Origin: Actinomycetes bacterium
Lineage (GTDB): Bacteria > Actinomycetota > Actinomycetes > Propionibacteriales > Nocardioidaceae
DNA: 45,183 nucleotides
Assembly: GCA_029779385.1 (NCBI GenBank)
Contig: JAKPAQ010000409.1
Span: 1 to 45,183, forward strand
Reading direction: 5' to 3'
Shown here: positions 1-45,183 of the stretch, piece after piece
Numbering within the stretch: position 1 is the stretch's first letter
How the letters are laid out: each line of letters opens with the position of its first letter
Notes under the pieces: generated by a model
Told to the model about the DNA's origin: nothing
Databases searched by the model: none
What the model saw: only the letters and a program-made list of their open reading frames with translations
Translations under genes and position numbers: made by a program

Positions 1-714
1 CGGGTCACGTGCCGGGATGACAGTTTCAACAACTCGGGTGATTTCAGCCGAATCGATCGTGACCACGAGAGTGAACTCCTCGGAGCGGTCCAAATCGATA
101 CTCGCCCACCAAGAGGCGGCAGTCTCGTCAACCCAGCGCTCGCCCGATTCAGCGTCTGCGACCTCGTCAGGTCGCATTGTTACTGGCACTTCGATGCGGT
201 CCGTTGCGGTAACCGCCTCAAGTTTCACTGAGTCGGCACCGTCGCGGAAAGGAATGCCGGAAATGAATGAGGTACCGGCCACGATGCATGGTGAGGAACC
301 CGCGACTTCAAGCATCAGTCGAGCAACGAGGTCATCAGGTTGGGCGACCATCAGCCAGCCGGGGACTTCGACCTCCAAGCCGAGGTCGATCCGTCGAAGG
401 TCGCGATCGATTTTGAAGGTCGGACCGTAGACGGTCCTAGTCTCAGCGAGGAGTTCAACGTCTTCACGAGCTCCCTCAGCGGCCCTAGAAAGGGCGACGC
501 GGTCGCGAACACCCAGCGACCACCACTGGTCACGGGTCCAGTTCGCGGTGACTGCAGAAACTTCAGTTACCAACTGCTGCCACTGGGCGTCGTTGAGTCG
601 GTGCGCTACTCGGACGCGCTTGGCCAACTTCGCTGGCGTCGGGCCTTGAGCCTCGTCGCCGTCTGGGCCGTCGGCGGGCTCGCGCCACCGCTTCATCCTG
701 TCGCGTACGCCCAC
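1..714 (-). CDS. CDP-glycerol glycerophosphotransferase-like protein, N-terminal part (cut by window edge)
   Basis: Only the first 238 codons are visible; the gene runs off the left edge. It begins at a GTG (VGVRDRMKRW) preceded by a strong AGGAGG eight bases upstream. The visible part is closely similar to the N-terminal region of the gene at 3245-5407: both share the KRW start, a VYGPTFKIDRDLRRIDLGLE-like stretch, a VAGTSFISG segment and a stretch ending in IPAR. That paralogue carries the TagF/TagB-type transferase domain in its C-terminal half, so the same is expected here beyond the edge, but it is not seen. The N-terminal part is probably an accessory domain of mixed helix and beta strands. 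Likely role: a cytoplasmic or membrane-associated enzyme adding glycerol- or ribitol-phosphate units to a wall polymer. Last gene of a same-strand run of four. Confidence 0.75.
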   Translation of the reverse strand, partial: MGVRDRMKRWREPADGPDGDEAQGPTPAKLAKRVRVAHRLNDAQWQQLVTEVSAVTANWTRDQWWSLGVRDRVALSRAAEGAREDVELLAETRTVYGPTFKIDRDLRRIDLGLEVEVPGWLMVAQPDDLVARLMLEVAGSSPCIVAGTSFISGIPFRDGADSVKLEAVTATDRIEVPVTMRPDEVADAESGERWVDETAASWWASIDLDRSEEFTLVVTIDSAEITRVVETVIPARDP

Positions 715-932
715 GCGGGCCGCCTCCTAGTCAAAAACCTGATGTCGTCACATCAGTCACTTGCGTAATTTACCCCCCGGCAAGCCTTTTGGTGGCCGGT
801 ATTACCAGTCAATCAGAGTGATCTTGATGGTTCCAGTCGGTCAAATTTCCGAACGCAACCCCGAGCACCACCGTAACTTGCAGTTTCTTCGTCCCAGCGG
901 CGCCAGCACGCTGGACTCGTCGACAAAGCAGG

Positions 933-3128
933 TCACCGGCCCCAGCCCAGCAAACCGTCTACTACCCGCTCTGCGGCATGGCCGTCGTGGTACTTGTTGA
1001 AGCGTTCGTTGAAGGCGACGTAATCGGACTCGTACTCGCCCACCCACGATCGATCACGAAGCAGACTTGGCAGCTTGTCGGCCTGTTCCACCAGCGGACC
1101 GGGAGCCGACTGAGCAAAACTGAACAAGAAGCCACTCGACTCGCGACCGTGGTGCTCTTGATCGGGTAAGAAAAAGATCATTGGTTTGTTGGTGACCGCG
1201 TAGTCAAAGCGCAGTGACGAATGGTCCAAGATCGCGATATCGGAGGCCAAAATCAGGTCGTTGATTTCTGGGTAGTCGGTCACATCAACAACACCGTCGC
1301 CGTGGTCGAATCGACTCCGCGACCGGGCAAGTGAACGGTGGTTGCGTTGAACGATTACAAACTCTTCACCGAGCGATTCGGCGAGCTGGGCCACATCTAG
1401 CTGCTTCGGGTTGGCCGCCGTAGTCGCGTGTAGCACCGCGATCTGGTTCGGCGCGATCCCGAGTTTTTCGCGAGTCACGTGACGAACTCTGTCCGCGTCA
1501 TCGGCGAGCAAACTATCGGTTCGAGGAAGCCCGCGGTCGAATGCCGGGCCGCTCCAGCGGTAAGCGTCCTGATAAAACTTCGCCGCTTCGGGATAGGGCA
1601 GGCAAATCACGTCCCAGAACGTCGAACGCCGCTCGGTAGCTTCGAACTCTGCCCGCCACGGCGCCATCGTTCGCGCCAGTTCAACCAGACCCATCTGTTT
1701 GAACGGTTGGCCGTGGAACGTCTGCAAATAGACCTGTCCGGGCCGCAAAACCGTGTACGCGCCAACTTCGGTGTTTTTCACTAGGTATTTAGCGCTCGCC
1801 AGCGCGGCGTACCACTCTCGGGTGCCAGCCACCAACGCAGTTCCACCTGCCGGCACCGCCACCGAATGATCCACGACACCCCAGTAGAGCTTCATCCTCG
1901 GGTTTCGCCGGTGGAGTTCACGGTGGATCGCCGTTTGGCTGTCCGTTGCCACTTCAGCCCAGTGGCATTGGAATAACGCCGCATCCTGCAAGGTCGAGAC
2001 CGTTTGGGCATACGCCTCACGCAGCGCTCGCTGGCCGTACTTCGTGTTTTCGTCGCGCCGGCGCGGCTTGATCAGCCGCAGCCCATCGGTCGTGGTGTGT
2101 CCGACTAGCGATTCACCGACGAAGTCCGTCGGCCAATTGACCAGATCAGCCGCCAGCGGCACCGGCACACCGTCGGCAACAACTTGGTAGTCGCCGATTG
2201 GCAGCGGGAGCTCGCCTTGGTGCCAACGGTCCGCCGTGGTGGGGAACTCGACCCGAAATCGCGTACCGAGATGAGTGAAGTCCTTCGCTTCGACTCTCGT
2301 GGTCGCCGACATCAAGGTCGGTGCGCTGGACAGCCCGCGACCTTCAATCAACAAAACGTGCCGCTCGATCGTGATTCGGTCGATTGCTGGGCCCGTCGGC
2401 TCCGGCGGAGAGACCAAAGCCACTCGCCCCGCCGCGACCCGGCCAGCCAAGGTCGCCTCAAGTTCAAGTTCAAGCGCCTGCTCTGGCCCGAGTTTCGCCA
2501 GCGGGACCACTACCGACCAAGTGCTGCGGTCAAAAGTCTCTCGCCAAGTCGCCGCGCCGCCACGGTGACCAGAGGTTTCGCCGACCATCTTGGCCGTTAC
2601 TCCCGCGGTCAGCACTTTGAGTTTTGGCACGGCACCATCGGCGTCGATGTTGGCGAACCCGGCCCGGATAACCGCCTCCACCTGGTCTCCGATGATGCGG
2701 ATCCGCACCACTTCGGTGACTAGCTGTGTCTGACTGAGGGACAGTACGAAGTTGTCGCGCGCGATTTCAGGGTCTTCCCACCCGGGCAGGTGAACCACCG
2801 GTCGCCCCTCATCAAGAGCGGCCGAATGCTGCTTCAAATCCAGCAGTCCCCGGTTTACTGCCGAATGAAGCGCTTGGAGATCGTTCTGCCGAATGTGGTG
2901 GAAGGCAACCTTGGCGAAGGAAGGAACTTGTTCGAGGTATTCGGTCGCGTCAACCTGCGCAAGCAGGCTAGGCACCTGCTCAACCAGTTCGGCTTCAACC
3001 TGACCGTCGAGGTCGTTGGGCAGACGGCGAACGAGGTCGGCTAGATCGTGGGCCAGCAGTTCGATCGGTTCTGGCTGTCCGGTCGCGATGCCGAGCACCC
3101 GCCGAGCCAACGACCGAAACTTGCCCAT
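933..3128 (-). CDS. CDP-glycerol:polyol glycerophosphotransferase family protein with divergent active-site motifs
   Basis: 731 residues. The first ~350 form the accessory region shared loosely with its neighbours; the C-terminal half is a GT-B type glycerophosphotransferase domain (PF04464 type). Visible family landmarks are YLQTFHGQPFKQ at ~468-479 (the usual WHGTPLK histidine motif), GLPRTDSL at ~533, QRNHRS at ~595, and LDHSSLRFDYAVTNKP at ~635 (usually TDYSSVMFDFA). The histidines of the HG and NH motifs, which I recall as the catalytic pair in TagF, are kept. The usual YAPTWR motif is replaced by HATTAAN at ~567 and DYSS by DHSS. It may therefore use another donor or be weakly active. 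The start at 3128 has AGGTGAGG just upstream. Separated by 116 bases from the upstream gene and 218 from the downstream one. Confidence 0.85.
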   Translation of the reverse strand: MGKFRSLARRVLGIATGQPEPIELLAHDLADLVRRLPNDLDGQVEAELVEQVPSLLAQVDATEYLEQVPSFAKVAFHHIRQNDLQALHSAVNRGLLDLKQHSAALDEGRPVVHLPGWEDPEIARDNFVLSLSQTQLVTEVVRIRIIGDQVEAVIRAGFANIDADGAVPKLKVLTAGVTAKMVGETSGHRGGAATWRETFDRSTWSVVVPLAKLGPEQALELELEATLAGRVAAGRVALVSPPEPTGPAIDRITIERHVLLIEGRGLSSAPTLMSATTRVEAKDFTHLGTRFRVEFPTTADRWHQGELPLPIGDYQVVADGVPVPLAADLVNWPTDFVGESLVGHTTTDGLRLIKPRRRDENTKYGQRALREAYAQTVSTLQDAALFQCHWAEVATDSQTAIHRELHRRNPRMKLYWGVVDHSVAVPAGGTALVAGTREWYAALASAKYLVKNTEVGAYTVLRPGQVYLQTFHGQPFKQMGLVELARTMAPWRAEFEATERRSTFWDVICLPYPEAAKFYQDAYRWSGPAFDRGLPRTDSLLADDADRVRHVTREKLGIAPNQIAVLHATTAANPKQLDVAQLAESLGEEFVIVQRNHRSLARSRSRFDHGDGVVDVTDYPEINDLILASDIAILDHSSLRFDYAVTNKPMIFFLPDQEHHGRESSGFLFSFAQSAPGPLVEQADKLPSLLRDRSWVGEYESDYVAFNERFNKYHDGHAAERVVDGLLGWGR

Positions 3129-3244
3129 CCGATCCTCACCTTCTGCGTTGCTTCAACCAGAACGTCCCGTAGGCGCTGATGCTATACGCACCCGGCGGCA
3201 AGGGAGTTGCCGAAACACCGGAGGCGGACTCGACCGACGTAGCG

Positions 3245-5407
3245 TCAGTGGGTTGCTGGCCCCAGCCACGCGTCGACGACACGGCGCGCGGCGTGTCCGT
3301 CATCCTTCGGTGCGAACTCGTGTCGAAAGGCTGACCGCGGAGCGGCGTAGCCGGCTCCTGGGTCACGCAAAGCCTCGATCAGTTCGTCGGTCGTCGTGAC
3401 TAACGGGCCTGGTGCGATTTGATCCAGATCGAGATAGAACCCCCGGTCCACATCGCGGTACTGCTCGACGTCGGGCACTAGGAATACTTGTGGACGCTCG
3501 GTCACGGCGAAATCGAACATCACCGACGAATAGTCGGTCACCAGCACGTCGGCCGCCGCCATAAGCGCGGTGATGTCGGGGTGGGCGGTGACGTCGACTA
3601 CCCCGTCGGCCTTGATCGATCCGCGCGCAGCAGCAGTATTGCTGTGGCTGCGCACCAACACAGTTGCGCCCAGTTCGGCGTGCAGTCGGCTCGTATCCAG
3701 ATGCGAAACGAAAGCGCGGCGACCGTCGGCATCGCGCGCCGAATCGCGCCAAGTTGGGGCATAAAGCACGACCAGTTCGTTGCCTAACCCAAGCGCCACT
3801 CTCGTTCGTTCGCGCAGTCCCGGGTCGGCTACTAGGGCGTCGTTTCGCGGATAGCCTTCAACGATGGTGCGCCGCTCGAAGCCGAACGCCTTAGGTAAGA
3901 CCACAGCAGCGAACTCGTTTTGGGCCAGCAGCGCCTCCCACGCTTGAACCTCACGGCCCATTGCCGCGGTGTATCCGGCACTCAACTGCGGCTTCACAAT
4001 GTCGTTCGCAATGCGCTTGAGCGGGGTCCCGTGCCAAGCCTGAAGGTAGCGCTGGCCCTCGCGGAAACGGACATAGTGCGGGAACTCGGCGTTGTTGACG
4101 AGGTACTTGGCGTGGGTGAATGCCTCGTGCCACGCTCGCGAGTGCAGCAAGACGGGTTGGGCCCCCTCGGGCACCGGCACCGAGTAGTCGGACACGCACA
4201 CGTCGACTGGGATTCCTCGGGCCAACAGTTCGCGAACGACCGGGTAGACGCTGTCACCGGCGCGGCGACCGCCGAAACACATTGCTACGGCCCGTTCGCG
4301 CAACGGCCCAGCGGCGTCTCGGATCTCTTGAAGCAGGAGTCGCTGGCCGCGGCGGCCGCGTTCAGCAACTGTGATGGGGTTGCGGACGACCAAAGAAACT
4401 TCGGGCTCCTGCGGTGACCAGCCGCGCAGCGTGACTAGAACGCCGTCCAGTTCAATGGCGCGCTCTGCCAACGGGCGGATGAGTTGAGTCGGGTCGGCTA
4501 GGTCGAGTCCGGGCTCTGCCAACACACCATATCGACCGGTGGGCACGACAGTCTCGGCGCCGAACTGGGCGACGCGGGCCCCCAGTCGAAGCGGCAATTC
4601 CCCCTCGGCCCACGCCTGCGTCGAAGTCGCCACTGCAACTTGGCCGACCGAGCCGGCCAACACGAGACCGTCCTCGCCGGGCGTCACACTCACCTCGAAC
4701 CCGGTTTGGGGTCGCGCCGGAATCTTGACTTCGACAGTTCGCGAGATCTCGCCAAAAGTGACGACGATCTTGAGTTTGACCTCCGTGCTGCGGTCTAGGT
4801 CCAGTCGAGTCCACCAAGACGCCTGGGTCTGATCGGCCCAGCGCTCGCCAGTCTCAGCGTCGGCGGCCGGGTCCGGGCGCATCGTCACGGGCACCTCGGA
4901 CTCCCCCGCCGGACCGACCAGCCAAACCGACACCTGGTCTACGTCAGCAGCAAATGAGACCCCGGAGATGAAAGACGTTCCGGCCACCACGACCGGCGAA
5001 ACACCGGCGGCCTCGATCAACGTGCGGGCTACGAAATCTTGAGGTTGGGCGGCGAGCAGCCAATCCGGCAGGTCAAGTTCGAGACCCAGGTCGATGCGGC
5101 GAAGGTCGCGGTCGATTCCGAAGGTGGTTCCGTGGACGGTCCGGTTCTCGGCGACTCGTTCGGCGCCAAGCCGGTCTCCGTTAGCGGCAAGGTGCAGCAC
5201 GACCCGGTCGAGTGCCGCTAGTTCCAACCACTGGTTTCGCCCCCAGCCGGCCGTGGCGCGGGTCGCATCGGCGACGAGAGCCGTCCAGCCCTCGGCGTCA
5301 AGGCGGTGTACCTGGCGGGCGCGCTTGATTAGGCCCGTGGGCGTCGCCGCGAGAGCCGCCGGGTCGACTCGGCGGCGCCAGCGCTTCACGAAGTCACGAA
5401 CCCGCAT
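3245..5407 (-). CDS. CDP-glycerol:polyol glycerophosphotransferase (TagF/TagB-like)
   Basis: 720 residues from ATG 5407 (MRVRDFVKRW), chosen over an in-frame start 78 bases upstream because GAGAGG lies five bases before it and because the paralogue at 1-714 begins the same way. The C-terminal half has a full set of family motifs: YLQAWHGTPLKRI (~454-466), VEGYPRNDAL (~516), VVLYAPTWRDSARD (~546), RSHSN (~586), and VTDYSSVMFDFAVTERP (~623-639). This family transfers glycerol- or ribitol-phosphate from a CDP donor onto teichoic-acid-like polymers at the inner membrane face. Residues 1-340 form an accessory region with several beta-rich stretches. It lies between the divergent paralogue and a family 2 glycosyltransferase on the same strand, as expected for a wall-polymer operon. 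No tagD-type cytidylyltransferase or polymer exporter is visible, so the polymer identity is unknown. Confidence 0.88.
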   Translation of the reverse strand: MRVRDFVKRWRRRVDPAALAATPTGLIKRARQVHRLDAEGWTALVADATRATAGWGRNQWLELAALDRVVLHLAANGDRLGAERVAENRTVHGTTFGIDRDLRRIDLGLELDLPDWLLAAQPQDFVARTLIEAAGVSPVVVAGTSFISGVSFAADVDQVSVWLVGPAGESEVPVTMRPDPAADAETGERWADQTQASWWTRLDLDRSTEVKLKIVVTFGEISRTVEVKIPARPQTGFEVSVTPGEDGLVLAGSVGQVAVATSTQAWAEGELPLRLGARVAQFGAETVVPTGRYGVLAEPGLDLADPTQLIRPLAERAIELDGVLVTLRGWSPQEPEVSLVVRNPITVAERGRRGQRLLLQEIRDAAGPLRERAVAMCFGGRRAGDSVYPVVRELLARGIPVDVCVSDYSVPVPEGAQPVLLHSRAWHEAFTHAKYLVNNAEFPHYVRFREGQRYLQAWHGTPLKRIANDIVKPQLSAGYTAAMGREVQAWEALLAQNEFAAVVLPKAFGFERRTIVEGYPRNDALVADPGLRERTRVALGLGNELVVLYAPTWRDSARDADGRRAFVSHLDTSRLHAELGATVLVRSHSNTAAARGSIKADGVVDVTAHPDITALMAAADVLVTDYSSVMFDFAVTERPQVFLVPDVEQYRDVDRGFYLDLDQIAPGPLVTTTDELIEALRDPGAGYAAPRSAFRHEFAPKDDGHAARRVVDAWLGPATH

Positions 5408-5491
5408 CGGACACCTCTCAGTCGATCTATTAGTCGCTACCAGCAAATCAGTACGGTTAGTCCGACCGATTCGGCAGCAGTGCATTCACCG

Positions 5492-7273
5492 TCAATCAGC
5501 GTGGTCGCGGCTCCACCAGTAGGTGAGCCGCTCCCGCGGGCCGGCGGCAAGACGTTTCCAGACTAGGGTTCCGTTGCGCAGGCCGAGCCAGCCGTCCGGC
5601 AGGTCGATCGGCAGGCGCAACGCAAGTTCGTCGGTGACGGCTTGGGCGACAACGTGATCGCCGACTTCGCCCGGCAGGTTGCGCCACGAACCCGCGACGA
5701 GCACCCGCCCGTCAGTGACTTCGCTGGCCGCGCCAGTTCCCACCGTCCGTTGCGGCAAGTGAGCCCAGACCAGTCGTGCACTTGCCGGATCCCAACTCCA
5801 CGGCCCCGAATGTTGGACGATTCCGGCCGATCCAGAGGCGTCAATCAGTTCGACGCGTGTCGAACTACGGCGATCGCCGAGCTTTCCCTCAAACTCTAGG
5901 AAGGCCACGGCGCCGGACGCTGGGAGCGGTCCTGAAACCTCCCACGAACTGCGCTCATTGGCTTCACGAGTTGTCCGGATTCGATGACCGACGAATTCGT
6001 CAACTTTGCGTACCGACAACTCCTCGCCCCTGACGCCGTCAACCACCCACCACGCGCGAAGCCGATCGAGCGGCCGATCCAGGTGCCTAAGCCATGCCAG
6101 CACGGTGACCTCGCCGCGAGCCAAGTCGAGCCGGGTGACCCTCACGTCAAGGGGCGTGTTGGCCGCGGTGAGCACCCGCACGCTAGCAGGAACGTCAGGG
6201 TCGGTTGCCATGCTCGTCAACAGTGCCGGGGCCCCGTCCACTTCGTCAGCGCGCTGCGCGGCCGAGTCCAGACCGCCGCTGGCGATGAAATCCACCGCAT
6301 CGGCCCGCCGCCCGGCGAGCAACAGGGCGTAGACCACCCGGGCGCCCACCGGCGCCGCGTCCAAGTCCAGGTCCGGCTCGCCAAGTGCAGCGACGACCTC
6401 GTCGAACAGCCTGTCCACGCCGGTCGGATCTTCCATACCGTCCACGAACGCGAGGTAGCGCGGCAGGTCGTTGCAAAGCAACTGAGAAGCGCGCGCCGAC
6501 CGGGCGCCCGGCACGACCTTGAGCACATCGAGGCTGACCCGGGCGGCATCAAGGAACGCCGCGATCGACTTGGCGCTGGCCTCGTTCGTGATCGATCCCG
6601 GCCGGGCGCGGCGCCAAAGGTAGGCCGGCTCGGGCACAAGGTCGATCTGGTTGGCTGCGACGAACGCGCGCGCCGTGACGTCTTGATCTTCGTAGAGGAT
6701 GCCCTCGGTGAACCTCAAGCCTGCCGCGTCCCAGAAGGAGCGGCGGTAGACCTTCGACCATGCCGTCGCGTGGACCAGCAACTCCGGATGTTCGTGGGCC
6801 GAAAGCGTTCGTTCGCCGGTCCGATAGAGATCTGCGATCCACGGGGCGTACGGCATCGGCGCTAGCGGGTCGCGGAATCGACGGTACGGCAGCATCGCGA
6901 AGTCAGAACCGGAGTCCGAAAGTGCTTTGAGGGCCGCCGCGAACCCGCTCGGCGTTACTAGGTCGTCAGAGTCAACGAAAGTCAGAAAGGGGGCCCGCGC
7001 CGCGGCAATGCCGGTATTGCGGGCCGCACTCAGTCCGCCGTTTGGTCGCGAGACCACCCGAATCCGCGGGTCCCGGCGAGCATGGCGGCGAGCGATCCGG
7101 GCGCTCCCGTCGGTCGATCCGTCATCGACCACGATGATCTCCACCTCGGCAACGTCCTGCGCTACTAGCGAATCCAGACAAGCGTCGAGATAGTCGCGCA
7201 CTTCGTACACCGGAACCACGATCGACAGCACCGGATCGCTTGCCGGGCGCGACTTGGTCCACCAACGCGTCAT
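5492..7273 (-). CDS. family 2 glycosyltransferase with long C-terminal extension
   Basis: About 593 residues. The N-terminal ~220 residues are a GT-A glycosyltransferase family 2 domain: LSIVVPVYEVRDYLDACLDS (~17-36), VVDDGSTDGSARIARRH (~49), NGGLSAARNTGI (~79), VDSDDLVTPSG (metal-binding DxD, ~101) and a LYEDQDV motif near 170. The C-terminal ~270 residues are beta-rich and resemble the accessory trimerisation-type region seen in some teichoic acid glycosyltransferases, though I cannot name the domain. Adjacent GTG and ATG codons (7276 and 7273) could both start translation; I give the ATG. It is probably the first gene of the minus-strand polymer operon and likely decorates or extends the phosphopolyol polymer made by the three downstream transferases. 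The region between it and the divergent gene at 7331 is only ~55 bases and must hold both promoters. Confidence 0.87.
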   Translation of the reverse strand: MTRWWTKSRPASDPVLSIVVPVYEVRDYLDACLDSLVAQDVAEVEIIVVDDGSTDGSARIARRHARRDPRIRVVSRPNGGLSAARNTGIAAARAPFLTFVDSDDLVTPSGFAAALKALSDSGSDFAMLPYRRFRDPLAPMPYAPWIADLYRTGERTLSAHEHPELLVHATAWSKVYRRSFWDAAGLRFTEGILYEDQDVTARAFVAANQIDLVPEPAYLWRRARPGSITNEASAKSIAAFLDAARVSLDVLKVVPGARSARASQLLCNDLPRYLAFVDGMEDPTGVDRLFDEVVAALGEPDLDLDAAPVGARVVYALLLAGRRADAVDFIASGGLDSAAQRADEVDGAPALLTSMATDPDVPASVRVLTAANTPLDVRVTRLDLARGEVTVLAWLRHLDRPLDRLRAWWVVDGVRGEELSVRKVDEFVGHRIRTTREANERSSWEVSGPLPASGAVAFLEFEGKLGDRRSSTRVELIDASGSAGIVQHSGPWSWDPASARLVWAHLPQRTVGTGAASEVTDGRVLVAGSWRNLPGEVGDHVVAQAVTDELALRLPIDLPDGWLGLRNGTLVWKRLAAGPRERLTYWWSRDHAD

Positions 7274-7330
7274 CACATCGCGATGCTACCGACACCTGAA
7301 CACCCAGTCCTCGCGGCTAAGGTGGCGGAC

Positions 7331-8704
7331 ATGACCGACGCGCTGTGGTGGCTACTGCTCCCGCTCGCCACCCTGGCCCTGACCATCGGCCATAACCTCG
7401 GTTCAGCCCGGCTTAGCGCCCCGCGGGCCGCGGGATTCGCTGGCGCTGGCGAGCTGGCCGCAGTTCGGTCCCCCGTGCGCTTGCGCACCGTGGCAGGTGG
7501 GTGCGGCGCGGCGGTGCTGATCCTGGTTCTAGTCGCAGTATTTGCGCCGCCAGCGACGGCCGCAGTCGCCGGCGCGGCCACTCTTGGGGTTGGCGGGCTT
7601 ACTGTCGTCCTGGCCCGCCACCGTTCCCGCGTGCGGCGAACGTTTACGGCAATCGACGAGCACGCCCCACGGCTAGCAATTTGCTACGCGGGCAAGTCCG
7701 GCCTGCACGTAGGCATGTGGTCACCGTGGTTCGAGCAGGCAAAAATCCCATGGTGTGTCACCGTTCCTAGCGACGACCAGTTCGACAAGATCCGCACCCA
7801 CTACCCGGACTTCGCGGTCGTCGCCGGTGACTTGCCGGCCTCAGTAAAGTCTGCCTTCTACCCACATGGCGGCGGCGCCAATCGCCGCTATCTTGACGCC
7901 CGACCAGATGTCACCCACGTTTTCCTTGGTCACGGCGATAGCGACAAGCCGCTCAGTGCTTCGGATCGAGTCCTTGATTTTGATCTGGTCGCGGTGGCCG
8001 GCCAGGCCGCTCTCGATCGGTTCGACGCCGCCGGCGTCGAGCTGGGCGACCGAGTCCGAGTTATCGGCCGACCACAGACTGAGGGGATAGTTCAGGTTTC
8101 GGACCCGATCCCCACACCTGCGACTGTCCTTTACGCGCCGACGCTTTGGCACCAGGACCCGTCCGCGAACGTTTCGTCGCTGCCGGTGGCCCGCACTCTC
8201 ATTGAGGAGTTGCTCTCTCGAGGCTGCACGATCGCGTTCCGCCGGCACTTCGCCCGGATTCAACACCCCGACGCCGAGGACACGATCGCTTGGATAGATG
8301 AACGCCTAGCCGAGGACGCTAAGGCGACCGGGCGCGCCCACCGCTACGGGCTAGAACCGCGTCTGGTGTCGATCCCCGAACTATTCAACGCGGTCGACGC
8401 GGTGGTTTCGGACGTGTCGAGCATCGTCGTTGACTTCATGGCCAGCGACAAGCCCTACCTGATGTATGCGGCGCAGTACGACGACGTCGAGGCTTTTCGG
8501 GCAGCCCACCCGTCGGCAGTGGGAGCCTATGCGGTGCCACGCGACCTGACAGGGTTATCGGAGCAACTGGATCAGCTACTGGGCGACGATCCGTTGGCTG
8601 AACTTCGTCACAGCCGGGCCGACTATTTTCTTGGCGGGCCCGAGCGACGTGATCCGGCCGCGCGATTCCTCGCTTTGCTGCACGAGCTCGACGCGACTAG
8701 TTGA
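7331..8704 (+). CDS. membrane-anchored CDP-glycerol glycerophosphotransferase-like protein
   Basis: 457 residues from ATG 7331, chosen because AAGGTGG lies six bases upstream and the next residues open the first hydrophobic segment; an in-frame upstream ATG at 7283 lacks a ribosome site. Two N-terminal membrane segments (~4-20 and ~58-90) precede a soluble transferase domain. Motifs match the TagF/TagB fold in abbreviated form: HVFLGHGDSDKPLS (~196), VIGRPQTEG (~244), VLYAPTLWHQDP (~262), FRRHFARIQHP (~299) and VVSDVSSIVVDFMASDKPY (~357). It is much shorter than the three minus-strand paralogues and lacks their accessory domain. Divergently transcribed from the glycosyltransferase, so it probably belongs to the same wall-polymer locus, perhaps priming or finishing the chain. 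Exact substrate unknown. Confidence 0.82.
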   Translation: MTDALWWLLLPLATLALTIGHNLGSARLSAPRAAGFAGAGELAAVRSPVRLRTVAGGCGAAVLILVLVAVFAPPATAAVAGAATLGVGGLTVVLARHRSRVRRTFTAIDEHAPRLAICYAGKSGLHVGMWSPWFEQAKIPWCVTVPSDDQFDKIRTHYPDFAVVAGDLPASVKSAFYPHGGGANRRYLDARPDVTHVFLGHGDSDKPLSASDRVLDFDLVAVAGQAALDRFDAAGVELGDRVRVIGRPQTEGIVQVSDPIPTPATVLYAPTLWHQDPSANVSSLPVARTLIEELLSRGCTIAFRRHFARIQHPDAEDTIAWIDERLAEDAKATGRAHRYGLEPRLVSIPELFNAVDAVVSDVSSIVVDFMASDKPYLMYAAQYDDVEAFRAAHPSAVGAYAVPRDLTGLSEQLDQLLGDDPLAELRHSRADYFLGGPERRDPAARFLALLHELDATS

Positions 8705-8711
8705 GCGCAGT

Positions 8712-9194
8712 TCAGGCAGGGAGCGCCTCGGAGGTTTCTTCTTCGCCGCCGTCTGTGGGGAGGCGACAGGACCACTCGAGGGCCAGCGCCGCAAGCAACA
8801 GCAACACTGCGGCAACGGCCGCCGCGATCGAGCGCCAAAGCCGCAACTGACCCAAATCAGAGGTTGCACCGACGAAGGCCAACGCGTACCCGGCGTAACC
8901 GCCAGCGAATACGCCACCAACAAGGACCGCGGACTTAGCCAATGCCAACAGTCGAATTGCGTGCTCGGCCGAGTACTGACGTTTGTGCTTGTGCAGGTTT
9001 CGCCAAGTGACCCACGCCAAGACGCCCACGGCAAACGCGCCGCAGGCCAAGAAGACCGCTGCGGTCCATCCCGGGACTGGTGGCGAAACGCCGTCAACCC
9101 GAGCAATCATTTCCGGCAGGAGTCGCCCGACGATCAAACCCACCCCGAGAACTAGGACTAGGTAGAGCGGCGAACTACGCCGTGCGGGGAGCAT
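8712..9194 (-). CDS. DUF3180 family membrane protein
   Basis: 160 residues from ATG 9194 (MLPARRSSPLYLVLVLGVG). Four hydrophobic segments are visible (~9-28, ~40-60, ~80-105 and ~118-138), followed by a short acidic tail ending in EETSEALPA. Small membrane proteins of this kind (DUF3180) follow folK in many Actinomycetota; no biochemical role is established that I know of. The start lies 19 bases past the folK stop with a GGAAG overlapping that stop, so it is almost certainly the last gene of the folate operon. Its 3' end is convergent with the phosphotransferase-like gene on the other strand, with only seven bases between them. Confidence 0.8.
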   Translation of the reverse strand: MLPARRSSPLYLVLVLGVGLIVGRLLPEMIARVDGVSPPVPGWTAAVFLACGAFAVGVLAWVTWRNLHKHKRQYSAEHAIRLLALAKSAVLVGGVFAGGYAGYALAFVGATSDLGQLRLWRSIAAAVAAVLLLLAALALEWSCRLPTDGGEEETSEALPA

Positions 9195-9213
9195 CAGTTC
9201 AGAAGAACTTCCA

Positions 9214-9780
9214 TCAGAGCATGATCTCGATGTCGTCACGCTTGACGACGCCAGAAACATCCACTCCCGAAATCAGGTCGACGACGAATCCGCGACCGGG
9301 GATCTCGCCCTCGGTATCAATCTCAAGCCACGGCACGAGTACGAAACCGCGCTCGCTGGCCAATGGGTGCGGCAAAGTCAGTCGCTCGTCGTCAGCAATT
9401 CGATCGCCAACGACGATGATGTCAACGTCGAGGGTGCGCGGGGCGCCAGGCTCACTGCGGGTGCGATCGAATGCGTCCTCGATCGCCATCGCGCGGTCCA
9501 GCAGGGTGTGAACCGTCAGCGTCGTGTCGATCAGCACCACGGCGTTGAGGAACTTGCCCGAGCCTTCGGGGACGTCACCAAAGGGATCAGTTTCATAGAC
9601 CGAGGAGATCGCGACCACGGTGACCTCAGGGGTGTCCTCCAGCGCCGAAACGGCTCCTTGGAGTCGACCAGCGCGGTCCCCGAGGTTCGAGCCGATTGAC
9701 AGCACAGCCTGCCGGATAGGACGCATTCCACCAGTCATGGTGTCGGCGTCTAGTTCGTACGGGGTTGGTGCTTCAGTCAC
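9214..9780 (-). CDS. folK: 2-amino-4-hydroxy-6-hydroxymethyldihydropteridine diphosphokinase
   Basis: 188 residues from GTG 9780, which overlaps the folB stop as GTGA and has GGAG six bases upstream; an ATG at 9738 is the alternative. HPPK transfers pyrophosphate from ATP to 6-hydroxymethyl-7,8-dihydropterin, supplying FolP. Visible signatures are LSIGSNLGDRAGRLQGAV (~31-48), VYETDPFGDVPEGSGKFLNAV, the HPPK signature PRTLDVDIIVVGD with two metal-binding aspartates (~118-130), and LTLPHPLASERGFVLVPW. Length is slightly above the ~160 typical because of an N-terminal extension. Part of folE-folP-(NTF2-like)-folB-folK with overlapping or nearly overlapping ends, so translationally coupled. Confidence 0.95.
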   Translation of the reverse strand: MTEAPTPYELDADTMTGGMRPIRQAVLSIGSNLGDRAGRLQGAVSALEDTPEVTVVAISSVYETDPFGDVPEGSGKFLNAVVLIDTTLTVHTLLDRAMAIEDAFDRTRSEPGAPRTLDVDIIVVGDRIADDERLTLPHPLASERGFVLVPWLEIDTEGEIPGRGFVVDLISGVDVSGVVKRDDIEIML

Positions 9781-10154
9781 TGTTTGCTCCGCTCCATCGT
9801 CACGGCAACGTCGGTGAACGCCACCTCGATCGGTGCCTGAGGTTTGTGAACCGTCACTCTTGCCCAACGGACGGGTTCATGGCCCAGACACACGTTCACT
9901 ATACGGAGGGCGAGTGTCTCGATCAGGTCCACCGGGTCGCTGGTGATCTGCGCGACGACCTGCTCGGCGAGTTCTCCGTAGTGAACAGTGCGAAAAAGGT
10001 CGCCCGAGGTTGCGGCCGGTTCAAGGTCTACCGACAAATCGAGGTCCACAATGAATGTCTGCCCTTCACGCCGTTCGTGTTCGAAAACTCCGTGATAGCC
10101 GACCGCTGACAGGCCCCGCAACTCGATCCGGTCGCCCAAGTTCTGCTCGCTCAT
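9777..10154 (-). CDS. folB: dihydroneopterin aldolase
   Basis: 125 residues from ATG 10154, which overlaps the preceding stop as ATGA; GGAGG lies four bases upstream. FolB cleaves 7,8-dihydroneopterin to 6-hydroxymethyldihydropterin and glycolaldehyde. Seen: RIELRGLSAVGYHGVFEHER (~9-28, with the YHGVFEHER active-site region), FIVDLDLSVDLEPAATSGDL, TVHYGELAEQV (~58) and the C-terminal VTVHKPQAPIEVAFTDVAV with the conserved lysine. Length matches the family. Lies between the NTF2-like gene and folK; the GTGA overlap with folK indicates coupling. Confidence 0.95.
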   Translation of the reverse strand: MSEQNLGDRIELRGLSAVGYHGVFEHERREGQTFIVDLDLSVDLEPAATSGDLFRTVHYGELAEQVVAQITSDPVDLIETLALRIVNVCLGHEPVRWARVTVHKPQAPIEVAFTDVAVTMERSKQ

Positions 10155-10558
10155 TCGTCCTCCGGTCCAAGAAGTGGTGAGGCGTGACGAGCCCAGTATC
10201 GCCATTGGCCGCGGTGTTTGACCAGCACGGCCGTGCAGATCGCTTTGCCGCCGTTGAACTCCGCAATCGAATCGGCGGCCGAGAGGATGTTCTCGGTGCA
10301 GACCACGATCGCCGTTGTGGGATTTTCCGGCGGCAAGAGCGTGACTTCAACATCGGTCAGGAAGAACTGAATATAGGAAACTCCGGCCATCAGCACCGTC
10401 CAGGAACGCAAAATCGGGCCGGTCCCGTGCAGCGGGGCTGCACCAGGGTGAACGCAAGTCGTGCCAACGTCATCAACCCAAAGTGATGACATCAGGTCTA
10501 GGTCGCCGCTCTCGACGGCGTCATAGAGGGCGCGGTGGGCCGCGCGAACGTCATTCAC
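10151..10558 (-). CDS. NTF2/SnoaL-like protein embedded in the folate operon
   Basis: 135 residues from GTG 10558, which lies inside the end of folP (8-base overlap); the stop overlaps the folB start. The sequence is a cone-shaped NTF2-like (SnoaL/DUF4440) fold: helix VRAAHRALYDAVESGDLDLM, then WVDDVGTTCVHPGAAPLHG (~29-47), then SWTVLMAG and alternating strands through IVVCTENIL and AVLVKHRGQWRYWARHASPL. Such domains often bind small hydrophobic or heterocyclic ligands or act as enzymes, but the sequence does not reveal which. Its fully overlapping position between folP and folB argues for a role tied to folate, perhaps a missing pterin step or a binding factor. That is inference only. Confidence 0.8.
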   Translation of the reverse strand: MNDVRAAHRALYDAVESGDLDLMSSLWVDDVGTTCVHPGAAPLHGTGPILRSWTVLMAGVSYIQFFLTDVEVTLLPPENPTTAIVVCTENILSAADSIAEFNGGKAICTAVLVKHRGQWRYWARHASPLLGPEDE

Positions 10559-11396
10559 TGGCTGTGGTCGCTTGAAGTTTCGCAACGACTCGAACGGCGT
10601 CGGCGCTCGCCCGAGGCTCGTGAACCCGGACGCACCACGCGCCGGCGGCGGCCGCCAGCGTGGACAGTGCCACCGTCGCATCGTCACGGTCGTCTGCCGG
10701 GCGCGGACCGACCTCGTCGGCCAGCAGCGCCCCGAGGAAGCCTTTTCGACTGGCCGCAACCAGCAGGCGGTGGCCGAGGTCGACAAACCGGTCGAGGTTG
10801 GCCAAAAGCTCCCAGTTTTGTTCGCCGGTCTTGCTGAACCCGAGACCGGGGTCGAGGACGATTTTCGTTGGGTCAACGCCAGCCGCGGCCACTAGGTCGC
10901 GCTGGGCGGTCAACTCGGCGAGCACGTCGGCCACCACGTCGTCATAGTTCGTGTGCTCTTGCATCTTGGGCGAGTGAGCGCGCCAGTGCATCACCACGAA
11001 CGGGATCTCAGCTTCGGCCACCAGCGGTACCATCGCGGGGTCGGCGCGGCCGCCCGAAACGTCATTGACGATCGCAGCGCCTGCCGACAACGCCTGCTCG
11101 GCGGTTTCAGCCCACATCGTGTCGACTGACACGCGAACGCCGGCGTCGGCCAACCGGCGAACGACCGGCACCACTCGGCGCAACTCTTCAGCCCGATCTA
11201 CCGGCTGGGCGCCTGGCCGCGTGGACTCCCCGCCAACATCGACGAGGTCGGCGCCGGCGCGCACGAGTTCAAGTCCGTGTTCGGCGGCGACGCCCGGATC
11301 GAACCAGCGTCCGCCGTCGGAGAAGGAATCGGGGGTGACGTTTACGACGCCCATCACCAAACAGCGATTCTGCGGCAGTCCGGGCAGTATTCCCAT
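10551..11396 (-). CDS. folP: dihydropteroate synthase
   Basis: 281 residues from ATG 11396 with AAGGAT five bases upstream; the possible upstream extension reads through folE in another frame and is not used. FolP condenses 6-hydroxymethyldihydropterin pyrophosphate with p-aminobenzoate. Visible motifs: MGVVNVTPDSFSDGGRW (~14-30), GADLVDVGGESTRPGAQPV (~46-64), IVNDVSGG (~107), DPGLGFSKTGEQN (~190) and ASRKGFLGALL (~219). These are the standard pterin, phosphate and sulfonamide-site loops. Length is normal. Its 3' end overlaps the NTF2-like gene. Confidence 0.96.
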   Translation of the reverse strand: MGILPGLPQNRCLVMGVVNVTPDSFSDGGRWFDPGVAAEHGLELVRAGADLVDVGGESTRPGAQPVDRAEELRRVVPVVRRLADAGVRVSVDTMWAETAEQALSAGAAIVNDVSGGRADPAMVPLVAEAEIPFVVMHWRAHSPKMQEHTNYDDVVADVLAELTAQRDLVAAAGVDPTKIVLDPGLGFSKTGEQNWELLANLDRFVDLGHRLLVAASRKGFLGALLADEVGPRPADDRDDATVALSTLAAAAGAWCVRVHEPRASADAVRVVAKLQATTASE

Positions 11397-11413
11397 TGCT
11401 GATCCTTGGCAGG

Positions 11414-11977
11414 TCAACCGGTGATCAAGTTCATCGCTTCGGCCCGAGTAGCCGGATCGAGAAGTTGTCCACGAACCGCGCTGGTAATCGTGCGTGCGCC
11501 GGCCTTGGACACCCCACGCATCGTCATGCACAAGTGCTCGGCCTCGATCACCACGATCACGCCTTCGGGCCCGAGCACCTCGACCATCGCCTCGGCGATT
11601 TGGGTGGTCAGTCGTTCCTGCACCTGCAAGCGGCGCGCATAGACGTCTACTAGGCGAGCCAACTTCGACAAGCCGGTGACGTGGCCGCTTAGCCCGGGGA
11701 TATAGCCGATGTGCGCGACGCCGAAGAACGGCACCATGTGGTGTTCGCACATGCTCCAGACTTCGATGTCTTTGACAAGCACGAGTTCGCGGTGGCCGAC
11801 CTCGAACACGGCCGACAAAACCTCGGTTGCGTCTTGGTCGTAGCCGCCAAGCAGTTCACCGTAGGCGCGAGCGACCCGCGCGGGCGTCTGTTGCAGACCG
11901 TCGCGGTCGGGGTCCTCGCCGACCGCGGCAAGAAGCTCTCGAACTGCTGCCTCGGCGCGGGCTTGGTCGATAGGCAT
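11414..11977 (-). CDS. folE: GTP cyclohydrolase I
   Basis: 187 residues, starting at ATG 11977 with GAGGAG six bases upstream; that ribosome site overlaps the ftsH stop codon, so the two are coupled. FolE converts GTP to dihydroneopterin triphosphate, the first step of the folate pathway. The zinc ligands of the active site are present: Cys77 in [10 protein letters not shown], and His148 and Cys150 in [12 protein letters not shown]. The [20 protein letters not shown] loop is also typical. Length and motifs are those of the classical zinc enzyme, not the FolE2 type. Confidence 0.97.
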
Positions 11978-11986
11978 GCGGGCTCC

Positions 11987-13999
11987 TCAGTTGCTCGGGG
12001 ACTCACCTGGCAGTTGCTGATCCGCAGCCGGCACGTCCGGCTCGCTGTCAGGGGCGATCACGGTCGACTCACCGGCGGGTTCAGTCTCGGCCGATGCGCG
12101 TGGCGGAGCCTGGATAGGCGGCAAATGAGATGGGACCCGGGTGTCTGAACCGGTCCAGGCCGGTCGGATTTCGCGTCGGCGCAACGGTTCGAAGATTGCT
12201 GCCACTTGGGCCTTGTCGAGGGTTTCCTTCTCCATCAGTTCACGCACGAGCGCATCCAAAACGTCCCGGTTGTCGACCAGAACGTCGAAGGCCTCTTGAT
12301 GGGCATAGGCAATCAGGCTCGAGATCTCTTCGTCAATTGTCGACGCGACCGACTCCGAATAGTTGCGAGTATGGCCAAGATCGCGACCGAGGAACGGTTG
12401 GCTGTTGTCTTCGCCGAAACGGACTGCCCCGATTCGTTCGCTCATGCCGTACTGGGTGACCATCGCCCGAGCGAGGTTAGTCGCCTTCTCGATGTCGTTG
12501 CCGGCACCGGTTGTCGGGTTGTGGAACACCAACTCCTCGGCGGCGCGGCCACCGAGCATGTAGGCGAGTTTGTCGAGCAGTTCAGCGCGCGTCTGGCTGT
12601 ACTTGTCCTCATCGGGCAGGACCATCGTGTAACCAAGGGCGCGACCGCGCGGCAAGATGGTGATCTTGTGTACGGGGTCGCTTTGCGGCAGCGCTGCCGC
12701 CACGAGTGCGTGGCCACCTTCGTGATACGCGGTGACGAGGCGTTCGTGCTCGTTCATCAGGCGGGTGCGCTTTTGCGGCCCGGCAATGACGCGGTCGATG
12801 GCCTCGTCAAGCGCGGAGTTATCAATCGTGGTCTCGTTGTTTCGGGCGGCCAGCAGCGCCGCCTCGTTGAGCACGTTCGCCAAGTCGGCGCCGCTGAATC
12901 CGGGGGTGCGCCGGGCGACTGCTTCTAGATCGACGCCCTCGGCGAGCGGCTTACCGCGAGCATGAACCTTGAGGATTTGGGTACGGCCGGCCAGGTCGGG
13001 GGCTTCGACGCCGATCTGGCGATCGAAGCGGCCGGGCCGCAGCAAGGCAGGGTCGAGCACGTCGGGCCGGTTGGTCGCCGCGATCAGGATCACGCCGCCG
13101 CGAACGTCGAAGCCGTCCATCTCGACGAGCAACTGGTTTAGGGTCTGTTCGCGTTCGTCGTGCCCGCCGCCCATGCCGGTGCCGCGGTGGCGACCGACTG
13201 CGTCGATCTCGTCGATGAACACGATCGCGGGGGCGTTCTCTTTGGCCTGTTCGAACAGGTCGCGGACTCGGCTGGCGCCGACACCGACGAACATTTCAAC
13301 GAAGTCAGAACCGGAGATTGAATAGAACGGGACTCCCGCCTCGCCGGCGACTGCGCGCGCGAGCAGGGTCTTGCCGGTGCCCGGAGGACCGTAGAGCAGC
13401 ACGCCCTTGGGGATCTTCGCGCCGACCGCCTGGAACTTGGCTGGCTCCTGCAAGAACTCCTTGATTTCGCCGAGCTCTTCGATCGCCTCGTCACAACCAG
13501 CCACATCGGCAAACGTCGTTTGCGGAGTGTCCTTGTTCATCAGCTTGGCCATGGACTTGGCGAACTGCATAACTCGGCCGCCGCCGCCCTGCATCGAGTT
13601 CATCAGCCACAGGAAAATCAGGATGAAGATGACGAACGGCAACAGGCTGAACAGCATCGACAGCAGGGTGTTCTGCTTTGGCACCTTGACGTTGTAGGAG
13701 TCCATCTTGCCGTCGTCGACGAGTTTTTGGGCCTGCGTGACCAAGGTGTTGCTCTGATCGCCCAACCACGTCGCCTTGACCTTGGTTTTGCCGTCGGTCA
13801 GCGTCGCCTTGATCTCCTGCTCACCTTCAGTGAAGGTGGCCTTCTTGATCTTGGCGTCGTTGAAGTAACTGACCATCGTGGCGGTCTTGACTTCTTTGTA
13901 GCCGTCGGCGTTGCCCGAGAAGACGAGCACGCCGATGACCACTGCTGAGATCAGCAGGATCCAAAGCCAAGGCGATTTGAAGATGTTCTTGAAGTTCAT
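11987..13999 (-). CDS. ftsH: ATP-dependent zinc metalloprotease FtsH
   Basis: 670 residues. Membrane-anchored AAA+ protease that extracts and degrades membrane and regulatory proteins. Two N-terminal membrane segments (~11-28 and ~112-133) flank a ~80-residue extracytoplasmic domain. The AAA domain has Walker A GPPGTGKT (204-211), Walker B IVFIDEID (~259) and the second region of homology [20 protein letters not shown] (~309-328). The zinc site is HEGGH (426-430), a variant of HEAGH common in this phylum, with the third ligand Asp502 in NDIEKA. The C-terminus has a proline- and acid-rich tail of ~45 residues. No strong ribosome site precedes ATG 13999. Follows hpt by 24 bases and precedes folE. 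Confidence 0.97.
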
Positions 14000-14023
14000 G
14001 CAGGGGTGTTCCGTCCGGTCCGC

Positions 14024-14596
14024 TCAGGAATACATGTGTGGTGACAGTGTGCCGATACTGCGCAAATTTCGGTAGGACTCGTTGAAATCCAGGCCGTAGC
14101 CGACCACGAAAGCATTAGGAATATCGAAGCCAACGTACTTGACTTCGACCGGCATTTCGAGCGCTTCTGGCTTACGCAACAAGGTGGCAATCTCAACTGT
14201 TGCTGGACCGCGCGAGCGCAGGTTCGCCACCAGCCACGAAAGAGTCAGGCCGGTGTCGATGATGTCTTCGACGACCAGGACGTGGCGACCGTTCAAGTCG
14301 GTGTCCAAGTCTTTGAGGATCCGCACGACACCGGAAGATTTGGTTCCCGCATAGGACGAGATCGCCATCCAGTCGATCTCGACGTGGCGGTTGAGTGAGC
14401 GCGACAGGTCGGCCATCACCATGACCGCGCCTTTGAGGACCCCGACCAAGAGCAGGTCTCGCCCCTCATAATCGGCCTCGATTTGGCGGGCCATTTCGGC
14501 CAATCGGGTCTGGATTTGCTCCTCGGTGAAGAGCGGCTGGGTCAGGTCAAGATCGGCTTCAACATGCTCAGTGTCCACTGGGTCAGCGTGCCACAT
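14024..14596 (-). CDS. hpt: hypoxanthine phosphoribosyltransferase
   Basis: 190 residues if it starts at ATG 14596 (MWHADPVDTEH); a GTG at 14578 would begin VDTEHVEAD, closer to some homologues, and no good ribosome site separates the choices. Salvages hypoxanthine and guanine with PRPP to form IMP and GMP. Seen: EEQIQTRLAEMARQIEADYE (~34-53), LLLVGVLKGAVMVMADLSR (~57), the PRPP-binding motif VLVVEDIIDTGLTL (~114-127) and the C-terminal VGYGLDFNESYRNL. Sits between tilS and ftsH, a conserved neighbourhood. The ~80 bases upstream contain a TTGACG but no convincing paired -10. Confidence 0.94.
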   Translation of the reverse strand: MWHADPVDTEHVEADLDLTQPLFTEEQIQTRLAEMARQIEADYEGRDLLLVGVLKGAVMVMADLSRSLNRHVEIDWMAISSYAGTKSSGVVRILKDLDTDLNGRHVLVVEDIIDTGLTLSWLVANLRSRGPATVEIATLLRKPEALEMPVEVKYVGFDIPNAFVVGYGLDFNESYRNLRSIGTLSPHMYS

Positions 14597-14675
14597 TCGA
14601 GGCCGCGAAATGTAGTCGGTTGCCCCAAGCGACTGACGTTTGGCCTGCGCCACGCCGCGTTTTGGTGACGAAACG

Positions 14676-15632
14676 TCAATCGGAGCGCGAACTTGGGCTC
14701 TCGTGGAAGTGGACGGCGTGGGCTTCGCGCACCGCGGTGACGTGACCCGGCAGTTCGATCTGGGTGCCGCCACGTGCGGCGAGCAAGCTGTCTAGGGCCA
14801 GCGTGTGGCCGTGGCTGAGTTCACCCGCATTCGCGCCAGCAGCGATCGCGAGTCTGCGCCAGACCCGCAACCGGATCGGCTGCTCGACCTCGGCGAAACT
14901 CACCACGTCGTCGATGCCGCCGGCGCCGGCCAACGTCGCCAGAGCGATTCGGTCGAGCAGGTCAGCGTCGAGGCGAACGAGGTCGGCCGTGCGGGCCAGC
15001 GCTTCGGCGACCCCGCCGCCGAGTACGTCCTCGAGCATGGGCAACAGCTCGCGCCGCACCCGCACTCGCCGATACGCGGGGTCGTCGTTGTGGGGATCGC
15101 TCCACCAGTCGAGGTCGTGCCAGCGACAAATGTGTTCGGTCTCGGCTCGACGCAGACTCAAGAACGGCCGGTGTAGTCGCCCGCTGATTGGCCGCATCCC
15201 GTCGATCGCGCGCGGCCCAGAACCTCGACCGAGCCCCAACAGGACCGTCTCGGCCTGGTCGTCGAGGGTGTGGGCCAGCAGAATCGCAGAGTCCCCCGCC
15301 TCCTCGTGCAAGGCCCGATACCGCGCCGCCCGGGCAGCGTCCTCGGGGCCGGTCCCAAGATCTTCGACCGAAACTTGGCGAACAACCGCTGGCAGGCCGA
15401 GCGCCGCGCATTGTTCGGCGGCCCTGGCGGCCACCTCGGCAGAGCCTGCTTGAAGGCCGTGATCGACGACAACCGCGCGAGCATCCGCGCCGCGACGGCG
15501 CACGAAGAAGCCAACTGCCGCGGCTAAGGCCAGCGAATCGGCGCCGCCAGAAACCGCCACCACGACCGGAGTAGAAAGGTGCGGTTCGACCAGGTTCCTG
15601 GCCTTGGCGACAACCGGGTCGAGACGAACCAC
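14676..15632 (-). CDS. tilS: tRNA(Ile) lysidine synthetase
   Basis: About 318 residues from GTG 15632 (VVRLDPVVAKARN), which comes right before the stop of the upstream zincin gene; other in-frame starts upstream are possible, since the frame stays open to ~15686. TilS uses ATP to attach lysine to C34 of the minor isoleucine tRNA, changing its decoding from AUG to AUA. The N-type ATP-pyrophosphatase P-loop AVSGGADSLALA (~26-37) is clear, followed by VVVDHGLQ, AARAARYRAL, LLAHTLDDQAETVLLGLGRG (~131-150) and RRVRVRRELLPML. The C-terminal domain is short, as is usual in this phylum. Same-strand neighbours hpt and ftsH fit a housekeeping operon. Confidence 0.92.
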   Translation of the reverse strand: MVRLDPVVAKARNLVEPHLSTPVVVAVSGGADSLALAAAVGFFVRRRGADARAVVVDHGLQAGSAEVAARAAEQCAALGLPAVVRQVSVEDLGTGPEDAARAARYRALHEEAGDSAILLAHTLDDQAETVLLGLGRGSGPRAIDGMRPISGRLHRPFLSLRRAETEHICRWHDLDWWSDPHNDDPAYRRVRVRRELLPMLEDVLGGGVAEALARTADLVRLDADLLDRIALATLAGAGGIDDVVSFAEVEQPIRLRVWRRLAIAAGANAGELSHGHTLALDSLLAARGGTQIELPGHVTAVREAHAVHFHESPSSRSD

Positions 15633-15636
15633 AGAC

Positions 15637-16677
15637 TCAACCGTGAACGCGAGTGACCCAAGACTTCGGGTCGAGAATTTCGTCACGGCTCGGCAGGTTT
15701 GCCGGTCCGGCCCAAACCGCGTCGAAGCCTTCCTTGCCGACCTGATCGGTCACCGCACGCACAAAAGTCGCTCCGTCGCTGTATTGGCGCATCTTCGCCT
15801 CGAAGCCCAAAAGTCGACGCAGCGCCTTCGAAAGCGGTGATCCGCCGCCGCGACGCTTGGTGAACTTGCGGCGGATCTCGGCCACAGTCGGCACCACCTC
15901 TGGACCAATGTCGTCCATCACCACGTCGGCGTGCCCTTCAAGCAGCGACATGATCCCGGTCAACTGCGCCACGACTTCTCGCTGTTGCTCGTTCTGGAAC
16001 AGGTCTGCCAGCGACTTGTCTGAATCGCCGCGCACGATCCGAACGAGTTCGGGCAGCGCCTCGGACATCATTTCGGTGACGGCGCCGCCGCCGATATCGG
16101 TGGCATCAGTCAAGGTGGCGATCTGCGACAGCATGTGCTCGCGCATCCACGGGACCGCCGTGAACTGTGCCCGGTGGGTCTCCTCGTGCAGGCAAACCCA
16201 GCGGCGAAAATCAGTCGGATCGACTTCTAGTTCACGTTCGACGTGGACGATGTTCGGCGCGACCAGCAGCAGCCGCCCGGGGCCGGATTCGCCCTCGCTG
16301 AACGGGTCGAACTGACCGAGCACCTTGCCGCCGAGGAAGGCCACGATCGCGCCCATCTCGACCCCGGTCATTCGGCGGCCGACGGATCGCGAAATGCCCG
16401 TAGGCAACTTGCCTTCGGCAGCGATTTTGGCGTCGATCGGCGCCACCAGGAATTTGAACGAGTCTAGGTTCGCGTCGGCCCACCTGGCCCGATCCACCAC
16501 CAGCACTGGCGTCCGGTGAGCAGGCGTCAGTCCGGTGAACTCACGCACCGGCCCTTCGGCCACGAGTGAGGCCTCGCGCAGGTCGGCCACCACGTCGGCG
16601 ACCTCGGCACTGCTCAGGTCGGGGCCCGGCCCCATCAGGCGGCGCGCGGTCGATTGTGCGACGTTCCAGTCGATCAT
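15637..16677 (-). CDS. DUF2342 family zinc-dependent metalloprotease-like protein
   Basis: 346 residues from ATG 16677 (MIDWNVAQSTARRLMGPGPD), the family's usual N-terminus. The central region carries a zincin-type signature, VCLHEETHRAQF (~160-171; HExxH with Glu as catalytic base), followed by a helical region including EMMSEALPE and LEGHADVVMD, where a further metal ligand is expected. Members of this family are sometimes named F420 biosynthesis-associated proteins or putative hydrolases, but no substrate is established to my knowledge. The conserved position directly before tilS is typical for Actinomycetota. Overlap or near-overlap with tilS suggests co-expression. Confidence 0.88.
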   Translation of the reverse strand: MIDWNVAQSTARRLMGPGPDLSSAEVADVVADLREASLVAEGPVREFTGLTPAHRTPVLVVDRARWADANLDSFKFLVAPIDAKIAAEGKLPTGISRSVGRRMTGVEMGAIVAFLGGKVLGQFDPFSEGESGPGRLLLVAPNIVHVERELEVDPTDFRRWVCLHEETHRAQFTAVPWMREHMLSQIATLTDATDIGGGAVTEMMSEALPELVRIVRGDSDKSLADLFQNEQQREVVAQLTGIMSLLEGHADVVMDDIGPEVVPTVAEIRRKFTKRRGGGSPLSKALRRLLGFEAKMRQYSDGATFVRAVTDQVGKEGFDAVWAGPANLPSRDEILDPKSWVTRVHG

Positions 16678-16687
16678 GGCGTCCAAC

Positions 16688-19231
16688 CTACGACCCCCAG
16701 CCTTGCCTCGGGCCAACCGACTGGACGCGAACGACCGGTTCGCCGGCTGCGTTTGAAGCAGCCAAGTCGACCTCGGCACTGATGCCCCAATCGCGATCGC
16801 CGTTCGGGTCCTCAAAAATCTGGCGCACCAGCCAGTGCTCGTCGGTGCGCTCCTCGACCATAAAGAGCGCCGGTCCGCGTGCGGCCGGGCCGGTACCAAG
16901 TTCGTCGTATTCGTCGCGGTACTCGCTGATGACTTCGTGCCACTTGACTGCGTCCCAGCCTTGATCGCCATCAAGTTCGCCAAGTTCGCTCCAGCGGCCA
17001 AACGCAGCCAACTCCACTCGTCGGAACATCGCGTTGCGCACCAGGACACCGAAGGCTCGAGCGTTCGCGGTGAGTGGGCGAGGCGAATCGGAGCCGACTG
17101 CCTGCGGCCGGACGTCGGCCGGGTCGTCACCTGGTTTGATCAACGCTTCCCACTCGTCGAGCAGACTCGAATCGGTTTGGCGAACCAGTTCGCCCAGCCA
17201 CTCGGTCAAGTCGGTGAGTTCCTCGGTCCGAATCGACGTGGGCACGGTGCGAACCAGCGTCTTGTAGACGTCCGAGAGGTAGCGCAGCACCAAACCTTCG
17301 GACCGCGCCAACCGGTAATCGGCCACCAGTTCCGAAAACGTCATCGCCCGCTCCCACATCTCGCGGACCACCGATTTGGGTCGCAGCTCGTGATCGGCGA
17401 CCCACGGGTGGCCGCCGCGATAGAGCTCATAAGCCGCGGTGAGCAGTTCTTCGAGCGGCTTGGGGTGCTCGACCTCTTCGAGCAACTCCATCCGGTCGTC
17501 GTATTCAATCCCATCCATTTTCATTTCGGCGACCGCTTCGCCGCGGGCGCGGAAACGTTGTGCACTGATGATTGGTCGAGGGTCGTCCAGTGTCGACTCG
17601 ACCACCGAAACCACGTCGAGGGCGTAACTGGGTGATTCACGATCCAGCAGGTCGAACGCTGCAACCGCGAACGGCGATAGCGGCTGGTTCAGGGCGAAGT
17701 TTGCTTGCAGGTCGACGGTAAGCCGCAGTGTGCGCCCCTGCTCATCTGGCGGGTCTAGGCGTTCAACCACCTCGCCGGCCAGCAGCGCCTCGATGATGTG
17801 GTCGACCTGGGTTAGCAGCCGTTCCTGCGAGTCGGGCGTCTCACCGCTTTCGCCGATCAAGTACTCCAGCGCGGTCCGCGCATCGCCGGGGCGAGTGATT
17901 ACGTCGAGCACCATCGCGTGGCTTACCCGCAGCCGAGAAACCAACGCTTCAGGCGTGCCGGAAACTAGCCGATCGAACGTAGCTTCGGTCCACGAAACGA
18001 AACCCTCCGGCGGCTTCTTTCGTTGCACGCGTTTGAGTTTCTTCGGGTCGTCGCCGGCTTTGCGGACTAGCCGAGCGTTCTCGATTTCGTGTTCGGGCGC
18101 CTCGACCACGACGTGGCCGATGGTGTCGAACCCGGCCCGACCGGCCCGGCCGGCGATCTGCTGAAACTCGCGCACCTGCAGGTGCCGCTGTCGGGTGCCG
18201 TCGTATTTGCTCAGCCCGCTGAAAACGACGGTCCGGATCGGCACGTTGATGCCAACGCCGAGCGTGTCGGTACCGCAAATCACTTTCAACAGGCCCTGCT
18301 GGGTGAGGGTTTCGACGAGTCGGCGATAGCGCGGCAACATGCCCGCGTGGTGGACGCCGATCCCCATCCGGATCAGCCGCGACAGAGTCTTGCCGAAAGC
18401 CGAGGAGAAGCGGAAGTCGCCCAAGGCGGCGGCGATCTCGTCACGCTCTTGGCGAGTGGCGACCTTCGCGCTGGCTAGGGCTTGGGCGCGTTCGAGCGCG
18501 GCGGCCTGGGAGAAATGCACGACGTAGACCGGCGTCTGGTTCGTCGCCACGAGTTCTTCGAGGGTCTCGTGAACCGGCGAGGTCACATATTCGCTCACCA
18601 ACGGAACCGGCCGGTCGGCCGAAGTGACGGCAACGGTTTCGCGGCCGGTGCGCCGCGCCAGGTCGGCTTGAAGTTTGGTGGTGTCGCCAAGAGTCGCTGA
18701 CATCAGCAGGAACTGCGCCTTAGGCAATTCGATCAGCGGCACCTGCCAGGCCCAACCACGATCGGGATCAGCGTAGAAGTGGAACTCGTCCATCACGACC
18801 AGACCAATATCGGCGGCTGCGCCTTCGCGCAGCGCCATGTTGGCCAAAATTTCGGCGGTCGCGGCGATGATCGGCGCGTCCGCGTTTACCGCCGCGTCGC
18901 CGGTGACCATGCCGACGTTGTCGGCGCCAAATAGTTCACAAAGGTCGAAGAACTTTTCGCTCACGAGCGCCTTGATCGGCGCGGTGTAGACACTGCAGTC
19001 CCCACGCGCCAAGGCCGCTGCCATCGCGGCGGTGGCCACTAGGCTCTTGCCCGAGCCCGTAGGAGTTGCCAGCACCACGTTTGAGCCCGAAACGCATTCG
19101 AGAATCGCTTCGTCTTGGGCCGGGTAGAGCGCCAGGCCGCGGCCCTTGACCCACTCCATGATCGCCTCGTGAGCAGCGTCCTCGTCCGCTGAAGGTTCGG
19201 CGGGCAGCAGATCAATCAGCGACTGGGTCAC
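16688..19231 (-). CDS. DEAD/DEAH-box RNA helicase with C-terminal DUF3516 domain
   Basis: 847 residues from GTG 19231. Superfamily 2 helicase: Walker A ATPTGSGKSLVA (~55-66), motif II DEFH (148-151), motif III SATLGDT (~178), ICGTDTLGVGINVPIRTVVF (~314) and motif VI QIAGRAGRAGFD (~362). The C-terminal ~400 residues correspond to the DUF3516 region found on actinobacterial Ski2-like helicases. Likely role: ATP-driven RNA unwinding in RNA processing or ribosome-associated quality control; not proven from sequence. It is ten bases upstream of the zincin gene on the same strand and 22 bases downstream of dacB, so probably in one transcript with either or both. Confidence 0.92.
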   Translation of the reverse strand: MTQSLIDLLPAEPSADEDAAHEAIMEWVKGRGLALYPAQDEAILECVSGSNVVLATPTGSGKSLVATAAMAAALARGDCSVYTAPIKALVSEKFFDLCELFGADNVGMVTGDAAVNADAPIIAATAEILANMALREGAAADIGLVVMDEFHFYADPDRGWAWQVPLIELPKAQFLLMSATLGDTTKLQADLARRTGRETVAVTSADRPVPLVSEYVTSPVHETLEELVATNQTPVYVVHFSQAAALERAQALASAKVATRQERDEIAAALGDFRFSSAFGKTLSRLIRMGIGVHHAGMLPRYRRLVETLTQQGLLKVICGTDTLGVGINVPIRTVVFSGLSKYDGTRQRHLQVREFQQIAGRAGRAGFDTIGHVVVEAPEHEIENARLVRKAGDDPKKLKRVQRKKPPEGFVSWTEATFDRLVSGTPEALVSRLRVSHAMVLDVITRPGDARTALEYLIGESGETPDSQERLLTQVDHIIEALLAGEVVERLDPPDEQGRTLRLTVDLQANFALNQPLSPFAVAAFDLLDRESPSYALDVVSVVESTLDDPRPIISAQRFRARGEAVAEMKMDGIEYDDRMELLEEVEHPKPLEELLTAAYELYRGGHPWVADHELRPKSVVREMWERAMTFSELVADYRLARSEGLVLRYLSDVYKTLVRTVPTSIRTEELTDLTEWLGELVRQTDSSLLDEWEALIKPGDDPADVRPQAVGSDSPRPLTANARAFGVLVRNAMFRRVELAAFGRWSELGELDGDQGWDAVKWHEVISEYRDEYDELGTGPAARGPALFMVEERTDEHWLVRQIFEDPNGDRDWGISAEVDLAASNAAGEPVVRVQSVGPRQGWGS

Positions 19232-19253
19232 CTGAGCAGCCTAGACGGCCGAC

Positions 19254-20612
19254 TCAGTTCGTGACGCGACATGCGCAACCCACCAGGTCGGCAGCGACCC
19301 GATCGATTGCCGCTTGAGTCTGTAGCGGGTTCAGCCCTTCGGTCTTGTCGGCGAGGATCGCGAAGGCGATTGGTCGACCACCTGGCAAGGTCGCGATCCC
19401 GGTCAACGCGTGCACGCCGGTGAGCGTTCCAGTCTTGGCGTGCACCAAGCCGCGAGCCGAAGTCGCCTGGCCGAAACGGTTCTCCATCGTGCCGTTGAAA
19501 CCGCCAACTGGCAACGCGCTGATCAGCGGCGAAGTCGCCGCCGCGTTTTGGGCCGAAACAAGAGCCTCGGCCAAGGTCCGCGGGTCAATTCGGTTTTTTC
19601 GTGAAAGTCCGCTGCCGTCATGCAGTTCGAGACCTGAGGTTGACACCCCAGCTGACTTCAACGCGAGCTTGACCGTCTCGGTTCCGCTCTCGAACGAGCC
19701 CGGTTTGCCGGCACCGATCGCGGCCTGGCGCAGCATCACTTCGGCGACCTCGTTGTCCGAATCAACCAACATGCGGTCGAGGATTCTGGTGACCGGTGCG
19801 CTCTTGACCCGAGCAATGACCTCTGCCGATTCGGCCGCCTCGGCCGGCACTGGCGCCCCGGTGACTTTGACGCCGGCGGCCCGAAGTTCGACGGCGAAGG
19901 CGGCCGCTGCGGCTGCTGCTGGGTCGCTGGACCGACCTAGCCCGACCCGGCCTCGATCAATCCAGAGCGGCGACACCGGCGCGACGATCTGTGAACTGAC
20001 ATAGGTCGATTCCCAGCCGCTGCTGACCGCAGGTCCGGTAAAAAACGAAACGTCGTAGCCCAGCGTCACCGGCGAGTCACCAAGTTTGGCTGCCGCCAAC
20101 TTAGCCAGTCTGGCGAGGCTGGCTTTTTTGACCGTCGTGGCTTTGACTTGCTTTGCCGTGAGATAAGGATCGCCGCCGCCAACGAGCACGACCTGATTGC
20201 CTTGCAACACCGCAGTCGTGGCGAACTGAGTTTCCGGGCCGAGTTCGGCAAGGGCGGCGAAGGCGGTGAGGACTTTGGTGGTCGAGGCCGGCGTGAGCGC
20301 GCCAGACCCACTTTGTGCCAGCTTTTTTCCGTCACGGGCGTCAAGGGCCACGAAACCAACCCGCGGGCCGAGAGCGGCCGAATCCAGCGAGTCGGCCACG
20401 GCTGCTTGTACCGCCTTGGCATCGATTGGTTCGGCCGATTCAGCTATCGGACGGTCGGCCGCGACAGTCAACTCGACGATGCCTTCTGGCGCAGTTACGA
20501 ACTCGGCCGGACAGGGCCCGTCACACAAAACTGAATTGAGGTCACCTCGTACGTACAACAGCGCGACCGCGGCCAGAGTGACCAACACCAAGGTCGGCAA
20601 CACCCACGGCAT
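19254..20612 (-). CDS. dacB: D-alanyl-D-alanine carboxypeptidase/endopeptidase (PBP4 class, S13)
   Basis: 452 residues from ATG 20612, chosen because the membrane segment (~4-22) starts right behind it and because longer in-frame starts would cover the ppa promoter. A penicillin-binding protein of the low-molecular-mass class C type that trims peptidoglycan peptides outside the membrane. The three serine-hydrolase motifs are present: STTK (Ser110-Lys113), SDN (285-287) and KTG (393-395). The N-terminus is an uncleaved anchor or signal sequence. Alanine-rich insert PAAAAAAAFAVELRAAG lies between motifs one and two. Divergent from ppa with 85 bases between the starts. Confidence 0.93.
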   Translation of the reverse strand: MPWVLPTLVLVTLAAVALLYVRGDLNSVLCDGPCPAEFVTAPEGIVELTVAADRPIAESAEPIDAKAVQAAVADSLDSAALGPRVGFVALDARDGKKLAQSGSGALTPASTTKVLTAFAALAELGPETQFATTAVLQGNQVVLVGGGDPYLTAKQVKATTVKKASLARLAKLAAAKLGDSPVTLGYDVSFFTGPAVSSGWESTYVSSQIVAPVSPLWIDRGRVGLGRSSDPAAAAAAAFAVELRAAGVKVTGAPVPAEAAESAEVIARVKSAPVTRILDRMLVDSDNEVAEVMLRQAAIGAGKPGSFESGTETVKLALKSAGVSTSGLELHDGSGLSRKNRIDPRTLAEALVSAQNAAATSPLISALPVGGFNGTMENRFGQATSARGLVHAKTGTLTGVHALTGIATLPGGRPIAFAILADKTEGLNPLQTQAAIDRVAADLVGCACRVTN

Positions 20613-20619
20613 GTGAGAT

Positions 20620-20648
20620 TTGTCGCCCCTGCGGCTATGTCCTAGTGT
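20620..20648 (+). promoter_or_regulatory. candidate ppa promoter
   Basis: A TTGTCG (20620-20625) and a TAGTGT (20643-20648) are separated by exactly 17 bases in the 85-base gap between the divergent dacB and ppa starts. This matches a housekeeping sigma promoter and would give a leader of about 45 bases before the GTG of ppa. Seen by pattern only. Confidence 0.4.
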
Positions 20649-20697
20649 CACGTGGGCCAGAATAGACAGAACCAAAACCAGTACAGCCGGAGGAACC

Positions 20698-21192
20698 GTG
20701 TTTTTCGACGTCACCGTGGAGATCCCCAAGGGCGAGCGCAACAAGTATGAGCTCGACCATAAGACCCACCGCATTCGCCTGGACCGCACACTGTTCACTT
20801 CGATGCAGTACCCGGCCGACTACGGCTTCATCGACAACACCCTGGGCAATGACGGCGATCCGCTTGACGCGCTAGTCATCTTGCCGTTCCCGACGTTCCC
20901 AGGTTGCGTGATCGAGTGCCGCGCGATCGGCATGTTCCGGATGACTGATGAGGCCGGCGGCGACGACAAGATCCTGTGCGTTCCGGCGCAGGATCCTCGC
21001 CACGAGCACACCCAAGACGTGGGTGACGTCTCCGATTTCGACTTGAGCGAGATTCAACACTTCTTTGAGTCCTACAAGGACCTCGAACCGGGCAAGTCGG
21101 TCGAAGAGGGTTCCGACTGGGTCGGTCGCGCTGAGGCTGAAGCCGAAATTGCAGCCAGCATTCAGCGGTTCAAGGACAACGGCGGCTACTGA
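20698..21192 (+). CDS. ppa: inorganic pyrophosphatase (family I)
   Basis: 164 residues from GTG 20698, preceded by GGAGG five bases upstream; the start [17 protein letters not shown] is the family's normal N-terminus. The cytoplasmic enzyme hydrolyses pyrophosphate to drive biosynthesis. Conserved metal-binding signature [14 protein letters not shown] (~52-65) plus YPADYGFI (~38) and the KDLEPGK segment near 125 are present. Length is that of bacterial hexameric family I enzymes. The 3' end overlaps the convergent TetR gene by seven bases. Linked dacB-ppa divergence is common in this phylum. Confidence 0.97.
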
Positions 21193-21812
21193 GCCACCGC
21201 TGGTTCGGCCACATTTCGACGTGGCCGAACCAGGTTCACCAAAACCTGGCTGAACACGTTCATTTCGATCTTCGGGTCCAATGAGTTCATGCCCGCGAGT
21301 CCGGCACCCAGTGCCAACAGCGCGGTTGCAACCTGATCGACCGGAATAGTCGTTTCTAGACCGGCTTCGTCAACGGTCGAGGAGATCAACTGCGAAATTA
21401 GTCGGCGAATCTCGCGGTGCCGCTTTACCAATTCGGTCGCGACCCACGGGTTGTGCCGCGCCACGGTCGCAAACTCGACTTCAAGAGTCGTCCATTGCGG
21501 ATCGCCCATGCCTAAGCGAGCCCATTCGACGAACGATTCGACCCGGGTCTCGATTGACTTGTCATTGGTGAAAACTTCAAGGACCAGTCGCATTTTTTCG
21601 GCGTGAATAGCGTCTAGGACGGCCATGCAAAGTTCCTCTTTGCCGCCAAAATTCGAATAGACCGCGCCTTTGGAGAAGCCTGCTTCGACCGCGACCTTGT
21701 CCAACGATGTCGCCGCGTAGCCGTCTTGGAGGAACATCGTTCGTGCGACTTCGATGAGGCTGTCGCGCGTTTGCAACTGACGTTCGGCTCGGGTTGCTCT
21801 GAGCTGTGACAC
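21186..21812 (-). CDS. TetR/AcrR family transcriptional regulator
   Basis: 208 residues from GTG 21812 ([12 protein letters not shown]), preceded by AAAGGAAAA; an in-frame ATG at 21845 lies within the likely promoter and has no ribosome site. The N-terminal helix-turn-helix is clear at ~17-64: [20 protein letters not shown], then [20 protein letters not shown] and GGKEEL. The C-terminal ligand domain is helical, with [16 protein letters not shown] and an all-alpha end (TetR_C family unknown). Divergent from cobT with ~120 bases between starts, so it might affect cobT-cobS, but self-control is the stronger reading given the operator-like repeat. No ligand can be inferred. Confidence 0.9.
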
Positions 21813-21840
21813 GGTGAATTTTCCTTTCGCGATCCGCACT

Positions 21841-21870
21841 CGCATACCGATGGTATCTGAAATCTGACAA
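21841..21870 (-). promoter_or_regulatory. candidate autoregulated promoter of the TetR gene
   Basis: Read on the minus strand, TTGTCA (21865-21870) and TATGCG (21841-21846) form a -35/-10 pair with an 18-base spacer. A perfect inverted repeat ATACC-GAT-GGTAT (21844-21856) covers the -10 and part of the spacer. A TetR dimer bound there would block the promoter. The repeat is short, so chance cannot be excluded. Confidence 0.45.
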
Positions 21871-21931
21871 GTGGCGTAGCGAATCGCAACTCGAACACTT
21901 GGCGCGCACGCAAGTAAGCGACAATGGCGCA

Positions 21932-22951
21932 GTGATCAAACCGCCTTCTGTTCAAGCCCACGCAGACGCCGCTGACCGATTGGCCGCCCTAGCAATACCC
22001 GGCGGCGCGCTAGGTCAACTTGGTCAAACGGCCCTGTGGTGGGCGTCGGTTCGCGGCGATGCCAACGCCGCACCGCCGAGTCGAGTGCGCGCAGTCGTGT
22101 TTGCCGGCGACCACGGGGTGGCCGCGCACGGAGTTTCGGCCTACCCGGCCGAAGTTACCGCCGCGATGGTGAGCGCATTCGTCAAACAAGTCGCCGGAGT
22201 TTCGGTGCTGGCCCGCCAGCATGACGTCCATGTTCGAGCGCTCGACTTGGGCGTCAACGCGGACTTGAGCGACTTCGGCCCGAGCGTTACGGCGTTCAAG
22301 GTGCGCTCCGGCACTGAACCGATCCACCTAGCTGACGCGATGACTGCCGAGCAGACGCAGCAGTCGCTCACCGCTGGCGCGACTATCGCTAACGAGGAAC
22401 TGTCCGCCGGCGCCGACCTGCTGATCGCCGGGGACATGGGCATCGGCGACACCACGATTGCGGCCGCACTAATTGCCGCCTGCCTCGGCTTGGCGGCCGA
22501 CGAAGTAACCGGTCGCGGCACCGGAATCGACGACTCAACCCTGGCAACCAAAACTGAGGTGATCGCGACCGCGCTGACTCGCACAAAACCCCGCCACGGC
22601 GACCCGGTAGAACTGCTCACTGCACTTGGCAGCCCCGACATTGCCGCCCAAGTCGGCTACCTCACAACGGCGGCCGAGGCCGGTTGTCCGGTGCTGCTCG
22701 ACGGGGTCGTCTCCGTGGCGGCGGCGTTGGTCGCCGAACGCCTTCGCCCCGGGACCGTGAACTGGTTGTGGGCCGGTCACCGCTCAACTGAGCCGGCGCA
22801 AAGTTTGGCCCTAGCCGACCTCGGCCTGATCCCGCTGCTCGATCTTGGGATGCGACTGGGCGAAGGATCGGGGGCGGTGGCTGCGGTCCCGCTCGTGCGA
22901 TCTGCTGCCCTGCTGTTGACCCAGATCGCCCGCTTGGACGAAATCTTGTGA
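21932..22951 (+). CDS. cobT: nicotinate-nucleotide--dimethylbenzimidazole phosphoribosyltransferase
   Basis: 339 residues from GTG 21932; a TTG at 21899 would add 11 residues. No ribosome site is seen, but a -10-like GACAAT ends six bases before the GTG, so the transcript may be leaderless. CobT makes alpha-ribazole phosphate, activating the lower ligand of cobalamin. Visible: PPSRVRAVVFAGDHGVAAHG (~49-68), GADLLIAGDMGIGDTTIAAA (~155-174), GRGTGID (~191), and LDLGMRLGEGSGAVAAVPL, where Glu ~311 is the expected catalytic base. Stop overlaps the cobS start (GTGA), so the two are coupled. Confidence 0.95.
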   Translation: MIKPPSVQAHADAADRLAALAIPGGALGQLGQTALWWASVRGDANAAPPSRVRAVVFAGDHGVAAHGVSAYPAEVTAAMVSAFVKQVAGVSVLARQHDVHVRALDLGVNADLSDFGPSVTAFKVRSGTEPIHLADAMTAEQTQQSLTAGATIANEELSAGADLLIAGDMGIGDTTIAAALIAACLGLAADEVTGRGTGIDDSTLATKTEVIATALTRTKPRHGDPVELLTALGSPDIAAQVGYLTTAAEAGCPVLLDGVVSVAAALVAERLRPGTVNWLWAGHRSTEPAQSLALADLGLIPLLDLGMRLGEGSGAVAAVPLVRSAALLLTQIARLDEIL

Positions 22952-23736
22952 CGACAGTTTCGCAGAACGTCGTACGCGACGGCATCCGACTTTCGGTCGG
23001 GACGTTCACCGCGATAGCGATCAAAGCGCCGCAGCGAGTTGACCGCGACACGGCGCGAATCGCGTTGCTGATCGCGCCTATCGCAGTCTTGCCGATCGGC
23101 GTGCTGGTTGGCGTCGTCGCGTGGCTGGGCCACCTCGCCGCACTACCCAATATCGTTACCGGCGCGCTAGCAGTTGCCGCCGGCGCGCTCGGTAACCGCG
23201 CCTTTCACCTCGACGGCCTGGCCGACACCGTCGATGCGCTTAGTGCCTCCTACGACCGTGACCGTGCCCTGGCGATCGCTCGAACCGGAGACGTTGGTCC
23301 GGCCGGCGCCACCGCCTTAGTGCTGACCTTGCTGGTCCAGGCCGGCAGCGTTGGCGCGCTCGCGGCCACCACGTGGGGACCGGCACTAGTCGCGCTGTGC
23401 TGGTGCGCGGCTCGAGCCGCAGCCAGCGTTGGCCTTCGTCGCGGCGTACGTCCGGCCAGAGACGACGGACTGGGCCGCACGTTCGCCGAGTCAGTTCCGG
23501 TCGCCGCTGCGCTCGCCCAATGGTTACTGATCGCCGGCGCCTTTACCGCAGTTTTGTCGCTGCTGGGTTCGAACGTTTTCGCCGGGCCCGCGGTTGTCGC
23601 GGTCACCGCATTGGCGGTTCTGCTGCTAATTGGTCACGTCACCAACCGCCTCGGCGGAATCATCGGCGATGCCGTAGGCGCATGCGTCGAGGTGGCGTTC
23701 GCGGCCCTACTGGTGCTTTCCGTCGCGGCACTCTGA
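22948..23736 (+). CDS. cobS: adenosylcobinamide-GDP ribazoletransferase
   Basis: 262 residues from GTG 22948, coupled to cobT by a GTGA overlap. CobS is an integral membrane enzyme joining adenosylcobinamide-GDP and alpha-ribazole to make adenosylcobalamin (or its phosphate). The signature FHLDGLADTVDAL (~86-98) with its metal-binding aspartates is present, followed by RALAIARTGDVGPAG (~106), the local form of the conserved loop. Six or seven hydrophobic segments are visible, and the C-terminus has GHVTNRLGGIIGDAVGACVE (~224-243), also conserved. Works with cobT and with cobU on the opposite strand. Confidence 0.94.
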   Translation: MTTVSQNVVRDGIRLSVGTFTAIAIKAPQRVDRDTARIALLIAPIAVLPIGVLVGVVAWLGHLAALPNIVTGALAVAAGALGNRAFHLDGLADTVDALSASYDRDRALAIARTGDVGPAGATALVLTLLVQAGSVGALAATTWGPALVALCWCAARAAASVGLRRGVRPARDDGLGRTFAESVPVAAALAQWLLIAGAFTAVLSLLGSNVFAGPAVVAVTALAVLLLIGHVTNRLGGIIGDAVGACVEVAFAALLVLSVAAL

Positions 23737-23756
23737 CTTTGGCCCTGCAGCCCGAC

Positions 23757-24287
23757 TTAGAGGCTAATCGCCCGCCCGGCGACCACTAACAGCACCTCGT
23801 CGCAGTCGAGCGCGAACCGCTGATTGACCTTGCCCAGCAGGTCCCGAAACAGCCGACCCGACCGGTACTCGGGAACGATCGACCAGCCAACCTCGTTGGT
23901 GACCACTACGACGTCTTCACGATGTTGGTTCATCGCCAACACCGCGTGCTCGACGCGAGTCCAAAACTCTGGCTCCCAGTCGTCAAGAGTTTTGTCCCAG
24001 CCGTCGAGTTCACCAATCATCGCGGTGACCCAAGTACCTAGGCAATCGATCAGCAAGGTGCCTTCGGCAGCCAAAATGGCATTGCCAAGATCGGCCGACT
24101 CCACTGTTGCCCAGTGCTCTGGTCGGCGTTCCTGATGAGCCGAAACTCGCGCCGACCACTCGGGATCGAGTTCGTCGTCACCGGTGGGACCGGGCGCAAT
24201 ATAAGTGACCATTTCGGCCGCCACGACGAGCGACTCGGCCAAAAACGACTTGCCCGAACGCACTCCGCCAGTGATGAGAGTTTTCAC
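23757..24287 (-). CDS. cobU: adenosylcobinamide kinase / adenosylcobinamide-phosphate guanylyltransferase
   Basis: 176 residues from GTG 24287 with AGGG about seven bases upstream. The bifunctional enzyme phosphorylates adenosylcobinamide and attaches GMP. P-loop GGVRSGKS (7-14), His51 in SAHQERRP (the position guanylylated in CobU), LLIDCLGTWV (~78) and VVTNEVGWSIVPEYRSGRLF (~127-146) are all present. Convergent with cobS (20-base gap). It lies 47 bases behind the last gene of the riboswitch operon on the same strand, with no terminator visible between, so B12 may control it too. It links imported cobinamide-type corrinoids to cobalamin assembly. Confidence 0.95.
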   Translation of the reverse strand: MKTLITGGVRSGKSFLAESLVVAAEMVTYIAPGPTGDDELDPEWSARVSAHQERRPEHWATVESADLGNAILAAEGTLLIDCLGTWVTAMIGELDGWDKTLDDWEPEFWTRVEHAVLAMNQHREDVVVVTNEVGWSIVPEYRSGRLFRDLLGKVNQRFALDCDEVLLVVAGRAISL

Positions 24288-24334
24288 AAGGCAACCCTAT
24301 GACCGCCGAACGAGTTTGGCCGTTTTTCAGCAGC

Positions 24335-24979
24335 TCATTTCCGGCGGCGGAAAATTACGATTGCCGCTGCACCGAGGATCGCGGCCAACGCGATCAGCAC
24401 GATCACCGAACCCGATACCGCAACCCCGGTCGAATCAACTTCAACCTCAACTACCTGCTTACCGTCGTGGTCGCTGTCAGCTACGACTGCGTCTGCACGG
24501 GTCTGCGCGTTTGCCTCGGCCTTCACCGGAACGTCTTGACCATCCGCCATGAGGTGGTAGACCAAGGCCACAAAGTCACCCTCAGCGAGTTTGTATTCGC
24601 CCATGCCGGTCGAGGCATAACCCCACGGCTTTCCTTCCTTGGCGACCATGAACGCCCAATAGCCGGCACCGGTCAACTTGTCGGTGCAAAGTTCTTTGTC
24701 TTTAGTTGGCTGGCCGTCGATCCGGCAGACCATCGGCATCGTGCCCGTGGTCTGGACGACGTCCGTCCCAGTGCTTTCAAGGCCCTCCAGCGCGGTTTTC
24801 CCTGCAGCGTGCTGCGCGCAGACGATCTTGTCTTTGCCACCGAGTGAACCAAACTCCAGCACCACGGGGACGTCCTCTGCCGATTCGCAGGTTTCGTGGG
24901 CAGAGGCCGCCGCGGGCGCAAGCAGGACCGCGGCCGCAAAGATAAACAGGCCGACGAGTCGAATGAGCAGGTTTTTCAT
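24335..24979 (-). CDS. membrane-anchored transcobalamin-like beta-domain (DUF4430-type) protein, second copy
   Basis: 214 residues from ATG 24979, overlapping the stop of the S-component gene (ATGA) with AAGGAA upstream. Cleavable signal peptide 1-27 (ending ASA), an extracellular domain ~28-150, a linker ~150-185, and a C-terminal membrane helix (~187-208) ending in FRRRK. The domain contains AGKTALEGLE (~59), VCRIDG (~84), AGYWAFMVAKEGKPWGYAS (~103) and GEYKLAEGDFVALVY (~123), the pattern of the DUF4430/transcobalamin C-terminal beta domain. Four cysteines (31, 54, 85, 98) could form two disulfides. Paralogous to 28547-29326. Likely presents or caps corrinoid for the adjacent ECF S component; this function is inferred. 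Confidence 0.8.
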   Translation of the reverse strand: MKNLLIRLVGLFIFAAAVLLAPAAASAHETCESAEDVPVVLEFGSLGGKDKIVCAQHAAGKTALEGLESTGTDVVQTTGTMPMVCRIDGQPTKDKELCTDKLTGAGYWAFMVAKEGKPWGYASTGMGEYKLAEGDFVALVYHLMADGQDVPVKAEANAQTRADAVVADSDHDGKQVVEVEVDSTGVAVSGSVIVLIALAAILGAAAIVIFRRRK

Positions 24980-25791
24980 CAGGATTCCTTCGGTAGATAC
25001 CGCGCCCGCCGGGCGGCGCGACGCAAGGTGGCCAGGACGGCCGGTCCGAGAAAGACGATCAACAGCGTATTGGTAATGGCGCGGCCAGTGTCCCAGCCCC
25101 AGGTTGAGGTCAGCAGCGTGAACACGACGAACCGGTGCAGATTCTCCAGGACTGGATCTCCCGGAACCATCGCCAGGGAGTCGGTGGCGCCGGGGATCGC
25201 GATGCCGAGGGTGAACGGCCACGAAGACAGATTCATCAAGAAACCGAACGCGTACGAGGCGAAGATCGCGTAAACCACCAACATCGCGATTTCCAATTTT
25301 GGGCCTACTCGCCGTGGCAGCAGTCCCGCGCCCATGCCCACCCAAGCCGCACACAGCATCTGAAACGGCAGCCACGGACCGACACCTGAGGTCAGCAACG
25401 CGGACGCAAAAAGACTCGTGCAGCCGAGCACGAAACCGAACCCGGCTCCAAAGACTCGGCCGCCGAGGATGAGTAGGAAAAAGACCAGTTCTATTCCTGC
25501 GACTCCAGCACCTAGCGGCCTGATGGCGGCGTTGATGGCGCTGAGTACGCCGAGCATGGCCAGCGCCTTGGAATCCAGTCCGCCTTCGGAAAGTTCGGCG
25601 ACAACCACCAGAACCACCACTGGCATCAGCGCCATGAAAATGAATGGCTGGTCGACTCGGGTCTGTTCGGGCCCCGGCGTCAGGATGAGCGGCCAGCAGA
25701 GCATTACCAGCCCAGCGAGCGAAGCAGCGGCCAAGACCGCCGCCGATCGAAGAGTCATCGGCACCGCTGCCGAGCGCGGCGAACTGCTCAT
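24979..25791 (-). CDS. ECF transporter S component, probable cobalamin-binding (CbrT-like)
   Basis: 270 residues from ATG 25791, overlapping the ATPase gene's stop (ATGA). About six membrane segments are visible, with LAMLGVLSAINAAIRPLGAG (~77-96) and a GGRVFGAGFGFVLGCTSLFA stretch (~109-128), both typical of S components with the alanine- and glycine-rich packing that meets EcfT. Its substrate cannot be read from the motifs; the cobalamin riboswitch, the transcobalamin-like partners and the cob genes argue for B12 or a related corrinoid. A dedicated EcfT and EcfAA' are in the same operon, so this is a group I, self-contained ECF system. Confidence 0.85.
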   Translation of the reverse strand: MSSSPRSAAVPMTLRSAAVLAAASLAGLVMLCWPLILTPGPEQTRVDQPFIFMALMPVVVLVVVAELSEGGLDSKALAMLGVLSAINAAIRPLGAGVAGIELVFFLLILGGRVFGAGFGFVLGCTSLFASALLTSGVGPWLPFQMLCAAWVGMGAGLLPRRVGPKLEIAMLVVYAIFASYAFGFLMNLSSWPFTLGIAIPGATDSLAMVPGDPVLENLHRFVVFTLLTSTWGWDTGRAITNTLLIVFLGPAVLATLRRAARRARYLPKES

Positions 25792-27383
25792 CAGGCGTCA
25801 CCTCGACGAAGCGCATCAGCGACTTGAGTGACCGTCAACCACTCAGGACCTAGGACCTTTGAAACTTGGGGCGCAAACGCTGGCGACTCGGCCAAAACCG
25901 ACTGGGCCGGGCCGACCGAGACCACTTCGCCATCAGCCATCACCATTAGTGAGTCGGCGACGCTTGCCACGAACTCGACGTCGTGGCTCGAAATAATGAC
26001 GCCGTGGCCGGCCGCTGCCAACTCGTGCAAGATTTCAGCGAGCGCGACTTTGCCCGGATAGTCCAGGCCACGCGTCGGCTCGTCGAGGGCCACGACGAGT
26101 GGCTCGGCGCTCAACACCACAGACAGCACTAAAGCCAACTTTTGACCCTCGGAAAGGTCACGCGGGTGGCGGTCACCGACAATGCCAGGTGCTAGTCGGT
26201 CCAGAATCTTGCGGCAGGTGCCCGCGTCTACGCCGGCCTGGTCGTCGGCGGCAGCACACTCTCGATCGACCGTCTCCAGATAAAGCAAATCCGCCGCAGT
26301 TTGTGGCACCAGCCCCACGCGCATCCGCGCCTCGGCTGGCCGCAGTTTGGCCGGATCGGCCCCATCAACGTCTACCGTCCCCGAGGTTCGGTCCCCGGTT
26401 CCTTGGATCGCCCACAGCAGCGACGATTTGCCCGAGCCGTTGCGACCCATCAGCGCCAGGATCTCGCCCTTGCCGACCGTCAGGTCAACGTTCGTGACTG
26501 CGGGCAACTGGCCGTAACGAACTGTGATGCCTTTGGCCTTGAGCGCCTTCGGGTAACTCTTTTCGATGGCCGCAGGCGGGGCCCCAAGAGTTAAGTCCCG
26601 AGCTTTTCGCCTGGCCTCGCGCACGCTCAACGGCAGCGGCGACCAGCCCGCTAGTTTGCCCAACTGGATCAGCGGTGGCGCAACCGGCGAAGTCGCAATC
26701 AGTTCGGCCGGGTCACCACTTCGCACCCGATGTTCTTCCACGATTACGAGGCGATCAGCGAACGGAACGACACGTTCCATCCGGTGCTCAGCCAGCACGA
26801 CAGTCAGCGCCAAGTCGTCGACCAAGCGAGCGATCGTGGCTAGTACGTCCTCGGCTGCCGTGGGGTCGAGCGCCGAAGTCGGTTCATCGAGCACGAGCAC
26901 TCGAGGATGCATGGTCAGCACCGCACCGATCGCCACCCGCTGTTGCTGGCCGCCAGACAGCGACCGGATCGCCCGGTTGCGTAAGTGAGCGATGCCCAGC
27001 AGATCGAGTGTTTCCTCGACGCGGCGGCGCATCGTCTGCGGCTCCAAGCCCAACTGCTCCATGCCGTAGGCAAGTTCTTCTTCAACGACGTCCGCGACGA
27101 ACCCCGAAAGTGGATCTTGGGCGACGTAGCCAACGAGATGGACGAGTTCGCGAGGTGGCCGACCAATAATCGACTCGCCGTCGAGCAATACGTCGCCAGC
27201 CAAGGTCCCGCCAGTGAAATGTGGCACCAACCCGTTGAACAGTCCCAACAAAGTCGACTTGCCTGAACCGGTGCGACCGGCGACGAGCGCAAGTTCGCCC
27301 TCGTCAAGTTGCAGGTTCACGTCGGCCAGCGTCGGCTCGGCTTCTCCGTCGTACCAGAACGTGATCTCGTCAAGCTTGATCAT
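25791..27383 (-). CDS. ECF transporter fused double ATPase (EcfA-EcfA')
   Basis: 530 residues from ATG 27383 with GAGG four bases upstream; an earlier start would lie inside ecfT. Two ABC ATPase domains in one chain. Domain 1: Walker A GRTGSGKS (36-43), signature LSGGQ (142-146), Walker B RVLVLDEPTSALD (~161). Domain 2: Walker A GRNGSGKS (313-320), a variant signature LSEGQ (~420), Walker B LVVALDEPTRGLD. They power uptake through EcfT and the S component. Predicted cobalamin ECF systems often carry such a duplicated ATPase. Overlaps ecfT by 14 bases and the S gene by four. Confidence 0.93.
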   Translation of the reverse strand: MIKLDEITFWYDGEAEPTLADVNLQLDEGELALVAGRTGSGKSTLLGLFNGLVPHFTGGTLAGDVLLDGESIIGRPPRELVHLVGYVAQDPLSGFVADVVEEELAYGMEQLGLEPQTMRRRVEETLDLLGIAHLRNRAIRSLSGGQQQRVAIGAVLTMHPRVLVLDEPTSALDPTAAEDVLATIARLVDDLALTVVLAEHRMERVVPFADRLVIVEEHRVRSGDPAELIATSPVAPPLIQLGKLAGWSPLPLSVREARRKARDLTLGAPPAAIEKSYPKALKAKGITVRYGQLPAVTNVDLTVGKGEILALMGRNGSGKSSLLWAIQGTGDRTSGTVDVDGADPAKLRPAEARMRVGLVPQTAADLLYLETVDRECAAADDQAGVDAGTCRKILDRLAPGIVGDRHPRDLSEGQKLALVLSVVLSAEPLVVALDEPTRGLDYPGKVALAEILHELAAAGHGVIISSHDVEFVASVADSLMVMADGEVVSVGPAQSVLAESPAFAPQVSKVLGPEWLTVTQVADALRRGDA

Positions 27384-28533
27384 TGGCCTCACCGTTCCTT
27401 GGATCGTGAGCGAGTGGGGCTTGCGGGGCAACAAACACTGGCAGCACACCAATTGCCGCGATCAGCAGTGACGCCATGCTAACTGGCGGCAGACCTGGCA
27501 CGTCGGGGAAGAACACCTGAATCTGCTGCCCGGACATGACTTTGAACCCGATGGCTACGGCGATGCCCGAGGCCGCCGTCAGGTACTCGGCCAACTGCCA
27601 ACGACCCTGCCGATAGCGGGTTCGTTGGACTCGCTTCCCGGCCGACCGCAATGCGAGCACGGCGAGAACTATCCCGCCAGCGAGCATCGGCCAGGCCAAA
27701 ACTCGCGGCGCGGTGCCGTCAAGGTAGCCGTAGGATCCGACGCTGAGCGCGAACAGGCCAAGCAGCATCAACGAACCGGTGATGAACCTCGACCCCCGCG
27801 AAGCGTCGCCGGACCGGCCGTAGCCGCGTGCATCCATGCTGGCCGCCAAGGTCATCGACCGGTCCAGTGCGTCCTCGAGCACCGGGATGACTATTCGATG
27901 CATCGCCCCGGTGCCTTTGCTGGCGTCCCCACGAAGTCTGCGAGCCCGGTTCACCCGCCGAACGCTTTCGGCCAATTGCGGAAAAACCGAGACCGCGACA
28001 ACCAAGGCCGCCCCCACCTCATAGAGCGCTGGAGGCGCGGCGGCCAGGAGTCGTTTGGGGTTGGCCAAGGAGTTTGCCGCACCAACGCAGATGATCAGCG
28101 CGGCTAGCCGAAGGCCGTCGTAGAGGCCCAGCAGCACCTCGTTGACGGTGACATCGCCGAGCAGCTGAATTCCGCGGGCGACTTCGGGTAGCGGGATCTC
28201 GGGCAAGTGGAACAAAATCTGGTCGCCGGGCATCGCACCACCGCCGAACAAGACCCGAAACACCACCCGCATGACCACGATCAACAGGCCGAAGTACAGG
28301 TAGTACCGAAACGACAATGCCCACGGCGCATCGCCGCGACAAGCCCCAACGACCAGTGCCGCGATCGCGATCAGCAGCAGGATTAGGAAAGGGTTGAGGG
28401 CAAAGGATGCCCCGGCGGCCAGCCCCAGCGCCCAAAGCCACCAAGCACCCGGGTGCATCTCTCGACGCATCCGGGTGCTCGTGGCCGCCTTGGCGGGTGT
28501 TGACTCGCGTGGAGTCGGGGTTTCGATGTTCAA
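27370..28533 (-). CDS. ECF transporter transmembrane component EcfT
   Basis: 387 residues if it starts at TTG 28533, 13 bases after the previous stop; an ATG within (MRREMHPGAWWLW) is an alternative, and neither has a strong ribosome site. The EcfT coupling motifs are visible: RARRLRGDA (~197-205) and MDARGYGRSG (~231-240), the two Ala-Arg-Gly-type motifs that bind the ATPases. About four to five core membrane segments precede them and two or three more follow to the end, making the protein longer than the usual ~260 residues. The C-terminal extension has LTAASGIAVAIGFKVMSGQQ. Its role is to couple ATP hydrolysis to the S component. Confidence 0.9.
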   Translation of the reverse strand: MNIETPTPRESTPAKAATSTRMRREMHPGAWWLWALGLAAGASFALNPFLILLLIAIAALVVGACRGDAPWALSFRYYLYFGLLIVVMRVVFRVLFGGGAMPGDQILFHLPEIPLPEVARGIQLLGDVTVNEVLLGLYDGLRLAALIICVGAANSLANPKRLLAAAPPALYEVGAALVVAVSVFPQLAESVRRVNRARRLRGDASKGTGAMHRIVIPVLEDALDRSMTLAASMDARGYGRSGDASRGSRFITGSLMLLGLFALSVGSYGYLDGTAPRVLAWPMLAGGIVLAVLALRSAGKRVQRTRYRQGRWQLAEYLTAASGIAVAIGFKVMSGQQIQVFFPDVPGLPPVSMASLLIAAIGVLPVFVAPQAPLAHDPRNGEANDQA

Positions 28534-28546
28534 ATTGCGATTCTAT

Positions 28547-29326
28547 TCAAGCCTTGCGGCGGCGAACAATGACGAACGTGGCCGCTCCCAGAATCGCTAG
28601 TACCGCAACTGCGGCCAGCCAAACGTCGGCGCCACCACCGGACTCGGCCGATGAGTTCACCGGATCGACGCTTGTTTGTTCGGCGGCCGCGGTGTCGTCA
28701 GTGGACACCGTTGCCCCAGTTGCTGGCTGCTGCGCCGAGGGCGACGTCGTTGCCGAAGCCGACGGCCCGGTTGTCGGCGCACTGGCACTCGGGGCCACCG
28801 ATGAAGTCGCCGACGTGGGCTTGGAATTAGGTGCGGGCTTAGGCGTCGGTTTCGTGGTCGGCTTCGGTGCCGCCGCCTGCTGCGTGATCGGCTTCATCGA
28901 CGGCCACGTTTTCGCGTCCGAGTTCTGGAAAACGAACGCCACCCAGCCACCTTTTGGCACGTCCAGCGAGTCCACGCCCAAACTGGAGTAGATCCACTTT
29001 CCGGATTTGCCGTCCGACCAGAACAGCCCCCAGTACGCGTCAGCAGGTGAGGTGACGGTGCACGGGTCGCTGGCTGGCGCCCCGTCCACTCGGCAAACGA
29101 ATCCCGGCGACCTCTTCGCATAGCTCAGCGTGTGACCGGCCGCGGCAAAGTTCTGGTTTGCTTTGCCGCTGTCATTGCGATCGCAGCGAACGCCACTGCC
29201 AACGACGACCGTTACCCCCGTGCCGGCTGCGCAGCCCGCTGCAGTTGCTGGGGCGGAGAGTCCGACCACGCTGGCAGCGGCCCCAATGAGGACCGCCACC
29301 AGCAGGCGCATGGAGCGCAAAGTCAC
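28547..29326 (-). CDS. membrane-anchored transcobalamin-like beta-domain (DUF4430-type) protein, first copy
   Basis: 259 residues from GTG 29326, overlapping the barrel-protein stop (GTGA); an ATG at 29311 is possible. Signal peptide ~1-30 (ending ATAA), extracellular domain ~31-150, a Pro/Thr/Ser/Ala-rich stalk ~150-225, and a C-terminal membrane helix (~230-252) ending in RRRKA. Domain landmarks are FVCRVDGAPASDPC (~76), AYWGLFWSDGKSGKWIYSS (~97) and SLDVPKGGWVAFVF (~118), closely matching the other copy at 24335-24979, including its four-cysteine spacing. The stalk would hold the domain away from the membrane, as expected for a surface receptor. No LPXTG sorting signal is seen. Ligand inferred from operon context. 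Confidence 0.8.
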   Translation of the reverse strand: MTLRSMRLLVAVLIGAAASVVGLSAPATAAGCAAGTGVTVVVGSGVRCDRNDSGKANQNFAAAGHTLSYAKRSPGFVCRVDGAPASDPCTVTSPADAYWGLFWSDGKSGKWIYSSLGVDSLDVPKGGWVAFVFQNSDAKTWPSMKPITQQAAAPKPTTKPTPKPAPNSKPTSATSSVAPSASAPTTGPSASATTSPSAQQPATGATVSTDDTAAAEQTSVDPVNSSAESGGGADVWLAAVAVLAILGAATFVIVRRRKA

Positions 29327-30876
29327 TTAACAACCTTGAAGGTTTTAGCGCCCTTGCGGTTAGCGAATGCTCCAGTGACGGTGATCTTGGCTTTGCCGGT
29401 CTTCTTGCCGACCTTGATCGAGGTCTTGAACGAGCCCGCCTTGTCCGCCTTGCCAGTACGAACCTGCTTGCCGCGCAGGTAGACCTTCACCGGTTCACCG
29501 GCGGCCAGACCCTTGATCGTGACCTTTTGGGACTTGCCGCGCTTGACCTTGGACTTGGCGACCGAGACCTTTGCCTTCGCTGCGCCAAGGACAGTCGTTT
29601 TGGTCGAACCGACCCGATTAGCGCGCGCACCTACGACGACGATCTGGCGAACGGCGGTGCCGGCCGGTGCCGTCAGGGTCACCGAAAGCGGGCCAGTTGC
29701 CGGAACCGTACCGGCGACTTGAGCACCGCCGGCGAACTTGGCGGTGAACTTCTCGCCCGCGGTCAAGCCGGTTGCGGTCACGTTGACTTTCGAACCGGCA
29801 GCGGTGAACTGCTGCGGGCCCGAAAGTGCAACAGTCGAAGCCGGCAGTTGAGCGTTCACTCCAACAACGGCACCGGTGGTCGAGCGGATCCACTGGTCAC
29901 GCGTTTCGTCGGTGATGCCGCCGGCCAGTCCTGCAGTTAGCGCGGTCGCGTCATACGCAATCGCGCCCGTCTCGGTGGCCAGCGGGCCAGCTTCGGCTGC
30001 CGCGTCCGTCACCTGGTGCTTCACGAGCCAGCCCGCAGCAGAACCGGCGGCGCCAGTTTGACCAACCTGGGCAAGGTAGGCCGCAGCCAGACCGGTCGAG
30101 TTGCTGTTCGAAACTCCGTTGCCGATGAACGAACCGTCGGCCTGTTGGGCCGCCAGTAGCGCCGCGGTTGCCTTCGCGATTTCATCGTCCAACCCAGCGA
30201 TTCCGGCGTCCTTGGCCTCGATCAAGGTCTGGGCCGCGACCACGGTGGTGTCCACCTCGATCACTGCCGGGCAGGCGGCAGCCAGGTTCTGTTTGAACGA
30301 GCCGTCCTCACACTGGTTGCTGGCCACGAACTCGACCGACTTGGCCGCTTCGGCGCTTTCTTCGCTCAGCAAAGCGCGAGTGGCGAAAGCCTGACCGAAC
30401 AGGCCGTAGGTGTTCGCCGATTCGCCGGTCGCGTCGTTCGTCTCCTGCTCGATCTTGGCGATCAAGTCGGTTCCGTTCACGTCAGTTGCGTCGCCGCCCG
30501 CAGCCTCAATCGCGAGCGCGAGCTTTCCTCCCGACCCTGGGCGGAACGTGACCGAGGTGCCGTCGTCATACGTGGTGTAAGCGGCGCTGTTGGCCTTAAC
30601 CGCGTTGACGATCTTGTTCTGGGTGGCGGTTCGAACGCCGAGGTCGTTCAAGACGAAGAAGACGTCCAAGCTCAGCCCGTAGTCGTCGAAGCCGCCCCAG
30701 TTCGGGTTGTGAATCAACCCTTCGTCTGAGAGCTGGTCTTCAAGCCAGCGAGAGGCCGAGTACGCATAGGAGTTGGTGGCGGCGTTCGCAGCGGGCGAAA
30801 TGATCGCGGCCGTTGATAGGGCAACAGCGCTGCCGGCGAGCACTGCCAGGGCGCGTTGACGTAGGGGTGACTTCAT
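29323..30876 (-). CDS. secreted alpha/alpha-barrel (prenyltransferase/squalene-cyclase-like repeat) protein, probable corrinoid binder
   Basis: 517 residues from ATG 30876 with AAGGA six bases upstream. Signal peptide 1-32 (ending ANA). Residues ~34-340 contain six helical-hairpin repeats of the toroid type: for example SASRWLEDQL with GGFDDYGLSLDVFFVLNDLG, then LLAAQQADGSFIGN with STGLAAAYLAQVGQ. This is the alpha6/alpha6 barrel fold shared by protein prenyltransferases, squalene cyclases and the N-terminal domain of intrinsic factor and transcobalamin. Catalytic DxDD or zinc motifs are not seen. Two Ig-like beta repeats follow (~345-430, ~432-517); the last is very lysine-rich, with no membrane helix. 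First gene behind the cobalamin riboswitch. It probably binds corrinoid with the beta-domain partners; that is inferred. Confidence 0.82.
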   Translation of the reverse strand: MKSPLRQRALAVLAGSAVALSTAAIISPAANAATNSYAYSASRWLEDQLSDEGLIHNPNWGGFDDYGLSLDVFFVLNDLGVRTATQNKIVNAVKANSAAYTTYDDGTSVTFRPGSGGKLALAIEAAGGDATDVNGTDLIAKIEQETNDATGESANTYGLFGQAFATRALLSEESAEAAKSVEFVASNQCEDGSFKQNLAAACPAVIEVDTTVVAAQTLIEAKDAGIAGLDDEIAKATAALLAAQQADGSFIGNGVSNSNSTGLAAAYLAQVGQTGAAGSAAGWLVKHQVTDAAAEAGPLATETGAIAYDATALTAGLAGGITDETRDQWIRSTTGAVVGVNAQLPASTVALSGPQQFTAAGSKVNVTATGLTAGEKFTAKFAGGAQVAGTVPATGPLSVTLTAPAGTAVRQIVVVGARANRVGSTKTTVLGAAKAKVSVAKSKVKRGKSQKVTIKGLAAGEPVKVYLRGKQVRTGKADKAGSFKTSIKVGKKTGKAKITVTGAFANRKGAKTFKVVK

Positions 30877-30885
30877 GGTGTTCCT

Positions 30886-30903
30886 TCCCGCTGCAAGGCG
30901 GGA
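30886..30903 (-). promoter_or_regulatory. hairpin abutting the ribosome site, riboswitch expression platform
   Basis: A perfect six-base-pair stem (TCCCGC...GCGGGA) with a six-base loop sits directly before the barrel-protein start; its 3' arm runs into the GGGAAGGA ribosome site. It could hide that site when formed and probably is the switch by which B12 binding blocks translation. No U-run follows, so it is not an intrinsic terminator. Confidence 0.55.
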
Positions 30904-30904
30904 G

Positions 30905-31058
30905 GGGCCGAAGCGCCACCCGCTGTATTCCTCGACAGCGTGCGATGGGTTCCCAACAGGCAGGTGCTCCGGCTCTACCGACTAGCGGCATTACGGTTGC
31001 GGGTCAGCGCCGGATTCGCACCGGCTTCCCCTGACACTGCGGGATTTAGTTTTTTGAC
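30905..31058 (-). ncRNA. cobalamin riboswitch
   Basis: Read on the minus strand, the leader holds the classical B12-box region: GGGAAGCCGGTGCGAATCC, then CTGACCCGCAACCGTAA (30990-31030), followed by GAGCCGGAGCACCTGCC (30959-30975) and GAGGAATACAGCGGGTGG further on (30919-30933 region). GTCAG (31031-31035) and CTGAC (31002-31006) pair around the box, as in known cobalamin aptamers. Bound adenosylcobalamin would shut off the six-gene transport operon at 24335-30876. A TAGGAT at 31066-31071 is a possible -10, but no good -35 pairs with it. Boundaries are approximate. Confidence 0.93.
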
Positions 31059-31113
31059 AGGCAACATCCTAACAGCGGTGGTTCAGGTCGATTTCGGCAA
31101 GTAGCGTGAGCCC

Positions 31114-33006
31114 ATGAGTCCCGGTGACGAACTTCGCAAAGCAATTGACGGCAAATGGCGCCATGTCCGCGAGCAGGGGCGAACCGACCTCGCGCGATTG
31201 GATCTGGCCTACGATCACTCGCTGGGCATGAGCCAGGCCCGCGAGCGGGTCTTGGGCCAACTGAAACAACTCGTACCAACAGGTATCCCCGCGGCCGGGT
31301 TCCGCACCGAGAACGGCGGCACCGGCGACCCCGGCATGGCGGTCACCGGCATCGAAATGCTCGCCCAGTTTGATCTGACCTTGATGGTCAAGGCCGGGGT
31401 GCAGTGGGGGTTGTTTGGCGGCGCGATCGAGAACCTCGGCACCGCCGAACACCACCAGGCTTATATTCGTCCGCTCATCAACCTAGATTTGCTCGGCTGT
31501 TTCGCGATGACCGAAACCGGTCACGGCAGCGACGTCCAGAGCTTAGAAACCACCGCCACGTTCGACCCGGCAAGCGACGAATTCGTGATCAATTCGCCGA
31601 CGCCGTCGGCACGCAAGGACTACATCGGCGGCGCGGCCGAGCACGCCCAAATCGCCGCGGTTTTTGCCAGGTTGATCACCGCCGGCACCGATCATGGGGT
31701 GCACTGTTTCGTGGTGCCGCTTCGCGACGAAGCCGGCAACGACCTACCCGGGGTGACCACGAGCGATTGCGGTTACAAGGGCGGCCTCGGCGGCGTGGAC
31801 AACGGCCGAATCATGTTCGACCACGTCCGCGTGCCGCGCGCCAACCTACTCAACCGCTACGGCAACGTCGCCGAAGACGGCACCTACTCCTCGCCGATCG
31901 AAAACCCGAACGCGCGGTTCTTCACGATGATCGGCACCCTCATCCGCGGCCGAGTCAGCGTCGGCGGTTCGGCTCGGTCGGCCGCCGAAGTCGCGCTCAG
32001 CATCGCCACTCGCTATGGTCTGCAGCGCCGCCAGTTCGAGGGCACCCCCGGTACCGAGACGGTGCTGCTGGACTACCGCGTTCACCAACGTCGACTGCTG
32101 CCGCTGCTGGCCGAGAGTTACGCCTATCGGTGTGCACAGAACCAGTTGGTGGCCCGGATGGATCGCCTGCAGACCTCGACAAATCCCGACCCCCAAGAGG
32201 TGCGTGAACTGGAAGCTCGGGCCGCGGGGCTGAAAGTGATTCAGACCGAGTTCGCCACCCGCGCCATCCAAGAGTGCCGCGAGGCGTGCGGCGGGGCGGG
32301 CTATCTGGCCGAGAACCGGCTAACGACGCTAAAGGCCGACAGCGACGTGTTCACCACCTTCGAAGGCGACAACGTCGTCTTGCTGCAATTGGTGGCCAAG
32401 GAGCTTTTGACCTCCTACGCCAAGGACGTGACCGGGCTAGATCCGGTGCAAATGGTTCGCTTCGCCGCCGGCACAGTCGCCGACACAGTCAAGGAACGGA
32501 CTGCGGCCTCGCAACTGATTCAGCGTCTCATCGACGCCAGATCGCGCGACGACGAGCACAACCTGCTCGACCGGGGCACCCAGTTGAATCTGTTCGAAGA
32601 CCGCGAACAGCACGTGATTGAGACCGCCGCTCGGCGGTTGCGCAAAGCCGGCAAGGACAAGGCGAAGGCCTTTGCTGCGTTCAACGCCGCCCAAGATCAC
32701 GTGGTGAGGATTGGCCGCGTCCACACCGAACGCGTCGTCCTCGAAGCCTTCACCGCCGCGATCGCTCGGTGTGAGGACGAGCAGGCCACCGACATGCTGC
32801 GCGACCTGTGCTCGCTCTATGCACTGACTGCGATCGAGCGCGACAAGGCTTGGTTCATGGAACACAACCGAATTTCAGATGATCGCGCCAAGTCGGTAAC
32901 CCGCGAAATCAATCAACTGCTGGTAAAGATTCGGCCTAACGTGCTGGCGGTTGTCGAAGGGCTTGGCGTGCCGGTCGAAACGCTCGGCGCCTCGATGCTC
33001 GATTGA
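31114..33006 (+). CDS. acyl-CoA oxidase / acyl-CoA dehydrogenase family protein
   Basis: 630 residues from ATG 31114. There is no clear ribosome site, but TAGCGT ends six bases before the ATG, suggesting a leaderless transcript. The FAD-dependent enzyme oxidises acyl-CoA to the 2,3-enoyl form at the start of beta-oxidation. Seen: FAMTETGHGSDVQSLETTAT (~130-149, flavin and substrate loop), GLGGVDNGRIMFDHVRVPR (~225-243), CREACGGAGYL and VFTTFEGDN with Glu417 as the likely catalytic base, and a C-terminal acyl-CoA-oxidase-type helical domain to the end. The length (over 600) matches oxidases rather than ~390-residue dehydrogenases. Convergent with the MarR gene; substrate range unknown. Confidence 0.9.
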   Translation: MSPGDELRKAIDGKWRHVREQGRTDLARLDLAYDHSLGMSQARERVLGQLKQLVPTGIPAAGFRTENGGTGDPGMAVTGIEMLAQFDLTLMVKAGVQWGLFGGAIENLGTAEHHQAYIRPLINLDLLGCFAMTETGHGSDVQSLETTATFDPASDEFVINSPTPSARKDYIGGAAEHAQIAAVFARLITAGTDHGVHCFVVPLRDEAGNDLPGVTTSDCGYKGGLGGVDNGRIMFDHVRVPRANLLNRYGNVAEDGTYSSPIENPNARFFTMIGTLIRGRVSVGGSARSAAEVALSIATRYGLQRRQFEGTPGTETVLLDYRVHQRRLLPLLAESYAYRCAQNQLVARMDRLQTSTNPDPQEVRELEARAAGLKVIQTEFATRAIQECREACGGAGYLAENRLTTLKADSDVFTTFEGDNVVLLQLVAKELLTSYAKDVTGLDPVQMVRFAAGTVADTVKERTAASQLIQRLIDARSRDDEHNLLDRGTQLNLFEDREQHVIETAARRLRKAGKDKAKAFAAFNAAQDHVVRIGRVHTERVVLEAFTAAIARCEDEQATDMLRDLCSLYALTAIERDKAWFMEHNRISDDRAKSVTREINQLLVKIRPNVLAVVEGLGVPVETLGASMLD

Positions 33007-33025
33007 GCCAGCGTCGAATCGCTAC

Positions 33026-33508
33026 CTAGGCTTGCTCGCGAAGCGGCGACAAGAACTCGTTGACGGCCTGCTGCTGATCTTTGGGCAGCGCACCCAGGCC
33101 GAAATCCAGTTCGGTAAGTACCGCAGTCGACTGGTCGAGCACCCGTTTGCCAGCATCGGTTAAAGATGCCAACACCCGGCGCCGATCCTGCGGATCAGTT
33201 TGGCGGTCGACTAGGCCATCGGCGACCAGTCGATCCATCAGGCTTGTCACCGATGTCGGATGCACCATGAGCCGCTCGCCGATTTTCGACATGGGCAAAG
33301 ACCCCGCCGAACTGAACGAAAGCAACCGCAATACTTCGTACCGGGCGAAGGTAATGCCGAACGACTTGACCGCACCATCGAGTTTGGCCAAGAGGATCTG
33401 GTGAACTCGCATGATCGATGTCGCCAGCCGCATTGAGGTGGCGTCGCCAATGCGCTGTTCCCAGAGCTCTGCCGCACGTTCGAGCGGGTCGAAGTCCAAG
33501 TCGGCCAT
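33026..33508 (-). CDS. MarR family transcriptional regulator
   Basis: 160 residues from ATG 33508 (MADLDFDPLERAAELWEQ); upstream in-frame starts would run over the neighbouring promoter region. Winged helix at ~60-125: FARYEVLRLLSFSSAGSLPM, SKIGERLMVHPTSVTSLMDR (recognition helix) and the wing GLVDRQTDPQDRRRVLASLT with the conserved DxRR. Likely a dimeric repressor sensing a small aromatic or acyl ligand. Convergent with the acyl-CoA oxidase (19-base gap) and divergent from the DUF3159 gene. Targets are not evident beyond possibly its own promoter. Confidence 0.92.
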   Translation of the reverse strand: MADLDFDPLERAAELWEQRIGDATSMRLATSIMRVHQILLAKLDGAVKSFGITFARYEVLRLLSFSSAGSLPMSKIGERLMVHPTSVTSLMDRLVADGLVDRQTDPQDRRRVLASLTDAGKRVLDQSTAVLTELDFGLGALPKDQQQAVNEFLSPLREQA

Positions 33509-33553
33509 GGCCCAACCGTACGCAAACCCAGTTTCATTTAGGGGCTCGACCTT

Positions 33554-33574
33554 GGAAATTACCAGCCCATTTCC
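33554..33574. promoter_or_regulatory. inverted repeat in the MarR/DUF3159 divergent gap
   Basis: GGAAAT (33554-33559) and ATTTCC (33569-33574) form a perfect six-base inverted repeat spaced by nine bases in the 90-base gap between divergent starts. This is the size of a MarR operator, but the match is short and unsupported by a second copy. Confidence 0.3.
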
Positions 33575-33598
33575 CCAGTGGTCGGGCAAGATTAGCCC

Positions 33599-34270
33599 AT
33601 GACCCGGATCGACGACGCCTTCGAGTCGGCCGAGGATGAGTTCGCTCATGAACTCGAAACCGAATACCTCGAACTCACCGATCCAAAGACCCGCCAACGC
33701 GAACGGATTTGGCAACTCGTCGATGGCGGTCTGCCGTTCCTAGTCTTCTACGCCGGCTATCAGTGGAGATCTGTCGTCGTTGGTGCGGTGGCCGCGCTCG
33801 CGGTAGCGGCCGTGCTCGCAGTGGTTCGCCTAATTCGCGGGGAAAGACTCATCGCCGTCGGGTTCGGCGCGTTCAGCGTCGCGCTCAGTTCAACGATCGC
33901 GGTGGCGTCTGGGCAGGGTCGGGGATTCTTTGTGACCGGGCTCGCCTTCAACACGATCGCTTTAGCAATTACGGCCGGTTCGCTGGTTATCGCCCGGCCG
34001 GTCACCGGTCAGCTCGCGCAGCGACTCGGTCGCGAACAGCCGACGTGGCGTAAGGAACCGAAGAGGTACCGCACCCATCAGAAGATGACCGCCTTTTGGG
34101 TGTTGCTTTGGATCCTGCACTTGGCTGTGTTGATCCCGCTGTTCATGATCTCGGCGGTTGGTGCGATGACCATGTTGTCGACCTTCGTGTTGAAGCCGTC
34201 GATCTTGCTGTGGCTGGTGATCACTTTCGCTTGGGGTGAGAGGTCTCGCCGCGCAGATGCCGACTCTTGA
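33599..34270 (+). CDS. DUF3159 family membrane protein
   Basis: 223 residues from ATG 33599. A charged N-terminus (~1-40) precedes five or six hydrophobic segments (~45-62, ~62-80, ~87-104, ~110-130, ~165-190, ~195-212). The RGFFVTGLAFNTIALAITAG and PVTGQLAQRLGRE segments match the DUF3159 pattern of actinobacterial membrane proteins of unknown function. No ribosome site is visible; GATTAG lies just before the ATG. Convergent with menB, with nine bases between stops. Confidence 0.78.
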   Translation: MTRIDDAFESAEDEFAHELETEYLELTDPKTRQRERIWQLVDGGLPFLVFYAGYQWRSVVVGAVAALAVAAVLAVVRLIRGERLIAVGFGAFSVALSSTIAVASGQGRGFFVTGLAFNTIALAITAGSLVIARPVTGQLAQRLGREQPTWRKEPKRYRTHQKMTAFWVLLWILHLAVLIPLFMISAVGAMTMLSTFVLKPSILLWLVITFAWGERSRRADADS

Positions 34271-34279
34271 CCAGTTAGG

Positions 34280-35107
34280 TCAAGGCCGGCGCGGGAAGCG
34301 ACTGAAGTCCGGGGTGCGCTTTTCCTTGTACGCGTCGCGGCCCTCTTGCGCTTCGGCCTGGCCGTAGAACAACAGATTCGCGTCGTGGGCGAGTTGCTGG
34401 ATGCCGGCGTAACCGTCCTCGTGGGCGTGGAAGCTGAGTTTGGACAACCGCAAGGCCCACGGTGAGAGCTGCAACATTTCTCGGCACCACTTGAGGGTTT
34501 CGGTCTCCAGCTCCGCGAGCGGAACGACTGTGTTGACCAGACCCATCTCTAGGGCGGTCGGCGCATCGTACTGGCGGCACAGGAACCAGATTTCTTTCGC
34601 CTTCTTCGGTCCGACGAGGTCCGCCAGAATGCTCGCGCCGTAGCCACCATCGAACGAACCGACCTTCGGGCCGACTTGGCCAAATCGCGCGTTGTCGGCG
34701 GCGATGGTCAGATCCGCAACGAGGTGCAACACGTGCCCGCCACCGATCGCCCAGCCGGCGACCATCGCCACAATGGGCTTGGGGGTGCGGCGCATCTGCA
34801 CGTGCAAATCGGTGACGTCGAAGCGGCCAGTGGCGCCCTCGTCGACCTTGTAGCCCGAATCGCCACGCACCCGCTGATCACCACCGGAACAGAACGCCAA
34901 GTCGCCCTCGCCGGTCAAGATGATGACGCCGACGGACTCGTCGTCGCGGGCCAAAGTGAGGGCGTGCGAAATCTCTCGGATGGTCTGCGGGCGGAACGCA
35001 TTGTGAACCTCTGGCCGGCGAATGGTGATCTTCGCGATCCCGTCCTCGGTCGTCTCGTAGCCAATATCGGTCCAGTCGCCTACTGCAGTCCACTCGGTCG
35101 TCGTCAT
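34280..35107 (-). CDS. menB: 1,4-dihydroxy-2-naphthoyl-CoA synthase
   Basis: 275 residues from ATG 35107. A crotonase-fold enzyme that closes the second ring of menaquinone from o-succinylbenzoyl-CoA. Diagnostic for MenB rather than generic enoyl-CoA hydratase are [16 protein letters not shown] (~73-88), [20 protein letters not shown] (~107-126), [20 protein letters not shown] (~144-163, with the Ser and Asp of the active site) and the C-terminal [20 protein letters not shown]. Other men genes are not in this window. Start overlaps no other gene, but the next gene on the plus strand begins 26 bases away, divergently. Confidence 0.96.
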
Positions 35108-35132
35108 GGGATCCAGCCTAGATTGGGTGCTG

Positions 35133-35900
35133 ATGAAAGATGACCTCGGATTCGACGTGCCCACCCAAACTCCGGCAACGCGGGTGGTTTCGCTTGTCCC
35201 CTCACTTACTGAGGCGTTGGCGGCCAGTAGGCCCGACGCGCTCGTCGGCGCGACCGACTGGTGCATCAAACCGGCCGACTTGGCAGTCGCCCGCGTTCGA
35301 GGAACCAAAAACCCGAACATCTCGCAGATCATCGACCTGCAACCTGACCTAGTGATCGCGAACAAGGAGGAAAACCGCGAACTCGATGTCAGCCGCCTAC
35401 GCGAGGCCGGCCTGAACGTCTGGGTCACCGATATCGAAACTCTCGACGAATCCTTCTCCTCGATGCGCCGGCTCTTCGAAATCGCGCTCGGCTGGCCGGT
35501 GCCCGACTGGCTGGCCGAAGCAGAACGCATTTGGGCTGAACCGGCGCCCCAGTTGGAGCTAACGGTCGCGGTGGCGATTTGGCGTGACCCGTGGATGGTT
35601 GTTGGCCGCGACACCTTCACCGGCGACCTACTCGGTCGACTCGGCGTCAAAAACCACTTTGACAGTTCCGAAGGCCGCTACCCGCACGTCGAATTGAGCA
35701 ACTTGGACAACGTCGGTGTCGACCTCATCCTGCTGCCGGACGAGCCGTACGAGTTCAGTCAGACCGACGGGCCGGAGGCGTTCACCAACACCAAAACAGT
35801 GCTTTGCAGCGGTCAAGCGCTGACTTGGTACGGCCCGGCCCTGCTCACCTCGCGTGCCGAAATACTGGCCTCGCTCAGTCCTGGTCGTACTCCGAACTGA
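35133..35900 (+). CDS. BtuF/TroA-like helical-backbone binding protein without signal peptide
   Basis: 255 residues from ATG 35133 ([12 protein letters not shown]). Cluster A-III substrate-binding fold: [17 protein letters not shown] (~16-32), [13 protein letters not shown] (~35-47), [20 protein letters not shown] (~55-74) and a long linking helix near 105-135. This matches the BtuF-like family (COG0614) of corrinoid, haem and siderophore binders. There is no signal peptide or lipobox, so the product should be cytoplasmic, unlike a transporter receptor. No permease or ATPase gene is next to it. Its 3' end overlaps ndh by 26 bases. Ligand unknown; corrinoid is one candidate given the nearby B12 locus. 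Confidence 0.8.
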
Positions 35901-37317
35901 CCTTGGCTGCGGCCTTCGCCCGCGCGACCTTGGTCGCCTCACGGCGAACCGAGGTCTTACGAGAAGGCATCCGCTTGGCGGCCTTGCGGGCTGCCTTCTT
36001 CGCCTTTGGCGAATCCGGCTCGCTGCCAGAAAGCACCATCGGCTCACGCGCGATCACGTACGGCGTCTCGCCGACGATCGCGTTGTGGCTGCGCCAAGAG
36101 AAGTACTTCAACGACAGATTGGTCATCGTCGCCAGCCGGTTGCGGTTGCCGAGCAACAACGCGACGTGAACGGTCACCCAGATGAACCAGGCGATAAACC
36201 CCTTCAGCCGTGGCAGGTACCTGACTTCGGCGATGGCCGAGGCGCGACCGATCGTGGCCATCGTGCCCTTGTCGAAGTAGCGGAACGGCTTTGGTTCCTT
36301 GCGGCCGCGCTCGCGAGCCCGGATCACCTTCGCTACATGCTTGCCGCCCTGGATGGCTGGCTGGCCAAGTTGCGGCAACGGCGAGTCGGGGTTGATCGAG
36401 ACGTCGCCGATCGCAAAGACACCCGGCACTGAGGCGACTTCCTGATGCTCGTTAACTTCGATCCGCCCGCCACGGTTCTGCGGCACACCCCAATCCTTGA
36501 CCGCTTCGTGGGCAGTCACCCCCGATGCCCAAACGACGATCCCGGCCGGGAGGAACTCCTCAACACCGTCGCGCGAGATCAGCACCCCGTCGCGGCGAAC
36601 CTCCTTGACGGCGGTCCCCAAACGAAGGTCAACGTCACGCTTGCGCAGTTCTTTGGCCGCGTAGTTGCGAAGTTTGGGATGGAACGGCGCGAGCACATGC
36701 TCGCCCATCTCGACCAAACTGATGTGAATGCGCTTGCGGTCCAACTCCGGGTAGGTGGTCGGCATATCGAGGTTGCGCATCTCGGCTAGCGCACCGGCAG
36801 TTTCGACTCCGGTTGCGCCGCCGCCGACGACCACAATGCGAAGGTCCATGTCTTGGCCGTTGATCGCGGCGTCTTCAAGGTTCGCGAACAGCAGGTCGCG
36901 CAGCGCGAGCGCCTGCGAGCGGCGGTAGAGGGGCATTGCATGTTCTTCGGCACCGGGGATACCGAAGAAGTTGGCAGTAACGCCGTTCGCGAGGACAAGG
37001 TAGTCGTAGGTGACGGTGATGTTGCCGTCAAGCACGACCTTTTTTTGCGAATGGTCCATCTCAACAACGGTTCCCTTGACGAACCGGACGTTGTCTTGGT
37101 GAGCGCGAACCGCCCGCAAGAACCACGTGATGTCGCCGGGGTTGAGGCTCGCCGTGGCTACTTGGTAGAGCAGCGGCTGGAAAGTGTTGTAGGTGTGGCG
37201 GTCGATCAAAGTGATGTCGACATTCTCTTTGCGGAGTTTGCGAACTACCGCCAGCCCGCCGAACCCGCCGCCAACGACGACTACGTGCGGACGGGTGGGT
37301 GCTGAATCAACTGCCAT
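35875..37317 (-). CDS. ndh: type II NADH dehydrogenase
   Basis: 480 residues from ATG 37317. A single-chain, non-proton-pumping NADH:menaquinone oxidoreductase attached to the inner face of the membrane. Two Rossmann motifs are visible: VVVVGGGFGGLAVVRKLRKE (~12-31, FAD) and RIVVVGGGATGVETAGALAE (~160-179, NADH), then VWASGVTAHEA (~262) and GVFAIGDVSINPDSPLPQLG (~300). A hydrophobic segment FIAWFIWVTVHVALLLG (~373) is likely for membrane attachment. The last ~50 residues are a basic Lys/Arg/Ala tail ending in an acidic EYDQD, which is unusual in length. Overlaps the BtuF-like gene on the other strand at their 3' ends. Confidence 0.94.
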   Translation of the reverse strand: MAVDSAPTRPHVVVVGGGFGGLAVVRKLRKENVDITLIDRHTYNTFQPLLYQVATASLNPGDITWFLRAVRAHQDNVRFVKGTVVEMDHSQKKVVLDGNITVTYDYLVLANGVTANFFGIPGAEEHAMPLYRRSQALALRDLLFANLEDAAINGQDMDLRIVVVGGGATGVETAGALAEMRNLDMPTTYPELDRKRIHISLVEMGEHVLAPFHPKLRNYAAKELRKRDVDLRLGTAVKEVRRDGVLISRDGVEEFLPAGIVVWASGVTAHEAVKDWGVPQNRGGRIEVNEHQEVASVPGVFAIGDVSINPDSPLPQLGQPAIQGGKHVAKVIRARERGRKEPKPFRYFDKGTMATIGRASAIAEVRYLPRLKGFIAWFIWVTVHVALLLGNRNRLATMTNLSLKYFSWRSHNAIVGETPYVIAREPMVLSGSEPDSPKAKKAARKAAKRMPSRKTSVRREATKVARAKAAAKVSSEYDQD

Positions 37318-37369
37318 TACTTCAGCCTAGCCCCGATTTTTACCGGAGTAGTAACTCAAAGCGGCAGTT

Positions 37370-37389
37370 GTGAGCAGCATCATGCTCAC
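37370..37389 (-). terminator. short hairpin at the end of the unknown membrane gene
   Basis: GTGAGCA (37370-37376) and TGCTCAC (37383-37389) form a perfect seven-base-pair stem with a six-base loop, overlapping the stop of the gene at 37386-38381. No U-run follows closely, so it may stabilise a 3' end or be a weak terminator before ndh. Confidence 0.3.
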
Positions 37390-38381
37390 TGAAACCAGGC
37401 TTTGGCCTCTGGTCTGGTCAGTTGAACGATCACCACGATCGCGCCGAGCAGCCAGATGAGCCCCAACGGCAAGCCGATCGCCGCGGCGCCGGCGGTAACT
37501 AGGGTCGCAATCAACAAGGCGAGCCAGCCTGATCGCCTCCGAGTCGCCGCCAGAGCCGCTGCAGCCAAGGTCAGAATCGACACAACGAGCCAAAGTGCCA
37601 TCACACCAGTAACGACGGTGACCAGTTGTGACGGCGAGATCCCCGAGGTCTTGACTTGCTCGGCCAGCATCGGCGACACCCGGTACTGGGCAACTATTTC
37701 GTCACGCAAGACAACCAGCACGAGCAGCAGCAGGGCAGAAAGGGACGCACCGATGAACGAACCGATGCCGGCGGTCAATAACGCGATTTTCACCGGCTTA
37801 GGCATGGCGCCGGGTTGGGTGGTCGGTGCGGCTTGGGCAGGGACGTATGGCGGCGGCGCGACCGCGCCAGCAGGCTGATTCGTTGGCGCCGACGGTTGAA
37901 CCGGACCCGCCACCCCCAACGCAGGTGCAGCGCCCAACTGCAGTGGCACCTTCCCGTTTACGACCGCGAACCAAGACCTCGCCGGTTCATTCCACAGCAG
38001 GAACACGATCAAAATTGAAATCGCGACGGCAAACAGCCCAGCGACTCCGGCGAACATCGAAATGACTCCACCGGCCACAGCCAGCACGGTTAGTCCGATT
38101 CTGGAGGTCTGGTCGCCGCGGGCCGCGAACACCGAAAAAACTGCGGCCGCGATCGCGGCGATCAACAGCGCGATGGCGAACCACCGAAGCGTCGGCAGTA
38201 GGTCATCGATGTTGGTCTTCAGGCCGACGTCAGCCAAGCTTTTGTTCAACGCCTCCTGCATCTCGATCGAGCCCCAACTGGACAGCGCCTCGAACATGAG
38301 GATGGCAGTCATAACGCCGCCAATGCCGCCATAAAGGCAGCCCAAGGTCACCGAGCGTGGTCTGGGAGGAGTTTCGGGCAC
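37386..38381 (-). CDS. hypothetical multi-pass membrane protein
   Basis: 331 residues from GTG 38381 (VPETPPRPRSVTLG) with GGGAG nine bases upstream, inside a hairpin. I do not recognise the family. Around seven hydrophobic segments are visible: ~14-32, ~67-88, ~97-130, then after a loop ~196-225, ~254-280 and ~287-322. Between the halves lies a Pro/Ala/Gln-rich loop (~155-190; PSAPTNQPAGAVAPPPYVPA) resembling the disordered linkers of actinobacterial membrane proteins. The C-terminus ends RPEAKAWFQ. It follows clpB by ~40 bases on the same strand and precedes ndh; nothing there indicates a function. Confidence 0.72.
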   Translation of the reverse strand: MPETPPRPRSVTLGCLYGGIGGVMTAILMFEALSSWGSIEMQEALNKSLADVGLKTNIDDLLPTLRWFAIALLIAAIAAAVFSVFAARGDQTSRIGLTVLAVAGGVISMFAGVAGLFAVAISILIVFLLWNEPARSWFAVVNGKVPLQLGAAPALGVAGPVQPSAPTNQPAGAVAPPPYVPAQAAPTTQPGAMPKPVKIALLTAGIGSFIGASLSALLLLVLVVLRDEIVAQYRVSPMLAEQVKTSGISPSQLVTVVTGVMALWLVVSILTLAAAALAATRRRSGWLALLIATLVTAGAAAIGLPLGLIWLLGAIVVIVQLTRPEAKAWFQ

Positions 38382-38403
38382 TCGCCGATTCTCCCAGACC
38401 ACG
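38356..38403 (-). promoter_or_regulatory. long hairpin hiding the ribosome site behind clpB
   Basis: CGTGGTCTGGGAG (38391-38403 read on minus) and its exact complement CTCCCAGACCACG (38356-38368) form a 13-base-pair perfect stem with a 22-base loop. The GGGAG ribosome site of the gene at 37386-38381 lies in the stem and its GTG start in the loop. It begins 18 bases after the clpB stop and has no U-run, so it looks more like a translational switch than a terminator. Confidence 0.6.
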
Positions 38404-38421
38404 CCAACAGAGCCAAAGCGG

Positions 38422-41010
38422 TCAGTTCGGTCGCACTACCAACTGGCCGGCAGCCTCGTCGAGGTCGATGAGCACCGAGTCGCCGTCGCGCACTTGGCCA
38501 GCGAGCAGTTCGCGGGCCAACCGGTCGCCGATCGACTGTTGGATCAGTCGGCGCAACGGCCGAGCGCCATAGAGCGGATCGAACCCGGACTCGGCCAACC
38601 AAGCCTTCGCCGCGGCGGTGACATCGAGCCGGATGCGTCGAGCCGCCAACCGCCGACCCAAGGAATCGAGTTGCAGATCCACAATGTGGGTCAACTCTTC
38701 GGTGCCGAGGGCATCGAACATGACTACCTCGTCCAAGCGGTTCAGGAACTCCGGTTTGAACGCCGAGCGAACCACCTGCAGCACGCTCTCGTGCTTTTGC
38801 TCTTGACTCAACTCCGGGTCGACCAGGTAGGACGAACCCAGGTTCGAAGTCAGAATCAGCATCGTGTTGCGGAAGTCGACCGTGCGGCCTTGACCGTCGG
38901 TCAGCCTGCCATCATCGAGGACCTGCAACAAGATGTCGAAGACTTCCGGGTGCGCCTTCTCCACTTCGTCTAGCAAGACCACCGAGTACGGCCGGCGCCG
39001 TACCGCTTCGGTCAGCTGGCCGCCCTCGTCGTAACCGACATAGCCCGGAGGGGCACCGACTAGGCGGGCCACCGAATGCTTTTCGGCGTACTCACTCATG
39101 TCGATTCGCACGATCGCGCGTTCGTCGTCGAAGAGGAAGTCGGCCAGCGACTTGGCCAACTCAGTCTTACCGACACCGGTTGGGCCGAGGAACAGGAACG
39201 AACCAGTGGGACGGTCAGGATCCGAGATGCCCGCCCGGGCTCGACGAACCGCATCCGAAACCGCTTGGACGGCGGACTTTTGGCCAATCAGCCGTTTGCC
39301 GAGTTCGTCCTCCATGTGCAGCAGTTTTTCGGTTTCACCTTCAAGCAGGCGACCAGTCGGGATGCCGGTCCAACTGGCGATCACCTCAGCGATGTCGTCG
39401 GCCCCGACTTCCTCATGGACCATGCGGTCGGTCGCCACCGACGCTTCGGCCGCTTGCGCCTCTTCGAGCTGCTTCTCCATCCCAGGGATCTCGGCATAGA
39501 ACAGGCGACTGGCCGTCTCCATGTCTCCGGCCCGCTGGGCACGCTCGGCCGCAATCCGGGCTTCGTCGATGCGCTCCTTGATCTCTCCGACGGCGTTCAG
39601 GCCTTGCTTCTCGGCCTCCCACCGCTGACTCAGAGCACGCAGGGACTCTTCCTTGTCCGCTAGTTCTTGACGAAGCTTGGTCAGCCGTTCGCCGCTGGCC
39701 TCGTCCTTCTCGTTCTGCAGGTGCAGTTCTTCCATCTTCAGTCGGTCTACCGAGCGACGCAGTTCGTCGATCTCGACTGGGCTGGAGTCGATTTCCATCC
39801 GCAACCTGCTCGACGCTTCGTCGATCAGGTCGATTGCCTTGTCTGGCAGTTGCCGGCCCGGGATGTAGCGGTGAGAAAGCGTGGCGGCGGCCACTAGCGC
39901 CGAATCGGCGATCTCAACCTTGTGGTGGGCTTCGTACTTTTCTTTGATGCCGCGCAAGATCGCGATCGTGTCCTCGACGCTGGGCTCGTCAACGAGCACC
40001 TGTTGGAAGCGTCGCTCCAGGGCGGCGTCCTTTTCGATCGATTCGCGGTACTCGTCCAAGGTGGTCGCGCCGATCATCCGCAGTTCGCCGCGCGCCAGCA
40101 TCGGCTTGAGCATGTTCGCGGCGTCCATCGCCGAATCGCCCGAAGCACCCGCACCAACTACCGTGTGCAGTTCGTCGATGAAGGTGACGACTTGACCGTC
40201 AGAATCCTTGATCTCGGCTAGAACGGCCTTGAGCCGTTCTTCGAACTCGCCGCGGTACTTCGCCCCGGCGACCATGGCGCCGAGGTCGAGGCTGATCAGC
40301 CGTCGCCCACGCAGGGACTCGGGCACGTCACCGGCGATGATGCGTTGGGCGAGCCCCTCGACGACTGCGGTTTTGCCGACGCCTGGTTCGCCGATTAGGA
40401 CCGGGTTGTTTTTCGTGCGGCGGCTGAGCACTTGGATAACGCGCCGGATTTGTGAGTCACGACCGATCACCGGGTCGAGCTTGCCCTCGGCGGCCAGTGC
40501 GGTCAGGTCGATCCCGTACTTCTCCAACGAGTTGTACTGGTCCTCGGCGTCTTGGCTAGTGACGCGCGTGTTGCCGCGAACGGCCGCGAAGGCGGCAGTC
40601 AGTGCATCGGGGGTCGCGCCGGCGGAGGTGAGAACTCGTTGGGCCGGACCTTCGACGGTCGCGATACCGACCACCAGGTGCTCGCTGGAGACGAATTCGT
40701 CGCCAAGTTCGCTTGCCAGATCGATGGCACGCTGCAGCACCTCGTGGCTTGAGCGCGAAAGTTGCGCCGGAGCCGAACTTGCACCCTTGGCGCTTGGCAG
40801 TTTCGCCAGTTCAACTTTGATTGCCGACTCGACGACAGTCGGGTCGACACCGGCGGCGGCCAGCAGCGGGGCGGTAGTTCCGCCTTCTTGGGTGATTAGG
40901 GCCAGAAGCAAGTGGCTTGGTTCAACGACCGGGTTACCCGCAGCAGCGGCGTGCTGCATGGCTGCGGCGATCGACTGTTGACTACGCGTTGTCAGTTGGT
41001 TCAGGTCCAT
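38422..41010 (-). CDS. clpB: ATP-dependent chaperone ClpB
   Basis: 862 residues from ATG 41010. A Hsp104/ClpB disaggregase that threads aggregated proteins through a hexameric ring, working with DnaK. Double Clp N-terminal repeats (~1-150) are followed by AAA1 with Walker A GEPGVGKT (~205), the coiled-coil middle domain (~400-525, with [20 protein letters not shown]) and AAA2 with Walker A GPTGVGKT (~607) and the Walker B region [11 protein letters not shown]. Full family length. The start has only AGGA directly before it. A HAIR-type repeat lies 22 bases upstream, so HspR repression and heat induction are expected. Confidence 0.97.
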
Positions 41011-41031
41011 GTCCTAGTCAACGCCCGGAAG

Positions 41032-41052
41032 GTTGAGTCCATTCCGCTCAAC
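41032..41052 (-). promoter_or_regulatory. HAIR operator (HspR-binding site) upstream of clpB
   Basis: GTTGAGT (41032-41038), seven spacer bases, then GCTCAAC (41046-41052). This matches the HspR-associated inverted repeat CTTGAGT-N7-ACTCAAG in spacing and core TTGAG...CTCAA. It lies 22 bases upstream of the clpB start, where repression by HspR would act. Confidence 0.75.
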
Positions 41053-41083
41053 TTTGCTAAGTGGCAACTTTTTTCCGGTTTGC

Positions 41084-41755
<672 letters not shown>

Positions 41756-41767
41756 TCAACTATTCGC

Positions 41768-42790
41768 GTGGGAACAATTCGCGCGGCCGGAGTGGCCGGA
41801 TTCGCACCGCTGGTTGTCGAACTTGGTGGCGACCCGGCCGACTTACTTAGGCGCGTGGGTCTGACTCCCGACGCGCTCGATGACGCTGACACCCCGATCG
41901 ACGATGGCCTGTTGACCGACCTGTTGGACTTGGCCGCAGCAGAACTGAACGAACCGAACTTCGGTCTGCTGATGGCAAACAAGCATCAACTAGAGATGCT
42001 CGGCCCGATTTCGATCATGATGGTCAACTCCGGCACTGTCGCCGAAGCGTTCGCGCTGATCAACCGGTATCTGGCGTTTCACTCCCCTGACGTCCGGGCC
42101 ACGCTCGAAGCCGACCCGCACGGCCGCCCAGATGTCGCCGCCCTGAACTATCAAGCGGCCAAAGGCGGACCGCCACTTGTGCACCTTACCGACGCCGGCA
42201 TGGGATTTGTGCACAACTCGTTTACCACCGTATTCGGGCCCGACTACGGCCTGATCGAAGTGGACTTGCCGTTTCGCCCAGGCGGCGGGGTGCAGGCTCA
42301 CGAGGAGTTCTACGGCGTGCCGGTCCACGAAGGTCGGCCTGCAGCGCGTCTCTACTTCCCGATTGCGCTGCTCCACGCCCAAATAAGCGGCGCAGACCGC
42401 AGCATTCGCGACGCCGCCAGAGCACGCCTCGACGAACTGCTCGCCGCCGACACCGAGGACATGACTGGCCGCGTGCGCGGCCTGGTGCAGGCGACGCTGG
42501 GGGTCACTCCCGTAGACATCGAAGACATTGCCGAGTTTTTAGCGATGCACCCCAGAACCCTGCAGCGGCGCCTCGAGGACGAAGGCACGGTGTTTTCCAA
42601 ACTGCTCGACGACGCTAGGCGACGGCGAGCCCACTGGGAATTGACCCAAACCGACAACCCTGTTTCGCAGATCGCCGAAAACGTCGGATTCGGCCACCAG
42701 TCGACGCTTAGCCGCGCGGCGACCCGCTGGTGGGGCGCGACTCCGCTGCAGGTGCGACGACGACAACGCGAGCTTGTCGCCAAACCCTGA
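41768..42790 (+). CDS. AraC family transcriptional regulator
   Basis: 340 residues from GTG 41768 (VGTIRAAGVAGFAPLVVELG); the open frame extends upstream but the domain begins here. The N-terminal ~190 residues form an arabinose-binding-like sensory domain of the type found with OruR/ArgR-like and EthA-type oxidation loci; the C-terminal ~100 residues hold two helix-turn-helix motifs, FLAMHPRTLQRRLEDEGTVF (~258-277) and VSQIAENVGFGHQSTLSRAA (~299-318), ahead of WWGATPLQVRRRQ. Its stop is 56 bases before the monooxygenase start on the same strand, so it probably activates that gene. Confidence 0.92.
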   Translation: MGTIRAAGVAGFAPLVVELGGDPADLLRRVGLTPDALDDADTPIDDGLLTDLLDLAAAELNEPNFGLLMANKHQLEMLGPISIMMVNSGTVAEAFALINRYLAFHSPDVRATLEADPHGRPDVAALNYQAAKGGPPLVHLTDAGMGFVHNSFTTVFGPDYGLIEVDLPFRPGGGVQAHEEFYGVPVHEGRPAARLYFPIALLHAQISGADRSIRDAARARLDELLAADTEDMTGRVRGLVQATLGVTPVDIEDIAEFLAMHPRTLQRRLEDEGTVFSKLLDDARRRRAHWELTQTDNPVSQIAENVGFGHQSTLSRAATRWWGATPLQVRRRQRELVAKP

Positions 42791-42846
42791 TCGCGATTCT
42801 GAGGCGTGCGTCACAATCGGGAGGGAACTGCTGAGAGGATCTAGTT

Positions 42847-44316
42847 GTGCACACTGACGTTGACGTCCTGATTGTTGGTGCTGGCCTGTCCGGCATAAAC
42901 GCCGCCTACCGAGTCCACGAACGCAACCCCGGTGCTTCGTACACGATTTTTGAGGGCAGAGATTCCCTCGGCGGCACGTGGGACCTCTTCCGGTACCCGG
43001 GAGTTCGGTCCGACTCAGACTTCTTCACCTTGGCCTTCCCGTTCAACCCGTGGCGCGGCAAGGAAGCGATCGTCACCGGGGAGCAGATTCGCGACTACCT
43101 CGACGCCACCACCCGTAAGTACGGCATCGACGGGCATATCGAATACAACACCCGAGTCATCTCGGTGGATTGGTCCAGCCAAGACAAGCGTTGGACAGTC
43201 ACCGCCGAGCGGGGCGGCAAACAGTTCGAAACGACTGCCCGGTTCGTTGTTGCCTGCACCGGCTACTACGACTACGAAAGCCCCTACGACCCCGGCTTCG
43301 CCGGGATCGAGGATTTCACCGGCGAGGTGGCCCACCCGCAGTTTTGGCCCCAAGATCTCGACTACTCGGGCAAGAAAGTCGTCGTGATTGGTTCGGGCGC
43401 CACGGCCGTCACGGTGGTGCCGGCGATGGCCGAGAAGGCCTCCTCGGTGACCATGCTGCAACGCACCCCGACCTATATTTTGGCGCAGCCTTGGACCGAC
43501 CCAATCGGTGATGTCGCGCGCAAAATACTCCCGGCCAAGTCGGCCCACTATGCGATTCGGGCGAAGAACACTGGCCTGCAGTGGGGGCTTTACCAAGTTA
43601 GTCAGCGACGACCGAAGTTCGTCCGTTCGCTGATCCGCAAGTTGGCCGTTCACGGCGTCGGTGGCGACTCCGAGCTCGTTGACGAACACTTCAACCCGCC
43701 CTACGACCCGTGGGATCAACGGCTTTGCATCGCTCCTGGCGGTGACTTCTACGCTGCGATCAAAGCAGACAAAGCGACTGTGGTTACCGACCAAATCCGT
43801 CGCTTCGTCGAAAAGGGAATCGAACTTGAGTCCGGCGAGGTCCTCGAGGCCGACATCGTCGTACCGGCGACCGGACTAGCGCTGAAGGTTTTTGGCGGGA
43901 TCACCGCCAGCGTTGATGGCCGCACGGCCGATCCGGCGAATCAGGTGGTGTGGAACGGCGCGATGATGGACGAAGTCCCCAACTTCGCCTTCTGCATCGG
44001 CTACGTGAACCTGTCGTGGACGATGCGCTCGGACATGACGTCTCGGCTAGTCGCCAAGGTGGTCGAGCGCTTGCTCGCCGATCCCGAGTTGGTGGTCACG
44101 CCGCAAAGCGGCGGCATCGAAGCCGAGCGGCCCCTGTTCGACATGGAGTCGGGCTATTTGGCTCGTGGCGCACACCTGATGCCACGCGTCACCGACAGCT
44201 ATCCGTGGACGATGAAGCAGAACTTCATGGTCGACTCGTGGAACACCAACCGAGCTGACCTGGACGACGGTCTCATTTGGTCGACGGCCTCAGTCGGGGC
44301 CGCCGCGAACGCCTAG
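42847..44316 (+). CDS. flavin-containing Baeyer-Villiger-type monooxygenase (EthA-like)
   Basis: 489 residues from GTG 42847, with GAGAGG eight bases upstream. Two dinucleotide-binding motifs are visible: VLIVGAGLSGINAAYRVHER (~7-26, FAD) and KVVVIGSGATAVTVVPAMAE (~177-196, NADPH). Between them the BVMO fingerprint FTGEVAHPQFWP (157-168; FxGxxxHxxxWP) is exact. The GGTWDLFRYPGVRSDSD stretch (~42-58) and total length match EthA, a ketone-oxidising flavoenzyme known for prodrug activation in mycobacteria. Physiological substrate unknown; ketones or lipid-derived compounds are plausible. Regulated probably by the adjacent AraC protein. Confidence 0.92.
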   Translation: MHTDVDVLIVGAGLSGINAAYRVHERNPGASYTIFEGRDSLGGTWDLFRYPGVRSDSDFFTLAFPFNPWRGKEAIVTGEQIRDYLDATTRKYGIDGHIEYNTRVISVDWSSQDKRWTVTAERGGKQFETTARFVVACTGYYDYESPYDPGFAGIEDFTGEVAHPQFWPQDLDYSGKKVVVIGSGATAVTVVPAMAEKASSVTMLQRTPTYILAQPWTDPIGDVARKILPAKSAHYAIRAKNTGLQWGLYQVSQRRPKFVRSLIRKLAVHGVGGDSELVDEHFNPPYDPWDQRLCIAPGGDFYAAIKADKATVVTDQIRRFVEKGIELESGEVLEADIVVPATGLALKVFGGITASVDGRTADPANQVVWNGAMMDEVPNFAFCIGYVNLSWTMRSDMTSRLVAKVVERLLADPELVVTPQSGGIEAERPLFDMESGYLARGAHLMPRVTDSYPWTMKQNFMVDSWNTNRADLDDGLIWSTASVGAAANA

Positions 44317-44345
44317 TGGCGTCGCGGCCGGTTACGGGTTTTGAG

Positions 44346-45183
44346 TCAACGACCGAGGAAGCCGGCCGCAGGCGTGAGTCCGGCGAGGGCGTCGGCCGCC
44401 AAAATTGCGGTGCCGGCAGTCCAGGTGGACAGTTCGACCGGCCAGCGCACCTGATCGGAAACCACTAGGCCAGTCCACCAGGAGCCGTCGCTGTCTCGAA
44501 GGTGCGAAATGTCGGCGAAAATCTTTTCGGCGGTCTCGCGCTGGCCGCTACGAACGAGGGCGAGCACCAGTTCGAGCGATTCGCCGCCGGTCACCCACGG
44601 GTTCACCGTCACACAGCGAACGCCTTGGCCGGCCAGCACGAATTCGTCCCAACGTTCTTCGAGTCGCAGTCGCGCCGCTTCGCCGTCAAGAACTCCGGCG
44701 AGCACCGGGTAATACCAGTCCATCGAGAACCGCGGCTTAGGCGTGAACAGCTCTGGCCGATCGGTCAGGGCCACCGAAATCTGCTGAGCAGTGTGGGCCC
44801 AATGCGGCCGCGGGTGGCCCCACACTTCGGCCAGTCTGGCGGCACACCGCAGGCTGAAGGCGATGCTCGCGTTGCCGGTGATTAGGCATTCGTCCGCGAC
44901 TCGACCGTCGAGGCCGCGCGCCCAAGCCACCGGCCCGTCACCGCGTTGAAGTTCCAGGACTACGTCGACGGCTCGCTCAATCATCGGCTGGAACTTCGAG
45001 GTGTCGACCCCGAGCAGATGCAACTGCCAAAGGCCCGTCGCCGGGTAGGCGCAGTAGTTCGCGTCAACCTCATGCTCTTCGATGCCATCGTCGTCGGCGC
45101 CCGGCCAATACTTTCTGGCCCACGAACCGTCCGGCCGCTGGGCTCGACGCAGCCACTCATACGCGCCGAGTGCTTCGTCGACC
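44346..45183 (-). CDS. prenyltransferase/squalene-cyclase-like toroid protein (cut by window edge)
   Basis: The last 279 codons are visible; the start lies beyond the right edge. Repeats of the alpha/alpha toroid type are seen: AYEWLRRAQRPDGSWARKYW, ANYCAYPATGLWQLHLLG, LRCAARLAEVWG, and a C-terminal RDSDGSWWTGLVVSDQVRWP followed by STWTAGTAILAADALAGLTP. It is soluble in the visible part, with no signal peptide seen. Such proteins in actinobacteria often sit near glycosyltransferases, and their role is unsettled. It is not obviously related to the secreted B12-operon barrel protein beyond the shared fold. Convergent with the monooxygenase gene. Confidence 0.78.
   Translation of the reverse strand, partial: VDEALGAYEWLRRAQRPDGSWARKYWPGADDDGIEEHEVDANYCAYPATGLWQLHLLGVDTSKFQPMIERAVDVVLELQRGDGPVAWARGLDGRVADECLITGNASIAFSLRCAARLAEVWGHPRPHWAHTAQQISVALTDRPELFTPKPRFSMDWYYPVLAGVLDGEAARLRLEERWDEFVLAGQGVRCVTVNPWVTGGESLELVLALVRSGQRETAEKIFADISHLRDSDGSWWTGLVVSDQVRWPVELSTWTAGTAILAADALAGLTPAAGFLGR

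Follow-up and report, generated by a model that had tools for sequence, protein, structure and literature searches.

How might an actinobacterium capture vitamin B12 at its surface and hand it to an importer in its membrane? The question is raised by an operon in a 45,183-nucleotide stretch of a Nocardioidaceae genome (contig JAKPAQ010000409.1, hereafter the window), in which genes for a secreted barrel protein and two beta-domain proteins accompany those of an ECF transporter. Transcobalamin and intrinsic factor are human B12 carriers, and ECF transporters are usually described with the S component as the binding protein itself. We know of no test of extracellular B12 capture followed by passing to ECF importers.

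Organization of the operon

The riboswitch is followed, all on the minus strand, by the genes for the barrel, beta1, EcfT, EcfAA’, the S component and beta2, and then by cobU (Table 1). Successive gaps across the six genes are -4, 13, -14, -1 and -1 nt, with 47 nt before cobU. A first-pass annotation, made from the letters of the sequence, had described six tightly packed genes behind a B12 riboswitch, with cobU adjoining and cobTS nearby; the open reading frames, the Rfam score and the Pfam matches to CobU, CobS and CobT bear this out.

Table 1. Features of the operon and its surroundings (positions in the window)
Feature	Position	Strand	Remarks
AdoCbl (cobalamin) riboswitch RF01482	30911..31057	-	operon start; cmscan 58.5 bits, gathering score 50
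Secreted barrel protein, 517 aa	29323..30876	-	signal peptide (by eye), toroid ~34-345, C-terminal all-beta part ~346-517
Alpha/alpha toroid domain of barrel protein, residues 34-345	29842..30777	-	range of structural matches
Beta protein 1 (beta1), 259 aa	28547..29326	-	signal sequence, beta-grasp domain (by family alignment to beta2), linker rich in Pro/Thr/Ser, C-terminal hydrophobic segment
EcfT (CbiQ family)	27370..28533	-	PF02361, 26 bits, cut-off 25
EcfAA’, two ATPase domains in a single chain	25791..27383	-	ABC_tran, two stretches
ECF substrate-specific (S) component	24979..25791	-	PF07155 below cut-off; six hydrophobic segments
Beta protein 2 (beta2), 214 aa	24335..24979	-	transcobalamin-like beta-grasp domain, C-terminal hydrophobic segment
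Beta-grasp domain of beta2, residues 33-144	24548..24883	-	range of structural matches
cobU, cobinamide kinase/guanylyltransferase	23757..24287	-	PF02283, 170.9 bits
cobT and cobS, lower-loop assembly genes	21899..23736	+	PF02277, 367.8 bits; PF02654, 107 bits; opposite strand, nearby

The beta proteins and the barrel protein

Structure prediction and structural matching placed the beta-grasp fold of beta2 closest to the beta domain of transcobalamin. Two short strands follow the helix at residues 63-68 of the model and are candidates for the ligand-contacting beta-hairpin insert that SLBB domains of the transcobalamin type carry after the helix. The beta1 and beta2 families align with each other by hhalign with a probability of 99.5 (E 2.7e-23). 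Neither window protein (P0002, P0006) matched Pfam DUF4430, and beta1 had no match in Pfam; DUF4430 weakly matched 18 of 38 members of the beta2 family (best E 4.1e-4). The beta2-family profile retrieved nothing useful from the PDB by sequence, and NCBIfam SCO2322 gave beta2 a distant match of 22.8 bits, far under the cut-off of 85. Both proteins had been called anchored, and each does end in a hydrophobic segment, but the sortase-anchor models (LAVTG-type for beta1, LPXTG for beta2) matched below their cut-offs, and a sortase motif is therefore not established in either.

The barrel protein was predicted to fold as an alpha/alpha toroid like that of class II terpene cyclases, and such enzymes were the best structural matches of the model, MstE D109 mutants being named among them. 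The earlier description as an alpha/alpha barrel holds for the toroid but had passed over the C-terminal all-beta part, which was predicted with high confidence. The likeness to intrinsic factor, called from sequence at the outset, finds support in the predicted fold of beta2 and, less specifically, in that of the barrel. Database proteins share 88%, 71% and 61% identity with the barrel, and among named organisms Aeromicrobium comes nearest, at 59-60%; the host is probably a relative of Aeromicrobium. A phmmer search of PDB sequences with the barrel gave nothing useful. NCBIfam SCO2321 matched distantly (36 bits, far under the cut-off of 300), and the literature on SCO2321-SCO2324, judged by title, contained nothing related.

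In class II terpene cyclases the catalytic acid belongs to a DxDD motif. Its site in the barrel family was assigned by counting inner helices along an end-to-end alignment rather than from coordinates, and falls where the second inner helix begins; there all 101 rows have K118, with no conserved acid, while DxDD strings occur in 29 of the 101 rows at other, unconserved sites. The concern that the barrel might match an active enzyme is thus half borne out: its best matches are terpene cyclases, but the alignment suggests that the catalytic acid is missing.

The ECF module

The first-pass calls of EcfT and EcfAA’ stand, and that of an ECF S component does so less firmly: EcfT is barely over the Pfam cut-off for CbiQ, two ABC ATPase stretches lie in the single EcfAA’ chain (best NCBIfam match ECF_ATPase_1, 285.8 bits, under its cut-off of 315), and the S component shows the hydrophobic segments of Table 1 together with a Pfam match below cut-off (ECF-ribofla_trS, 19.3 bits, cut-off 26.7). 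Homologues of the S component that are fused to barrels match ECF_trnsprt, likewise below cut-off, and the S-component family profile matches the S part of these fusions. No chain was found by phmmer among PDB sequences with the window S component (P0005) as query.

Riboswitch and gene neighborhood in relatives

A scan of genome contigs gave 222 barrel relatives among 238 pattern stretches, and the best 80 of the 222, mostly from Nocardioides and its relatives, were kept; two of them, L062 and L064, come from the same genome and are identical over the operon, so that the set is not fully independent. The full set of barrel, beta, T, A and S genes was present in 63 of the 80 loci. The exact order barrel, beta, T, A, S on the plus strand was found in 40, and 10 more differed by a second barrel gene ahead of beta. 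Among the 17 loci without the full set, 11 end within 112 nt of the contig end and L020 within 886 nt, and the five with sequence left are L068 and four with the barrel alone (L005, L006, L013, L073).

A riboswitch covariance model built from eight training riboswitches (one each from the window, L001, L007 and L065, two each from L066 and L080) matched within 450 nt upstream of the barrel domain in 78 of the 80 loci, and in 73 of 75 when the five training loci were left out. The two loci without such a match are L073 and L020, where the barrel lies at the contig edge; the barrel-only loci L005, L006 and L013 keep the riboswitch. Barrel leaders made up 83 of the 91 matches in the 80 loci, and among the other eight, three are leaders of separate beta genes (L060, L065, L066) and a fourth sits between the beta1 and EcfT genes (L001). 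At its gathering score Rfam found the barrel leader in two of the seven loci given to it (L066, L080); with an E-value threshold, RF00174 was found in all of three other loci, once over the cut-off and twice just under it, and six whole genomes had four to nine RF00174 matches each. The expectation that homologues would occur beside cobalamin riboswitches is largely confirmed, related barrels lying directly behind a riboswitch and mostly with an ECF module, and a chance neighborhood was rejected on the conserved gene order.

In a wider sample of 246 Actinomycetota genomes, the barrel profile matched 52 at E <= 1e-10, although the weak matches may be ordinary cyclases. Thirty loci were kept, one of which (L082) is the same genome as L001. 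A beta domain was fused or in the short flank in 22 of the 30, three more had ECF genes, and five (L090, L093, L095, L098, L109) had neither beta nor ECF genes. The fused beta part of L087 was seen by eye only, and the beta-profile match of this locus sits in another open reading frame.

Natural fusions

Barrel and beta domains share a single open reading frame in three of the 30 phylum-sample loci (L096, L101, L105). When these three were extended, two of them (L111, L112) had the riboswitch followed by a barrel-beta gene, T, AA’ and S, and the third (L113) had it followed by a barrel-beta-SLH gene with no ECF genes adjoining. The 62 database relatives of the L111 protein include five with barrel and beta domains and 33 that join an S component to a barrel (domain E < 0.05).

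Of 396 genomes, 48 gave a match to the S-barrel profile at E <= 1e-40, many of them through one part alone; among the matches listed, 14 cover the S part as well as the barrel, and an inner stop interrupts seven of these 14. In four loci (L123-L126) the S-barrel frame comes after EcfAA’, and a cobalamin riboswitch lies 4-5 kb upstream on the same strand. The first two genes of L123 and L124 encode beta proteins, the second of which matches DUF4430 with 49.9 and 47.9 bits and the first with 17.1 and 22.4 (cut-off 23.8). EcfT of L123-L126 was missed by the T profile; it was recognized by Pfam CbiQ in L123 and by eye in L124. Locus L128 begins inside the operon, its upstream riboswitch region being outside the sequence.

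The barrel-beta and S-barrel fusions lend support to the first-pass idea that barrel and beta proteins assemble around a corrinoid and pass it to the S component, an interpretation that is supported in part overall. In the S-barrel proteins the two parts are separated by a hydrophobic segment that resembles a signal peptide and has, on inspection by eye, an AxA-like motif at its end; the chain may be cleaved there. If it is, the S-barrel fusion indicates coupling rather than a permanent link.

Proposed function and alternatives

From the gene set and its packing, the riboswitch, the predicted folds, the conserved neighborhood and the natural fusions, we infer that the operon serves the uptake of a corrinoid, vitamin B12 or cobinamide, by a split transcobalamin-like clamp and an ECF module, a reading to which we give a probability of roughly 0.77. 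The separate halves of the clamp would be the secreted barrel on the one hand and the two beta-grasp proteins, tethered to the membrane, on the other, closing on the corrinoid outside the membrane. Once closed, the clamp would dock on the S component, and import would be powered by the ECF module with its EcfT and fused ATPases. CobU together with CobT and CobS could then complete incoming corrinoid precursors, and the riboswitch presumably reduces expression at high levels of adenosylcobalamin. The two beta proteins might, as a guess, be alternative caps for different corrinoids, or else one a capture cap and the other a delivery cap. Slightly better than even are the odds for a more general scheme, in which an ECF importer depends on an extracellular two-part clamp of this kind, a barrel with exchangeable beta caps, docking on an S component to which it is joined in frame in some actinobacteria.

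The same architecture could serve another ligand, the clamp taking up some other large cofactor or a breakdown product related to B12. In the portions consulted of Burroughs et al. (2007; PMC1796856), both a referee and the authors’ reply stress that the transcobalamin-like SLBB clade may bind ligands other than B12. Against the cobalamin riboswitches of nearly all the surveyed loci and the cobU gene adjoining the window operon, this alternative appears improbable.

Uptake of cobalt or a cobalt chelate by a B12-regulated ECF importer of the cobalt type is about as improbable. EcfT does match CbiQ, and B12 riboswitches precede some predicted Ni/Co transporters, according to passages of PMC2667541. 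CobI/CbiL was found over cut-off in nine of 13 relatives, including Aeromicrobium G001 and G003, and these nine probably make B12 and thus need cobalt. The candidate was rejected because searches of Pfam and NCBIfam gave the S component no match to a family of the cobalt type; moreover, a large toroid with a transcobalamin-type beta cap fits a bulky ligand, and barrel and beta genes also occur in G012, G027, G163 and G055, where CobI/CbiL had no match over cut-off, a count that genome completeness may limit. B12-binding domains were found in all 13 relatives searched, and the gene content makes corrinoid salvage alongside synthesis likely in many hosts. Slightly less probable again, and likewise rejected, is an active secreted cyclase or other toroid enzyme that came under B12 regulation by chance. 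The toroid fold would fit it, but the catalytic acid appears to be missing, and fusions of the barrel to a beta domain and to an S component suit a binding protein better.

Relation to known systems

Burroughs et al. (2007) defined the transcobalamin-like SLBB clade and, in the parts of their text available to us, reported SLBB proteins that stand alone or are fused to a toroid, before or after it, as well as second SLBB paralogues and operons with CbiO and CbiQ. These operons resemble that of the window in combining CbiO and CbiQ with toroid and SLBB proteins that are secreted or lie at the surface, in many cases with an additional SLBB paralogue, and the authors suggested that toroid and SLBB domains of bacteria work together in scavenging B12. 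An intrinsic-factor-like B12 capture is therefore already in print as a prediction. The hosts of the clade were given as low-GC Gram-positives, planctomycetes and, less often, euryarchaea, and a figure legend includes a Mycobacterium sp., its clade unspecified; the description, as far as consulted, contains neither an actinobacterial split form nor a riboswitch nor a fusion of S component and barrel. The novelty claimed in the first-pass annotation was thus overstated, while its statement that it knew of no experimental proof is in line with the searchable, mostly non-subscription literature: titles, abstract openings and passages from it yielded no actinobacterial split form, no S-barrel fusion and no experiment on an ECF system with toroid or beta proteins.

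The main new point is not the likeness to intrinsic factor but the evidence wiring an extracellular clamp to an ECF S component. ECF-CbrT, a characterized B12 importer of Lactobacillus, shares the ECF import module and the B12 context with the window; the passages of PMC5997447 consulted name its S component as the substrate-binding protein and, in contrast to the scheme proposed for the window, mention no extracellular partner. The fusions imply something specific and checkable: that a corrinoid clamp outside the cell supplies the S component of an ECF importer. The operon also provides the barrel, the two caps and the S component as parts that can be studied separately, and named cultured strains carry relatives, so that the 2007 prediction can be put to a direct test.

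The findings bear in addition on how intrinsic factor and transcobalamin came by their two-domain plan: if the proposal is true, the actinobacterial forms, some split and some fused, would be living stages in the assembly of a B12 carrier architecture of the animal type. In transcobalamin, haptocorrin and intrinsic factor, as in the window proteins, an alpha/alpha toroid is combined with a transcobalamin-type beta-grasp domain. The animal carriers hold both in one chain, whereas separate genes in the window spread them over three chains; two of these chains are beta proteins that end in a hydrophobic segment, and import there would probably be by the ECF transporter, with B12 as putative ligand. 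The toroid-then-beta order of the animal carriers recurs in the fused bacterial proteins of L111-L113 and in P0164-P0166, while P0217 and P0220 from Streptomyces, two of the five barrel-beta relatives of the L111 protein, differ in having the beta domain first, followed by two barrels.

Fused and Tandem Barrel Genes

The S component, the substrate-specific subunit of the ECF transporter, and the secreted alpha/alpha barrel protein are encoded by a single open reading frame in four loci, on the minus strand in each, and in proteins related to these fusions a hydrophobic, signal-peptide-like segment separates the two parts. In two Streptomyces proteins (P0217 and P0220), a beta domain forms the N-terminal part of a single chain that also holds two barrels.

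Tandem barrel genes followed by a single beta gene occur in 11 of the best 80 barrel-relative loci (L026, L028, L032, L038, L043, L056, L062, L064, L074, L077, and L079), with L062 and L064 being copies from one genome. In these 11 loci a riboswitch match precedes the second barrel, and none was found within 450 nt of the first.

Riboswitches and Neighboring Genes

A cobalamin riboswitch also precedes the barrel gene in L005, L006, and L013, where no beta or ECF genes were found downstream of the barrel in 10, 10, and 3.5 kb of sequence, respectively. In L001, a second cobalamin riboswitch (RF00174, 35.5 bits) lies within the operon, between beta1 and EcfT.

Outside the operon, the window encodes a Peripla_BP_2 protein (PF01497, 33 bits) with likeness to BtuF-type binding proteins, in which no signal sequence was found by eye. 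An acyl-CoA oxidase/dehydrogenase gene diverges from the window riboswitch, both sharing one intergenic region.

Positions of the fusion genes and of single features
Feature	Location	Strand
S component-barrel fusion	L123 8161-10071	
S component-barrel fusion	L124 8919-10871	
S component-barrel fusion	L125 8036-10075	
S component-barrel fusion	L126 9202-11070	
Second riboswitch	L001 12424-12540	+
Peripla_BP_2 gene	window 35106-35900	+
Acyl-CoA oxidase/dehydrogenase gene	window 31114-33006	+
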